DNA from: an uncultured Bacteroidota bacterium
Lineage (GTDB): Bacteria; Bacteroidota; Bacteroidia; Bacteroidales; FEN-979
Length of the DNA stretch: 53,942 nucleotides
NCBI GenBank assembly: GCA_937862805.1
Contig: CALMDO010000250.1
Location: 1 to 53,942 of the forward strand
Direction: 5' to 3'
Under the pieces are notes generated by a model that was not told where the DNA came from, ran no database searches, and worked only from the letters and a program-made list of their open reading frames with translations. The position numbers and the translations under genes are program-made. This document shows, one piece after another, positions 1 to 53,942 of this stretch; position 1 is the stretch's first letter, and the number at the start of each line of letters is the position of its first letter.

Positions 1-2
1 CT

Positions 3-1958
3 GCCGGAGAAACCCGGCGATGCCTTGAGTGCGGTTGTGTCTCCTTTTTCAATTGCGATCTGCAAAAATATTCAACACAGTACCAGGCTTCCCAAAAATC
101 CTTTTCCGGTGAATTCATTTCCCGGCCGGTCGATTTTCGCCATCCTTACATCGAAATCGACAACAACAAATGCATCCTGTGCGCCCGGTGTGTCAGGATT
201 TGTCATGAAGTCGCCGGCGCCGATGCGCTGGGATTGGTCAACCGTGGCTTTAATACGTATATAGCCCCTTCGCTGGGAGATTCATTGAGCGAGACAACCT
301 GCGAATCATGCGGATTGTGCATTTCAACCTGCCCCACAGGAGCGCTCACCGAAAACGTTGTCTTTAAACCAGGGCCGGTTCAAACAGAAACTGCCGACAC
401 CCTTTGCAATTACTGTTCAGTTGGTTGTGCTATGACCCTCCACCACCGCCGGCAATTTGTACTTGGTGTTACCGGCAAAAAAGGATTGATCAACAGCGAT
501 GGAAACCTTTGCCGTTATGGGCAATTCGGGTATAAGTACCTCAATAGTCCTCAACGAATTACACAACCGATGCTGCGGGTGAACGGGAAATTTGAACCCA
601 TCTCCTTTGAAAAAGCCTTCGATCTGATTGAACAAAAGATTCGTTCCGTTGCACCTGATGAGAATGCCTTCTTCGCAGGCGCCCGCCTGTCGAATGAAAC
701 CCTCTACCTGATCCATAAGCTGGCGCGGGCAGCCGTTAAAACAAACACCCTGGGAAGCTTTCATTATTTAGGCAGAGGGGAAGGGTATCGTCAGGCTGCA
801 GATTTCAACGTCCCCATCGATCAGATCGCTCAAGCCGGGAAAATTTACCTGATCGGAGCAGAACTCAACCGTGACAACCCTGTGGTGGGATATGCCGTAA
901 CCAATGCACGGATAAGAAAAAATACCCCCGTCATCCTCGTCACTGCCCATGAAAAAAGCCCGATGGCCCATAAAGTGGATGAAATTCACAAGGTGCGATC
1001 CTACTACCATTTCATAAAAGCAATCAATTACGTGATCCTTTCGAGAGGGCTGGAAAATCCATTGTTCCTGCGAGACCGGACAGAAGGACTGGAGGCTTAC
1101 AAAAAGCAACTGTTATCGGAAAATTTCGATCAGTTGGTTGAAAAAGCAGGGATAGAAGCCGAAACGATTGAAACGTTGGCCATCGCCTGTAACCTGGAGA
1201 TGAATGCCATCATCCTCTTTTCCGAAAAAGAGCTGCCGGGAAACGCTGTCATCGAACTCACCAATTTTGCACTGCTCACGGGCAAACTGGGAAAAACTGC
1301 CAGCGGGATCCTCTCACTCAAAGAAAAGAACAACGCCCAGGGATTGTTCGATATGGGGATCAATCCTCTTACCGGTATCGGGGGACAATCGCTGGCCGAT
1401 CCCGGGTACCTGTCGAAATGTTCGGAAGTGTGGCAAACCCAAGAACTCTCAACCGAACCGGAACCGTGCTTTCCTGAGCGTCTGGAACGGGGTCAATTCC
1501 GCAATCTCTTTATTTTCGGGGAAGATCCTGCAGGGTGTGCCACCGACCCCGCGAAGTACCGGAGGATTTTATCACAAGCCTCTTTCATCGTGGTACAGGA
1601 CTATTTCATGACTCCTACAGCGCTGGCTGCCGACCTGGTACTCCCCGATTCCTTCCCGGCAGAGACAGGGGGCACCTTTACCAACACCCGGAAAGTAATC
1701 CAGGGATTTGAAGCGGTCATGACTTCTCCGCTGAAATTCAATTCCATGCAACAGTTGGCTTCCCTTCTGGGGCGCTTTGGTTTTCAACAAAGCGATCAAA
1801 CCCATGATATCCTCACAGAATTCATCGCCTTGCTGCCGGCTAAAGCATCGCATGAAAACTTCTCACTCCGGCCAACAACTGAAGAACCTGATGATCCTCC
1901 GTTTAACCATGGTTGCGATGTTGTTGTCAAACGATTCGATGAAGAACTAAAATGGTAA
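3..1958 (+). CDS. Molybdopterin oxidoreductase with ferredoxin domains, fused flavoprotein type (5' partial)
   Basis: The reading frame is open from the first bases of the window, so the start and N-terminal part lie outside; an internal ATG at 234 is not the true start. The first visible residues include a Cys-rich RCLECGC segment (about nt 18-35), which in this family closes a glutamate-synthase-beta-like FAD/NAD(P)H domain. Two 4Fe-4S motifs follow (CxxCxxCxxxC at nt 171-206 and 300-335), then the CxxCxxxC iron-sulfur segment of molybdopterin oxidoreductases (nt 405 on) and a long Mo-bisMGD-type catalytic domain to the stop. It resembles formate dehydrogenase alpha or NuoG-like chains that feed electrons to NAD(P)H or hydrogenase complexes. 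I see no Cys and no in-frame TGA where formate dehydrogenases carry their Cys/Sec ligand (the region reads FHYLGRGEGY), so formate as substrate is doubtful. A ferritin-like gene follows 31 bases downstream. Confidence 0.82.
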   Translation, partial: AGETRRCLECGCVSFFNCDLQKYSTQYQASQKSFSGEFISRPVDFRHPYIEIDNNKCILCARCVRICHEVAGADALGLVNRGFNTYIAPSLGDSLSETTCESCGLCISTCPTGALTENVVFKPGPVQTETADTLCNYCSVGCAMTLHHRRQFVLGVTGKKGLINSDGNLCRYGQFGYKYLNSPQRITQPMLRVNGKFEPISFEKAFDLIEQKIRSVAPDENAFFAGARLSNETLYLIHKLARAAVKTNTLGSFHYLGRGEGYRQAADFNVPIDQIAQAGKIYLIGAELNRDNPVVGYAVTNARIRKNTPVILVTAHEKSPMAHKVDEIHKVRSYYHFIKAINYVILSRGLENPLFLRDRTEGLEAYKKQLLSENFDQLVEKAGIEAETIETLAIACNLEMNAIILFSEKELPGNAVIELTNFALLTGKLGKTASGILSLKEKNNAQGLFDMGINPLTGIGGQSLADPGYLSKCSEVWQTQELSTEPEPCFPERLERGQFRNLFIFGEDPAGCATDPAKYRRILSQASFIVVQDYFMTPTALAADLVLPDSFPAETGGTFTNTRKVIQGFEAVMTSPLKFNSMQQLASLLGRFGFQQSDQTHDILTEFIALLPAKASHENFSLRPTTEEPDDPPFNHGCDVVVKRFDEELKW

Positions 1959-1989
1959 ATTTACCCATCCAATAAAGAGTACTGAAAAC

Positions 1990-2445
1990 ATGAAAACCTT
2001 CAAAGATATCAACGAAATTTTGGATTTTGCCATCGGGGAAGAACAGGCTGCCGTCGATTTTTACCTTATGCTGGCCTCCAAATCGGCCTCCCGGCAATCA
2101 CGGGATGTTTTTACCGAATTTGCCAGCGAAGAGATGCGTCACAAAGCCAACCTGACCCGTATCAAAGAACAGGGCACTTATCAATTATCGGTCGAGAAAG
2201 TTCAGGATTTGAGGATTACAGAATACCTTGTGGATATCAAACCTTCCGCAGACATGTCATACCAGGAAGCGCTTATCCTGGCCATGAAAAAGGAAAAAGC
2301 GGCCTTCCGCATGTACCTTGAACTGGCCGACAAGGCAACAGAGCCTGACCTTCGTGATTTCTTCCAGACACTGGCCCAGGAAGAATCGAAACATAAATTG
2401 CGATTCGAAATTGAGTATGATGACTACATCCTCAGGGAAAATTAG
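1990..2445 (+). CDS. Ferritin-like diiron protein (rubrerythrin-type, no rubredoxin domain)
   Basis: This 151-residue protein is predicted to be a four-helix bundle binding two irons. The ligand pattern is complete: Glu17/18 in helix 1, E48xxH51 (EEMRH), Glu102, and E132xxH135 (EESKH). These two halves repeat each other as in rubrerythrins. It has no C-terminal rubredoxin Cys pairs, so it belongs with the short ferritin-like/YhjR-type members rather than classical rubrerythrin. The family usually reduces peroxide or handles iron in anaerobes; the exact electron donor cannot be read here. It sits 31 bases after the iron-sulfur oxidoreductase and 37 bases before the receiver/ATP-grasp gene, all on the same strand, so cotranscription is likely. 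The start is the only ATG that gives a complete first helix. Confidence 0.85.
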   Translation: MKTFKDINEILDFAIGEEQAAVDFYLMLASKSASRQSRDVFTEFASEEMRHKANLTRIKEQGTYQLSVEKVQDLRITEYLVDIKPSADMSYQEALILAMKKEKAAFRMYLELADKATEPDLRDFFQTLAQEESKHKLRFEIEYDDYILREN

Positions 2446-2482
2446 TTAACCGCCAATCTTTCCATACTTTAAGGGCAACTGT

Positions 2483-5464
2483 ATGAAGAATAAGCAGAAT
2501 GTGTTGAATCCCAAGAAATATTATTTCATTGATACCTCCTTTAACCTGTTGATGAAAAGGAGAGTTTATCAGATCCTGCTCATTTCAAGTACTTATGACT
2601 CCTTTATGCTCGAGGAGGATGGCAGAATCGACGAGACTATATTTATGGAGTACGTCTCCTTAAATCTTCGGTATCCTCCTCAGTTTCTGAAAGTTACATC
2701 TGAAGAGGAGGCCTTCGAGGTGTTGGAAGACAAACGGGTGGAGCTGGTCATCTCCATGCTGAACATCGAAAAGACCGATACTTTCGACCTGGCCATACGG
2801 ATCAAGCAAAAGTATCCGCAGATTCCCATCGTGGTGCTCACACCCTTTTCACGGGAAGTGAACCTGAAACTTGCTGAAAAAAACCTCACTGCCATCGATT
2901 ATGTTTTTTGTTGGCTGGGCAATGCCGATATCCTACTGGCCATCATCAAACTGATCGAAGATAAAATGAACATCGACCACGACATGAAACAGGGTGTTCA
3001 GTCGATCCTCCTGGTCGAAGATTCGATCCGTTTCTATTCCAGTTACCTCCCCAATATCTATAAAATCCTCCTCAAGCAATCCAAAACCTTCGTGGCGGAA
3101 GGGCTTAACGAACATCAGAAGATGCTGAGGATGAGGGGGAGAACCAAAATTCTTCTCGCCACCAACTACGAGGAGGCCAGGGAAATGTGGCGAAAATACA
3201 AATCCAACCTCCTGGGGATCATAACCGATATCAGTTTCAAAAGAGAGGGAATAACCGATAAAACAGCCGGTATCCGCTTTGTTGAACGAGTCAGAGCAGA
3301 AGATGAGTACATGCCGGTTTTATTCCAATCGACTGATACAGAGTACGAAACGGTAGCAGAGGCGATGAAAGTGGGTTTTATCAATAAAAGTTCCAAAACC
3401 CTTTCCATTGAGTTAAGGAATTACATTAACGAGCACTTCTTCTTTGGTGATTTTATCTTTATCGATCCCAGGAACGGCAGAGAGATCACCCGCGCCGTAG
3501 ACCTGAAGTCGTTGCAGGATAAAATTTTCGAAATACCCGATGATTCCCTCCTTTACCACATGGAACGCAACCATTTTTCGAAATGGCTCAACGCAAGGGC
3601 CTTATTTCCGATTGCGGAGATGTTCAAGGAGGTTTCTGTCACCGCCTTCGACGATGACATGGATGAAGCCAAGAGGTATCTTTTTGATTCCATCACCGCC
3701 TTCAGAATCAACAAAGCCAAAGGAGTCATCGCCGATTTCGACCGTGATCGTTACGATGAGTACCTGCAATTTGCCCGAATAGGTGAAGGCTCCATCGGTG
3801 GAAAAGCGAGAGGATTGGCCTTCCTTGACTCACTGATCAAGCGGAACCGGCTGACTGATTATTTTGCGGATGTAGTGATCTCGATTCCCAGGACTGTAGT
3901 GCTGGGTACCGATATTTTCGATGAGTTCATGGAAGAGAATAACCTTTATGAAATTGCCCTGTCCGACCGCAACGACAAGGAAATTTTAACAAGGTTTGTC
4001 AAAGCCCGCTTGCCTTTCCGGATCCATGAAGATCTTTACCGTTTTATTTCCTGTATCAACAATCCCATTGCCATCCGCTCTTCGAGTTTGCTTGAAGATT
4101 CACATTATCAGCCATTTGCAGGAATTTATTCAACTTACATGATCCCGAACATCAAGTTCAACGACAGGGTCATGATTGATAAACTCGGCGAAGCCATTAA
4201 AAGTGTTTATGCATCTGCCTACTTTAAAGACAGCAAATCATACATGGCGGCTACGCTGAATATGATCGACGAGGAGAAGATGGGTATCGTTTTGCAGGAG
4301 GTGACCGGAAGGCAATACGGCGATCGCTTTTATCCGGCAATATCAGGGGTTGCCCGGTCGATCAATTTTTACCCGATAGCGCCAGAAAGACCGGAAGACG
4401 GGATTGCCAATATCGCATTCGGATTGGGGAAATACATTGTGGACGGAGGAGTGGGCATTCGCTTTTCACCCCGCTATCCACGCAAGATATTGCAGTTATC
4501 AACTCCTGACTTGGCATTAAGTGAAACGCAAAAGACATTTTTCGCGCTGGATCTCCGTCCGGAAAGTTTTTCCCCCAGCACGGATGATACCGTCAATCTA
4601 TTGAAATTGAGGATCAAAGAGGCTGAAGTGGACAGTGCCTTAAAACTGGTCGCTTCTACTTTCGATTACGACAGTCATCAGCTTAAGGAGGGGACCCTAT
4701 ATGATGGCAAACGGATCGTGACTTTCTCTCAGTTACTCAGCCATGATACGATGCCGTTGGCGGAGATAATCCGGATGGCCCTTGAGATCGGCCAGCGGGA
4801 GATGAACAAACCCGTTGAGATCGAATTCGCCGTGAACCTTGACTTGCCCAAAGATCAACCCAAAGTGTTCAGTTTGCTTCAGATACGTCCGATTGCCGGG
4901 CAGGATGAGACAATCCATCTGAAACAGGAAGAGATTCTCCGGGAGGAGACCCTGTTGATCTCCAACCATGCTTTGGGCAACGGGATCATAAAGAACATAC
5001 AAGATGTAATTTATATCAAACCGGAAACTTTTGAAGCCTCCAGGAGTCAGGAAATGGTTCACCGGTTGGACCGGCTTAATGATCAGTTTACCAGCGGGAA
5101 AAAGAATTACATCCTGATCGGCCCGGGTCGTTGGGGGTCGAGTGATCCCTGGCTGGGGATTCCGGTCAAATGGCCGCAGATCAGTTCAGCACGCCTGATC
5201 GTGGAGTCGGGTCTGGAACATTACCGCATCGATCCCAGCCAGGGGACCCATTTTTTCCAGAACCTGACCTCTTTCCGGGTTGGTTATTTTACCGTCAATC
5301 CATTTATCAACGAAGGCTATTACGATCTGGAATTTCTCAATGCCCATCCCGCAGCTTTTGAGGATGAATACGTCCGTCACGTGCACTTTGAAAAACCGTT
5401 GCGTGTTGCCATTGATGGTAAAAAGAATTTCGGAGTGGTCTTTAAACCCGATGCGGGTTCATGA
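2483..5464 (+). CDS. Receiver / pseudo-receiver / PEP-pyruvate-binding (PPDK-N) fusion protein
   Basis: A 993-residue soluble protein with an unusual domain order. Residues about 28-160 look like a response-regulator receiver whose phospho-acceptor position is not Asp (VELVISMLN, about residue 91), so it is probably a pseudo-receiver. Residues about 174-320 form a second receiver with a plausible acidic pocket (VED at 178-180), acceptor Asp249 and conserved Lys302. From about 425 to 850 comes a PPDK-N/PEP-synthase-type ATP-grasp domain (GEGSIGGKARGL, then IRSSSLLEDS and a QIRPI ending). The phospho-histidine swivel domain and PEP-binding TIM barrel of PEP synthase are not visible; the C-terminus instead has a GPGRWGSSDPW segment of unknown role. 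Automatic annotation as PEP synthase would be misleading. A receiver-gated nucleotide-dependent phosphotransferase is my inference. It converges on the phosphatase gene with 8 bases between stops. Confidence 0.78.
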   Translation: MKNKQNVLNPKKYYFIDTSFNLLMKRRVYQILLISSTYDSFMLEEDGRIDETIFMEYVSLNLRYPPQFLKVTSEEEAFEVLEDKRVELVISMLNIEKTDTFDLAIRIKQKYPQIPIVVLTPFSREVNLKLAEKNLTAIDYVFCWLGNADILLAIIKLIEDKMNIDHDMKQGVQSILLVEDSIRFYSSYLPNIYKILLKQSKTFVAEGLNEHQKMLRMRGRTKILLATNYEEAREMWRKYKSNLLGIITDISFKREGITDKTAGIRFVERVRAEDEYMPVLFQSTDTEYETVAEAMKVGFINKSSKTLSIELRNYINEHFFFGDFIFIDPRNGREITRAVDLKSLQDKIFEIPDDSLLYHMERNHFSKWLNARALFPIAEMFKEVSVTAFDDDMDEAKRYLFDSITAFRINKAKGVIADFDRDRYDEYLQFARIGEGSIGGKARGLAFLDSLIKRNRLTDYFADVVISIPRTVVLGTDIFDEFMEENNLYEIALSDRNDKEILTRFVKARLPFRIHEDLYRFISCINNPIAIRSSSLLEDSHYQPFAGIYSTYMIPNIKFNDRVMIDKLGEAIKSVYASAYFKDSKSYMAATLNMIDEEKMGIVLQEVTGRQYGDRFYPAISGVARSINFYPIAPERPEDGIANIAFGLGKYIVDGGVGIRFSPRYPRKILQLSTPDLALSETQKTFFALDLRPESFSPSTDDTVNLLKLRIKEAEVDSALKLVASTFDYDSHQLKEGTLYDGKRIVTFSQLLSHDTMPLAEIIRMALEIGQREMNKPVEIEFAVNLDLPKDQPKVFSLLQIRPIAGQDETIHLKQEEILREETLLISNHALGNGIIKNIQDVIYIKPETFEASRSQEMVHRLDRLNDQFTSGKKNYILIGPGRWGSSDPWLGIPVKWPQISSARLIVESGLEHYRIDPSQGTHFFQNLTSFRVGYFTVNPFINEGYYDLEFLNAHPAAFEDEYVRHVHFEKPLRVAIDGKKNFGVVFKPDAGS

Positions 5465-5472
5465 CAGGATCA

Positions 5473-6186
5473 TTACCCCGCGTTGTATTGAATTACCATC
5501 TCCATGCTGTTCAGTTCCAGCGCAACCAGGTTGCCAAACCCATCCCTTCCTGAAATGTAAGGGCCGTTGTCGATATCGATAAAAGGATAACTGCGGTTCT
5601 TCAGCGCCATGTTGATCAGCTCCAGGTTCACCGGAACATGGCCGTGAATGATCCGCCGGTGGTCGATCTTTTCAGGGATGATAGGGTAATCACGCAGCCA
5701 TAACATGGCTCGTTGATCGCTGAAAGGATCCTCTTCATTGAAGTTCAGCCCGGCATGGACCAACACGAAATCATTCAAAACGACATAATGAGGCAGATGG
5801 CGCATCCATTCAATGTACTCCACAGGGACTTCCGTGATATGCCGGGCGGTAAAACTCTTTAATGTAGGTTTGCCTCCAATCTCCGCCCAGGCTGTGTACT
5901 TGCGATTACCGAAAGGATGCCACCAGCTGTTTTTCTTTGGCTGTACCGCATCGTACAATTCAACCATGAAATCTTCATGGTTACCTTTCAGTGCGGTAAC
6001 GTTGTATTTTTCCTGATCCAGCGAGCGGATGTAATCGATCACCCCTTTGGAATCGGGCCCCCGGTCAACATAATCGCCTAAAAAGTAGAGTTCATCCGAC
6101 CGCAATGGCCGGATTAACTCTGTAACCAGTAGTTTCAACGTGGTGGCGTAACCGTGGATATCGGGGATGACCCAGCGTTTCGGCAT
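5473..6186 (-). CDS. PPP-family metallophosphoesterase (serine/threonine phosphatase or ApaH-like)
   Basis: A 237-residue calcineurin-like phosphoesterase. The metal-binding motifs are in order and intact: PDIHGY near residue 8 (the usual GDxHG with Pro for Gly), GDYVDRG, GNHE, and later VHAG plus a C-terminal GHVP histidine. This is the PPP core of bacterial PrpA/PrpB-type protein phosphatases and ApaH; the substrate (phosphoprotein or dinucleotide) cannot be told from sequence. The ATG at 6186 follows the stop of the phosphoglycerate mutase gene by only 6 bases, so the two are almost certainly one transcript read from the 6964-6971 promoter box. Confidence 0.85.
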   Translation of the reverse strand: MPKRWVIPDIHGYATTLKLLVTELIRPLRSDELYFLGDYVDRGPDSKGVIDYIRSLDQEKYNVTALKGNHEDFMVELYDAVQPKKNSWWHPFGNRKYTAWAEIGGKPTLKSFTARHITEVPVEYIEWMRHLPHYVVLNDFVLVHAGLNFNEEDPFSDQRAMLWLRDYPIIPEKIDHRRIIHGHVPVNLELINMALKNRSYPFIDIDNGPYISGRDGFGNLVALELNSMEMVIQYNAG

Positions 6187-6192
6187 CAGGTG

Positions 6193-6939
6193 CTATTTTT
6201 TCTTTCCCTGGTTGGCGACCTCTTCCATCAGCTTTTTGATTACCTCCGGGTCACCTAAGAAATAATCACGTTGGAGTTTCATTGCATCGTCGAATTCAAA
6301 TACATAAGGAATACCGGTGGGCAGGTTGATCCCGACGATCTCTTCCTCAGAGATATTTTTGAGATGTTTTAAAATCCCGCGAAGGCTGTTCCCGTGAGCG
6401 GCTACCACTACCTGTTTGTGCTTTGCCAGCATGGGGGCCATTTCATTTTTCCAGTAAGGAACGATGCGTTCCACGGTATCTTTCAGCGCTTCAGTTCCCG
6501 GAATGTCCTGAGGATCAAGGTTTTTATAGCGCGGATCAAAACGGGGATGCCGCGGGTCGTCGGGGGCGAGGGCAGGCGGGCGGACATCATAACTCCTGCG
6601 CCAGATACGGACCTGTTCCTCCCCATATTTCTCAGCCATCTCCGATTTGTTCAACCCCTGTAACACGCCGTAATGTTTTTCATTCAGGCGCCAGGTTTTA
6701 TAGACCGGAATGTACAAAAGATCCATCTGCTCCAGCAACAGCCAAAGGGTACGGATGGCCCTGGTGAGATATGAGGTATAAGCGACCTTGAATTCAAAAC
6801 CCTCTTTTTTCAAAACTCTTCCGGCTTCTGCAGCTTCTCTGATCCCGCGGTCGGATAAGTCAACATCAGTCCAACCGGTGAATCGGTTTTCCTTGTTCCA
6901 TAAACTCTCGCCGTGGCGGATCAACACAAGTTTATTCAT
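6193..6939 (-). CDS. gpmA: 2,3-bisphosphoglycerate-dependent phosphoglycerate mutase
   Basis: Interconverts 3- and 2-phosphoglycerate in glycolysis and gluconeogenesis in the cytoplasm. The 248-residue product has the histidine-phosphatase signature [10 protein letters not shown] (the catalytic His that becomes phosphorylated), the ENRFTGWTD segment, the [13 protein letters not shown] loop and the second catalytic histidine in AAHGNSLRG. The length is that of the dPGM family. I chose the ATG at 6939, giving [12 protein letters not shown]; the frame is open upstream to a TTG at 6966, but that would add residues not seen in this family. The TACTTTTG box at 6964-6971 on the same strand lies right upstream. 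The phosphatase gene follows after 6 bases. Confidence 0.95.
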
Positions 6940-6963
6940 AATCACTGTTTTTTGGATACAAGG

Positions 6964-6971
6964 CAAAAGTA
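6964..6971 (-). promoter_or_regulatory. Bacteroidota -7 promoter box for gpmA operon
   Basis: Read on the minus strand this is TACTTTTG, matching the TAnnTTTG -7 consensus of the Bacteroidota primary sigma factor. A start site about 7 bases on would leave a leader of about 18 bases before the gpmA ATG at 6939. It lies back to back with the plus-strand box at 6993-7000. Confidence 0.6.
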
Positions 6972-6992
6972 CAAAAATGGTTCTATTTTTCC

Positions 6993-7000
6993 TACCTTTG
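6993..7000 (+). promoter_or_regulatory. Bacteroidota -7 promoter box for the DUF2723 gene
   Basis: TACCTTTG matches TAnnTTTG. The predicted leader to the ATG at 7023 is about 16 bases. Together with 6964-6971 it forms a tight divergent promoter pair. Confidence 0.6.
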
Positions 7001-7022
7001 TCCGTAGCTAACCCCTTTGTTT

Positions 7023-10000
7023 ATGAATAACTACCGGAAAATCAACAATATTTTAGGCTGGATAGTTTTTGTCATCGCCTCCACCATTTATATTCTGACA
7101 TCGGAACCCACCATGAGTTTTTGGGATTGCGGAGAATACATCGCCACGGCCTATAAACTGGAAGTCGGTCATCCTCCCGGAGCGCCTCTTTTCCAGATGA
7201 TGGGACGGTTTTTTTCTCTTTTTGCCTTTGGAAATGAAGCGCTTGTAGCCCGGATGGTCAACACGATGTCGGCCCTGGCAAGTGGTTTCACCATCTTGTT
7301 TCTTTTCTGGACCCTTACCATGATCACGAAAAAAATCCTGGCAAAAAGCGGAGAGATCACCCGTGAAAAAATGTGGGTCATTATGGCTGCCGGAATAACA
7401 GGAGCCCTGGCTTACACCTTTTCGGATTCTTTTTGGTTTTCCGCCGTTGAGGGCGAAGTTTATGCATTGTCCTCGTTCTTTACCGCCATCGTGGTCTGGG
7501 CTATCTTCAAATGGGAGGAGCAGGCCTGCGAACGACATTCCTACCGGTGGCTGATCCTGATTGCTTACCTGGTGGGGCTGTCAGTCGGTGTACATTTGCT
7601 CAACCTGCTTGCAATCCCCGCCATCACCTTTGTCTATTATTTTAAAAAACACCCCAAACCCGATACCAAAGGAGTGACGCTGACCGCCTTCATCTCCCTG
7701 ATCATCCTGGCAGTGGTCATGTACGTCATCATCCCCTGGATCGTGAACCTGGCAGGTCTCTCGGAACGTTTCTTTGTCAACGCTATAGGGCTGCCTTTCA
7801 ATTCCGGGACAGCCATCTATTTCGCTCTCCTGATTGGTCTTATCCTCTGGGGATTGATCGTTACCCGCCGCAGGGTCAAACCGTTATGGAATACGGTGAT
7901 CCTGGCTTTTTCCTTCATCGTGATCGGGTATTCTTCTTTCCTGATGCTTGTCATCCGCAGCAATGCCGATCCACCCATCGATGAAAACAACCCTGAAAAT
8001 GCCATGTACCTGCTGGCCTACCTCAACCGCGAGCAGTATGGCGACTGGCCACTGCTTAAAGGGCAATACTACAATGCACCAGTCATCGATCGTACGGACG
8101 GAAACCCGGTCTATGTTAAAGATACCGCCAGCGGGAAATACCTGGTCTCCGATGACCGGAAGGGGGCCCTCCCCGTTTACGACCCCCGTTTTACCACCTT
8201 GTTTCCGAGGATGTGGGACCAATCGGAGCCGCGCTTTGCCGAAGAATACATCCGCTGGGGAAATGTCAAAGGGATTCCGGTGGAGGTACAAAACGGAAAC
8301 ACCACCGAAACCAGAAATGTTCCCACCTTCTCCGAAAACCTCACTTTCTTCTGGAATTACCAGTTAACCCACATGTACTTTCGCTACTTTATGTGGAATT
8401 TTGCCGGGCGTCAGAACGACATCCAGGGATTGGGAAACAAAATCGACGGCAATTGGAAGAGCGGTATCGCATTCATTGACCGGCTCAGGCTGGGGAAACA
8501 GGATATCCCTGAAAGCCGCAGGAACCCCGGAGATAACAGCTTTTACTTTTTACCCCTTCTCCTCGGAATGATTGGTATCTGGTTTACCCTTAAAAAAGAT
8601 AAACAAAGCGCCTGGATCATTTTCCTCCTTTTTTTCATGACCGGAGTTGCCATTGTCCTGTACCTCAACTCTCACTCTCCCCAACCCCGCGAAAGGGATT
8701 ACGCCTTTGCCGGCTCTTTCTATGCTTTTGCCATCTGGATCGGCCTGGCCATTCCCCAACTTGCTGAATGGTTGCGACGTTTACCGGCAAAAATCCCTGC
8801 TGCTGTCCTTCCTTTGGTCATAGGACTTTTTGTGACGGGCGTCATGGCTAAAGAGGGATGGGATGACCATGACCGCTCCGGCAGGTACTCCGCCCTGGCC
8901 GTTGCCTCCAATTACCTCAACTCCTGTGCTCCCAATGCCATCCTCTTCACCAATGGTGATAACGACACTTTCCCGCTCTGGTACGCTCAGGAAGTGGAAG
9001 GTATCCGTACCGATGTCAGGGTGGTCAACCTGAGCCTGCTGAATACCGATTGGTACATTGAACAAATGAAGCGCCGCGCTTATCTGTCGGAACCCGTGCC
9101 TTTCTCCCTGACCAGGGACAAATACCGTCAGGGGAATCACGATATCACGTACTTGTTTGATGATGAGGAATTTAAAAACACCTATGTCGATCTGAGAAGC
9201 CTTTTCGGTTTGCTTGCCCAGGATGATTCCAAGTTAAAAATGAAAACCTCCCAGGTGGGAATGATCGATTTTTTCCCGACGAAAAAATTCATGGTACCCT
9301 ACGACAGCGCAGACTTCCAACCAGGGAACCCGAAGCTCATCGGAATTTATAAAAAGCCGGATACCATCCGCTGGGAGATCAACCGCCAGGGGATCGAAAA
9401 GAACGACCTGATGATCCTTGACCTCCTTGCTACCAACAACTGGAAACGGCCGGTTTATTTTGTGATGACTACCGGCCCGGAGACTTATCTTGGCCTCGAA
9501 CCCTGGTTTCACCTCGAAGGATTAGCTTACAGGCTTTTACCAGTACGTGCAGAGGCACCGGAAGGGACCATCGGACAGGTGAATACCCGTGTGATGTACG
9601 ACAACCTGATGCATAAATTTAACTGGGGCAACCTGAATAAAAAAGGCATTTACCTTGATGACAACAACCGCAGAATGATCATGAACCTGCGCACCCTCTT
9701 TGGCCGTTTGTCGGAGGCACTGATAAACGAAGGGAAGATGGATTCCGCCCGCCGTGTATTGGATCGTTGCCTGGAAGTCATGCCGGATGCCATCGCTCCC
9801 CTCGATTTCTTTGCAGTGCCGATAGTTGCAGGTTATTATCAGATCGGCGAAACTGTAAAAGCAAACCAACTGGCCTCCTTGCTCAACCGTACTTCGACTG
9901 AAGAACTTGCCTACTACTTTTCATTCCCTGATAAAGACCTTAAATCACTGGAATACAGTATTTACGAAGCGTTATTCACCCTTCAGCGGCTAAGTGATAT

Positions 10001-10097
10001 GACCACAAAAGCCAAACAGGAGAAAATGGCTGAGGAAATCGGGGCATCGCTGAAAAAATACTATGACCTTTATGTTGAGAAGGTTTATCAGCGATGA
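7023..10097 (+). CDS. DUF2723 family large membrane protein (candidate lipid-linked-sugar glycosyltransferase)
   Basis: A 1024-residue polytopic membrane protein of the DUF2723 family, conserved across Bacteroidota. The N-terminus has the family hallmark TSEPTMSFWDCGEYIATAYKLEVGHPPGAPLF (nt about 7100-7195): an acidic loop after the first membrane helix, as in GT-C fold glycosyltransferases such as PMTs. Around ten to twelve hydrophobic helices fill residues 1-610, and a second conserved segment (SPQPRERDYAFAGSFYAFAIW) precedes a soluble, probably periplasmic, region from about 620 to the end. Family relatives (TMEM260) are O-mannosyltransferases, so transfer of sugar to exported protein is a reasonable guess but not shown. 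The ATG at 7023 is preferred over a TTG at 7017 because it fits the promoter at 6993. The deacetylase gene starts 4 bases after the stop, consistent with an operon acting on surface glycans. Confidence 0.85.
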   Translation: MNNYRKINNILGWIVFVIASTIYILTSEPTMSFWDCGEYIATAYKLEVGHPPGAPLFQMMGRFFSLFAFGNEALVARMVNTMSALASGFTILFLFWTLTMITKKILAKSGEITREKMWVIMAAGITGALAYTFSDSFWFSAVEGEVYALSSFFTAIVVWAIFKWEEQACERHSYRWLILIAYLVGLSVGVHLLNLLAIPAITFVYYFKKHPKPDTKGVTLTAFISLIILAVVMYVIIPWIVNLAGLSERFFVNAIGLPFNSGTAIYFALLIGLILWGLIVTRRRVKPLWNTVILAFSFIVIGYSSFLMLVIRSNADPPIDENNPENAMYLLAYLNREQYGDWPLLKGQYYNAPVIDRTDGNPVYVKDTASGKYLVSDDRKGALPVYDPRFTTLFPRMWDQSEPRFAEEYIRWGNVKGIPVEVQNGNTTETRNVPTFSENLTFFWNYQLTHMYFRYFMWNFAGRQNDIQGLGNKIDGNWKSGIAFIDRLRLGKQDIPESRRNPGDNSFYFLPLLLGMIGIWFTLKKDKQSAWIIFLLFFMTGVAIVLYLNSHSPQPRERDYAFAGSFYAFAIWIGLAIPQLAEWLRRLPAKIPAAVLPLVIGLFVTGVMAKEGWDDHDRSGRYSALAVASNYLNSCAPNAILFTNGDNDTFPLWYAQEVEGIRTDVRVVNLSLLNTDWYIEQMKRRAYLSEPVPFSLTRDKYRQGNHDITYLFDDEEFKNTYVDLRSLFGLLAQDDSKLKMKTSQVGMIDFFPTKKFMVPYDSADFQPGNPKLIGIYKKPDTIRWEINRQGIEKNDLMILDLLATNNWKRPVYFVMTTGPETYLGLEPWFHLEGLAYRLLPVRAEAPEGTIGQVNTRVMYDNLMHKFNWGNLNKKGIYLDDNNRRMIMNLRTLFGRLSEALINEGKMDSARRVLDRCLEVMPDAIAPLDFFAVPIVAGYYQIGETVKANQLASLLNRTSTEELAYYFSFPDKDLKSLEYSIYEALFTLQRLSDMTTKAKQEKMAEEIGASLKKYYDLYVEKVYQR

Positions 10098-10101
10098 GCA
10101 G

Positions 10102-10740
10102 ATGAAAGCAGTTCAACCCCCTTTTTTCTTTTCCTGGTTCCGGCCTGAAAATCTGCTCTGCCGGATGCCGGCTGACCGGAAAGCCATTTACATCACTTTT
10201 GACGACGGCCCCATCCCGGAAGCGACACCGGAAGCGCTGGAAATTCTGGGAAAATACAATGCACGCGCTACCTTTTTCCTCGTCGGCGACAACATCAGAA
10301 AACATCCGGAACTACTGGAGATGATCCGCAAAGAGGGCCATGCCACCGGGAACCATACCTACCATCATCTTAACGGATGGAAAACCCCGCCCGGAGCTTA
10401 TGTTGAAGATGCAGCCCGGTGTGCCTCGCTTTTACCCACCACGCTGTTCAGACCCCCTTACGGTCGGTTCACCCCAGCTCAGTATTGGCTCCTTCGCAAA
10501 CAATACCGGTTTGTCCTGTGGTCGATACTGACCTATGATTTCGACCGGAAGATCACCAGGGAGCAATGTCTGGATATCGCGCTGAAATATGCAGGGAAGG
10601 GCTCTGTGGTAGTATTTCATAACCATCTCAAGACGCTTGACAAAGTTCGTTATGCATTGCCCCGTTTCCTTGACCATTTTGCTGAAAGGGGTTACTCCTT
10701 CGAACCATTACCTGAGCAGAGGAGGCCGCTTTCCGGTTGA
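10102..10740 (+). CDS. Polysaccharide deacetylase (NodB/CE4 family)
   Basis: A 212-residue carbohydrate esterase family 4 protein. All five NodB motifs are visible: TFDDGP (catalytic Asp and metal Asp), HTYHH (metal histidines), RPPYGR, the DFDR/W region, and a late FHNH histidine. It would remove acetyl groups from an N-acetyl sugar polymer or glycolipid. No signal peptide or anchor is evident, which is common in the short Bacteroidota form. I start at the ATG at 10102; an upstream ATG at 10063 lies inside the DUF2723 gene and would add residues that duplicate its 3' end in another frame. It ends facing radC with 25 bases between stops. Confidence 0.88.
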   Translation: MKAVQPPFFFSWFRPENLLCRMPADRKAIYITFDDGPIPEATPEALEILGKYNARATFFLVGDNIRKHPELLEMIRKEGHATGNHTYHHLNGWKTPPGAYVEDAARCASLLPTTLFRPPYGRFTPAQYWLLRKQYRFVLWSILTYDFDRKITREQCLDIALKYAGKGSVVVFHNHLKTLDKVRYALPRFLDHFAERGYSFEPLPEQRRPLSG

Positions 10741-10765
10741 CCTTCACTGAAATGCACAATCAAGG

Positions 10766-11464
10766 CTACATGGCACCCTCATCGGCATAACTGTAAAACC
10801 CGTTGTCGCCGATGATCAGGTGGTCCAACACCTCTACATCGAGCAACTTCCCGGCGGCAAACAACTTCCGGGTGATGTTGTTGTCAGCATCACTGGGATG
10901 AGTATTTCCCGAGGGATGGTTGTGCCCAAGAATGATAGAGGAAGCGTGGTGATCAAGGGCCGTCTTGAAAACTTTACGCGGATCCACCACCGTGCCGGAG
11001 ATACCTCCTTCACTGATACAGCACTTCCTTATCACCCGGTTTCCCTTGTTTAAGAGGATGATCCAAAACTCTTCGTAAGGACGGTCCGACATCGTACTTC
11101 GGAAAATGGTGTAAGCATCACTGCTCCGCATGATCTTCTCTTTTTCCATCACCGTCGATTCATCCCTGCGCCTTCCCAGTTCCAACGCGGCTACAATGGT
11201 CACCGCCCTCACGTTCCCGATTCCCTTGATCGCAGTCATCTCCCTGATCCCCATCCGGGCCAGCTCCGAAAGGTTCTCATGGGCAGCGTGAAAAAGTCGT
11301 TTGGCAAGATCAACTGCCGACTCATCCCGTGTTCCGGAACTGATAAGGATAGACAATAACTCTGTGTTACTCAGCGTCTGCCTGCCTTTCAGCAACAATT
11401 TCTCCCGCGGACGGTCCTCCTCAGCCCAATTCCTGATGATGGCCCTGCTGTCATATTGTTCCAT
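10766..11464 (-). CDS. radC: RadC/JAB-domain protein
   Basis: A 232-residue RadC-family protein (often annotated as a DNA repair protein, although its biochemical role is uncertain). The N-terminal half has the UPF0758/RadC helical region with a helix-hairpin-helix (AIKGIGNVRAVTI). The C-terminal half carries the JAMM metallo-hydrolase motif HNHPSGNTHPSDAD, with both histidines, the Ser and the Asp. The start is taken as the ATG at 11464 (MEQYDSRAIIRNWAEEDRPREKLL), typical of the family; the open frame upstream to 11506 lacks similarity. It is divergent from birA with about 120 bases between. There are no mobile-element genes nearby, so this is the chromosomal housekeeping copy. Confidence 0.92.
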   Translation of the reverse strand: MEQYDSRAIIRNWAEEDRPREKLLLKGRQTLSNTELLSILISSGTRDESAVDLAKRLFHAAHENLSELARMGIREMTAIKGIGNVRAVTIVAALELGRRRDESTVMEKEKIMRSSDAYTIFRSTMSDRPYEEFWIILLNKGNRVIRKCCISEGGISGTVVDPRKVFKTALDHHASSIILGHNHPSGNTHPSDADNNITRKLFAAGKLLDVEVLDHLIIGDNGFYSYADEGAM

Positions 11465-11544
11465 GTTTTTTCTCTTTAATCCGAAACCGGCGGAAAAGTG
11501 ATACACTTTATCTCCTTTTTTTGAAAATTCCTCAGGATCCGCAC

Positions 11545-11552
11545 TAAATTTT
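11545..11552 (+). promoter_or_regulatory. Possible -7 box for birA
   Basis: TAAATTTT differs from TAnnTTTG only at the last base and would give a leader of roughly 28 bases to the ATG at 11587. Weaker than the other boxes in the window. Confidence 0.3.
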
Positions 11553-11586
11553 TACAATTCTCGTTTTCCTCACCAAGATCTGTCTC

Positions 11587-12339
11587 ATGATCGGTAACAC
11601 CCTCATCACCCTCGATAAGATCAACTCCACCAACGATTATGCCCTCCGTTGGTACGAGGAAAAGCATTGGCCTGAAGGAACCATTATCAGAGCGCTGGAT
11701 CAGTTTGCCGGAAAAGGGCAACATGACAACAGATGGTACAGTGAGCCAGGTAAGAATCTGACTTTCACCCTGATTCTGAAACCAACCTTCCTGGAAACAT
11801 CCAACCAGTTTGCCTTGAACAAGTTCATCTCCTTAGCCCTTCTTGACTTTCTGGAAGAGGAAATAGCGGATCGATTGCCCGATACAAAACCACAGATAAA
11901 ATGGCCGAATGATGTCTGTGTCGACTCAAAAAAAGTGGCCGGGATACTGATTGAAAACCGGATCATGGGATTAAGGTATGAGGCAGCGTTCATAGGTATA
12001 GGTTTCAATCTCAATCAAACACACTTTCCGCCTGACCTTCCGGATGCACTCTCCCTGGCCTTGCTTACCGGTAGCGAAACAGATCCTGAAAATGCCTTGT
12101 CGAAGTTGTGTAAATACCTGAATAATAGATACATAGATCATTTGAAAACGGGGAAAGGCTTGCTTCCCGGAGAATACGAGAAGCGACTTTCAGGTTTCGG
12201 AGAGTGGCGCAATTACCGCATTTGCGAGACATTAATTGAAGGAATGATTACGGGGGTGGATTCTTTCGGCCGGCTCAGGTTGCTTTTCCGTAACGGTAAG
12301 ACGGAGCACTTCAGCCACGGAGAGATTGGGTTCCGGTAA
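11587..12339 (+). CDS. birA: Biotin--[acetyl-CoA-carboxylase] ligase, no DNA-binding domain
   Basis: Activates biotin with ATP and attaches it to the lysine of biotin carboxyl carrier proteins. The 250-residue product has only the catalytic and C-terminal domains: it opens directly with the INSTNDYA motif, so it lacks the repressor helix-turn-helix of E. coli BirA. The biotin/ATP loop reads AGKGQHDNRWYSEPGKNLT, a divergent form of the GRGRxGRxW loop, followed by the KWPND motif and KVAGILIE. The C-terminal SH3-like domain ends GEIGFR. The GKGQHD loop is unusual at positions normally GRGRxG or GRGQxG, but the other motifs are intact, so I expect activity. Confidence 0.92.
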   Translation: MIGNTLITLDKINSTNDYALRWYEEKHWPEGTIIRALDQFAGKGQHDNRWYSEPGKNLTFTLILKPTFLETSNQFALNKFISLALLDFLEEEIADRLPDTKPQIKWPNDVCVDSKKVAGILIENRIMGLRYEAAFIGIGFNLNQTHFPPDLPDALSLALLTGSETDPENALSKLCKYLNNRYIDHLKTGKGLLPGEYEKRLSGFGEWRNYRICETLIEGMITGVDSFGRLRLLFRNGKTEHFSHGEIGFR

Positions 12340-12353
12340 ACCAGCAACCCGGA

Positions 12354-13103
12354 TCAGCGGAGGTATCGCTTACCGATCATAACGCTCAGGTAAATGGTCA
12401 GGAAAAATTGTTGTTTGGGGTTATAAGCCATCAGGGGCACCGGAATGGGGGAAAAATCGAGCGTGCCACCGATTTCCAGAGAGTTGATCCTGGCGTTTCG
12501 CGTACCGAACTCAAAATCCAGCCCTGTTTTAAGGTAAACGCCCGGATGAAACCCCAGGTTAAAGAAACCGCTGAAAAAAGAGCCTCTTCCGTAGATGTTA
12601 TCGTACGAATGAATTTCAGGATCGTATCTTTCCTCTTCAGGATACCCACTGTCGGTATAGATGATATAGAGATAAACCGGTTTGGTGAAACCCAATGAAA
12701 CCCCACCGTAATAGAGCCATGACAACTGGACGCCGCCCCAATAAGGTTTGCGGTTAAGGATGTGTTGTTGGCCGATCCCTCCCCGGAAAAAATAGAGATA
12801 ATTCAGTTTTCCGTAAAGGTAAGGACGTCCTTCCGGGAACTGCGAAGTGATGCGCAACTCCTTGGTTGATTTGTAAGTAGAAAATTCAATTTCCCACATG
12901 AATTGCCGGAGGTTGGTGACATTGTGCCCGCGGTGAAATTTCAATCCCCATCCGTTGGAATGGATCATGGCGCCAAGGCTCCATTGTTTTTCTAACAACG
13001 CATTTTCAGGAAGGGTGTCACTGTCGATATTTTGCTGCGCACCGGCACGATTGACCATCGCGAAAAAGAGAAGGAATACAAAACAAATTGCCTGACGGGT
13101 CAT
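12354..13103 (-). CDS. Predicted outer-membrane beta-barrel protein, function unknown
   Basis: A 249-residue exported protein with a signal peptide of about 22 residues (cleavage after AGA) and a body of alternating short amphipathic strands rich in Tyr, Phe and Gly, ending in an aromatic/basic tail typical of small outer-membrane barrels. Strand-like segments such as WSLGAMIHSNGWGLKFHRG near the mature N-terminus and FLTIYLSVMIGKRY at the end support a barrel of about eight to ten strands. I do not recognise a named family. It converges on birA with 14 bases between the stops. The ATG at 13103 is the natural start. The small lipoprotein gene upstream has its own terminator, so this gene probably has a separate transcript. 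Confidence 0.7.
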   Translation of the reverse strand: MTRQAICFVFLLFFAMVNRAGAQQNIDSDTLPENALLEKQWSLGAMIHSNGWGLKFHRGHNVTNLRQFMWEIEFSTYKSTKELRITSQFPEGRPYLYGKLNYLYFFRGGIGQQHILNRKPYWGGVQLSWLYYGGVSLGFTKPVYLYIIYTDSGYPEEERYDPEIHSYDNIYGRGSFFSGFFNLGFHPGVYLKTGLDFEFGTRNARINSLEIGGTLDFSPIPVPLMAYNPKQQFFLTIYLSVMIGKRYLR

Positions 13104-13140
13104 CGGAAGGGCGGATCAATGGAGGATCTTGTGCAAAATT

Positions 13141-13168
13141 AAAAATAAAAGGAGAGCCGGAGCTCTCC
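13141..13168 (-). terminator. Rho-independent terminator of the small lipoprotein gene
   Basis: On the minus strand a perfect 7-bp stem (GGAGAGC / GCTCTCC at 13151-13157 and 13162-13168) with a 4-base loop is followed by TTTTATTTTT. It lies 36 bases beyond the stop of the 38-residue lipoprotein gene and before the start of the barrel gene. Confidence 0.8.
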
Positions 13169-13203
13169 ATATTATTCCGATTTCTTGTTCCGGAAATATT
13201 TTA

Positions 13204-13320
13204 CTACCGCTGGTTTTGGTATCTTTGCTTCTCGCCGTATGCAGGACAACGTTTCGAGGCACAGGAGGTGACCAGACCGATTAACACGATGAGGGTGATA
13301 AGATAAAGTATTTTTTTCAT
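13204..13320 (-). CDS. Tiny lipoprotein (38 residues) with a CPAY motif
   Basis: A complete small gene reads ATG at 13320 to TAG at 13204. The product begins MKKILYLITLIVLIGLVTSC, a textbook lipoprotein signal (basic N-region, hydrophobic core, lipobox ending VTSC at Cys20), leaving a mature peptide of 19 residues that contains a second Cys in an RCPAY motif and a basic, Gln-rich tail. Independent support comes from the intrinsic terminator just downstream (13141-13168) and a TTG-N20-TTACTTTG promoter-like pair upstream. From memory, very short lipoproteins with a Cys-Pro-x-Tyr motif recur in Bacteroidota, but I know no function. It is probably anchored in a membrane by its acylated Cys20. 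Confidence 0.75.
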   Translation of the reverse strand: MKKILYLITLIVLIGLVTSCASKRCPAYGEKQRYQNQR

Positions 13321-13353
13321 GGTTGCAGATCCTGTTCGTTTGAAATGAAAACG

Positions 13354-13384
13354 CAAAGTAAATGGTTTTTAAGTAAATGAACAA
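13354..13384 (-). promoter_or_regulatory. Promoter-like pair upstream of the small lipoprotein gene
   Basis: On the minus strand TTG (13382-13384) and TTACTTTG (13354-13361) are separated by 20 bases, the spacing of Bacteroidota -33/-7 elements. The -7 box has one mismatch (second position). Predicted leader about 27 bases. Confidence 0.4.
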
Positions 13385-13402
13385 GAATTTAACCGTTTTA
13401 TT

Positions 13403-14116
13403 GTGTACTCTCCCAATATCCGGAAAGAAAATATAACCGGTGCCACGATTGATCCGACCATAGAAGAGCATTGGAAATCGATGCTCATGGAAGATTTCAG
13501 CCGACCCTCTTTTGCTTTGTTAAAGGAGTTTTTGGTTGCTGAGAAGAAAAAATACCCTGTTTTCCCTCCAGGCTCTTTGATATTCAATGCGTTCAATCAA
13601 ACGCCCTTTGATAAAGTAAGGGTGGTGCTGTTGGGTCAGGATCCTTATCACGGTCCGGGTCAGGCACATGGTTTATGTTTTTCTGTACCCAAAGGCATAC
13701 CCCATCCACCCTCCCTGGTCAATATCTTTAAAGAGCTGAAGGACGATCTTGGGATACCCCCTCCGGAATCGGGAGACCTTACGGGATGGGCCCGTCAGGG
13801 TGTTTTGTTGCTCAATGCTACCCTAACCGTGCGGCAAAACCAGGCCGGCTCGCACCAAAACAAAGGCTGGGAACCTTTTACCGATGCCGCTATCAGTAAG
13901 CTCTCTCTTCATCGCAACGGCCTGATATTTGTCCTTTGGGGCAACTTTGCCATCGCTAAAAAATCTTTAATTGATGTTTCGCGTCACTTTGTACTGACTG
14001 CAGCACATCCCTCTCCTTTATCGGCCCACCGGGGTTTTTTTGGTTGCCGCCATTTCTCAAGGATAAACCACCTCCTGGAGCAAATGGGAACTGAAAAAAT
14101 TGATTGGCGACTGTGA
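13403..14116 (+). CDS. ung: Uracil-DNA glycosylase, family 1
   Basis: Removes uracil from DNA to start base-excision repair. The 237-residue protein has motif A GQDPYHGPGQAHGL (catalytic Asp and the water-activating region), the uracil-recognition segment LLLNATLTVR, FVLWGNFA, and motif B HPSPLSAHRGFFG with the catalytic His and the DNA-intercalating loop. The start is a GTG at 13403; the next in-frame ATG would cut into the conserved HWKSMLMEDF helix, so an earlier start is needed. The cytochrome peroxidase gene begins 33 bases after the stop. Confidence 0.95.
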   Translation: MYSPNIRKENITGATIDPTIEEHWKSMLMEDFSRPSFALLKEFLVAEKKKYPVFPPGSLIFNAFNQTPFDKVRVVLLGQDPYHGPGQAHGLCFSVPKGIPHPPSLVNIFKELKDDLGIPPPESGDLTGWARQGVLLLNATLTVRQNQAGSHQNKGWEPFTDAAISKLSLHRNGLIFVLWGNFAIAKKSLIDVSRHFVLTAAHPSPLSAHRGFFGCRHFSRINHLLEQMGTEKIDWRL

Positions 14117-14149
14117 ACCCGGCTTATCCATTGCAAAACTGTTTAATAA

Positions 14150-15310
14150 TTGAACTACAATAAAATAGGATTGTTTGTCTGCCTCAGTTTTTTGGCCTTT
14201 GCCATTGCTGGCTGTAAAAAGACGGAGGATGCCCCTGATGACTGGCATCCAACCCCTTACCAGATCACCGTACCGTCGCATTTTCCGGATGAAATGAACA
14301 TCCCTTCTGATAACCCCATGACGGTGGAAGGTATTGCCCTGGGACGTTACCTCTTTTACGATGGACGCATGTCGGGCCGTACCGATCCTGATTCACTGAT
14401 GAGCTGTGCCACCTGTCACCTGCAATCGCATGCCTTTGAATGCGGGTTGAACAACCCGGCATTTCCGGGAGGCCGGCCTCATGGCCTGACAGGAATCCCG
14501 ACGCCCCACTCCATGATGCCGCTGATCAACATGGTTTGGGTTGATTCAGGATACTTGTGGAACGGGAAAGTCAGCAAATACAACCCTTCTCCCCACTACC
14601 GCAACCTGGAAGACCTTACCTGGATGTCGGTGTTGGCCCCTCATGAAATGAATGGAGATACCAACCGGGTCAAAGCACTTTTCCAATCCATCAATGGCTA
14701 TCCCGAGTTGTTCGAAAAAGCCTTCGGCAGTAAAGTGATTACCATGAAAAACATGGGCAGGGCCATTGCACAATTCATCCGGACCCTGATCTCCTCTGAT
14801 TCCAGGTTCGACCGGTTTCTGCGTGGAGAGGTCGCCCTGACAACCTCCGAACGTACAGGGTATGTGTTATTTATGACTGAGTTGGGGGCCGATTGCTTCC
14901 ATTGCCACGGGGGAGAAGGCAACCCTTTGTTCACCACCCATTTTTTCTACAACAACGGAAAGGATTCTGTTTTCACTGACCCTTCTGACCGTGCTTCAGT
15001 GACGGGTGATCCTGTTGATGTGGGTGCTTACAAAGCGCCCACTTTGCGCAACATCGCCTTCACGGCGCCTTACATGCACGACGGCCGTTTTACCACCCTC
15101 GATGAGGTAATCAATTTCTACAGCGAACGGGTGATCTGGTCACCAACCATCAGTCCTTTGATGCACCATGTAAGGGATCATGGCGTGCGGCTGACCCTGA
15201 TGGAAAAACTGGCGTTGAAGGATTTTTTATACACCCTCTCCGATTCTTCTTTTCTTACCAACCCGGCTTTTTCACAGCCTGCGGCATTCCCCGATGGAAT
15301 AGCTCATTGA
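14150..15310 (+). CDS. Di-heme cytochrome c peroxidase/MauG-family lipoprotein
   Basis: A 386-residue periplasm-facing protein with two c-type heme sites, CATCH and CFHCH, in the arrangement of bacterial cytochrome c peroxidases and MauG. The N-terminus is a lipoprotein signal ending IAGC (Cys22), so the protein is lipid anchored. Other family landmarks are GRYLFYDGRMS before the first heme, and RNIAFTAPYMHDGRFTTLDEVI near the C-terminus, which contains a methionine in the position of a heme ligand. It would reduce peroxide or oxidise a partner using periplasmic electrons. The start is a TTG at 14150: a stop lies directly upstream in frame and no ATG precedes the signal peptide. It is probably cotranscribed with ung. 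Confidence 0.88.
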   Translation: MNYNKIGLFVCLSFLAFAIAGCKKTEDAPDDWHPTPYQITVPSHFPDEMNIPSDNPMTVEGIALGRYLFYDGRMSGRTDPDSLMSCATCHLQSHAFECGLNNPAFPGGRPHGLTGIPTPHSMMPLINMVWVDSGYLWNGKVSKYNPSPHYRNLEDLTWMSVLAPHEMNGDTNRVKALFQSINGYPELFEKAFGSKVITMKNMGRAIAQFIRTLISSDSRFDRFLRGEVALTTSERTGYVLFMTELGADCFHCHGGEGNPLFTTHFFYNNGKDSVFTDPSDRASVTGDPVDVGAYKAPTLRNIAFTAPYMHDGRFTTLDEVINFYSERVIWSPTISPLMHHVRDHGVRLTLMEKLALKDFLYTLSDSSFLTNPAFSQPAAFPDGIAH

Positions 15311-15328
15311 AAAACGGGTCTCCTTTTC

Positions 15329-16168
15329 TTATTTTGAACACCAGCTCTGGTATTCCGGGAATAACGTTTGAATGTCAGGTAGTTCCTCGAAAAGGCCATA
15401 AACGGCGGAGCCGCTGCCTGTGAGGGAAGCATAGACTGCACCCGCCTGGTACAATTGCTCTTTGAGTCCTGCAATTTTTGGATGGAGATTAAAAACAGGC
15501 TTCTCGAAATCATTGAAAACCGTTTTTCTCCAGGTATCAACAGGCTGTTGGATCAGTGTTTGAAGAGAGATCGGGGGCTGGTGAGGAACGATGCTACGAT
15601 AGGCTTCTGCCGTGTCGCAATGAATACCCGGAAACACAAGGGCCACTTCAAGGTCGGGAAGGGGTTGTTGCAGCGGGAGGAAATGATCTCCTTTTTCAAA
15701 AGCTACGACCGGTTTGTTATCAATGAAAAAGGCGCAATCGCTGCCAAGTCGGCTGGCAAATCCCCGCAACTGGTATGCAGAAAGTTCCAGGTTGAACAGT
15801 TCATTCAGGAGTTTTAACATCCAGGCCCCGTCAGAAGAACCTCCTCCCAACCCGGCGCCCATGGGAATGACTTTATGCAGGTGGACCCGGACTGGTGGCA
15901 GATCGGACAATGCTGTCTCCCTTGTTTTCTCAAAGATCAACGGCTGAAGTAGCCGGCAGGCACGGATGCACAGATTATTGGAAGGATCACCCGGAATGGC
16001 CAATCCTGTCTGGTCAAAATGAAAAGTACCGTCATGTGATGCAATGACTTCAAGGGCATCACACAATTTTACCGGGACAAAAACCGTCTCGATGTTGTGA
16101 AAACCATCGGTTCGCCGCGCTACTACGCGCAAGCCCAGGTTGATTTTCGCATTGGGAAAAACAATCAC
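15329..16168 (-). CDS. ispE: 4-diphosphocytidyl-2-C-methyl-D-erythritol kinase
   Basis: A GHMP-family kinase that phosphorylates CDP-methylerythritol in the non-mevalonate isoprenoid pathway. The 279-residue product begins with the family motif FPNAKINLGLRV, has the ATP-binding glycine/serine loop PMGAGLGGGSSDGAW, and the C-terminal SLTGSGSAVYGLF motif. Its start is 1 base from the lptF/G stop (16170), which makes a tight operon with that upstream gene; the TATCTTTG box at 17337 would drive both. Confidence 0.95.
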   Translation of the reverse strand: MIVFPNAKINLGLRVVARRTDGFHNIETVFVPVKLCDALEVIASHDGTFHFDQTGLAIPGDPSNNLCIRACRLLQPLIFEKTRETALSDLPPVRVHLHKVIPMGAGLGGGSSDGAWMLKLLNELFNLELSAYQLRGFASRLGSDCAFFIDNKPVVAFEKGDHFLPLQQPLPDLEVALVFPGIHCDTAEAYRSIVPHQPPISLQTLIQQPVDTWRKTVFNDFEKPVFNLHPKIAGLKEQLYQAGAVYASLTGSGSAVYGLFEELPDIQTLFPEYQSWCSK

Positions 16169-16169
16169 G

Positions 16170-17246
16170 CTATTTAGGTGCTTTCCAAATTAACAACAGG
16201 GCAATGATGCCAAAAAGAATATTGGGGATCCACACGGCAAGCAGCGGTGGCAGGTTGCCAAAGGTAGCAAATACCGTAAAAATCTGCATGAAAAGGATGT
16301 AGAGGAAGGTAAGCGCCAACCCGAAGCCCAGGTGAAAACCAATTCCCCCGCGCACTTTCCGGCTGGAAACCGCAACCCCGATCAGCGTCAGGATGATCGT
16401 GGCAAAAGGAAATGCGATCCGTTCATATTTTTTAACTTTGTATTTTACGACATCAGGGTCGCCCCGCAATTCCTTCTTCTGAATGTGTTCGCGGAGATAA
16501 AAATAGTTCATGATCTTTACCTCCTCAATGTCTTCGGTAAAATCAGCAGGGACGAATGGAAGAATTGTGTCCAGCTTCTGCCCTTTGGTAATCGATTCCT
16601 CTTCCCCGTTGATTTTTCGTACATAATAATTGCTGATGATCCAATGGCTTTTAACACTGTCCCACTCCAACCGGTCGGCCCTCAGTTTGTAGATCAATTG
16701 ACGGTCTTTAAAGTGTTCAAGAGTGAATTTCCAGCCTGAACGGGTATGGGTATTGAAATTCTCAAGGTAAATAAAAGCACCTGGACTTATTTGCTTGTGT
16801 ATATTCTGATTATCAAATTCTTTAGCTTCTTTCAGGTACTTTTTTTCGAAGGCGAACATGCTGCGGTTGGTGTAGGGAATGATAATGTTGGCCAGGAAGA
16901 AGGAGAGAAGTCCCAGTACGACAGCGCTGACAAAGTAAGGGAAGAGCAACCGTTTAAAGCTCACCCCGCTGCTGAGAATGGCGATAATCTCCGAATCAGA
17001 GGCCATGCGGGAAGTAAAAAAGATGACGGCGATAAAGGTGAGCAGGTAACTGAAAAGGTTAATGAAGTAAGGAACAAAGTTGAAATAGTAATCAAAAATA
17101 ATGGCACGTAGCGGGGCATCAAATTTCAGAAAATCATCAATTTTTTCCGAGATATCAAAAACGATCACGATAAAGATTAAAAGGACCAGGATGAGGAAGA
17201 AAGTTCCCAGAAACTTTTTAATAATATAGATATCAAGGGTTTTCAT
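16170..17246 (-). CDS. LptF/LptG family LPS-export permease
   Basis: Inner-membrane component (YjgP/YjgQ family) of the LptBFG transporter that extracts LPS and hands it to the periplasmic bridge. The 358-residue product opens MKTLDIYIIKKFLGTFFL, has three N-terminal membrane helices, a periplasmic beta-rich domain of about 150 residues, and three C-terminal helices ending LLLIWKAPK. The conserved cytoplasmic coupling stretch (SRMASDSEIIAILSSGVSFKRLL) is intact. Only one member is present in this window; Bacteroidota usually encode two, so I do not choose between F and G. The start is the ATG at 17246 rather than the TTG three bases upstream. Confidence 0.9.
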   Translation of the reverse strand: MKTLDIYIIKKFLGTFFLILVLLIFIVIVFDISEKIDDFLKFDAPLRAIIFDYYFNFVPYFINLFSYLLTFIAVIFFTSRMASDSEIIAILSSGVSFKRLLFPYFVSAVVLGLLSFFLANIIIPYTNRSMFAFEKKYLKEAKEFDNQNIHKQISPGAFIYLENFNTHTRSGWKFTLEHFKDRQLIYKLRADRLEWDSVKSHWIISNYYVRKINGEEESITKGQKLDTILPFVPADFTEDIEEVKIMNYFYLREHIQKKELRGDPDVVKYKVKKYERIAFPFATIILTLIGVAVSSRKVRGGIGFHLGFGLALTFLYILFMQIFTVFATFGNLPPLLAVWIPNILFGIIALLLIWKAPK

Positions 17247-17336
17247 CAAAAGAGTTCGATGGGATGGTGGTTTTTATTGTATCCTTTGCGGGATTCGGTT
17301 AGAAAAGATCTGTTTGTCAACAAAACGCTCTTACTG

Positions 17337-17344
17337 CAAAGATA
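17337..17344 (-). promoter_or_regulatory. -7 promoter box for lptF/G-ispE
   Basis: Minus-strand TATCTTTG, an exact TAnnTTTG match, in the 165-base gap between tgt and the permease gene. Predicted leader about 84 bases. Confidence 0.6.
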
Positions 17345-17411
17345 TTCTTTCCTGCCGGGTGGAAAAACTCAATCTGAGGAAGCGGTAACATGAGAAGCAT
17401 AGGCCATGGTG

Positions 17412-18545
17412 TTATAACCGGGTCATGATACGGACAGTCATCTCAGATTTCCAATCATGGTAATTTCCCAGCAGAATCTGGCGGCGTGCTTCTTTCATAA
17501 GCCAGATGTAAAAACCCAGGTTGTGCATGGTTGCGATCATGGAGGCGAGGATCTCTTTCGCGATGAACAGGTGTCTGAGAAATGCTTTATTGTATAAGGT
17601 ATCGCAAAAAACTTCCCCTGCTTCCTCCAGCGGGGAGAAGTCGTCTTTCCACTTCTCATTTTTTATGTTGATGATACCATTACGGGTAAAAAGCATGCCA
17701 TTGCGGCCATTCCTGGTAGGGATGACACAATCGAACATATCGACACCCAATGCAATGCTTTCCAGTATGTTGGCGGGGGTGCCAACCCCCATCAGGTAAC
17801 GGGGTTTGTTTTCGGGTAAAAGCCGGCAAACCAGGTCGGTCATTTCGTACATGACAGCAGCCGGTTCTCCCACCGATAAACCGCCGATGGCATACCCTGA
17901 GGCATCAAATCCGGCGGCAAAGCGGGCCGATTCTTCACGAAGCGCAGGGTAAACGCTACCTTGAACGATCGGGAAAAGCGATTGGGTATATCCGTGTTCA
18001 CAGGAAGTTACATTGAAACGGCTATGGCAACGGGCCAGCCAGTGATGGGTGCGCTTCATCGATTTTTTAGCATAAACCGGATCACACGGATAAGGGGTGC
18101 ATTCATCAAAAGCCATGATGATATCTGCTCCCAGTGCGCGCTGAACATCAACGGCCTTTTCTGGAGTGAAAACGTGCTTCGACCCGTCAATGTGGGAGTG
18201 AAAAACCACGCCATCGTCGGTGAACTTCCGGATGGCCCCAAGAGAGTATATCTGGTACCCGCCACTGTCGGTAAGAATGGGTTTATCCCAGCCGTTAAAA
18301 CGATGAAGACCGCCCGCCTTTGCAATGATGTCGGCACCCGGTCGCAGGTATAAATGATAGGTGTTGGAGAGCATGATCTGTGCCTTCACATCCCGTCTTA
18401 ATTCCTCCACATGCAACGCTTTGACGGCACCGGCTGTACCAACCGGCATAAAAAAAGGCGTTTCAACCGAACCATGATCGGTTCCCAACATCCCTGCCCT
18501 GGCCCGGGAACCTTTGTCGTACCCCGCAATATCGAATTTTACCAT
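17412..18545 (-). CDS. tgt: tRNA-guanine transglycosylase (queuine tRNA-ribosyltransferase)
   Basis: Exchanges guanine 34 for preQ1 in tRNAs with GUN anticodons. The 377-residue product has LSNTYHLYLRPG, DSGGYQIYSL (catalytic/base-recognition Asp), MAFDECTPYP, the IGGLSVGE segment, and DCVIPTRNGRNG with the nucleophilic Asp. The C-terminal zinc site is altered: where most bacteria have CxCxxC, this protein reads GEVFCDTLYNKAFLRH, so none of the three usual cysteines is in place, although the downstream MHNL histidine remains. From memory this degenerate site is shared by other Bacteroidota Tgt proteins. The ATG at 18545 lies about 13 bases after the predicted start site of the 18565 promoter box. 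Confidence 0.94.
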   Translation of the reverse strand: MVKFDIAGYDKGSRARAGMLGTDHGSVETPFFMPVGTAGAVKALHVEELRRDVKAQIMLSNTYHLYLRPGADIIAKAGGLHRFNGWDKPILTDSGGYQIYSLGAIRKFTDDGVVFHSHIDGSKHVFTPEKAVDVQRALGADIIMAFDECTPYPCDPVYAKKSMKRTHHWLARCHSRFNVTSCEHGYTQSLFPIVQGSVYPALREESARFAAGFDASGYAIGGLSVGEPAAVMYEMTDLVCRLLPENKPRYLMGVGTPANILESIALGVDMFDCVIPTRNGRNGMLFTRNGIINIKNEKWKDDFSPLEEAGEVFCDTLYNKAFLRHLFIAKEILASMIATMHNLGFYIWLMKEARRQILLGNYHDWKSEMTVRIMTRL

Positions 18546-18564
18546 GCCACCTTGTACAAAAGCG

Positions 18565-18572
18565 CAAAGATA
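18565..18572 (-). promoter_or_regulatory. -7 promoter box for tgt
   Basis: Minus-strand TATCTTTG, exact TAnnTTTG match, predicted leader about 13 bases to the tgt ATG. Confidence 0.65.
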
Positions 18573-18635
18573 AAGTTTCTTTCAACGACCCTTTCAAATT
18601 TTGTTTTTAACCTCCTTTTTATCCGACCAATGTCA

Positions 18636-18643
18636 TAACTTTG
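18636..18643 (+). promoter_or_regulatory. -7 promoter box for the glycosyltransferase operon
   Basis: TAACTTTG matches TAnnTTTG; the predicted leader to the ATG at 18670 is about 20 bases. This argues against the longer open frame that reaches back to 18601. Confidence 0.6.
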
Positions 18644-18669
18644 CAAGCGTAAGTGAAGGAAAAACTCAA

Positions 18670-19803
18670 ATGGTTGAATCTCTAATAGATACGCATTTTT
18701 TGCCCCTTGGATTACTGCTTCTTTTCGGACTTACCTGGTTGATACAACTTGGTTATTATTGGTTATTGTTCTGGCGCTTGGCGCATTACAGGGCAAAACC
18801 TCCGGCCACCCGTGAAACCGGAGTATCTGTCGTCATTTGTGCGCACAATGAATGCCATCACCTCCACGAAGCACTCCCTCTGATCCTTGAACAAGATTAT
18901 CCCGAATTTGAAGTACTGGTGGTGAACCACGCTTCTGATGATGATACTGTTTTTTTGCTTTCCGAGCTCGAAAAACAATATCCGCATCTAAAACAAATCA
19001 CCATCCAGGAAGATTTGAATTTCTTTTCAGGGAAAAAATTTCCTTTATCCATCGGAATTCGCTCAGCGCGTTACGACAAAGTGCTCCTCACAGACGCAGA
19101 TTGCAGGCCGGCCTCCCGTTCGTGGATACGCGAAATGGTAGCTGGTTTCCGCCCCGGGGTTGAACTGGTGTTGGGATATGGCGCTTACAATAAGCAGAAA
19201 GGATTCCTTAATAAACTCATCCGGTTCGACACAGCCCACATTGCCATCCAGTACCTTTCCTATGCACTGGCAGGGATTCCGTACATGGGTGTAGGACGGA
19301 ATCTGTCGTATCTGAAACAACTTTTTATCCGCAATAAAGGTTTTATTTCACATTACCGGATCCGTTCGGGCGATGACGATCTTTTTGTAAACAGGGTAGC
19401 AGGGAGATCAAATACCACGATTGCTCTGACTCCCGGCAGTTTTACTTTTTCCGAACCCAAATCTACTTTTGGGAAGTGGATCACCCAAAAAAGACGTCAT
19501 TTTTCAACCAGCATCCACTACCGCTTTGTTCACCGTTTGCTACTCGGGACCTATTCTTTTTCACTCCTTGTTTATTACACCCTTTTCATCCTGTTGCTCT
19601 CCTTAGCCATCTCACCAGTGCCTGTCCTGGCGCTCTTTGCCTTACGACTGATCACCCAATTTATCATTACTGCCCGCTGTATGAAACGACTGGAAGAGAA
19701 AGACCTGGTACCCTGGATTCCTTTGTTTGACCTCATGTTATTGCTACTGAATACCGGCCTGGTGTTGTCCAATGTTTTCAGCAAACCACCCAGATGGAAG
19801 TGA
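18670..19803 (+). CDS. Membrane-bound family 2 glycosyltransferase
   Basis: A 377-residue GT-A fold glycosyltransferase anchored by one N-terminal helix (residues about 10-32) and two or three C-terminal helices. The nucleotide-sugar site shows VSVVICAHNE, VNHASDDD, and the metal-binding TDAD; a later GDDDLFVN and the QKRRH motif correspond to the processive-type D and (Q/R)xxRW regions. It resembles the glycosyltransferases involved in envelope polysaccharide or glycolipid synthesis; the sugar is not predictable. The start is the ATG at 18670, downstream of the promoter box. The sigma-factor gene overlaps its 3' end by 10 bases, so the two are translationally linked. Confidence 0.85.
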   Translation: MVESLIDTHFLPLGLLLLFGLTWLIQLGYYWLLFWRLAHYRAKPPATRETGVSVVICAHNECHHLHEALPLILEQDYPEFEVLVVNHASDDDTVFLLSELEKQYPHLKQITIQEDLNFFSGKKFPLSIGIRSARYDKVLLTDADCRPASRSWIREMVAGFRPGVELVLGYGAYNKQKGFLNKLIRFDTAHIAIQYLSYALAGIPYMGVGRNLSYLKQLFIRNKGFISHYRIRSGDDDLFVNRVAGRSNTTIALTPGSFTFSEPKSTFGKWITQKRRHFSTSIHYRFVHRLLLGTYSFSLLVYYTLFILLLSLAISPVPVLALFALRLITQFIITARCMKRLEEKDLVPWIPLFDLMLLLLNTGLVLSNVFSKPPRWK

Positions 19804-20402
19804 CCACACATCTTACTGAAAAAGCGCAACGCGATTACCAATTGGTGCGACGTGCATTGGAGGCCGGAGTTCAGCAAGCTTATGCAGAATTGCTGAACAA
19901 TTATCGCGATTCGCTCTATTTCATGATGCTTAAAATGACGGGCAATGCCACCGACGCTGAAGACCTTACCATCGAGGCTTTCGGGAAAGCCTTCCGAAAC
20001 CTGTCACAATATACCCCCGATTACGCCTTCAGTACCTGGCTTTTCAAAATAGCCGCCAACAATTGCATCGATTTTCTCAGGAAGAATAAACGTATTCAGT
20101 TTGCCGACGAAACCTTTATCGATGAAGAAAACGGAGAAAGTTCACTTTCTGCCATCCCTTCCGGAGGGCCGGATCCGGAGGAAAAGGTGATTGAAAAGCA
20201 AAAAATCAAACTGATGCACGAGGTAGTCGGGAAATTAAAACCCCATTATCGGCTGCTGATCGAACTCAGATACTTTAAGGAATGGAGTTACGAGGAGATT
20301 GCCACTGAGCTGGATCTGCCGGTGGGGACTGTGAAGGCTCAACTCTTCAGGGCACGCGATTTTCTTTACCAGATCCTGCATCCTGCCCAGGAAAGAATTT
20401 AA
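19794..20402 (+). CDS. ECF-type RNA polymerase sigma factor
   Basis: A 202-residue sigma-70 family protein with region 2 (FMMLKMTGNATDAEDLTIEAFGKAFRNL through FSTWLFKIAANNCIDFLRKNKR) and region 4 (LKPHYRLLIELRYFKEWSYEEIATELDLPVGTVKAQLFRAR, a helix-turn-helix). The acidic linker between the regions is about 50 residues. No anti-sigma gene lies next to it: the upstream partner is a glycosyltransferase (10-base overlap) and the downstream gene is urocanate hydratase, 18 bases away. This sigma type in Bacteroidota is sometimes a growth- or stress-related regulator acting without a dedicated anti-sigma. Targets are unknown. Confidence 0.9.
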   Translation: MEVTTHLTEKAQRDYQLVRRALEAGVQQAYAELLNNYRDSLYFMMLKMTGNATDAEDLTIEAFGKAFRNLSQYTPDYAFSTWLFKIAANNCIDFLRKNKRIQFADETFIDEENGESSLSAIPSGGPDPEEKVIEKQKIKLMHEVVGKLKPHYRLLIELRYFKEWSYEEIATELDLPVGTVKAQLFRARDFLYQILHPAQERI

Positions 20403-20420
20403 AATTTAACAATCAAAGCC

Positions 20421-22421
20421 ATGGAAACATCCGAATTCCGCAACGCCATCGCAATGGGAATACCCGAAATCCTTCCCGATCCGCAACCTCTTGATCCTTC
20501 AGTCAACCATGCTCCGGTGAGGAAAGATTTACTGACCCCGAATGAGAAAAAACTAGCTGTCAGCAACGCATTGCGCTATTTTGATGAACGGTTCCATGCC
20601 ATTCTGGCCCCGGAGTTTGCAGAGGAATTGCGGCTTTACGGAAGGATCTACATGTACCGCTTCCGCCCGCGTTATCCGATGTTTGCAAGAAAAATCACCG
20701 ACTATCCCCATCGCTCTTTACAGGCGGCGGCGATCATGCTGATGATCCAGAACAACCTCGATCCTGCTGTTGCCCAACATCCCCATGAACTGATCACCTA
20801 TGGAGGGAACGGGGCAGTCTTCCAGAACTGGGCCCAGTACCTGCTAACCATGAAGTACCTCTCTGTCATGACCGATACCCAAACCCTGGTGATGTATTCA
20901 GGACATCCGCTGGGGCTCTTCCCTTCGCACAGGGAAGCCCCCAGGGTGGTCGTTACCAATGGCATGATGATCCCCAATTATTCCAGGCCTGACGACTGGG
21001 AACGCTTCAACGCCCTGGGTGTCACGCAGTACGGCCAGATGACGGCCGGATCGTACATGTACATTGGCCCTCAGGGGATTGTCCATGGAACCACCATCAC
21101 CCTGCTCAACGCCAACCGGATGAAGAGCACAGAGGGTATGGGAGGAAAGGTTTTTGTCTCTTCCGGACTGGGAGGGATGTCGGGTGCTCAGGCCAAAGCG
21201 GCTGTCATCGCCGGAGCAGTAGGAGTTATCGCCGAAATCAACCCAAAAGTGGTTACCAAAAGGCATTCACAAGGATGGGTTGATGAAGTCTTTACTGACC
21301 TGGACCCCTTGTTCCTGAGAATAGCAGAAGCATCCGCCCGGAAGGAAGCAGTATCGTTGGCCTATCAGGGCAACGTTGTGGACCTCTGGGAGTACCTGGC
21401 AAAAAAACAATTTCCGGTTGATATGGGTTCAGACCAGACCTCCCTGCACAATCCCTGGGCCGGGGGCTATTACCCGGCAGGATTGTCACTTGAGGAATCC
21501 AACCGGATGATGGTCAGTGATCCCCAAAAGTTCAGAGAAAAAGTCAGGGCCTCCCTGATACGGCAGGTTAAAGCCATTAATCAACTGGCATCCAACGGAA
21601 TGTACTTTTGGGATTACGGCAATGCTTTTCTTTTGGAGGCCTCCAGAGCGGGCGCTGACGTAACCAGAAACGATGGTAGCTTTATCTACCCGTCCTATGT
21701 TCAGGACATCATGGGCCCTTTGTTTTTCGATTATGGATTCGGACCCTTCCGCTGGGTTTGCACCTCCGGCAAACCGGAAGACCTGGAAACGACCGACCGG
21801 ATCGCGGAAGAGGTCCTGCATCGGTTGGCAAAAGTGGCTCCGCAAGAGATTGCCTTGCAGATGCACGACAACATACACTGGATCCGGGAAGCAGGGAGAA
21901 ACCGTTTGGTCGTTGGCTCTCAGGCAAGAATTCTTTATGCCGATTGCGAAGGACGTACCGGAATTGCCGCCGCTTTCAATGAAGCCATCCGGGAGGGAAA
22001 GATTTCGGCTCCCATCGTCATCGGACGTGATCATCACGACGTCTCAGGCACCGATTCTCCTTTCAGAGAAACTTCCAATATCTACGACGGATCGGCTTTC
22101 ACTGCAGACATGGCTGTTCACAATGTAATTGGTGATGGTTTCCGTGGCGCTACCTGGGTATCCATTCACAATGGCGGAGGAGTCGGTTGGGGAGAAGTGA
22201 TTAACGGCGGGTTTGGTCTGGTGCTGGATGGAACACCGGAAGCTGATACCCGCCTTCGGTCGATGCTTCACTGGGATGTCAACAACGGAATCGCCCGACG
22301 CGCATGGGCCAGGAATGATGAAGCCATTTTCGCCATTCGACGGGCTATGGAAAAGGTATCAGAACTGCGGGTCACCCTGCCAAACAAGACAGACCCCTCC
22401 TTACTGGATCATTTATTCTGA
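20421..22421 (+). CDS. hutU: Urocanate hydratase, long form
   Basis: Converts urocanate to imidazolonepropionate in histidine degradation, using tightly bound NAD as an electrophile. The 666-residue protein has the family landmarks YGGNGAVFQNWAQYLLTMKYLS, TNGMMIPNYS, the NAD-binding GGKVFVSSGLGGMSGAQAKAAVIAG, and a late Cys-containing GFGPFRWVCTSGKPEDL segment. It is about 110 residues longer than the proteobacterial enzyme, as is usual in Bacteroidota. The other hut genes (hutH, hutI, fold equivalents) are not in the window. It starts 18 bases after the sigma-factor gene. Its 3' end overlaps the convergent YD-type gene by 13 bases. Confidence 0.95.
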   Translation: METSEFRNAIAMGIPEILPDPQPLDPSVNHAPVRKDLLTPNEKKLAVSNALRYFDERFHAILAPEFAEELRLYGRIYMYRFRPRYPMFARKITDYPHRSLQAAAIMLMIQNNLDPAVAQHPHELITYGGNGAVFQNWAQYLLTMKYLSVMTDTQTLVMYSGHPLGLFPSHREAPRVVVTNGMMIPNYSRPDDWERFNALGVTQYGQMTAGSYMYIGPQGIVHGTTITLLNANRMKSTEGMGGKVFVSSGLGGMSGAQAKAAVIAGAVGVIAEINPKVVTKRHSQGWVDEVFTDLDPLFLRIAEASARKEAVSLAYQGNVVDLWEYLAKKQFPVDMGSDQTSLHNPWAGGYYPAGLSLEESNRMMVSDPQKFREKVRASLIRQVKAINQLASNGMYFWDYGNAFLLEASRAGADVTRNDGSFIYPSYVQDIMGPLFFDYGFGPFRWVCTSGKPEDLETTDRIAEEVLHRLAKVAPQEIALQMHDNIHWIREAGRNRLVVGSQARILYADCEGRTGIAAAFNEAIREGKISAPIVIGRDHHDVSGTDSPFRETSNIYDGSAFTADMAVHNVIGDGFRGATWVSIHNGGGVGWGEVINGGFGLVLDGTPEADTRLRSMLHWDVNNGIARRAWARNDEAIFAIRRAMEKVSELRVTLPNKTDPSLLDHLF

Positions 22422-23113
22422 AGCGGTAACCCCGTCTGCTCTGTGATCCCGGGGTAGTAAGAATACCCGTAATGCAGGATGTAATGACGGGAGATCCGCT
22501 GACCCTGCCCATCGATAAAGACCACCGTTTCAAGGGGTTTCCCTTCCTCATCGTACATTCGCTCCACCCTGCTGATAACAGTTCCGTCGGGTGTAATACG
22601 CTCCTCCAGAATGATCTGACCGTTGTCATTCCTGGTTACATTCATTTCATTACCCGCGGGATCACTGCTGGTTTCTGCAATGACCTCTTCTTCCTGACTA
22701 AAAAATTCTTCCTCATCAGGTTCACCATCGTCCGAAATGGTTACTTTTTTTTCCAATTTTCCCCGGGGATCATAATAATACCGCGTGGTATCTACTGATC
22801 CATCCAAATACCGTTTACTTGATGATGAAACCAATCCTTCGCTGTTGTAGTCGTAACGGGTGGTTTCAGCTTCCAGCTCTTCCTCCGGGAAATATGAATC
22901 GGTAACCAAGTGACCTTCAGGATCATAACCATACTGATGCATCTCCTCGAAACGCCCTTCCGTATCATAGTTGATCTCTTTGACCGGCCTTCCTTCAATG
23001 TCGAATTCAGTATACTGACTTAAATGCCCTTTTACAGCAAGTTCTTCATCGGTTATGTTCCTTACAACATAATCATTACGGGTAATGGTGATGGATTTGA
23101 TATTTTTTTTCAT
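22409..23113 (-). CDS. YD/RHS-like repeat protein, function unknown
   Basis: A 234-residue acidic protein without signal peptide or membrane helix. Its body consists of short beta-hairpin-like units of about 20 residues with the pattern aromatic-Asp-x-x-Gly-x-hydrophobic (for example YDTEGRFEE, YDPEGHLVT, YNSEGLVSS, YDPRGKLEK, YDEEGKPLE), which is the pattern of YD/RHS repeats and of the toxin-antitoxin-repeat-like proteins. No toxin tip, protease or core-closing motif is visible, so it is not a full RHS toxin. The start is the ATG at 23113, and the frame is open to a TTG at 23131. The 3' end overlaps hutU by 13 bases on the opposite strand. Role unknown. Confidence 0.6.
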   Translation of the reverse strand: MKKNIKSITITRNDYVVRNITDEELAVKGHLSQYTEFDIEGRPVKEINYDTEGRFEEMHQYGYDPEGHLVTDSYFPEEELEAETTRYDYNSEGLVSSSSKRYLDGSVDTTRYYYDPRGKLEKKVTISDDGEPDEEEFFSQEEEVIAETSSDPAGNEMNVTRNDNGQIILEERITPDGTVISRVERMYDEEGKPLETVVFIDGQGQRISRHYILHYGYSYYPGITEQTGLPLQNK

Positions 23114-23337
23114 TCCGGGAGGTTTTGGCAATTTTAACCGGTAAAAGTACGGTATATTTTATTCCGGTGAACCAACGCTTTGACCAGGATAAAAGAAAGA
23201 TCCGACTACCTGAAATTATAATAATTTTTCCAAACCATAGCAATGTCATAAAGCAAAATGAATTATTTTTGATAAAATTTTGGTTTTCCCCTATTACCTT
23301 TTTCGAAATTTCCGATTAAGCAGTATATTTTTCCTCG

Positions 23338-24012
23338 ATGATGGTTCGCTATTCCGACGATGCAATATTGAAGGGACTTTACCATAAGAAAAGCCGGTAC
23401 ATTGAATATTTTTATAAAGAGTATTTCCCGGTCATCAGGTCTCTGGTAGAGAAAAATTCCGGTACCAAAAGCGATGTGGAGGATGTTTTTCAGGATGCTT
23501 TGCTTGTCCTTTACAAGAAGTGTCAAAACCATGATTTTAAGTTGACATGTAGTTTGAAAACATATTTTTACTCTATCAGCCGGAACATCTGGTTTCAGCG
23601 ATTAGATCGACGCTGGAGATTGTGTTATCAATCCGATCCTGAGGTTAATGAAAAATTTGTCTCCTATGGAGGGGAAACGGTTGACGCCAATGAATCGGAC
23701 CTGGCCAGGCAGCGATTGTTTCAGGAGCACTTCTTCAGGTTACCGGCTGATTGTCAACGAATCCTTAGACTTTTTTTTTCAAAAACACCCATGAGTGAAA
23801 TTGCGGAATCGATCCATTCAAGTTCTGTTAAATATGTCAAAACCAGGAAATATTTATGTAAAAACATGCTTCGAAAGAGGATTTTAAATGATCCTGCTTG
23901 TCGACCTTATATATATCAGCAGGGACGACAAGATAATGTCAGTACCGGGGCTTCTATTCACGTTGGAGGGGCAAAGCAGCCCGGCCTGGTAAAAGAGATA
24001 ACACTGAAATGA
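23338..24012 (+). CDS. ECF sigma factor of the CHAT operon
   Basis: A 224-residue sigma-70 family protein with a recognisable region 2 (KSDVEDVFQDALLVLYKKC through YFYSISRNIWFQRLDRR) and a divergent region 4 helix-turn-helix (LPADCQRILRLFFSKTPMSEIAESIHSSS). The C-terminal 40 residues after the HTH are an unrecognised extension. Start at the first of two adjacent ATGs (23338, 23341). Its stop overlaps the start of the next gene by four bases (ATGA), so sigma and the membrane protein are coupled. It is preceded by a 224-base gap with a TACCTTTT sequence (23295-23302) close to the -7 consensus. Confidence 0.85.
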   Translation: MMVRYSDDAILKGLYHKKSRYIEYFYKEYFPVIRSLVEKNSGTKSDVEDVFQDALLVLYKKCQNHDFKLTCSLKTYFYSISRNIWFQRLDRRWRLCYQSDPEVNEKFVSYGGETVDANESDLARQRLFQEHFFRLPADCQRILRLFFSKTPMSEIAESIHSSSVKYVKTRKYLCKNMLRKRILNDPACRPYIYQQGRQDNVSTGASIHVGGAKQPGLVKEITLK

Positions 24013-24791
24013 AAGACGCTACAATGAAGAACGACTGGATTGACCGGTACAATGAAGATGAACTTTCGCCGGAGGAAAAGGCGGTGTTCGAAAAAATGAA
24101 AAACAGCAGCCAGGTATTGCGCAACGAGGTTATGGTCGACCGCTACCTGAATGAGTTTCTTTCTGACCAGGATACCCTCGAATTTTGTCGGAAAGTAAAA
24201 CTTACGATTCTTAAAAGAAGAAACGGCCGGTCGTTTTCCTCCTTTTTGCTGATAGCAGCTTCCCTGCTTTTTTTGATCACTTTGTCGGGAATCCTTTTTC
24301 TGATGGGCAAAAGGAACCCCTTACCATGGACAAAGGAGGATTCTGCGATGCGGGAGGTAGAGAGAGAACGTCTCTCCCCGTCAGAAGACCGGCTGACTGA
24401 CAACAAACTCTTCACGGGGGATCGTTTGCCGGTGGCTCAAAGTCCTGTAAAATCCACACCAGATGAGAGCCGGTCCTTTGCCTTACTACCTGAGTTGGAA
24501 AGTTTGATTGGTCATCAACCCCGAAGCCTGGATTTTGCCCTCGAAAAACCCGGCTTCAGGGATCGTTTCCGGTTGGGTTCTCAGGTTCTTTTTTCATGGT
24601 CAGGCACCGATTCGCTTCAAACGGTCGTCCTTTCCCTGATGGACAACGAGGGCAATCTTCTTTCCGAATACCGTGTTGAAAAAACAAATTCTTGTGTTTT
24701 TAAAACAGAAACGCTCCGGCGGGGAATCTATTACTGGAGAATTACCATTGGAGGAGAACTGGTATCCTTAGGGAGGATGGAACTGTACTAA
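24009..24791 (+). CDS. Single-pass membrane protein, probable anti-sigma factor
   Basis: A 260-residue protein with a cytoplasmic N-terminal domain of about 75 residues (WIDRYNEDELSPEEKAVFEKM resembles the start of zinc-free anti-sigma domains), one membrane helix at about 78-98 (FLLIAASLLFLITLSGILFLMG), a charged linker, and a C-terminal beta-rich domain of about 90 residues outside the membrane (LGSQVLFSWSG through IYYWRITIGGELVSLG). This last part looks like the FN3/sugar-binding-like domains that in Bacteroidota follow such anchors. Position (4-base overlap with the sigma gene) and topology suggest an anti-sigma factor that senses a periplasmic state; no direct evidence for binding. The CHAT gene starts 16 bases downstream. 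Confidence 0.65.
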   Translation: MKDATMKNDWIDRYNEDELSPEEKAVFEKMKNSSQVLRNEVMVDRYLNEFLSDQDTLEFCRKVKLTILKRRNGRSFSSFLLIAASLLFLITLSGILFLMGKRNPLPWTKEDSAMREVERERLSPSEDRLTDNKLFTGDRLPVAQSPVKSTPDESRSFALLPELESLIGHQPRSLDFALEKPGFRDRFRLGSQVLFSWSGTDSLQTVVLSLMDNEGNLLSEYRVEKTNSCVFKTETLRRGIYYWRITIGGELVSLGRMELY

Positions 24792-24807
24792 CCCTGACTA
24801 CAAAATA

Positions 24808-25986
24808 ATGCCAAGGGCCGTCACGTTGAGCTTTATTTTTTTTCTGGCAAAAGGAATTTTTCCATTGTGCCTTTCCGGATACCCTGTAATTCCGGAAATA
24901 TTGGAGATTAAAGAGGAGCAGGTCCGTGAAAAAATCGGTCACGAAGAAATTATACTGGAATACAGGATGACGGAAACCCTTCTGAAACTACATACTCATA
25001 CGGACAAAGGGGTGGTAGTTACCGACATTCCGCTCAACAGGATGTTCTGGTCATCCCTGGAGGAATTCAAATCTCTGCTCCGGGTTGCCGACACCAAAAA
25101 CTATCTCCTCCACGGGAAAATACTGGGAACAATTCTTGTCCTGCCGGTGAGACCCCTCCTGACAGATAAAAAAAGATTGATCATTGTTCCTGGTCATGAA
25201 CTCTCAGACATTCCTTTTGAAGCACTGATCATCGACCCTTCCGACGGCAGAAGTCCGACACAGGGAAAGATCCCTTTTCTGATCCATGAATTTGAAATTA
25301 TATACCATTTTTCGCTAGCCCATTGGTACTACGGAGCGAACCCCGGCCAGACAACGACCTATGATTTTCTTGGTTTTTCGCCTGTTTTTGAAACCCATCC
25401 GACGATCAACGCACTGCCTTTCACAAGGGTTGAATTGGATGCCATTGCCGACTTGTTCAGAGAGAAGGGGATGTCAGTCAAAATAGCCATGGATCAGGAG
25501 TCTGACCTGACCTCTTTTTTTACTCTTTCGGGGAAAGGGAAGGTGGTTCACCTGGCTACGCACGGTTTACGTGCTGCTGAAAACCCGGTGGGCAACGGGC
25601 TTCTCTTCTGGGAAGACCACGAACCCGTGGGAAGTGAAATGCCGGACGTCGAACTGCTGACGCCCGATGACATTGCACTGCTCCGGCTTAATTCTGACTT
25701 GTTGGTGCTCAATGCCTGTGCCTCCGGGAGAAGCGCTGCCAGTCAGGATACCATGTTTCGCTCTTCCATCAGGGAGTTCTTTCAGGCCGGTGCACGTAAT
25801 ATCCTCTGCACCCTGTGGAATGTAAGTGACCTGATGGCGCAACGTTTCATGATCAGTTTTTACAAGCACTGGTTATCCGGGCAAAGTTACAGCCAGGCAT
25901 TACGGGCGGTAAAACTGGAATTTTTATCAAAAAGGGAAACCTCATTGCCCATGGTATGGGCCCCCTATGTCTTGATAGGTCAGTGA
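24808..25986 (+). CDS. CHAT-domain peptidase (caspase clan), predicted exported or membrane-anchored
   Basis: A 392-residue CHAT-domain protein. The catalytic dyad is present: His252 in HLATHG and Cys304 in LNACASG. The strand before it (KKRLIIVPGHELSDIPFEALI) is the standard CHAT N-terminal signature, and the C-terminus ends WAPYVLIGQ, the usual CHAT end. The N-terminus is hydrophobic (residues about 5-24), so it may be exported or anchored. Unlike most CHAT proteins there is no TPR array. It lies third in a sigma / anti-sigma-like / CHAT operon, which suggests a signal-regulated protease, possibly acting on the membrane partner; that is inference. The substrate is unknown and no gasdermin-like or effector gene is seen beside it. 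Confidence 0.82.
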   Translation: MPRAVTLSFIFFLAKGIFPLCLSGYPVIPEILEIKEEQVREKIGHEEIILEYRMTETLLKLHTHTDKGVVVTDIPLNRMFWSSLEEFKSLLRVADTKNYLLHGKILGTILVLPVRPLLTDKKRLIIVPGHELSDIPFEALIIDPSDGRSPTQGKIPFLIHEFEIIYHFSLAHWYYGANPGQTTTYDFLGFSPVFETHPTINALPFTRVELDAIADLFREKGMSVKIAMDQESDLTSFFTLSGKGKVVHLATHGLRAAENPVGNGLLFWEDHEPVGSEMPDVELLTPDDIALLRLNSDLLVLNACASGRSAASQDTMFRSSIREFFQAGARNILCTLWNVSDLMAQRFMISFYKHWLSGQSYSQALRAVKLEFLSKRETSLPMVWAPYVLIGQ

Positions 25987-25995
25987 AACGAGTAA

Positions 25996-26373
25996 CTATT
26001 TTGCTGCAATCGTTTCAATCTCTATCAAAGCGCCCATTGGAAGCCTTACTACCGCGTAGGCGGCTCTTGCCGGCGGGTTTTCCTGGTAGTAACGGCCATA
26101 AACTTCATTCATAGCTGCAAAGTTTTCCATCGTGGTCAAAAGACATGTCGATTTGACCACATCTTTAAAAGTATATCCGGCTTCGTTGAGAAGGGCACCG
26201 ATATTTTTCATGACTTGTTCCGTCTGTTCACGGATACCGCCTTCTACCAGTGTCCCGATTGCCGGATCAATGGAAATTTGACCTGAAATGAATAACAAAC
26301 CATTGGCTTCTATGGCCTGACTGTAAGGACCGATGGCTTTCGGCGCGTGTGAGGTAGCGATGACTTTTTTCAT
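25996..26373 (-). CDS. ridA: RidA family enamine/imine deaminase
   Basis: Hydrolyses reactive enamine/imine intermediates such as 2-aminoacrylate released by PLP enzymes. The 125-residue product has the hallmark AIGPYSQAIEANGLLFISGQI start, the KNIGALLNEAG region and the C-terminal PARAAYAVVRLPMGALIEIETIA segment with the catalytic Arg and Glu. The start is the ATG at 26373; a frame open to 26400 gives extra residues not typical of the family. It converges on the CHAT gene with only 9 bases between stops and lies 83 bases from the end of lptD. Confidence 0.95.
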   Translation of the reverse strand: MKKVIATSHAPKAIGPYSQAIEANGLLFISGQISIDPAIGTLVEGGIREQTEQVMKNIGALLNEAGYTFKDVVKSTCLLTTMENFAAMNEVYGRYYQENPPARAAYAVVRLPMGALIEIETIAAK

Positions 26374-26456
26374 AATGAATTCTATGATATTGTTAATCAA
26401 TTGATTATTTCTGTTCGGTGCTATCAGACCGGTGGTAACCAGTCCCTGCCGGTTTT

Positions 26457-29102
26457 TCAGGAGGCATAATCCCTGAAATCCCTTTTTTTATTCAATTTCA
26501 GATCCTGAAGGATAGACGCTTTCACGTTTATAGAGAAATTCCAACTTTGCTGGCCCCCTTTGGGTATCCATCCGAACCGCATTTCCCAGCAATGGAGATC
26601 GCGGTAAACGTCGATGGAAGTATAGGAGAGCTCGTTGTTCACGAAATCCCATCCGGTGGTCAGCGAGATCTTCCATTTGGGAGTGATGTTTAGTTGACCG
26701 TTGAAATTAAGGGTCTGGATGATCTGCTGGGTTCTTGACAAGGTACCGGAGTTCCATGTCTTGGAATACCTGAAACTGTAATTGACCGAGAAGCTCCAGG
26801 GGATGTCAAAATCCACATAATAATCATAGTAGTCGATGATGTCCTGCCTTTCCTGCGGTGTTCCGCGGGTAGTTGTCTTCTTGCCTTTCACTTTTTCGGA
26901 GGAGAGGGTATAGGTAAGGCCGACATCCCAGGAGGTATTGTCGAGGCGTAACAGCCGGTGGTGAGCTTTCCATTCAGTAGTATTGATCCGACGGCCCAGG
27001 GAATCACGGGCATAAATATCCCAATAACTGGCATATTGAATGGTCAATCCCTTGATGATGGAACTCCGGCCGCTGATGGTGATGGGCGACCAGTTGAGGG
27101 AATCGCGCGCCAGGTCATACGAGGCTCTGATTGTGAGGTCATCGATCAGGGGGATTTTCCGGATGCCGGTGATGGTGTCTTTCCTGTTCCTGACCTTCAT
27201 CTCCAGGTTGTTGCTGATGGCGAAACTGATCATTCCCGATTTTTGCCCGGGCGGACCTCCGTAAATGGCTTGCTCAAAAATGGAATAGTAGCCTGGTCCA
27301 TAGATGTTCGGATCGTTGTAAATGTATTGCCAGTAACCCCATGAGGGAGCGCCCCAGTTGGGGGTGAAGGAGAAAGCCACCGATGGCGTCACCATGTGAC
27401 GAATAGCCCGGACCAATCCTTTTTTGAACTGGTACATGCCATAAAGCCGTGTGTTGATCGACGACGATGCACTGAAATCGAAGGCATTGGTAAAACCGGT
27501 GACATTGTTGGTCTCATAGTAGCCGGGGATGGTATCGGTGTCGGTAAAAACCGAATCAACATATTGTTTGCGGATGGTTTTCATGTACATCCGGTCAGTG
27601 ATGTTGATGGAATTGCTCCAGTTGAAAAACTTTAAAACCCGCACAGTAGCCGTAATAGGGATGCTGTGGCGCATTCCGTTCTGCAATGAATCGAGCCATT
27701 GTCCTTTCAGGAAATTCGAATCAGCAGTGTTGTACCGGTTCTCCATGTCCATGTTGTACTTCATGCTGATCTGTTCATACCAGCGCATTTTACCTACCGG
27801 ATTTTTCCTGCGGAAAGGATAAAACTGGTTCACGGAGAAGGCAACCTGTGGCAGGGTAATGCTGATGGTCTTGGTTCCCGTGTTCTGGCTGTGGTTGAAG
27901 TTAAGGTTAAGGAAGTATTTCCCGGCAAAACTCGTCGAATAATTGATGCTCGACTGGAAGGTGTTGGAAAGATAAGACTGCGTACTGGAGGCAAGATTGT
28001 ACTTGTTGAAGGTGTTGCTTACGATGTTCACGTTGGCTGAAAAGTTACTGTGTGGACGCGCTTTCCCGTCCTGGCTGTGCATCCAACGTACCTGAAAATC
28101 TTTCGATTTCTGAAAGTCAGGTGAATCCTGCGATCCGATCAGGTTGACGGCATAACTGAAGTTAAATGAACCGTTGTAATGATAGCGTTTGTTGTAACGG
28201 AAAGTTGGTTTGATGGCCCAGCTTCCGCGGGTATAGATATCGGCCTGGATCATCACATCCATGTACTGGTTCATGGCCCAGTAATACCCGAAATTCTCGA
28301 AATAGAAACCGCGGTTGGCCGATTCACCGTAAGTGGGCAGCAAAATCCCCGAACGTTGCCCTGAGCGGTTGGGGAAGTAACCGAAAGGGATTACCAGCGG
28401 GGTCGCAACGTTCGCTATGTCCATGTAAGCCGGCCCGGTGATCACCCGTTTCCCGGGAATCACCTTTCCTTTACCGAATTTAAAGGCAAAATGTGGATTC
28501 TCTTCCAGATCACAAGTTGTGTATGATCCGGATTTGATGTATGTTACATCGTTTTCCATTTTTTTAACCACCGTTCCATGCAAGTATCCTTCATCCTGTT
28601 TGGTAAAAACAGTATTGATATATCCCCTTTTGGTGGTATAGTTGTAATTCATCTCTTTGGCTTTAAAAGCCTGAGAACCCTGAGCAAATTCCGGAAATTC
28701 CTGTGGCTTTCCGGCAGTGTCATTCAAACTGGTGGCATAGACATGATTTTTGGGGAAGTCGATCTCCACATATCCCGCTTTCATGCTGATATCTTGATAT
28801 TTAAGATCTACTTCACGATACAGGAACACCTTTTGTTTTTTAACATCCAGCCGGAGGGAATCTCGAGCCGAATAATCGACCTTGTCCTGCAAAGCGTTCT
28901 TCTTTACTTGTTTTTTGACGATGGAATCACTGTTCACCGAATCCGTTGGGAGGGAGTCAATTTTGGCGGGAACAATGAATAAAGAATCTGCTTTTTTCTG
29001 CCGGATTGTATCCTCCTGGGCGACCACATCCGTGATTTGCAGGAAAAAAAGGAGCAAAAAAAGCGAAAACAGGGAAGACCTTGTTAATAATTTCGTTAAC
29101 AA
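26457..29102 (-). CDS. lptD: LptD (OstA-type) LPS-assembly outer-membrane protein
   Basis: Translocates LPS across the outer membrane as a large beta-barrel with a periplasmic beta-jellyroll. The 881-residue product has a signal peptide (about residues 1-28, ending VVAQ), a jellyroll with repeated DxxxAxD-like LPS-entry strands (residues about 70-230), and a long aromatic barrel to the C-terminus. The segment GFYFENFGYYWAMNQYMDVMI is typical of the Bacteroidota LptD group. The start is a TTG at 29102; no ATG occurs in frame before the upstream stop. The 180-base gap to the divergent amidase gene holds a plus-strand promoter box. In the window, lptF/G and an LptA-like gene complete the picture of LPS transport. 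Confidence 0.87.
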   Translation of the reverse strand: MLTKLLTRSSLFSLFLLLFFLQITDVVAQEDTIRQKKADSLFIVPAKIDSLPTDSVNSDSIVKKQVKKNALQDKVDYSARDSLRLDVKKQKVFLYREVDLKYQDISMKAGYVEIDFPKNHVYATSLNDTAGKPQEFPEFAQGSQAFKAKEMNYNYTTKRGYINTVFTKQDEGYLHGTVVKKMENDVTYIKSGSYTTCDLEENPHFAFKFGKGKVIPGKRVITGPAYMDIANVATPLVIPFGYFPNRSGQRSGILLPTYGESANRGFYFENFGYYWAMNQYMDVMIQADIYTRGSWAIKPTFRYNKRYHYNGSFNFSYAVNLIGSQDSPDFQKSKDFQVRWMHSQDGKARPHSNFSANVNIVSNTFNKYNLASSTQSYLSNTFQSSINYSTSFAGKYFLNLNFNHSQNTGTKTISITLPQVAFSVNQFYPFRRKNPVGKMRWYEQISMKYNMDMENRYNTADSNFLKGQWLDSLQNGMRHSIPITATVRVLKFFNWSNSINITDRMYMKTIRKQYVDSVFTDTDTIPGYYETNNVTGFTNAFDFSASSSINTRLYGMYQFKKGLVRAIRHMVTPSVAFSFTPNWGAPSWGYWQYIYNDPNIYGPGYYSIFEQAIYGGPPGQKSGMISFAISNNLEMKVRNRKDTITGIRKIPLIDDLTIRASYDLARDSLNWSPITISGRSSIIKGLTIQYASYWDIYARDSLGRRINTTEWKAHHRLLRLDNTSWDVGLTYTLSSEKVKGKKTTTRGTPQERQDIIDYYDYYVDFDIPWSFSVNYSFRYSKTWNSGTLSRTQQIIQTLNFNGQLNITPKWKISLTTGWDFVNNELSYTSIDVYRDLHCWEMRFGWIPKGGQQSWNFSINVKASILQDLKLNKKRDFRDYAS

Positions 29103-29131
29103 ATTCTTTTCTGAATTCCGGGGTTAACTTT

Positions 29132-29139
29132 TATCTTTG
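29132..29139 (+). promoter_or_regulatory. -7 promoter box for the amidase gene
   Basis: TATCTTTG, exact TAnnTTTG match, in the lptD-amidase divergent gap. A start site near 29146 would allow translation to begin well upstream of the TTG at 29280. Confidence 0.55.
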
Positions 29140-29279
29140 TTTGTAAATAAATTCAGAATAAAAAGGCGCTGAAAACCGTTATTCTTCAGGCTTCAAAACT
29201 AATCAAAATTATTGAGACACTGGCTTTTTTAATATTCTTTAACAAACACCGGCAAGGGATCAATCAGGTTATCAGGTAC

Positions 29280-30473
29280 TTGTTGATTCTGGTTTGTATT
29301 TACTCCTTTATTGTGCCCGTTTCTGCACAAAGGCGCACGGTGATCCGTACGGTGGTGATAGATGCCGGACATGGGGGGCATGATCCGGGGGCTTTGGGAA
29401 AGCTGGCCAGGGAGAAAAACATCAACCTCTCCATCGCCCTGAAGTTGGGTAATCTTATTCAGCGTAACATGAAAGAGATCAGGGTGATCTATACACGCGA
29501 CCGCGACCGTTTCATCGAATTATACCGGAGGGCCGCGATCGCCAATGAGAACCGTGCCGATCTTTTTATCTCCATTCACTGCAACGCCAACAATAATAAG
29601 TCACTCAGGGGTGCGGAGACCTATATCATGGGTCTTCACAAATCGGAAGCAAATCTCAGCACTGCAAAATTGGAAAATGCCTCCATCCTGCTCGAATCCG
29701 ATTACCAGTCAACCTACAACGGGTTTGATCCCAATTCGGATGAATCCTATATCATTTTTTCGCTCAACCAGAATGCCAATCTGGAGCAAAGCAGCGACCT
29801 CGCTGCGGCCATTCAGGAACAGATGGAAGAGAGGGTCGGCCTGAACAACCGGGGCGTTCGCCAGGCGGGATTCATCGTACTATACAAAACTACCATGCCC
29901 AGTGTGATCGTGGAAACCGGGTACCTGAGCAACGCCTCCGAAGAGAAATTCCTGATTTCCGATAAAGGGCAGGAATACATCGCATCAGCGATCTACAGGG
30001 CCTTTCGCCAATTTCGCGATAAACTGGAAAACCCGTCGGTTACTTCTTCTCCTGTAGCTAAAACAGAACCCTCAAGGGTCGAGAGCACACTGCAGTCAAC
30101 CCGGCCGGGAGGCAGTCCCGGCGATACCCCGATGGTAGTCAGGGATCCGCTTCAAACCAACGCGCCGGCAACTCCACCAGCTGCCGTGCCACGATCCAAC
30201 CCTGCCGGAGCGGTCTCTTTCCGCGTTCAGATCGCTGTGACAACCAATGATATCGGTCTTCATTCATCGAAATTTGCCTCCCTCACGAAGGTTAAAATGT
30301 ACAAACACAACGGCATGTACAAATACACCGTGGGCGATGAACCGGACCTGGCTTCCGCTGAAAAACTGATGGAACAGGTTCGCCGGAAAGGTTTCAGGGA
30401 TGCTTTCATCGTGGTTTTCAGAAACGACCAACGCATTACGGGTGCTGAAGCCGATAGGCTCACCCACAGGTAA
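29280..30473 (+). CDS. N-acetylmuramoyl-L-alanine amidase with SPOR-like tail
   Basis: Cleaves the amide bond between MurNAc and the stem peptide of peptidoglycan, for cell separation. The 397-residue product has the zinc motif DAGHGGHDPG (first His), the Glu-containing NENRADLFISIHCNAN segment with the second His, and VETGYLSN with the catalytic Glu. After a Pro/Thr-rich linker (about residues 240-310) comes a SPOR-like domain (RVQIAV through FRDAFIVVF) that probably binds septal, stripped peptidoglycan. The N-terminal LILVCIYSFIVPVSAQ is a signal peptide. The start is uncertain: TTG at 29280 is the first canonical codon, yet the frame is open back to 29151 and residues just upstream (KHRQGINQVIR) would supply the positive N-region. 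Confidence 0.88.
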   Translation: MLILVCIYSFIVPVSAQRRTVIRTVVIDAGHGGHDPGALGKLAREKNINLSIALKLGNLIQRNMKEIRVIYTRDRDRFIELYRRAAIANENRADLFISIHCNANNNKSLRGAETYIMGLHKSEANLSTAKLENASILLESDYQSTYNGFDPNSDESYIIFSLNQNANLEQSSDLAAAIQEQMEERVGLNNRGVRQAGFIVLYKTTMPSVIVETGYLSNASEEKFLISDKGQEYIASAIYRAFRQFRDKLENPSVTSSPVAKTEPSRVESTLQSTRPGGSPGDTPMVVRDPLQTNAPATPPAAVPRSNPAGAVSFRVQIAVTTNDIGLHSSKFASLTKVKMYKHNGMYKYTVGDEPDLASAEKLMEQVRRKGFRDAFIVVFRNDQRITGAEADRLTHR

Positions 30474-30492
30474 GAACAATCAATTTTTCAAT

Positions 30493-30500
30493 TACATTTG
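30493..30500 (+). promoter_or_regulatory. -7 promoter box for the MlaD-like gene
   Basis: TACATTTG matches TAnnTTTG. The predicted start site lies about 9 bases before the ATG at 30516, so the transcript would be nearly leaderless. Confidence 0.5.
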
Positions 30501-30515
30501 CACAAAACAACTGCT

Positions 30516-31463
30516 ATGGTTATCCGGAAAGAGATCAAAGTTGGCGCCGTTTTTGTCATTGCCCTGGCCGTTCTGATTTGGGGCCTGATGTACCTTAAAG
30601 GGCTGGAACTTTTCAAGACCAGCAGGACCTTTTATGCTGTTTATGACCATGTTAACGGACTGGTAGCTGCCAATCCCATTACCATTAAAGGTCTCCAGGT
30701 AGGGCAGGTCAACAAACTTTATTTTAACCCGAACAATCCACAGAAGATCATTGTCGAACTCTATGTTAAAGGGGATTATCCCATCCCGAAAAATTCCTCT
30801 GCCCGGATTTACAGTTCCAGCCTGTTAGGAGCCAAAGAGGTAGAGATCATCCCGGGCGATTCCCGGATCATGGCAAAAGACCGCGACACCTTACTGTCGC
30901 TCATAGAAGCCACGCTGGGAGAGGAAGTAAACCGGCAGATTTTACCCCTCAAACGCAAAGCGGAAAACCTCATCAGTTCCATCGATACCGTGGCCATGAT
31001 CGTCCAGCAGGTACTGAACAAAAATACCCGGGAAAACCTGGTGCAGGCTGTCGAACATGTTAAACAAACCCTCGAAAACATTGCCCATACCACCGGCAAC
31101 CTCGATACCTTGCTTGGTTCTCAACGCAAAAATATAGCGGATATCATTACCAATGTGGAGTCCATCAGCAACAACCTCCGGAAGAACAACGACAAAATCA
31201 CCCATATCATCAACAACCTCTCCGATGTCAGCGATTCACTGGCCAAGGCCCGGATACCTGCTACCATCGCACAGGTCAACAAGGCTGTCAGCGACCTCGA
31301 TGCCATCCTGGTGAAGATCAACAAGGGGGATGGATCGGTCGGTCAGTTGATCAACAACCAGCAATTATACCTGGAAGTGGAAAAAGCTGCACGTGACCTC
31401 AACCTCTTGCTCGAAGACATTAAAGCCAACCCCGGCCGCTACGTCAAATTCTCTGTGTTTTAA
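30516..31463 (+). CDS. MCE/MlaD-family lipid-transport protein
   Basis: A 315-residue inner-membrane anchored substrate-binding protein of phospholipid transporters (Mla/Mce). One N-terminal helix (about residues 8-28, VGAVFVIALAVLIWGLMYLKG) precedes the MCE domain (residues about 38-118, with the characteristic VNGLVAANPITIKGLQVGQV), then a long helical region full of heptad-like Asn/Ile repeats (NIADIITNVESISNNLRKNNDKITHIINNL), as in MlaD/PqiB-type tunnels. It follows the amidase gene by 42 bases. The start at 30516 is preferred over a TTG at 30498 because the promoter box at 30493 overlaps that TTG. No MlaE/MlaF genes are seen here. Confidence 0.9.
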   Translation: MVIRKEIKVGAVFVIALAVLIWGLMYLKGLELFKTSRTFYAVYDHVNGLVAANPITIKGLQVGQVNKLYFNPNNPQKIIVELYVKGDYPIPKNSSARIYSSSLLGAKEVEIIPGDSRIMAKDRDTLLSLIEATLGEEVNRQILPLKRKAENLISSIDTVAMIVQQVLNKNTRENLVQAVEHVKQTLENIAHTTGNLDTLLGSQRKNIADIITNVESISNNLRKNNDKITHIINNLSDVSDSLAKARIPATIAQVNKAVSDLDAILVKINKGDGSVGQLINNQQLYLEVEKAARDLNLLLEDIKANPGRYVKFSVF

Positions 31464-31498
31464 GCCCCGCTCCGGGCAGGTTAAACGGTGCAGTATGG

Positions 31499-33046
31499 TC
31501 AGGGTTCCCGAACGGGGGCCGGATCACTGACCCACACAAAGATATCGGCTTTCTTCAAAGGCCTTTTTTCTTCCAGCCATTTGAAGTTTCTCAAGCGTAA
31601 TTCCTGCTTTGGTAATTGCTTTTCAGGATAGAGATGCGCCTCAGGTTTATCGATATAGGTAATGGTGCTGAGTTCATTGTTCTCCAAGAAGATCAACATC
31701 TCTGCCGATCTGGCCTTGTTGATCCCGATCAGCGTTTTGTCCTCTTCCCGTGCATAATAGATGGTCTCGGCATTCCCGATTACTCTCACTTTGTACAATT
31801 GGTTGTCGCGGAAACGGGCCAACAGGTTCCTCCCTTTGATCTGGTTGAAACGCACGGAATCGTCCTTTGAAATGATGAAAGCCGAACCAAACATCTTCAG
31901 AGAATCAGCTTGCCCGTCCCGGAGCTTCAATTGAATAGAATCGGCAGTGAGCTGGTTGGGACCCGACCACAAGACAGGCTCCTTGTACATCATCAGGGCA
32001 GAATCAGCAGTATGAAAGACCAATGAATCACTCATTCCCTGAATATCTTGTCGGAAAAACCTTACTTTATGATAACAATGAATGTCCCGGATGTGCTGGC
32101 TGGTATCAAAAGTGGCCCAAACCGTGTCAGCGTGCATGAAAAGTGAATCTTTTTTCTCCACCATGGTCACCAGTGCGCTGTCGGTCATGAAAGCGAACCC
32201 GGCCTGCCGTTTGATCTCCCCGTACTCTCCGGTGAGCAGGATGTTCTGAACGGTATCGATTAGCAGAGCATCTTGGAAAACCTGTCCGAACCCGTTCTTT
32301 CGTTCATAATAAAGACTGTCGCCTGTGAGCATGGCAGCCCCGTGGTAAATTTTTGAATGCTCGCGGAAGCGGGCCAGATCCAAACGGGTATCATACCATC
32401 CGTTTTCGCAATAAATTGAATCTTGTTTGTCGTTGGAGGTGATATTGGAAGGACCATAAAAATAAGCTACTTCAGTCAGCGTATTGTACATTAAGGTGTC
32501 TGAATGCATGGCGTAATCCGGGTGAGTCAGCAACACCTTGTCTTTGAAAAAAAATGTTTTTTTGTCGGTGTAATAATAGCCGTGAAGACTGACCAGGACA
32601 TTTTTATCGTTCACGATCTTTCCCCAGTAATCGTAACGGGCGATCTGTGTATTTCTGTCATAAACCAACGTGTCGGTAGTGAGGATGGTCTGGTTATCGA
32701 TCAGCCGGACATTGCTGTTGGCCCACGCTATTTTCGTATTCCCGTCATAACGGAGGGAGTCGGCGTACAAGTTGAGGGTATCTGAGAGTTTTACGCGCAC
32801 GTTCCCAAAGGTGGCAACGCGGTTATCGGCTTCAAACAGGTAAGCACTGTCGCAAAAAAGATAAGCTGAATCGTGGCTGAAGATCACATTTCCGATCAAC
32901 CGCTGGACATTTTGCCGGATCTCCTTGTTGTAAGTCCACGAATCAGCTTTTTCAAGGATGATCCTGGCAGGAGCAGGCTCCTGGGACAAACCCGGTAAAT
33001 AAAATATCAGAAAAACAGGCAACAAACACAACGGTTTGTAATTCAT
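31499..33046 (-). CDS. OstA/LptA-like periplasmic protein
   Basis: A 515-residue exported protein of the OstA/LptA-like family found in Bacteroidota, probably part of the LPS-transport bridge or an LptD-related factor. The signal peptide runs to about residue 20 (ending GLSQ). The body is a series of beta-strand repeats with Asp-Ser-Ala/Leu-Tyr (SAYLFCDSAYLFEADNRV, SLRYDGNTKI, TLVYDRNTQI, DSLYYERKN, ADSIQLKLRDGQ), which is the OstA fold signature. The frame is open to 33178 but the ATG at 33046 gives the signal peptide directly and follows the TATCTTTG box at 33064. It converges on the MlaD-like gene (35-base gap) and diverges from gatE. Confidence 0.8.
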   Translation of the reverse strand: MNYKPLCLLPVFLIFYLPGLSQEPAPARIILEKADSWTYNKEIRQNVQRLIGNVIFSHDSAYLFCDSAYLFEADNRVATFGNVRVKLSDTLNLYADSLRYDGNTKIAWANSNVRLIDNQTILTTDTLVYDRNTQIARYDYWGKIVNDKNVLVSLHGYYYTDKKTFFFKDKVLLTHPDYAMHSDTLMYNTLTEVAYFYGPSNITSNDKQDSIYCENGWYDTRLDLARFREHSKIYHGAAMLTGDSLYYERKNGFGQVFQDALLIDTVQNILLTGEYGEIKRQAGFAFMTDSALVTMVEKKDSLFMHADTVWATFDTSQHIRDIHCYHKVRFFRQDIQGMSDSLVFHTADSALMMYKEPVLWSGPNQLTADSIQLKLRDGQADSLKMFGSAFIISKDDSVRFNQIKGRNLLARFRDNQLYKVRVIGNAETIYYAREEDKTLIGINKARSAEMLIFLENNELSTITYIDKPEAHLYPEKQLPKQELRLRNFKWLEEKRPLKKADIFVWVSDPAPVREP

Positions 33047-33063
33047 ATCCTTCAGTTTTGCTG

Positions 33064-33071
33064 CAAAGATA
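33064..33071 (-). promoter_or_regulatory. -7 promoter box for the OstA/LptA-like gene
   Basis: Minus-strand TATCTTTG, exact TAnnTTTG match, leader about 12 bases to the ATG at 33046. It supports the shorter start. Confidence 0.6.
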
Positions 33072-33168
33072 GGAAATTGAGAGTTACCAAAATTATTGAA
33101 CAATCGGCACCCTGTTATCATCAAAATGTCTAATTTTACCCCCTCGTAAATTGATCCTACCCGATTCC

Positions 33169-35160
33169 ATGAAACCACCCTTTGACCCCCGGCGAAATTA
33201 TGCCGAAACCCAGCAAAAAACAGGATATGTCAAACGTAAGGAAGCAACCCAGGCCGATTACGACCGGATTGGCTTTATGTCAGGACTGGAAGTCCACCAA
33301 CAACTGAGAACCCGCAAAAAACTTTTTTGTCGTTGTCCTTCCGGAATTTACCAGAAAGAAGACGACTTCGATGCCGAACTGGTAAGGCACATGCGCCCCA
33401 CACTCAGTGAGTTGGGTGAGTATGACGGAACGGCCCTGATGGAATTCCGCACCCGGAAAAATATCATCTACCGGATCAAAAACGAAACGGCCTGCACCTA
33501 TGAAGTGGATGATACCCCGCCATTCCCGCTGAATATGGAGGCGCTGGACATATCGATAGAGATTGCTCTTTTATCAAAGATGAAGGTCGTTGGAGAGGTT
33601 CACATTACCCGGAAACAGTACCTCGACGGATCCATACCTACCGGGTTCCAACGTACCGCTATCGTTGGAGTAGAAGGTGAAATCGAACTGAAAAACAAAA
33701 AGGTACGATTGATCCAGCTCAGTCTCGAAGAGGATTCGTGCCGGGAAGTCTCCGATATTGGTCACTGGCGTGTTTACCGGACCGACCGGCTGGGGATGCC
33801 CCTGATTGAGACGGTCACCTATCCCGATTTCAAGAATCCCGACGAGGTCAGAGAAGGAGCCGATTACATCCGCTTTCTCAACCGCAGTACGGGCAAGGTG
33901 CTGACCGGTGTCGGATCCACCCGTGCCGACGTCAACGTGAGCTGCAGAGGCGGTACCCGTGTTGAGATCAAAGGAGTTTCCCATACCGGCTGGATGCCTG
34001 AACTGACCCACAATGAAGTATTCCGCCAATGGGCCTTGCTGGCCGTGAAGGAAACACTCAATGCCAGGGTCAAGGACCCGGCAGCCTGGAAAATTTCCTG
34101 GAAAGAGCTGCGGCCCAGGGATTTCAAACTTGAAAACCTGGGAATGCCCAAAAACAGTGACTTTAAAGTATTAGGCGTAAATCTGCCTGAATTCAAAGGC
34201 ATCCTGTCGCATTTTACCCAACCGGGAAAAATGTTCGGCGACGAATTTACTGACCGGCTGAAAGTCATTGCCTGCCTCGAGAAACCCAACATGGTCCACT
34301 CCGAAATGTTTGACAACGTTTTGGGCGATAAAGCTTGGGCACGCATTCGCACCTTGTTGGAAAGCGGTGACAACGACGCTCAGATTATTTTCTGGGGCCC
34401 GGCCGATGACATCAAGACAGCCCTCGAAACGATCGAAGAAAGAGGGAAAATGGCCTTTGCCGGGGTCCCCAACGAGACCCGCAAATCACTCCCCGACGGC
34501 ACCACCATCTTTGAAAGAGTCCTCCCGGGAGCCGACCGGATGTACCCCGATACAGATTCCGCACCCATCCCCCTTGAAGATACAACCATTGATGAAGCGC
34601 TCAACCGCCTTCCCCAATTGGTATCCTCACGCATCCGCTCTCTCATCGAATGGCAGGTACCGGAAGATACCCATACCTATATCCTGAAAAACAACCTTGT
34701 CCCGTTGCTGGAACAAGCACAGGCAGAACTGGGTATTGCACCCCGGTTTACCGCCACCCTGCTGGCCCATACACTGAAACACATCCAGGGACAGTATCCT
34801 GCATTGCCCGATTTTTCTTACGGAAAAGTACTTGAAATGCTCCGGTACCTGAAAGAAAAGCAAATGGATCCCGGCATTGCAAAAAAAATGTTGCTGCAAA
34901 TTTACCAACATCCCAAGATGGATTTTGAGTCTGTTCTTACTACATTGAATTTCAAATATATGTCAAAATCTGAGATTTTTGGGAAGATCCCCTTTCTTGT
35001 CAAGAAATACCAGGAGATACGCACCTCCGGAGAGGAGACAGCAGGACTGCGATGGATCATGGGAAACCTGAACAAAGTAGCCACCGGCAACATCTCCCTT
35101 AAAGAACTCAGTCATCAGATCACCAGTTTTAATCCTGCAACGAATCAACCCACACAATGA
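33169..35160 (+). CDS. gatE: Glu-tRNA(Gln) amidotransferase subunit E (GatE, archaeal type)
   Basis: Kinase/transamidase subunit that phosphorylates Glu on misacylated Glu-tRNA(Gln) and converts it to Gln with ammonia from GatD. The 663-residue product has the GatB/E cradle (GLEVHQQLRTRKKLFCRCP at about 39-57, and the SLEEDSCRE, DRLGMPLIET, GVGSTRADVNVS segments). Between about 330 and 460 lies the insertion domain (VLGVNLPEFKGIL, FWGPADDIKTAL, GADRMYPDTDSAPI) similar to that of bacterial AspRS, which distinguishes GatE from GatB. The C-terminus is a helical YqeY-like tail. The ATG at 33169 is chosen over the TTG at 33151. The stop overlaps the gatD start by four bases (ATGA), as expected for a stoichiometric complex. 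GatDE is classically archaeal, so its presence here is notable; see findings. Confidence 0.93.
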   Translation: MKPPFDPRRNYAETQQKTGYVKRKEATQADYDRIGFMSGLEVHQQLRTRKKLFCRCPSGIYQKEDDFDAELVRHMRPTLSELGEYDGTALMEFRTRKNIIYRIKNETACTYEVDDTPPFPLNMEALDISIEIALLSKMKVVGEVHITRKQYLDGSIPTGFQRTAIVGVEGEIELKNKKVRLIQLSLEEDSCREVSDIGHWRVYRTDRLGMPLIETVTYPDFKNPDEVREGADYIRFLNRSTGKVLTGVGSTRADVNVSCRGGTRVEIKGVSHTGWMPELTHNEVFRQWALLAVKETLNARVKDPAAWKISWKELRPRDFKLENLGMPKNSDFKVLGVNLPEFKGILSHFTQPGKMFGDEFTDRLKVIACLEKPNMVHSEMFDNVLGDKAWARIRTLLESGDNDAQIIFWGPADDIKTALETIEERGKMAFAGVPNETRKSLPDGTTIFERVLPGADRMYPDTDSAPIPLEDTTIDEALNRLPQLVSSRIRSLIEWQVPEDTHTYILKNNLVPLLEQAQAELGIAPRFTATLLAHTLKHIQGQYPALPDFSYGKVLEMLRYLKEKQMDPGIAKKMLLQIYQHPKMDFESVLTTLNFKYMSKSEIFGKIPFLVKKYQEIRTSGEETAGLRWIMGNLNKVATGNISLKELSHQITSFNPATNQPTQ

Positions 35161-36542
35161 GTGAAGATATTTTCCAGGGCTATAAAGGCCGAGCGCTCGA
35201 AATACTGCAAAAATACAATGCCCGGGTTTGGGCGAAAGTCCGGGTAGATTCAACCAGGGGTACTTTTGAAGGAACCATCCTGCCCCGTGCCGAGAACACA
35301 GACGATAAACACCTGGTACTGAAAATATTTACCGGGTATAACATCGGTGTGGATATCTCAGGAATCACCATGATCACCGAATTGGGATACAAGAAAGCAG
35401 TTTACAAAATCCCCGAAAAGGAGTTTCCCTATTCCAAAGAAAAACCAAACGTCAAATTGTTAGGGACAGGGGGTACGATAGCTTCCCGGCTCGATTACCG
35501 CACCGGCGCCGTCATTCCTGCTTTCTCGCCAGGCGAACTGTACGGAGCGGTTCCGGAATTGGCCGATATCTGCAACCTCACAACAGAGAAACTCTTCGCT
35601 GTTTTCAGTGAGAATATGGGGCCCGAACAGTACAAAAAACTGGCGGTAGCCATCGGCCATGAGATTGAAAAAGGGGTCGATGGGATCATCATTGGTCATG
35701 GCACCGATACCCTTCACTACACCTCTGCTGCCCTCACTTTCATGGTACAAAACTCCCCGGTTCCCATTGTTCTGGTGGGTTCCCAGCGCTCGAGCGACCG
35801 TCCGAGCTCCGATGCTGCCCTTAACCTGATGCACGCAGCCACCGCCGCGGCCCACGGTGATATAGCCGAAGTGATGGTTTGCATGTTCGGCCCGACCTCT
35901 GATGAATACGGGTTCCTTCATGGCGGAACCAGGGTTCGCAAAATGCACTCATCCTACCGTTCCACCTTCAGGACCATCGGCGATACCCCGTTGGCCACAG
36001 TCACCCGAAATGGAGTAACCCCGATAAAAAAAGAGTACAACCGCCGCAGGAAAGATCGAAACGTCACCATCCTACCCTATTACGACGAAAGGGTGACCAT
36101 GATCTACTATTATACCAATATGAAACCCGATGTAATCGATGCGTTGGTAGATGCAGGTTACAAAGGGATCATCATCATCGGCACAGGACTGGGTCACGTC
36201 AATAAACCCATCTATCCTGCCATCGAAAGAGCCATCGCTAAAGGAGTCGCTATCTACATGACAGTACAAACCTTGTGGGGTTATGTTCACATGTTTGTTT
36301 ACGATACGGGTCGTGACCTGATGGCCAAGGGAATCATCCCCGCAGAAAATATGCTGCCGGAAACCGCTTTTATCAAACTGAGTTGGGCCCTCGGACAAAC
36401 CAGCGACCTTGCTGAGGTGAAGCGGATCATGCTCACACCGATCAATAACGAAATCACCCCCCGCGAACCATACAACGGGTACCTTATTTACCAGGGCGGC
36501 GTACCGGAAGTGGAGGACTTTATCCGTCAATTCCACAAATAG
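35157..36542 (+). CDS. gatD: Glu-tRNA(Gln) amidotransferase subunit D (GatD, asparaginase type)
   Basis: Releases ammonia from glutamine or asparagine for GatE. The 461-residue product begins with the Tudor-like small barrel domain of GatD (residues about 12-80, WAKVRVDSTRGTFEGTI), which separates it from plain asparaginases. The L-asparaginase fold follows, with the two threonine motifs LLGTGGTIAS (Thr107) and HGTDT (Thr183, Asp184) and a lysine in RKMHSSYR (Lys262) completing the catalytic set. QRSSDRPSSDAALNL is the GatD-type signature. Directly coupled to gatE by the 4-base overlap. No nearby sign of transfer such as repeats or an integrase. Confidence 0.93.
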   Translation: MSEDIFQGYKGRALEILQKYNARVWAKVRVDSTRGTFEGTILPRAENTDDKHLVLKIFTGYNIGVDISGITMITELGYKKAVYKIPEKEFPYSKEKPNVKLLGTGGTIASRLDYRTGAVIPAFSPGELYGAVPELADICNLTTEKLFAVFSENMGPEQYKKLAVAIGHEIEKGVDGIIIGHGTDTLHYTSAALTFMVQNSPVPIVLVGSQRSSDRPSSDAALNLMHAATAAAHGDIAEVMVCMFGPTSDEYGFLHGGTRVRKMHSSYRSTFRTIGDTPLATVTRNGVTPIKKEYNRRRKDRNVTILPYYDERVTMIYYYTNMKPDVIDALVDAGYKGIIIIGTGLGHVNKPIYPAIERAIAKGVAIYMTVQTLWGYVHMFVYDTGRDLMAKGIIPAENMLPETAFIKLSWALGQTSDLAEVKRIMLTPINNEITPREPYNGYLIYQGGVPEVEDFIRQFHK

Positions 36543-36679
36543 GAGCTACCACTCCATTTTTCCTCCCATGGGCCCACCAACCCTTTGAAAATGGGTAATC
36601 CAAGGACTGTCCCGCGGAAATTCCTGATTTGCGTTTTTTCTTCCTGCCGGAATTTTTTCTGAATTTCAAATATCTTTAC

Positions 36680-36687
36680 TATATTTG
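36680..36687 (+). promoter_or_regulatory. -7 promoter box for the CsgG-like/caspase operon
   Basis: TATATTTG matches TAnnTTTG. The predicted start near 36694 leaves a leader of about 97 bases, which includes the hairpin at 36702-36735. Confidence 0.5.
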
Positions 36688-36701
36688 ACTGCCTGAAGGC
36701 C

Positions 36702-36735
36702 AAAACACTCAAGCTTGATTAACCCAAGTGTTTTT
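36702..36735 (+). promoter_or_regulatory. Leader hairpin with T-run (possible attenuator) before the CsgG-like gene
   Basis: AAAACACT (36702-36709) pairs with AGTGTTTT (36727-36734), an 8-bp stem with a 17-base loop, followed by a T. The loop contains the palindrome CAAGCTTG. It lies inside the predicted leader rather than after gatD, about 160 bases past the gatD stop, so attenuation or transcript protection is possible; a late gatD terminator is the alternative. Confidence 0.35.
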
Positions 36736-36790
36736 AGCAATAAGCAATGATGGTAGCGTGAATCCTATTTGAAATTAAACTTATAAAACC

Positions 36791-38044
36791 ATGAAAAAAG
36801 TCCTTTACTTATTTATCTCATTGTTAATGGTTAGCATTGCATCCCGTTCACAGGATCTGGAATGTTTTGTGCTTTCTCCGCCGGAGATCATCCTTCAAAA
36901 AGTGACCAAGATTTCCATCCTTGATTTCACAGGTGAAAAGGGGAAACAATTATCGGAACTGATGGTCTCAGAGCTGTTTAGTGAGAACCGGGGCATCAAA
37001 ACCCTTGGAGGAGGCCTTTTCCAGTCCACCCGTGAGGGCAAAACCTTTCAGAAAGGGGGCCGGACCAATATTTATACCGTGGTCGAGCGTTCGCAACTTG
37101 AGAGCGTGCTGGCAGAACAAAACCTGAGCAACACCGGTATTGTCGACGATGCCCAGGCGGCTTCCATCGGACAGGTGCTGGGGATCGATGCCGTCATCCT
37201 GGGATCTGTTTCCTATTCCTACAAGGATGAACCTTCTCAAAACCCCATGGTGGATCTCACGGGAAAAACCTATACGCAGTATTGCACCAAAAGAACGGTG
37301 ACCGCCGAAGCCCGTATGAAGATTCTGGATGTTACTACCGGGAAAATCATCGGAACCAAAGATAAACGATCGTCAACATCCGAAAGCAAATGTGATGATA
37401 AACGCAGCGGGCTGACCCCTGTAAGCGCCATGGCGGACCAGTGTATGAAGGACCTGGCTTTCCAACTGGTCAACTATTTTACCCCTTATTTCACGTATTC
37501 AAAATTTGAATTTGAAAAGGTGAAGAACAAGGATTTCAAAGACAAGGCCAAAGAGGCCAAAGAGCATATCGAAAACGGTGACCTTTCAAAAGCCTTTCCG
37601 ATTTTCAAAGCCATCTATGACGCGGATCCATACAACGCCTCGGCTGCCAAAAATTTAGGCTGTCTGTACGACATCGTCGGGAATTACGAAAAGGCACGTG
37701 AATATTACCTTATTGCAGCAGAGATCGATCCTTCGGAATACAATGATGAAGTTAAAAAGGTCGAGAGAGAAATCGAGTATGATCAGGTACTTAAGTCCAT
37801 CGGTGTAGTCATTGAAAAACAGGATTACGCCGAACGCTCCGATGCTTTGGCCGAAAAGGTTAAGACACGCGGGAATAAGAATGATCGCTACGAAGTAAAA
37901 AAGGAAGCGGATGCGGGTTCCGAGACCTTGATTAAAATCCCCGGCGATACCGAATTTACCTTGATCGAAACAAAAGGGGAGTGGTACCTGATAAAACTGT
38001 TAGGAGGGAAACAAGGTTATATCAGTAAAGAGTTCGTGCGATGA
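36791..38044 (+). CDS. CsgG-like / TPR / SH3 exported protein
   Basis: A 417-residue exported protein with a signal peptide of about 20 residues (ending RSQ). Residues about 35-235 match the CsgG/HfaB-like fold that builds outer-membrane export pores or sensor caps (KISILDFTGEKGKQLSELMVSELF, VVERSQLESVLAEQN, ILGIDAVILGSVSYSY-like, then AEARMKILDVTTGKIIG). Two TPR-like helix pairs follow (about 255-325, AFPIFKAIYDADPYNASAAKNLG). The C-terminus is an SH3-like barrel (about 365-417, ETLIKIPGDTEFTLIETKGEWYLIKL with GYISKEFV). No lipobox is seen, so it is not a CsgG lipoprotein in the strict sense. Its stop overlaps the caspase gene start by four bases, implying a common function. Exact role unknown. 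Confidence 0.75.
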   Translation: MKKVLYLFISLLMVSIASRSQDLECFVLSPPEIILQKVTKISILDFTGEKGKQLSELMVSELFSENRGIKTLGGGLFQSTREGKTFQKGGRTNIYTVVERSQLESVLAEQNLSNTGIVDDAQAASIGQVLGIDAVILGSVSYSYKDEPSQNPMVDLTGKTYTQYCTKRTVTAEARMKILDVTTGKIIGTKDKRSSTSESKCDDKRSGLTPVSAMADQCMKDLAFQLVNYFTPYFTYSKFEFEKVKNKDFKDKAKEAKEHIENGDLSKAFPIFKAIYDADPYNASAAKNLGCLYDIVGNYEKAREYYLIAAEIDPSEYNDEVKKVEREIEYDQVLKSIGVVIEKQDYAERSDALAEKVKTRGNKNDRYEVKKEADAGSETLIKIPGDTEFTLIETKGEWYLIKLLGGKQGYISKEFVR

Positions 38045-39321
38045 AAAGATTACTCTTCCTTCTGCTTCTTCTTATTCCACCCGGGGCTATGGCCCAGGTT
38101 AACGTGCTGATCCTTACCCGTGAAAATGTCTTTTCCGGTCGCGGCTCACTGAACGTGATCTCCACCCGCCTCCAAAATGCCCTGATGAACAACGGGTATC
38201 GCTGCCTGGCGCTGAAAGATTCAGCCGGGAGCGACTTTCGGGTCACGGTCAACGCTAACTCCAGGCAGGGAAACACGGTCAGGAACTTCTGTTTTGCGTA
38301 TGTTGATGCCACCCTGACCATCACCGGAAAGGAAAACCTTTCCTACACTTGTGACTACCTCAATGTCAAAGGAGGCAGTACCGATTATACAAGCGCCAAC
38401 CTCAAGGCTTATGCTGCCCTGGCCACCATGGTGACCGACTCGACCCTGAAGTTCTTCGACAAACGGGCTGTCACACCCGAAACAGAACCACCGGTTGCGA
38501 AAACCACCCCTAAACCTGCCTCGGATGTCGATCTTAATATTCCGGTCACAAGCAGGGTCAATGCCGATACTTACGTGGTAGCGATAGGAAATGAAGATTA
38601 CAGCAGTTATCAAACCGGGCTCAACAATGAATCCAATGTAGAAGGAGCCGTGAACGATGCCACCATCTTCAGCCGGTATTGTATTCAGACCCTGGGTGTC
38701 CCTGAAAAAAATGTTGTCCTCAGGACCAATGCCACTCTGGGACAGATGCGCCAGGCGATCATGAAACTGGTGACCCTCACCCAACTTAAAGAGGGGAAAG
38801 CCTCCCTGATTTTTTACTATTCGGGCCATGGCCTTCCCGATGAGGAGACGCATGATCCGTATCTCATCCCGGTCGATATCAGCGGATCGGACGTGAAATC
38901 GGCCATCAGCCTGGAGGGTTTGTTCAAAGATTTAACCAGGTACCCTGCCAAAAAAGTGACCGTGATCCTGGATGCCTGTTTCAGCGGAGGCGCCAGAAAC
39001 CAAGGGCTTATTGCCTTAAAAGGAGTGAAAGTCAAACCCAAAGAATCTACCCTGACGGGTAACCTGGTTGTCATGAGTTCCAGCTCGGCCGACGAAAGCT
39101 CCACGGTTTACAAGGAGAAGGGTCACGGCATGTTCACCTATTTCCTGCTTAAAAAATTGCAGGAAACCAAAGGAAACGTGTCGTACAAGAGTCTGTTCGA
39201 TGACATATCTACTAAAGTGCGCGTGGAAAGCGTGACCATCAACAATAAAAATCAAACACCGCAGATCAGCGGCAGTCCTGAAGTACAGCAATCATGGGAG
39301 AGCTGGCGGTTTCTTGATTGA
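38041..39321 (+). CDS. Exported caspase-fold (C14) peptidase
   Basis: A 426-residue protein with a signal peptide (residues 1-19, ending AMAQ). An N-terminal domain (about 20-140) has the length and fold-like pattern of CsgG-related or periplasmic beta domains. After a Pro-rich linker comes the caspase domain (about 170-420): start DTYVVAIGNEDYSSY, catalytic His263 in YYSGHGLPD, catalytic Cys313 in LDACFSGG, and a C-terminal GHGMFTYFLL segment. The pattern is of the bacterial metacaspase/orthocaspase type, which usually cleaves after Arg/Lys. It is secreted, so its targets should be periplasmic or surface proteins. Overlap with the CsgG-like gene by 4 bases. Converges on the DUF4384 gene with a 19-base gap. 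Confidence 0.87.
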   Translation: MKRLLFLLLLLIPPGAMAQVNVLILTRENVFSGRGSLNVISTRLQNALMNNGYRCLALKDSAGSDFRVTVNANSRQGNTVRNFCFAYVDATLTITGKENLSYTCDYLNVKGGSTDYTSANLKAYAALATMVTDSTLKFFDKRAVTPETEPPVAKTTPKPASDVDLNIPVTSRVNADTYVVAIGNEDYSSYQTGLNNESNVEGAVNDATIFSRYCIQTLGVPEKNVVLRTNATLGQMRQAIMKLVTLTQLKEGKASLIFYYSGHGLPDEETHDPYLIPVDISGSDVKSAISLEGLFKDLTRYPAKKVTVILDACFSGGARNQGLIALKGVKVKPKESTLTGNLVVMSSSSADESSTVYKEKGHGMFTYFLLKKLQETKGNVSYKSLFDDISTKVRVESVTINNKNQTPQISGSPEVQQSWESWRFLD

Positions 39322-39340
39322 AACCGATTTGTCAGACCGG

Positions 39341-40291
39341 CTACCGCGTGATGGTAATATCCACCGTCTTTACGTGGATATCCCGGTTGTGGGTGCGGTT
39401 TTTGATAAGCCATTTCTGAAAATCCTCCGATAGTAAAGCCCGGGGTAGCGTCCAGCCGGTCTTTTGCTCCTGTTCAGTCAAGGTGGTGCCCGCCGTCGTT
39501 TTATCCATCCCCGGTTTGGGAATCGGAGTTTTCGAGAAAATGACGAAAAGCCGGTTTTGATCCTGAATGGATTCACTGGTCATTACATACTCATCCACCG
39601 TGTAATTCCCCGGAATGGGAGCCAACCCGGGTACAGAAGAGAAAAAAATGTAAAGCTGATCGGCTTCCACCGGAACCCCGTCTTCCATTTTCCCTGCCAT
39701 CGAAGCATAAGGAAGCAACCGCTGGCTTGTAGTACCATCATCCAGGAAGATGGTCAGGTAACCGCTGACAGGGGTCTTGAAGTAAAGGTACAACGGATCA
39801 TTATTCTTAAAGTCGGTGGTTTTACATTTCGGATCAGTACAACCCAGCGGGTATGCGTCAAATTCCACGGCGGATTCGGCGATTGCCCTTGCCCGGATGG
39901 TCACATCACAGGCTAAATCTCTGATTACCGTCTTTTTGCCATCAATTTCCTTCGATCCTGGAATTTCACTGAAATGCTTCTTCACCACCTCGATCACTTC
40001 CCCTTTAACCATTGTATTGGCGATCATGTTGAAGGTGGTGGTGGTCTCTACCTTTTGACCGGTTGACATATTCTTCAGGTAGGTGGAATTGCCCTGGATC
40101 ACAGCCCGGCCAAAAGCCTGTTCCAAAGCATCGATCACAGCCCGTTCTTCCGCTTCTTTTTCAACCTGTTGCCTCGACTTTGAATCGGGAAACTCAACCT
40201 GGGAACGACCCTCCGCCCGGACGATCTGGTCATCCTGTCCCCAAAGGAGAAAAGGGAACCCTAAGCAAAAAAGAAAAAGCGAAATTTTCAT
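39341..40291 (-). CDS. LPP20-like / DUF4384 exported protein
   Basis: A 316-residue exported protein: signal peptide of about 18 residues (ending LWG), an LPP20/flagellar-assembly-like N-terminal domain (about 25-130, including RQQVEKEAEERAVIDALEQAFG), and a C-terminal DUF4384-type domain (about 150-270, LYLYFKTPVSGYLTIFLDDG). A Cys pair (CTDPKC) is placed for a disulfide between the domains. DUF4384 proteins often occur with caspase-type peptidases in bacteria, which matches this neighbour pair, but here the gene is on the opposite strand with its own promoter box at 40317-40324. The function is unknown; envelope complex component is a guess. Confidence 0.7.
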   Translation of the reverse strand: MKISLFLFCLGFPFLLWGQDDQIVRAEGRSQVEFPDSKSRQQVEKEAEERAVIDALEQAFGRAVIQGNSTYLKNMSTGQKVETTTTFNMIANTMVKGEVIEVVKKHFSEIPGSKEIDGKKTVIRDLACDVTIRARAIAESAVEFDAYPLGCTDPKCKTTDFKNNDPLYLYFKTPVSGYLTIFLDDGTTSQRLLPYASMAGKMEDGVPVEADQLYIFFSSVPGLAPIPGNYTVDEYVMTSESIQDQNRLFVIFSKTPIPKPGMDKTTAGTTLTEQEQKTGWTLPRALLSEDFQKWLIKNRTHNRDIHVKTVDITITR

Positions 40292-40316
40292 ACTTGAAAA
40301 GTTTATTATACCAATA

Positions 40317-40324
40317 CAAAAATA
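40317..40324 (-). promoter_or_regulatory. -7 promoter box for the DUF4384 gene
   Basis: Minus-strand TATTTTTG matches TAnnTTTG; leader about 19 bases to the ATG at 40291. Confidence 0.5.
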
Positions 40325-40355
40325 ATCCTTTTCCCTGGTTTTGGAAGAATTTCAG

Positions 40356-40387
40356 TTTGTCACTTTCCCATTGAATCCATATCTTTG
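40356..40387 (+). promoter_or_regulatory. Full Bacteroidota promoter for the M16 peptidase gene
   Basis: The best promoter in the window: TTTG at 40356-40359 and TATCTTTG at 40380-40387 with 20 bases between, matching the -33/-7 consensus. The predicted start near 40394 leaves a leader of about 42 bases to the ATG at 40436. Confidence 0.75.
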
Positions 40388-40435
40388 CCAACCCCTCGCA
40401 GAGAAAAACTGTCCTATATCATAAATCTCTTTTCC

Positions 40436-43348
40436 ATGAAAAAATTCTTTGTTACACTGCTTGGCCTTCACTTCCTTTTTGTGTTGGTTATCAGCGCGCA
40501 GGCGCAAAAATCTTACCGGTACGACTCTGTCCCCGGCGATCCGATGAAAGTCAGGATCTATACCCTCGACAACGGCTTGAAGGTTTACCTGACGGTATAT
40601 AAAGACGCACCTCGCATCCAGACTGCCATTGCAGTCAGGACCGGGAGTAAAAACGACCCTTCCGATAACACCGGGATGTCACATTACCTCGAACACATGA
40701 TGTTCAAAGGCTCCGATGAATTCGGAACCCGCGATTATGCGGCTGAAAAACCATTGTTAGAAAAAATCGAACAGTGTTTCGAACTGTACAAAAAAACAAC
40801 GGATACCCTGGAACGCAAAAAAATCTATCACGTGATCGACAGCTTGTCAGGAATTGCGTCAACCTTTGCCATCGCCAATGAATACGACAAACTGTTAGCC
40901 GGCATCGGGGCCAAAGGAACCAATGCTTTTACCTCCTTCGAAGAGACCGTTTACATTAACGATATCCCTTCCAATAAAACCGAACAATGGCTCATGATCG
41001 AAAAAGAGCGATTCCAGGATCCGGTCTTCCGTCTTTTTCATACCGAACTGGAAACTGTCTACGAAGAAAAAAACATGAGCCTGGACAACGACGACGACAA
41101 AATCTTTGACGAACTTTTCGCCGGCCTTTTCACCAAGAACACCTATGGAACTCAAACCACCATTGGTACGGTGGAACACCTGAAGAACCCCTCCCTGGTT
41201 TCCCTCCGCAATTACTACAACAGCCGTTATGTGCCTAACAACATGGCCATTATCCTGTCGGGCGATTTCGATCCCGATGTACTGATTACGCGAATCGATG
41301 CAACTTTCGGACAACTTCCTTCAAAAAAGGTTACCCCCTATGTTCCGGCCATCGAAGATTCCATTCTAAAGCCTGTAATTAAAGAGGTTATGGGGCCCGA
41401 TGCCGAATCGGTGACCATCGGTTACCGCCTGGGCGGCGCAGCCACCCCTGATGCCGACCTGGTGACCATTTTCAACATGGTGTTGAGCAACAGTACCGCC
41501 GGCCTCATGGACCTGAACCTGAACCAGGCACAAAAAGTACTGGAAGCAAGCGCGTTCTCCTATGTTTTGAAAGACTACTCGGTCAATATTTTTTCGGGAA
41601 AGGCCAAAGAAGGACAATCCCTCGAAGAAGTGAAAGACCTGGTAATGGATCAGATAGAATTGGTTAAAAAAGGAGAGTTCCCCGATTGGCTGATACCTGC
41701 CATCATCACCGACCTGAAAATGAGCGAAATCAGAAGGAATGAATCAAACAACGGACGCGCCATGGAGCTGATGAGCGAATTTATCAAGGAAATCCCCCAC
41801 GCTGAAATCGTCCACAATATTGACCGCTTGTCGAAAATCACCAAAAAAGATATCGTAGAATTTGCCAACCGAAACTACAAAAACAATTACGTGATCGTTT
41901 ACAAACGGACCGGACAATCGCCCGAAACGAAAAAAGTGATCAAGCCGCAAATCACACCCGTCACGATGAACCGCGACGCCGAATCTGCTTTTCTGAAAAA
42001 CATCAGGGCCGTCGACTCCAAACCCATTGAACCGGTTTTTATTGACTATGCAAAAGATATCCAGACGGTCAACCTCAAAAATGACATTCCGTTACTGTAT
42101 AAAGCAAACAAAGAAAACCAAACCTTCTCCCTGTATTACTATTTCGAAATGGGCACCAATGCTGACCCCAAACTGGGAATTGCCCTTGATTACCTGAAGT
42201 ACCTGGGAACTTCAAAACTATCGCCAAAGGCCATTCAGGAAGAGTTCTACAAACTGGGTTGCTCCTTCAATGTCAATAGCTCCGATGCCGAGGTCTGGAT
42301 CTCACTCAACGGATTACAGGAGAACATGGAGAAATCGTTACGCCTGTTTGAGTCCTTCCTGGCCGACGTTCAACCGGATAAAGCCCCCCTCGATAACCTG
42401 GTGGCTGATATCAAAAAAAGGCGCGACGACGATAAACTCTCGAAGCAAACCATCCTCTGGCAAGCCATGTACAACTACGGTGTCTATGGACCCAAGTCAC
42501 CCTTTACCAACATCCTCTCCGCCGAAGCGCTCGATGCCCTGAAAGCGGAAGAACTTACTAACCTGATCCGGGGACTGAGCGCCTACCGCCACAAGGTACT
42601 TTACTATGGCCCGGCACCCGCCTCCTCTATCGTCAGTTTGCTCAATACCGCACATCATGTGCCAGGTACCCTCAAACCTGTACTGGTCAATCAGCAATTT
42701 GAACAACAACCTACCGACCTGACGAAAGTCTATACTGTCGATTATGACATGAAACAGACGGAAATCATAATGCTCTCAAAATCAGGAGGATATGATAAAA
42801 ACCTGGTTCCCATTGTCCGTCTTTTCAATGAATATTTCGGCGGAAGCATGAATTCCATTGTCTTCCAGGAGATCCGCGAATCCAAAGGATTGGCATACAG
42901 CGCCTATGCCGGCTATCGTAACCCGGTTCAGCCGTACCAGAACTTCTACCTCTTTTCCTATATCGGTACCCAGCTTGACAAACTCCCGGAAGCAATGAAA
43001 GCCATGATGGGATTGTTTAACAACACCCCCGAAAGCGAAAAAGCCCTGAATTCATCCAAAGAGGCCATCATCAATAAGATCAGAACAGAAAGGATCACCA
43101 AATCACAGGTTTTGTTCGCCTATTTGAGTGCACAGAAATTCGGACTGAACTACGATATCCGCAAGGATGTGTTCGAAAAGGTGCCATCTATGACATTTGC
43201 CGACCTGAAGGCTTTTCAGAACCAATACATTCGTGATAAACAATTCAATATCATGGTATTGGGAAAGCGTGCTGATTTGGATGTCAACACCCTTTCCGGT
43301 TATGGCAAGGTTACCGGATTGGAGCTCAAAGATATTTTCGGATATTAA
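40436..43348 (+). CDS. M16 family zinc metallopeptidase (two-domain, insulinase type)
   Basis: A 970-residue exported peptidase with a signal peptide of about 24 residues (ending AQAQ). The inverted zinc motif HYLEH (His83, Glu86, His87) lies in the N-terminal M16 domain, and the third ligand is expected in the ELETVYEEKNMSLDND segment. A large insertion follows the HxxEH (about 95-160). The C-terminal half (from about 590) is a second, catalytically inert M16-like domain with EIRESKGLAYSAYAGY. Exported M16 enzymes in Bacteroidota degrade peptides in the periplasm. The ATG at 40436 gives the signal peptide directly; the frame is open to 40385 but that lies on the promoter. The stop shares the four bases TTAA (43345-43348) with the stop of the convergent ClC gene. 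Confidence 0.92.
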   Translation: MKKFFVTLLGLHFLFVLVISAQAQKSYRYDSVPGDPMKVRIYTLDNGLKVYLTVYKDAPRIQTAIAVRTGSKNDPSDNTGMSHYLEHMMFKGSDEFGTRDYAAEKPLLEKIEQCFELYKKTTDTLERKKIYHVIDSLSGIASTFAIANEYDKLLAGIGAKGTNAFTSFEETVYINDIPSNKTEQWLMIEKERFQDPVFRLFHTELETVYEEKNMSLDNDDDKIFDELFAGLFTKNTYGTQTTIGTVEHLKNPSLVSLRNYYNSRYVPNNMAIILSGDFDPDVLITRIDATFGQLPSKKVTPYVPAIEDSILKPVIKEVMGPDAESVTIGYRLGGAATPDADLVTIFNMVLSNSTAGLMDLNLNQAQKVLEASAFSYVLKDYSVNIFSGKAKEGQSLEEVKDLVMDQIELVKKGEFPDWLIPAIITDLKMSEIRRNESNNGRAMELMSEFIKEIPHAEIVHNIDRLSKITKKDIVEFANRNYKNNYVIVYKRTGQSPETKKVIKPQITPVTMNRDAESAFLKNIRAVDSKPIEPVFIDYAKDIQTVNLKNDIPLLYKANKENQTFSLYYYFEMGTNADPKLGIALDYLKYLGTSKLSPKAIQEEFYKLGCSFNVNSSDAEVWISLNGLQENMEKSLRLFESFLADVQPDKAPLDNLVADIKKRRDDDKLSKQTILWQAMYNYGVYGPKSPFTNILSAEALDALKAEELTNLIRGLSAYRHKVLYYGPAPASSIVSLLNTAHHVPGTLKPVLVNQQFEQQPTDLTKVYTVDYDMKQTEIIMLSKSGGYDKNLVPIVRLFNEYFGGSMNSIVFQEIRESKGLAYSAYAGYRNPVQPYQNFYLFSYIGTQLDKLPEAMKAMMGLFNNTPESEKALNSSKEAIINKIRTERITKSQVLFAYLSAQKFGLNYDIRKDVFEKVPSMTFADLKAFQNQYIRDKQFNIMVLGKRADLDVNTLSGYGKVTGLELKDIFGY

Positions 43349-45117
43349 TCTTCTGAGAATTTCCTGAGCATTTCACGGTATTGTGAAAAAATCCGGGCAC
43401 GGGAGATAAATCCAAGGTATTTCCCCTCTTTCAGGACAGGAAGATTATAGAGGTCGCTTCTGTCGAAAAGTTGCACGATCACATCCATCGGGTCATCCGG
43501 ATCGAGGGTGCGATCAGGCCATACCATGAGTCCTTTAACATAAGTGATCTCATAGAGGCTTTGATCGAACATGATCTGGCGGATGATATCAAGTGTCACG
43601 ATTCCGTAAAAATTTCCTGACCGGTCCACCACCGGGAATATGTTCCGCGTGGAGGTTGCGACCACTTTGACCAGTTCACCTAAGGTAGCTTCCGGATCGA
43701 TCATCGAAAAATTGGTCTCGATCAATTGCCGTGGATTCATGAACGACAACACCGCCTTGTCTTTATCGTGCGTTATAAGTTCCTTACGGATGGCTAATTG
43801 CCGGGCATAGATAGAATGGCTTTCAAAGACATGGGAGGTGAGATAAGCGATGGCTGACACGATGATCAGCGGGGTGAGCAACTGGTACCCTCCCGTGATC
43901 TCGGCAATCAGAAAGATGGCAGTGAGGGGAGCATGCATCACCCCGGCCATCACCCCTGCCATCCCGACCAGTGAAAAATTACTGAGAGAAATACTGAAAC
44001 CGAAGAGCTGGTTGAGAAAACTGGCGAAGAAAAATCCACAAATGGCACCCACAAAGATAGAAGGCGCAAAAGTCCCGCCAATTCCCCCGCTTCCCTGTGT
44101 AACCGCCATGGCCACTACTTTCATCACGATCAAAGAGAAAACAATCAAAAGGAAGGACCAATGGTTTTCTTTCAATGTTCCGAAGAAAGAGTAACTGCCG
44201 ATCACCTCTCCCTGCCCGTTGATGACCGATTTGAGTACGGTATAACCTTCACCAAAGAGGGAAGGATAGATGAAAATCGACACCGCCAAAACTAAACCGG
44301 CCAAAGTAACCCTTGGTACGACGGGTATTTTTTTCATCAGGGTCTCAATTGAGATGCTTCCTCTGATGAAAAAGACGGAAACCAATCCCGTGAAAATGCC
44401 CAACAAGAGATAAAACGGAATATGTTTCAGCAGAAAAGGATTATTGAGGGTGAAGGAGAACAACACTTCATTGCCCATCAGAAAAAAGGAGAGAAGGGAG
44501 GCTGTTACCGTAGTGATCAGCAAAGGGATGATGGTAGCAATGGTCAGGTCCATCATGAGGATCTCCAGGACGAAGACAGCGCCTGCAATGGGCGCTTCAA
44601 AAATCCCGGCGATGGCGCCGGCAGCACCACAACCAATAAGCATGGTGCGCGTTTTATAGTCGAGCCGAAAGATCCTTGCCAGGTTGGAACCTATCGCCGA
44701 TCCTGAAAGAACGACCGGCGCCTCCGGTCCTACCGAACCCCCGAAACCCAGCGTGAGCGTGCATGCGACCAGGGAGGAAAAGGCATTGTGAGGCCTGATA
44801 TTGCTGTTGTTCTTGGAAATGGCATAAAGGACTTTGCTGACGCCATGACTGATGTTGTCCCTTACGACGAATTTCAGGAAAAGCAGGGTCAGGATAATCC
44901 CTACAACCGGGAAGGCAAGATAGAGATAATAGAGGCCATGATAACTGAAACCATTGGTGAGAAAGTAGTTGGTGTAATAGAGCGTGTTTTTCAGGGCCAC
45001 CGCGGCCAATCCACTGCCAATCCCCACCAAAACGCTAAGGATCAGCACGAAATCACGTTGCCTGAGGTGCCGCAAACGCCATACATACAAACGACCGATC
45101 AATGATTTTGGGATCAT
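43345..45117 (-). CDS. ClC-type chloride channel or H+/Cl- exchanger with two CBS domains
   Basis: A 590-residue integral membrane protein. The ClC signature GGSVGPEAP (selectivity region and gating Glu), the second pore motif GGIGGTFAPS, and a third motif region MHAPLTAIFLIAEIT are intact, within about ten to twelve helices (residues 20-425). The C-terminal part (about 460-590) is a pair of CBS domains (RNIFPVVDRSGNFYGIVTLDIIRQ and LYNLPVLKEGKYLGFISRARI) that would bind adenine nucleotides and gate transport. It cannot be said from sequence alone whether it is a channel or exchanger. The predicted start site is only 2 bases before the ATG, so the transcript may be leaderless. Confidence 0.92.
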   Translation of the reverse strand: MIPKSLIGRLYVWRLRHLRQRDFVLILSVLVGIGSGLAAVALKNTLYYTNYFLTNGFSYHGLYYLYLAFPVVGIILTLLFLKFVVRDNISHGVSKVLYAISKNNSNIRPHNAFSSLVACTLTLGFGGSVGPEAPVVLSGSAIGSNLARIFRLDYKTRTMLIGCGAAGAIAGIFEAPIAGAVFVLEILMMDLTIATIIPLLITTVTASLLSFFLMGNEVLFSFTLNNPFLLKHIPFYLLLGIFTGLVSVFFIRGSISIETLMKKIPVVPRVTLAGLVLAVSIFIYPSLFGEGYTVLKSVINGQGEVIGSYSFFGTLKENHWSFLLIVFSLIVMKVVAMAVTQGSGGIGGTFAPSIFVGAICGFFFASFLNQLFGFSISLSNFSLVGMAGVMAGVMHAPLTAIFLIAEITGGYQLLTPLIIVSAIAYLTSHVFESHSIYARQLAIRKELITHDKDKAVLSFMNPRQLIETNFSMIDPEATLGELVKVVATSTRNIFPVVDRSGNFYGIVTLDIIRQIMFDQSLYEITYVKGLMVWPDRTLDPDDPMDVIVQLFDRSDLYNLPVLKEGKYLGFISRARIFSQYREMLRKFSED

Positions 45118-45125
45118 CTATGATA

Positions 45126-45155
45126 CAAACCTAAGAAAAATATTGGAAAATCCAA
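45126..45155 (-). promoter_or_regulatory. -33/-7 promoter pair for the ClC gene
   Basis: On the minus strand TTG (45153-45155) and TAGGTTTG (45126-45133) are separated by 19 bases. The predicted start falls about 2 bases before the ATG at 45117, implying leaderless translation. Confidence 0.5.
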
Positions 45156-45158
45156 GGG

Positions 45159-48059
45159 TTACAAACTGATAGCGTACAAGAACTCACATCCCCAGGTCCC
45201 TGTGGCGGGAAAATACAAGCTCCTGACCCCCAGCTCAATGGGTCCTGCAAAACGAAGCAGGTGAAGATCGGCCGTCAACTCCGCGCCGGTTGTTTGAAAG
45301 GTGGTTACCTCCCCGGGGTTCAGCCCGTTGGCCCAATCATAGTAAAAGTTTAATTTCAATCGCTTGAGATAAACAACAGAACCCAGACTGAGATCCGGAC
45401 AGAGGATCGGGAACTTATAATTGATTCCGGCAGTGATAACCTCCTCGTCGTAGTTGTCGTGATAACCCCTGGGATAGGCGACCATGTTGGCATAGGAGTA
45501 TGCCATGTGATGGTTGGCTTCTCTTTTCTGCCAGGCAAAATAAAACCAAAATCCCTGGTGTTTAAAAATCCCGGGGAAATATAGATTGGCTGCAGCGGAG
45601 GCAATTGAACCCATGTCATTGCTGCCAAAAGGGGTATGACGATAATTGATTTCAATTGACAGGCCCAATGGCGGATACATGTCTTTCGGGGAGGATCGTT
45701 GGTATTGGGAAGCTGTCAAACGGTAATCAAGTGACCAGATCGACCCGCTGGTAAAGTTTTCCGGGGTGCTGTGATGGTGTTGAATTCCGATCAGCGAGAA
45801 ACCTGCTTCCGGCTGAAGGCTTCTGTTGAACCTTCCATGCGAGAAGTTCCATGGTATCGCTGTTTTGAATTTAAGATTGGTTTCTTGCCAGGTGAAGCGG
45901 TACTTCTCATGGCTGCCCTCGTAACGGGTATAACCCGCGCGGTTCCCGATGTCAAACTGTACAGTGAAAACCGGGTACCATCCTGTGTAGGAGAGGTTGG
46001 CATAGCATTTCCCGGTCCTTTCATTAAGGTCGTATTCCCAACCTGCTCCCGCTACCATACTGCTGAGGAGATTTTGCGACAGCGCCATCACGCCGGGGTG
46101 AAACGTCAGGTCACCCGCGTTAAAGGAGAGCGGGGCCCAACTGTGAGGGTTAAAAAGATGGGCGGCTTTCCGGTACCTGACAGAAGGATAAACGGTGCCT
46201 TTAATGGTATCTTTTTGAAAGTCAACGCTATCATTTTGTTTGAGCCGGAATATATTGCGTAGAAGTACACTGTCTTGTATATTGGCTTTTTCCTGGAGGG
46301 CCAGTGGCTCATAGAGCCTGAGGGAATGGTCTCTGACCAGGTGAAGGGGAATCCATGTCGATGGATCAATACGGATTTCCACCACCATCATCCCGTCGGA
46401 GGTGTAATCTGAATAGATCATGAACTGATGGTCGGGAGTACAATCAGGATCCAACGCTGCGAACCGGGACGAGGTGACCTGGAAGATCTGGTGTGTAAGC
46501 GTATCAAGGGCATAGAGATCTTCAGTCCCCGAATAATCCACACCATAGATCAGGTATTGGTTGAAAAAGTAACCGGGTCCGTTAAATTCGTGAAAGGTGA
46601 AGGGGATGAGGTGTTCGATTTTCCCGGTGGTCGTGTCAAGCAATGCCACGGTTTCTCCGTGCGCTGTCAGCAGGGTGAAGAGAATCTTTTTGTTATCTGG
46701 CAACCAGTTGGGTGTCATGGCAGCGCCATGATCCGGAACGGGAAATTTCCTTATCAGCCGGCCGGAAGGAACGTCGAGAATGTCGATGGAGTGTTGATTG
46801 TTGACAGAGACCTGTACTGCGGCAATCCTGTTGCCTTCGCTATTGATCACCGGGGAGAAATAGCGGGTTCGTCGGGTGAGTTGCCGGATTTTTCCGGTTG
46901 TGAAATCATAAATCCGGATCTCTCCGTAGCTTCTGTTATTCCAGCGATGGTCTTTTTCTTCTTCTGACCATGCCAGGTATTTTCCCCCGATGCTGGTCGT
47001 TCCGCTGTTGTGTTTCCCGGGGGTCAACAAGACCTTTTCACTACCGTTTCTCCGGTCGATCAATATAAACCGTGTCACATCATCCATGCTTGCTTTTTCT
47101 GCCAGGATCGAGGTGTCGTTCAGAAACAAAGGATGACTGTATTTAACCCAGGTTTTGGAATCCCGCCGGGTGATGGTCCTGACTTCAGGATGCTTGGTGG
47201 CTTGTGATTGCTGTTGCCAACCGCTGTCGAGTTCAGCCAGCAACTCTTTGTACAAACGGGTTTTCCATTTTCCGGTAACTTTCCTGATCCCGCTGTTGAA
47301 AGGAACAACCATGAAAGGATACTTAGCCACCCGGTCCAAGGCTTCGTTCCAGAGGTCTGTCCCATATTTTGCCCTCGCTTTTCCCACCAGGGAATAACCC
47401 AACGCGTAAGCATCCGGTGTAAAGGTTTTATAGGATCCCATGGTGGCTTTATCGTACGAATAGGGCCCCTTCTCTGTGATCTGTGCCCTGAGGACGCTTT
47501 CGAACAAGGCTGAACGGCCTCTTCCTGTCTTGCTTAATGCCGTTTCCGTCACGGTTGCATCCCCCTCCAGAAACCATGAAGGAACATACAGCCCCAAAAT
47601 TCCCCCGGTGATCTGTTCTCCGAAAAGATAGGACAATGCCTTTGAAAAACCCTGGTTGATTTTGGCGATCTGGACCGCGTGCCGGTATTCATGGATCGTC
47701 AACTGTTCCAGCCACTCCTCAGCATAACTAGATTGCGGGTCGCAGGGATAGAGTTCGATGCGTTTTGGCGCCCAGACCGTAACGCCGTTAGAAACAGTGG
47801 ATTGTGTATGGAGAAGCAGGGGAATCCTGGGAACTTTCGCCTTCAGTGTGTAGGTTTCATTCCGGCTGATGATTTCCATCACGTTGGCCAGGTATTGAGC
47901 CTTTTCTTCGTAGTGATCGGGATAGACGAGCCTGAATTGCGGCGTCTTGATCTGCCTCCAGCGGATGGAAGCCGGATCCTGCCCCGTTGAATAATATTGG
48001 GAAAACAGTAAATTTGATAACGATATAAGCAGGAAACCCCCTGACAGCAGCTTCTTCAT
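45159..48059 (-). CDS. Predicted metallopeptidase / beta-propeller / outer-membrane barrel fusion
   Basis: A 966-residue exported protein with a signal peptide (residues 1-20, ending LLFSQ). Residues about 30-270 look like a gluzincin of the MA clan: TIHEYRHAVQ holds the zinc motif HEYRH (His123, Glu124, His127) and WFLEGDA supplies a candidate third ligand (Glu165). Residues about 300-620 form a TolB/WD40-like propeller (SPVINSEGNRIAAVQVS, PDCTPDHQFMIYSDY). The rest (about 660-966) is an outer-membrane barrel of the surface-antigen type with many aromatic strands, ending LEFLYAISL-like residues. Such a protein would sit in the outer membrane with protease and propeller on one side. Its start overlaps the preceding gene's stop by one base (TAATG). 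Confidence 0.72.
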   Translation of the reverse strand: MKKLLSGGFLLISLSNLLFSQYYSTGQDPASIRWRQIKTPQFRLVYPDHYEEKAQYLANVMEIISRNETYTLKAKVPRIPLLLHTQSTVSNGVTVWAPKRIELYPCDPQSSYAEEWLEQLTIHEYRHAVQIAKINQGFSKALSYLFGEQITGGILGLYVPSWFLEGDATVTETALSKTGRGRSALFESVLRAQITEKGPYSYDKATMGSYKTFTPDAYALGYSLVGKARAKYGTDLWNEALDRVAKYPFMVVPFNSGIRKVTGKWKTRLYKELLAELDSGWQQQSQATKHPEVRTITRRDSKTWVKYSHPLFLNDTSILAEKASMDDVTRFILIDRRNGSEKVLLTPGKHNSGTTSIGGKYLAWSEEEKDHRWNNRSYGEIRIYDFTTGKIRQLTRRTRYFSPVINSEGNRIAAVQVSVNNQHSIDILDVPSGRLIRKFPVPDHGAAMTPNWLPDNKKILFTLLTAHGETVALLDTTTGKIEHLIPFTFHEFNGPGYFFNQYLIYGVDYSGTEDLYALDTLTHQIFQVTSSRFAALDPDCTPDHQFMIYSDYTSDGMMVVEIRIDPSTWIPLHLVRDHSLRLYEPLALQEKANIQDSVLLRNIFRLKQNDSVDFQKDTIKGTVYPSVRYRKAAHLFNPHSWAPLSFNAGDLTFHPGVMALSQNLLSSMVAGAGWEYDLNERTGKCYANLSYTGWYPVFTVQFDIGNRAGYTRYEGSHEKYRFTWQETNLKFKTAIPWNFSHGRFNRSLQPEAGFSLIGIQHHHSTPENFTSGSIWSLDYRLTASQYQRSSPKDMYPPLGLSIEINYRHTPFGSNDMGSIASAAANLYFPGIFKHQGFWFYFAWQKREANHHMAYSYANMVAYPRGYHDNYDEEVITAGINYKFPILCPDLSLGSVVYLKRLKLNFYYDWANGLNPGEVTTFQTTGAELTADLHLLRFAGPIELGVRSLYFPATGTWGCEFLYAISL

Positions 48060-51000
48060 TACCGGCTGATGACGACCTTTTTCACCAACCGCGTCGAGGC
48101 ATTGCTAAGCTGAACCGTATAGACACCGGCAGGAGTATCTTTCAGGTTAATCTCCGTCCGGAACTTTCCACCCGTCGGTTCAAGCGATGTGCGATGAACC
48201 AGGATTCCGAGACTGTTGTATATTTCCAGGAAGCAGGTACCTGTCAGGCCCGGTAAATCGAGGCTGATCGTGAAGCTTCCCTGATTGGGGACAGGGAAAA
48301 CCTTTAACGACAGGGATTCCATCTCCGTTTTTCCGGTCACTACCACATAAATATTATTGGAAGTGTCGCTCAACATTCCGTAAAGGTGCACGCGGCTCCA
48401 GAACCAGCCGGTTTGTTGTGGGTGAAGTACCTGGTTGGTGGCTTCCGGAATGGGATTCCCATTGAGGTACCATTGATTTCCGCGACTGTAATTACTTACC
48501 AGCGAGTCGCCCGAAAAATAGATCACGGGAGGGGCGGGAGGATTGGTAATGTGAACGAAGAAGGGCGGAGAAAATGTGCCGGTACCGCACCCATTGGTTC
48601 CGGCTACCGTGAAATTACCTGGTTCTGCAGTGGCCGAAAAATCAACCAGTATATCAGGCGTATTTTCACCAGAGGAAATGGTAGTTCCCGAAGGGATGAT
48701 CCACTGGTACCCCGTCGCGTTGGTTATAAGAGGAACCGAAAAGGGTACGCCTGTTGCACCACGGGCAACGGTGTCTAATCCGGTGATCGTTCCTGCAGCA
48801 ACAGGGAGCGTGGCCACAATCACCGCGAGTGGTGGCGAGAGCGCGCCTGCAGCACAGGTGTTATAAGCAAAAACAGTGATATTCCCTGAGGAAGCATTGA
48901 CCGGGAATGTGACCAGAACCGATCGTGTCCCGGCACCCTGGGTGATATAGGCTCCCGGCGGGAGATTCCAGACGTAGTAGTCTGCATTGGCAACCGGTTC
49001 AACGGAATAGAGGAGGCCCTGAGATCCGGCGCAAACATTCTGACTACCGGAAACAATACCGGGTGCGCCGGGAACCGGGTTCACCACCACTTCAAGGATA
49101 CCTGCAACACCACCGCTGCAACCCGTGGGACTGGAATAGTTGACCGAAACCCACTGGGGACCTGCCCCGAACCAATTGATCGCGACGGCACTGGTACCTT
49201 CCCCCGAAGTGATCACCCCACCCGAAGAAACATTCCAAAGGTAACCCGTCATCCCGTTTTGGGTCGAGTAAACAGTACTCCCGGAATTGACACACGGGGT
49301 GGTATTCCCGGTAATCGAAGGCACGGGTAAATTACTGACAGTTACTTCCTTAAGGGTCGGTGACTGGCTGGCACATCCCTCCGGGTCGGTATAACTGGCT
49401 GAAATCAGTTGCAACCCGGAAGTCACCCAGGTTACCATCACGGTATCTGTACCCTCACCACTGGTGATGATTCCTCCGGGTGAAATGGTCCATACGTAAT
49501 GGGTCATCCCGGGATCGGTGGTATAAAGGTATCCTCCGGAACCTGCACAGGCGTTATCCGGACCGCTGAGGGAAGGAACAGGTCTTGACAATATCGTGAC
49601 ATCCCATTCGGAAGGCAGATCCGGAACACATCCCCGGGGATCGGCATAGGTAACGGTTAACCGTCCTGCGCCGGGTGTCAGCCAGCGGACTTCGATCACT
49701 TCGGTTCCCGCTCCGCTGAGGATCTCACCTTCTTCAGAAACGGTCCATTCATAACCGGTCATCCCCGATTCAGTCATGTAGAAGTGACCGGAAGTTGCAG
49801 CACATACGGTATCTTCCCCGGTGATGACAGGTTGAGGGAGGGTATCGACCATGACAGGTAGTATTCCGGGTGAAACGGTCTGGCAACCGGTGAAGTTGGT
49901 ATAATTAACTGCTAATGAACGATTTCCAGGAAGAACCCATTGGATGGTAACAGTGGGATCGGAAGAGGTGCCTCCTCCTGTGATCAATCCACCCTCTGAG
50001 ACGTTCCATTGATAGTTCGACATGCCGCTCTCAGTTTCATAAATATGTCCTGCACTGTTCTGACAAACGGTATCCGGACCCGTAATGACCGGGACAGGCA
50101 AAAGTTCTACAAAAACAGCAAAAGTGGTAGGTGTCATGGCCGGACAGCCTTCCAGGTTATTGTAATTGATACTGATGGTTTGAGGCCCCGGATCGTTCCA
50201 GGTGACCACCGCCACGTTACTGGTCGGGGTACCACCTGCTGTGATTATACCGCCCGGTGAAACGGTCCATGTATATCCTGTCATCCCGCTCTGGGTGGTG
50301 TAGACATTGTTGGCAGAACCCGGGCAAGCCGTGGAAGGCCCGGCAATGGTGGGAACCGGCCGTTCACCCACCGAAACCGGCAGAATGAATGGCTGCAGGG
50401 AGGTGCATCCTCCCGGGGTTGCATAGTTTACGCTGACCGTTTGAGCACCGGTCGTATTCCAGGTCACAGTGATGGTGTTGCTGGTCGAGGTACCTCCCGA
50501 TGTGATAATTCCGCCCGGAGAGACCTGCCACAAGTAATTGATCATGCCGGTTTGTGTTGAATATACATTCCCTGTGGATTGAATACAAGGTGTCTGAGGG
50601 CCGGTGATGACGGGAACAGGAAGGTCGTTGACCGTTACCGGAAAACTGGTCGGAGTGGAAGGAGCACAACCATTGATATCGGTAAAGGCCACATTCACCA
50701 TTTGCACCCCCGCGATGGTCCATGTTACGGTCACCGTACTGTCGCCCGGCCCGCCGCCGGAAGTGATGGTCCCTCCTGACGAAATGGTCCAAAGGTAATC
50801 GGTCATCCCACTTTGTGTTTTGTAAGTATTACCGGTGCTGGTGATGCAGGCCAGATCAGGGCCTTTAATGACCGGGAGCGTGGTCGGATGAACAGTAATA
50901 ATATGATAACCAGGCGTTTGGCTTGAACAACCATTGGGATCATTGTAACTTACGCTCACGGTATCGGTCCCGCTGGTAGCCCAGACGACCGTAATGGCAT

Positions 51001-52159
51001 TGGTTCCTGTACCCGAAGTTATGGTACCCCCTGATGTGACACTCCACTGGTAATTCGACATCGAAGGTTGGGTGGAATAGCTGTATTCAGTCAGCCCGGT
51101 GCAAACCACGGCGGGACCATTAACGATGGGTGTTGGCCTGGTACTGACCGTCACCGACCGGCTGGAGGGGGCGCCACTTCCGCATCCGTTGACAGCGGTG
51201 ACGGAGACATTTCCCGCACTGGCATTGGCTGCCGCGTTGACAGTGATAAAGAAGGAGTTATTTCCGCTCACAATAGAAAACCCCGGGGGAAGGCTCCAGA
51301 TATAGCCGTTTGCTGCCGGTACCGGCGGTATGGAATAAATGATCCCGTAGGCCGGAAGACAAACGTGGGTAGGGCCGTCAATGGTTCCCGCTGCCCCGGG
51401 AAGAAGGCACCCCGTTAGGATGATCTTGCTGTTTGATTCGGGGATGACGTTCAGGTTGTTTTTAGGAGTGGATCCAAACACCGTTGAATTGGGAACCTGC
51501 ATGGTCAGAAGTTGTGCAGCAGTTGGCGGTACAGCCATGGTTGAGGCGTTGATCCCACAGGTGTAGGAAGGGGTAATTGAGGTTGCACTCATTGCGCCAT
51601 AAATGAATTCGATCTTGCTGGTGGCTTCATACAACCTCACCTGGAAAGTGACATGATCTGAATTCGATTGATCGAGCGAGAAATGGGCCCATTCAATAAC
51701 AAAAACACGGTTGCCCGGGACACCGAAGGTAACGTACCGGATGCTGTTGGTCAGGGTGTAACCCCAGGTTACCATTAAATCTTCATAAAAAGGAGCAATT
51801 GCAAGCAGGGTCCCGTTGGGGGAAGGGATTGAAAATGCCGAGTTATCAAATCCGTAAGGTTTATCCAGGTCACCTGCAGCACCATTGGTTGAAAAATCGA
51901 GGAAACCATTGGTGGAGACACTGACTTCCGTAAAATTGTAACCGAGGTAATTGAATGAAAATCCCAGCGGAACCGGGTAACTCCTGCTGTTGTTAGGGTT
52001 TCCGGGAGCCCGCCATGAAGTAACCCAGTTGCCGGTGTCTCCCACCGAATTATACACAATGCCGGTCTCCCTGGTAACCGTGTAAATGGATACCCCCTGC
52101 GCATCAGATATCGCCGGAATAAACAAAAGAAAAGTGAGGAAGTATAAAAAAGTTCTCAT
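48059..52159 (-). CDS. Secreted PKD/Ig-like repeat protein with type IX sorting tail
   Basis: A 1366-residue surface or secreted adhesin-like protein. It has a signal peptide (residues 1-21, ending SDAQ), an N-terminal domain of about 220 residues with a nidogen-like look (PYGFDNSAFSIPSPNGTLLAIAPFYEDLMVTWG, IEFIYGAM), one divergent repeat, eight tandem repeats of about 85 residues, two further divergent repeats, and a C-terminal Por/type-IX sorting domain (LKVFPVPNQGSFTISL through VKKVVISR). Each tandem repeat carries a Cys near its start and another in an xGC motif, suggesting a disulfide. The ATG at 52159 lies 18 bases after the predicted start from the 52184 box; the frame is open to 52240. 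Translationally coupled to the metallopeptidase/barrel gene. Confidence 0.85.
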   Translation of the reverse strand: MRTFLYFLTFLLFIPAISDAQGVSIYTVTRETGIVYNSVGDTGNWVTSWRAPGNPNNSRSYPVPLGFSFNYLGYNFTEVSVSTNGFLDFSTNGAAGDLDKPYGFDNSAFSIPSPNGTLLAIAPFYEDLMVTWGYTLTNSIRYVTFGVPGNRVFVIEWAHFSLDQSNSDHVTFQVRLYEATSKIEFIYGAMSATSITPSYTCGINASTMAVPPTAAQLLTMQVPNSTVFGSTPKNNLNVIPESNSKIILTGCLLPGAAGTIDGPTHVCLPAYGIIYSIPPVPAANGYIWSLPPGFSIVSGNNSFFITVNAAANASAGNVSVTAVNGCGSGAPSSRSVTVSTRPTPIVNGPAVVCTGLTEYSYSTQPSMSNYQWSVTSGGTITSGTGTNAITVVWATSGTDTVSVSYNDPNGCSSQTPGYHIITVHPTTLPVIKGPDLACITSTGNTYKTQSGMTDYLWTISSGGTITSGGGPGDSTVTVTWTIAGVQMVNVAFTDINGCAPSTPTSFPVTVNDLPVPVITGPQTPCIQSTGNVYSTQTGMINYLWQVSPGGIITSGGTSTSNTITVTWNTTGAQTVSVNYATPGGCTSLQPFILPVSVGERPVPTIAGPSTACPGSANNVYTTQSGMTGYTWTVSPGGIITAGGTPTSNVAVVTWNDPGPQTISINYNNLEGCPAMTPTTFAVFVELLPVPVITGPDTVCQNSAGHIYETESGMSNYQWNVSEGGLITGGGTSSDPTVTIQWVLPGNRSLAVNYTNFTGCQTVSPGILPVMVDTLPQPVITGEDTVCAATSGHFYMTESGMTGYEWTVSEEGEILSGAGTEVIEVRWLTPGAGRLTVTYADPRGCVPDLPSEWDVTILSRPVPSLSGPDNACAGSGGYLYTTDPGMTHYVWTISPGGIITSGEGTDTVMVTWVTSGLQLISASYTDPEGCASQSPTLKEVTVSNLPVPSITGNTTPCVNSGSTVYSTQNGMTGYLWNVSSGGVITSGEGTSAVAINWFGAGPQWVSVNYSSPTGCSGGVAGILEVVVNPVPGAPGIVSGSQNVCAGSQGLLYSVEPVANADYYVWNLPPGAYITQGAGTRSVLVTFPVNASSGNITVFAYNTCAAGALSPPLAVIVATLPVAAGTITGLDTVARGATGVPFSVPLITNATGYQWIIPSGTTISSGENTPDILVDFSATAEPGNFTVAGTNGCGTGTFSPPFFVHITNPPAPPVIYFSGDSLVSNYSRGNQWYLNGNPIPEATNQVLHPQQTGWFWSRVHLYGMLSDTSNNIYVVVTGKTEMESLSLKVFPVPNQGSFTISLDLPGLTGTCFLEIYNSLGILVHRTSLEPTGGKFRTEINLKDTPAGVYTVQLSNASTRLVKKVVISR
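49085..51130 (-). repeat. Eight tandem 85-residue coding repeats
   Basis: Within the adhesin gene, eight units of about 256 bases each encode the pattern GPxxxC...Y.T..GM..Y.W.VS.GG.ITSG...TV.W...G.Q.VSV.Y....GC. The units have diverged clearly at protein level, so this is an old duplication, not a recent expansion. Boundaries are approximate. Confidence 0.75.
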
Positions 52160-52183
52160 GCTGACAACAATTTGGCTACAATA

Positions 52184-52191
52184 CAAATTTA
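52184..52191 (-). promoter_or_regulatory. -7 promoter box for the adhesin/metallopeptidase operon
   Basis: Minus-strand TAAATTTG matches TAnnTTTG, with a TTG at 52214-52216 about 22 bases upstream. Leader about 18 bases to the ATG at 52159. Confidence 0.5.
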
Positions 52192-52290
52192 CACTGAAAC
52201 CCTTCAGGGTAATCAAGCGGTTGTCAAATGTTTTAATCAAGTTGTCAACAAAGGCAAGCGGGTATTTCGCATGAATGGTTTGGATCGTTT

Positions 52291-53942
52291 TTAGCGGATC
52301 TTTATAAGTCTCCTGGTGAAAACGGAATCCCCGGAGGTGATCACCAGGGTGTAGATACCATCGGAAAGATGGCGGATATCAACCTGTTCAAAGAAAGTGC
52401 CCTGATCAACCGGAAGGTTTTCGTGGTGAATGGCCAGACTGCCGGAAGAAGTGAAAACTTTGAGCGACAGCTTCGCTTCTGTGATATCTTTCATGGCTAT
52501 TCGGAACAGTCCATTTCCCGGGACAGGAAAGACCCGGAAAGTTTCCTGCTCCTGATCCTCCATGCCGACTACATCTACCCAAACCTGATTAGAAGCTTCC
52601 GAAGAACACCCGTCCAGAGTCACAACACACCAGTAGTAACCTGTGTTGTTCGTGACGGTATAGGTCTGTCCGGTCGCACCCGGCAGCAGTCCCGTTCCCT
52701 CATAATACCATTGGTTTCCCGACGGGGCGCTGCTGTTAAGGGTCATTCCGTCCAAAGTGACAACAGGTACTTCCGGTATCGGATGGACCGTTATCGTAGC
52801 CGATCCCGCCCCGCTGTTCAGACAAAGATGGCCGTCGGTGACCGAAATCACCGCATAGGTGGTGGTTTCAGCAGGAGCCACATCGAAAGTAAAGGGTGTG
52901 GCTGTGATTCCCGGTACTGAATATTGATGGATGCCATCGGAATAAATGATCTCCCAGGGAGGTGTTCCTGTCAGCCCGACGGAAAGCGGGGCGCTGTTCC
53001 CTGCGCAGATGGTCTGAGAACCGGTGATGGTTGCCGTGGGGGAGGGATTCACTGTCAGGGTCACCGTTCCGCTCGCTGAACCTGAACATCCGTTGCCGTC
53101 TGAAACTGCAGTGATCCAGTAGGAAGTGGTTTGGACCGGGGTTACCCAGAATAGGTACTGTGGAGAAGCAATGTTCTCAATCGGGAAGAGATCGGTTCCG
53201 TCCGTATAAACGATACTCCAGGGGGGTGAACCGGTCAATTCAACCATCAGGGGAGAAGAGGTTCCGGCACAGAGGGAGGCGGTTCCTGACAAACCGGCTG
53301 CAGGCAGCGGGTTAACAGCGACCGGATAAGGCGGCGAAGCCATCCCTGAACCGCAGAGATTGGTTCCATAAACTGAAAAGTCACCCGATTGAGCGCCGGC
53401 AGGGAAATCGACGGTGATTTGGTTTGTGTTTTCACCCTGAACGATGATGGCCCCCGGAGGGATGGTCCACACATACCCCGTGGCATTGGTTATCGGATCG
53501 ACGGTGTAGGTCAGTCCGGTCAATCCTGAACAAACCTGATTCGGGCCGCTGATGGTACCCGCGGCGGCAGGTCCGGCGTTGACGATCGATCCATGGTGGT
53601 AAAAAAGCGAAGAGGGAAGATCATTCATCGCCTGGCCGTTTTCATCGGCGTACTCACAAGCGCCCCCTCCGCCTACCGTGTTGTTGAAACGGATGGAATC
53701 GTTCCCTGCCAGGTAAGTGAAGTTCAGCGTGAAAAGCGCACTTCCGTCGGCCAGGTTTTTGGGAATAACATTCGACCAAACGACCAGTACTTTATACAAA
53801 TTGGAAGTGCCCCCGACTTTGACGACATTCAAAAAAAGTCCCGAGAGCTCGGAATTCACCGTATGAGAGCAATAAACCATCAGGGTGGAATCGTATTCAA
53901 GACGGAGAGAGATGGCCGTGACATTGACGAAATTGGTCACCG
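52291..53942 (-). CDS. Secreted repeat protein with cohesin-like start and type IX tail (5' partial)
   Basis: The gene runs off the right edge of the window, so the signal peptide and start are missing. The visible 550 residues begin in a cohesin-like segment (VTAISLRLEYDSTLMVY, then SALFTLNFTYLAGNDSI), typical of Bacteroidota surface proteins. They continue with one repeat like the divergent repeats of the neighbouring adhesin (GPNQVCSGLTGLTYTVDPITNATGYVWTIPPGA), then two Ig-like units of about 90 residues with the pattern LCAGTSSPLMVELTGSPPW / ICAGNSAPLSVGLTGTPPW, and a type-A sorting domain (FRVFPVPGNGLFRIAM through FTRRLIKIR). It is exported by type IX secretion and attached to the surface or released. 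Confidence 0.85.
   Translation of the reverse strand, partial: VTNFVNVTAISLRLEYDSTLMVYCSHTVNSELSGLFLNVVKVGGTSNLYKVLVVWSNVIPKNLADGSALFTLNFTYLAGNDSIRFNNTVGGGGACEYADENGQAMNDLPSSLFYHHGSIVNAGPAAAGTISGPNQVCSGLTGLTYTVDPITNATGYVWTIPPGAIIVQGENTNQITVDFPAGAQSGDFSVYGTNLCGSGMASPPYPVAVNPLPAAGLSGTASLCAGTSSPLMVELTGSPPWSIVYTDGTDLFPIENIASPQYLFWVTPVQTTSYWITAVSDGNGCSGSASGTVTLTVNPSPTATITGSQTICAGNSAPLSVGLTGTPPWEIIYSDGIHQYSVPGITATPFTFDVAPAETTTYAVISVTDGHLCLNSGAGSATITVHPIPEVPVVTLDGMTLNSSAPSGNQWYYEGTGLLPGATGQTYTVTNNTGYYWCVVTLDGCSSEASNQVWVDVVGMEDQEQETFRVFPVPGNGLFRIAMKDITEAKLSLKVFTSSGSLAIHHENLPVDQGTFFEQVDIRHLSDGIYTLVITSGDSVFTRRLIKIR

Follow-up and report, generated by a model that had tools for sequence, protein, structure and literature searches.

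The window, by which we mean the whole stretch of 53,942 nucleotides that was analyzed, is one contig of a genome of 2.82 Mb, assembled in 329 contigs and 91.8% complete; its gene content points to Bacteroidota, order Bacteroidales. On its plus strand it carries two genes, gatE and gatD, assigned to the two subunits of a Glu-tRNA(Gln) amidotransferase. The pair, its domains and the gene upstream of it are laid out as follows:

31499..33178, minus strand: divergent upstream neighbor, OstA/LptA-like by eye, outside GatDE
33169..35160, plus strand: gatE, Glu-tRNA(Gln) amidotransferase subunit E (kinase/transamidase and tRNA-binding subunit), 663 aa
34078..34464, plus strand: AspRS-like insertion domain of GatE, residues ~304–432
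34609..35157, plus strand: C-terminal helical and YqeY-like tail of GatE, residues ~481–663, helices in the structure model
35157..36542, plus strand: gatD, amidase (asparaginase-like) subunit D, 461 aa
35229..35375, plus strand: GatD_N (Tudor/SH3-like barrel) domain of GatD, residues 25–73, PF18195

The ATG of gatD and the stop codon of gatE share 4 bases, in keeping with a preliminary description of this DNA that had reported an overlapping pair. On the 3′ side of gatD, positions 36791–40291 possibly encode a caspase-like peptidase (38041–39321) adjoining a repeat protein and a secreted protein, all three named by eye.

Judged by the sequence comparisons and structure models made, the window pair is a true GatDE and, as the preliminary description held, neither GatB nor a plain asparaginase. 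Window GatE passes both NF003107 (469 against a cut-off of 456) and TIGR00134 (421 against 319.55); all six GatB models tried on it stay far under their cut-offs, the best reaching 117.9 bits against 338. Window GatD likewise lies above its curated NCBIfam cut-off, and it combines an asparaginase core, also above cut-off, with a GatD_N barrel (PF18195, 46.4 bits against 25.7), the structure model having five strands across residues 26–78. The AspRS-like insertion domain is present in GatE, the predicted folds of both proteins resemble archaeal GatDE, and their best PDB matches are archaeal GatDE; for the GatE tail, the family profile reaches YqeY chains weakly, at E 0.009–0.02. Phylogeny, which had been proposed as a check, placed the pair outside GatB and outside asparaginase: five GatB sequences form an outgroup to all GatE, and two asparaginases to all GatD, with an SH-aLRT of 100 in each case. 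The GatE residues H43, E187, E188, D206 and E214 and the T/T/D/K set of GatD, which we take to be catalytic, are conserved from archaea to these bacteria. Between the window and the relative G100, dN is 0.056 for GatD, 0.20 for GatE and 0.25–0.26 for two neighbor genes; synonymous sites were saturated in this comparison, and we therefore give no dN/dS value.

Full-length homology of both subunits ties the bacterial pair to the archaeal GatDE of known structure (PDB 1zq1 from Pyrococcus abyssi, and 2d6f with tRNA(Gln), presumably from Methanothermobacter), and the likeness extends to the AspRS-like insertion, the N-terminal barrel joined to an asparaginase core, and the catalytic residues. The bacterial pair differs from them in its reversed gene order, the GlnRS alongside it, the U1–A72 pair of the host tRNA-Gln, the strong divergence of the insertion and tail, and its position in a separate clade. 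With bacterial GatCAB the resemblance lies in the catalytic cradle and tail common to GatB and GatE, GatB having no AspRS-like insertion. Type I L-asparaginase has the core fold in common with GatD, and the T/T/D/K set is that of this enzyme, but GatD has the added N-terminal barrel and groups with archaeal GatD.

The gene order is regular on both sides of the comparison. In the window and at 40 of 43 loci of the order, gatD lies 3′ of gatE on the same strand, no more than 100 bases away at 32 of the 40; the same holds for 28 of 29 loci from another class, 24 of them inside that distance. The four bacterial loci without GatD are short sequence stretches or contig ends, and G107 has gatE with no gatD in the 4.8 kb downstream. 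Archaeal loci have the reverse arrangement where it could be seen, GatD directly preceding gatE in all 45 loci with a visible GatD among the best 80 of 568 relatives.

An archaeal-type pair in a draft of 329 contigs might owe its presence to contamination or to a chimeric contig in which archaeal DNA was joined to bacterial DNA, but its surroundings and distribution argue otherwise. An OstA-like gene adjoins gatE in six relatives from six families (G100, G119, G013, G048, G040 and G050; in G048 the two are about 1 kb apart), MlaD follows past it in four of the six, and the GC3 of gatED, 0.57–0.59, matches the 0.53–0.62 of six neighbor genes. Of 149 genomes of the order, 63 have gatE above the TIGR00134 cut-off; the count includes the genome of the window and scores two carriers of cut-off fragments of gatE (G047, G095) as negative. 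Of 395 genomes sampled from the phylum, 30 have it: the one under study and 29 from beyond the window's class, the one-contig genomes G272, G280 and G441 included. The bacterial GatE clade is separate from the sampled archaea. With the same upstream neighbor in relatives and such a spread, a chimera is therefore very unlikely, to the point that we give it almost no weight. The preliminary description had considered the pair settled in the genome, and the conserved neighbor and the spread in the lineage bear it out; of the archaeal–bacterial chimera that it had named as a refutation, no joint was seen.

Within the order, the presence of gatE is patchy: at least 27 changes are required on the GluRS tree (133 genomes, the two fragment carriers left out), and at least three genera (g3, g34, g36) mix genomes with and without it. 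Across 38 genomes, GatE and GluRS distances correlate with a Spearman coefficient of 0.29, a value reached in 11 of 2000 permutations, and the two trees have 8 of 35 splits in common, a partial agreement that fits neither pure descent nor free transfer. G304 (locus L130), outside the window's class, carries gatED of the window-order type, unlike four further members of its family, whose gatED is of a type of their own; unless the G304 draft is contaminated, this favors exchange within the phylum. Plasmid records gave 23 matches, one of them an archaeal GatE-like protein (Natrinema) and the others partial, many annotated as gatB.

The deeper origin of the pair was approached with quick trees, their branch support given as SH-aLRT, and with archaeal sequences taken from the same best 80 of 568 relatives; the consensus query leaned toward archaea, all 80 are archaeal by title, none was recognized as a DPANN member, and other bacterial phyla lay outside the sample. 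A GatE tree of 45 of these 80 loci, 16 of the 29 other-class loci (G304 included) and 14 order loci (the window included) puts archaea and the phylum on opposite sides of one branch (SH-aLRT 100). In a GatB-rooted tree of 27 archaea, 10 other-class and 9 order loci with the five GatB sequences as outgroup, a sixth GatB locus (L243) being excluded for its short frame, the bacterial sequences form the sister group of the 27 sampled archaea taken together (SH-aLRT 98). The GatD tree, rooted with the two asparaginases, also recovers the bacterial clade with a support of 100, but nests it weakly (80–82) in archaea. As far as these sequences go, the phylum's GatDE is of one old, common lineage, and a transfer between archaea and bacteria, in either direction, is plausible. 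The more specific proposal of the preliminary description, transfer from an archaeal donor, gains little from trees that set the GatE clade apart from the 27 archaea sampled and nest GatD only weakly. A GatDE ancestral to bacteria, or very old in them, with no transfer from a living archaeal group would suit the position of the GatE clade beside all 27 archaea, its long stem and the gene order opposite to that of the 45 archaeal loci; we nevertheless consider it somewhat unlikely, since the GatD tree places the clade within archaea, if weakly, GatB is a far outgroup inviting long-branch artefacts, and the trees, with the sampling just described, are quick ones that carry neither bootstrap nor AU tests.

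How the pair relates to the ordinary bacterial route has to be read from relatives: neither GluRS nor GlnRS was found in a search of the own assembly, and the pathway thus cannot be read from the own genome. In at least 14 relatives the listed coordinates put gltX and glnS within ~10 kb of each other, so that a single gap may account for both absences. Relatives do show GatE beside GlnRS, as the preliminary description had allowed in mentioning redundancy with that enzyme. Of the 149 genomes of the order, 133 have a GlnRS above cut-off, and it is equally common in those with GatE (56 of 63) and without it (77 of 86; Fisher p = 1). Among the 29 GatE-positive genomes of the other class, 26 have GlnRS and 22 have GatB, and the one-contig G272 and G280 encode GatE, GlnRS and GatB together. 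The gene glnS directly adjoins gatED at 2 of 53 loci scanned, a rate biased by our choice of the G039 stretch in the knowledge of this: G039 (L146) has a co-directed glnS-gatE-gatD run, and in G162 (L129) glnS is convergent with gatED. Nine genomes (G100, of the window's own family, and G016, G030, G035, G036, G049, G051, G082 and G084), some of them called 95–100% complete, have GlnRS but no GluRS above cut-off; these absences are likely, though unproved, assembly gaps.

GatDE could alternatively be the main source of Gln-tRNA, with a nondiscriminating GluRS and a GlnRS that is dispensable and lost where missing. No GlnRS above cut-off was found in 7 of the 63 GatE-positive genomes of the order or in three of the 29 of the other class (G398, G434, G461), and G434 and G461, 99% complete in 40 and 20 contigs, hold GatE, GatB and a single GluRS well within a contig. 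The equal frequency of GlnRS with and without GatE tells against such a role, however, and as a replacement for GlnRS GatDE was rejected in the order. G434 and G461 have GatB, so GatCAB could serve them; in G075, 1.1 kb separates gltX from the end of its contig; and a clean GlnRS loss in G034, set against G148 of the same genus, did not hold up, as a search of the G034 assembly did not find parA, beside glnS in G148, either, which resembles a gap. We regard GatDE as the main route as improbable. The GluRS type was approached through an Arg at the position of Thermus thermophilus Arg358, which we take to mark a discriminating GluRS. It is present in all 35 sequences looked at, including those of two genomes without a GlnRS found, and an invariant marker kept even there cannot tell the type of GluRS; we rejected it as a test, and on the nondiscriminating GluRS envisaged in the preliminary description it decides nothing.

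In archaeal GatE, the AspRS-like insertion and the C-terminal tail contact the tRNA, and it is these parts that have diverged, the tail as much as the insertion: identity to two archaeal GatE is 18–23% in the insertion and 15–23% in the tail, against 40–44% in the catalytic parts, as would be expected if the tRNA-binding parts had adapted to another tRNA. The one tRNA-Gln found in the own genome has U1–A72 and not the archaeal A1–U72, and U1–A72 was present in all 46 tRNA-Gln rows read (L254 and L282 among them being one gene), in GatE-positive and GatE-negative genomes alike. The A1–U72 pair in tRNA(Gln) characterizes archaeal hosts and does not define the GatDE enzyme family. According to the passage on recognition in a recent review, archaeal GatDE reads A1:U72 and the D-loop (PMC9499178), so that in these bacteria either its recognition has changed or its substrate differs. 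In the 42 loci read, which were unevenly drawn, no tRNA-Gln special to GatE-positive genomes was recognized. Several GatE-positive genomes have a second tRNA-Gln form of ~74 bases, with a longer D-loop by eye (L284–L287, L291, L292), and a similar form with a CTG anticodon is present in the GatE-negative G064.

The fast change of the presumed tRNA-contacting parts and the first base pair unlike the archaeal one could also mean that the enzyme has given up making Gln-tRNA(Gln) in favor of a different substrate, such as Asp-tRNA(Asn) or a special tRNA, or of a regulatory function. The same parts would, however, also be altered in adapting to the tRNA(Gln) of bacteria, the catalytic residues of both subunits are retained, and the known GatDE substrate, in the account of the same review, is Glu-tRNA(Gln) (PMC9499178); we judge a change of use to be an outside chance.

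The reading that we prefer, with a probability of about 0.6, is that the pair is a true GatDE Glu-tRNA(Gln) amidotransferase that provides a second or clean-up route beside GlnRS. Building on the observed family, fold, conserved catalytic residues, gene pairing, spread and coexistence with GlnRS in relatives, we infer the activity, its donors, tRNA(Gln) as the substrate and the auxiliary role. GatD would free ammonia from glutamine or asparagine, and GatE, with ATP, would activate the Glu of a misacylated Glu-tRNA(Gln) and amidate it to give Gln-tRNA(Gln). In these bacteria the enzyme would thus work alongside GlnRS, not replacing it, as a second source of Gln-tRNA(Gln), and would also clean up Glu-tRNA(Gln) misformed by GluRS; the supply of Glu-tRNA(Gln) is not evident because GluRS retains its discriminating-type Arg. 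An auxiliary or clean-up route beside GlnRS would be the most economical role, and the pair would be old in the lineage, patchily held and sometimes exchanged. A bolder version, which we offer tentatively and hold to be less probable than its contrary, is that a deep bacterial branch kept GatDE, reordered it to gatE-gatD and retuned it to the tRNA(Gln) of bacteria, where it would serve as a permanent second route; G272 and G280, with GlnRS, the GatB of GatCAB and GatDE, would then possibly have three parallel ways to Gln-tRNA(Gln).

Bdellovibrio, Deinococcus, Thermus and others offer a partial parallel, as they retain GatCAB although they have AsnRS and GlnRS (PMC4206432): there too an amidotransferase is kept despite a direct synthetase, but the case concerns tRNA(Asn) and GatCAB, and ours GatDE and presumably tRNA(Gln). 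A 2022 review confines GatDE today to archaea (PMC9499178), a 2021 review restricts it to archaea without AsnRS (PMC8007984), and a further text names GatCAB as the bacterial enzyme and GatDE as the archaeal one (PMC3532385); one review uses an archaea-only GatDE in its arguments on LUCA and on the reasons that kept archaea from adopting GlnRS (PMC9499178, PMC8007984). In the open-access literature searched, outside which most subscription papers lie, we recognized no report of a bacterial GatDE, and NCBIfam-based database annotation may already name these proteins. With GatDE common in one bacterial phylum, and beside GlnRS, the claimed split between archaea and bacteria fails. The coexistence of both enzymes in bacterial cells is therefore directly testable, as is the role of GatDE in these bacteria, usually beside the ordinary bacterial route, and in these bacterial hosts the way in which GatDE recognizes tRNA seems to have changed.

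One genomic correlate of the pair is a gene for a glutamine synthetase of ~500 aa, present in 59 of 63 GatE-positive and 39 of 86 GatE-negative genomes of the order (p 2e-10, kinship ignored). With kinship controlled on the GluRS tree (133 genomes), supported branches yield 11 independent pairs, of which on average 2.0 change in the same direction and 0.5 in the opposite one (median p 0.625). These are too few to decide, so that the link stays a lead, unproved and perhaps due to kinship alone. The idea that genomes have GatDE because they lack glutamine synthetase was not supported, 144 of the 149 genomes of the order having a Gln-synt_C match.
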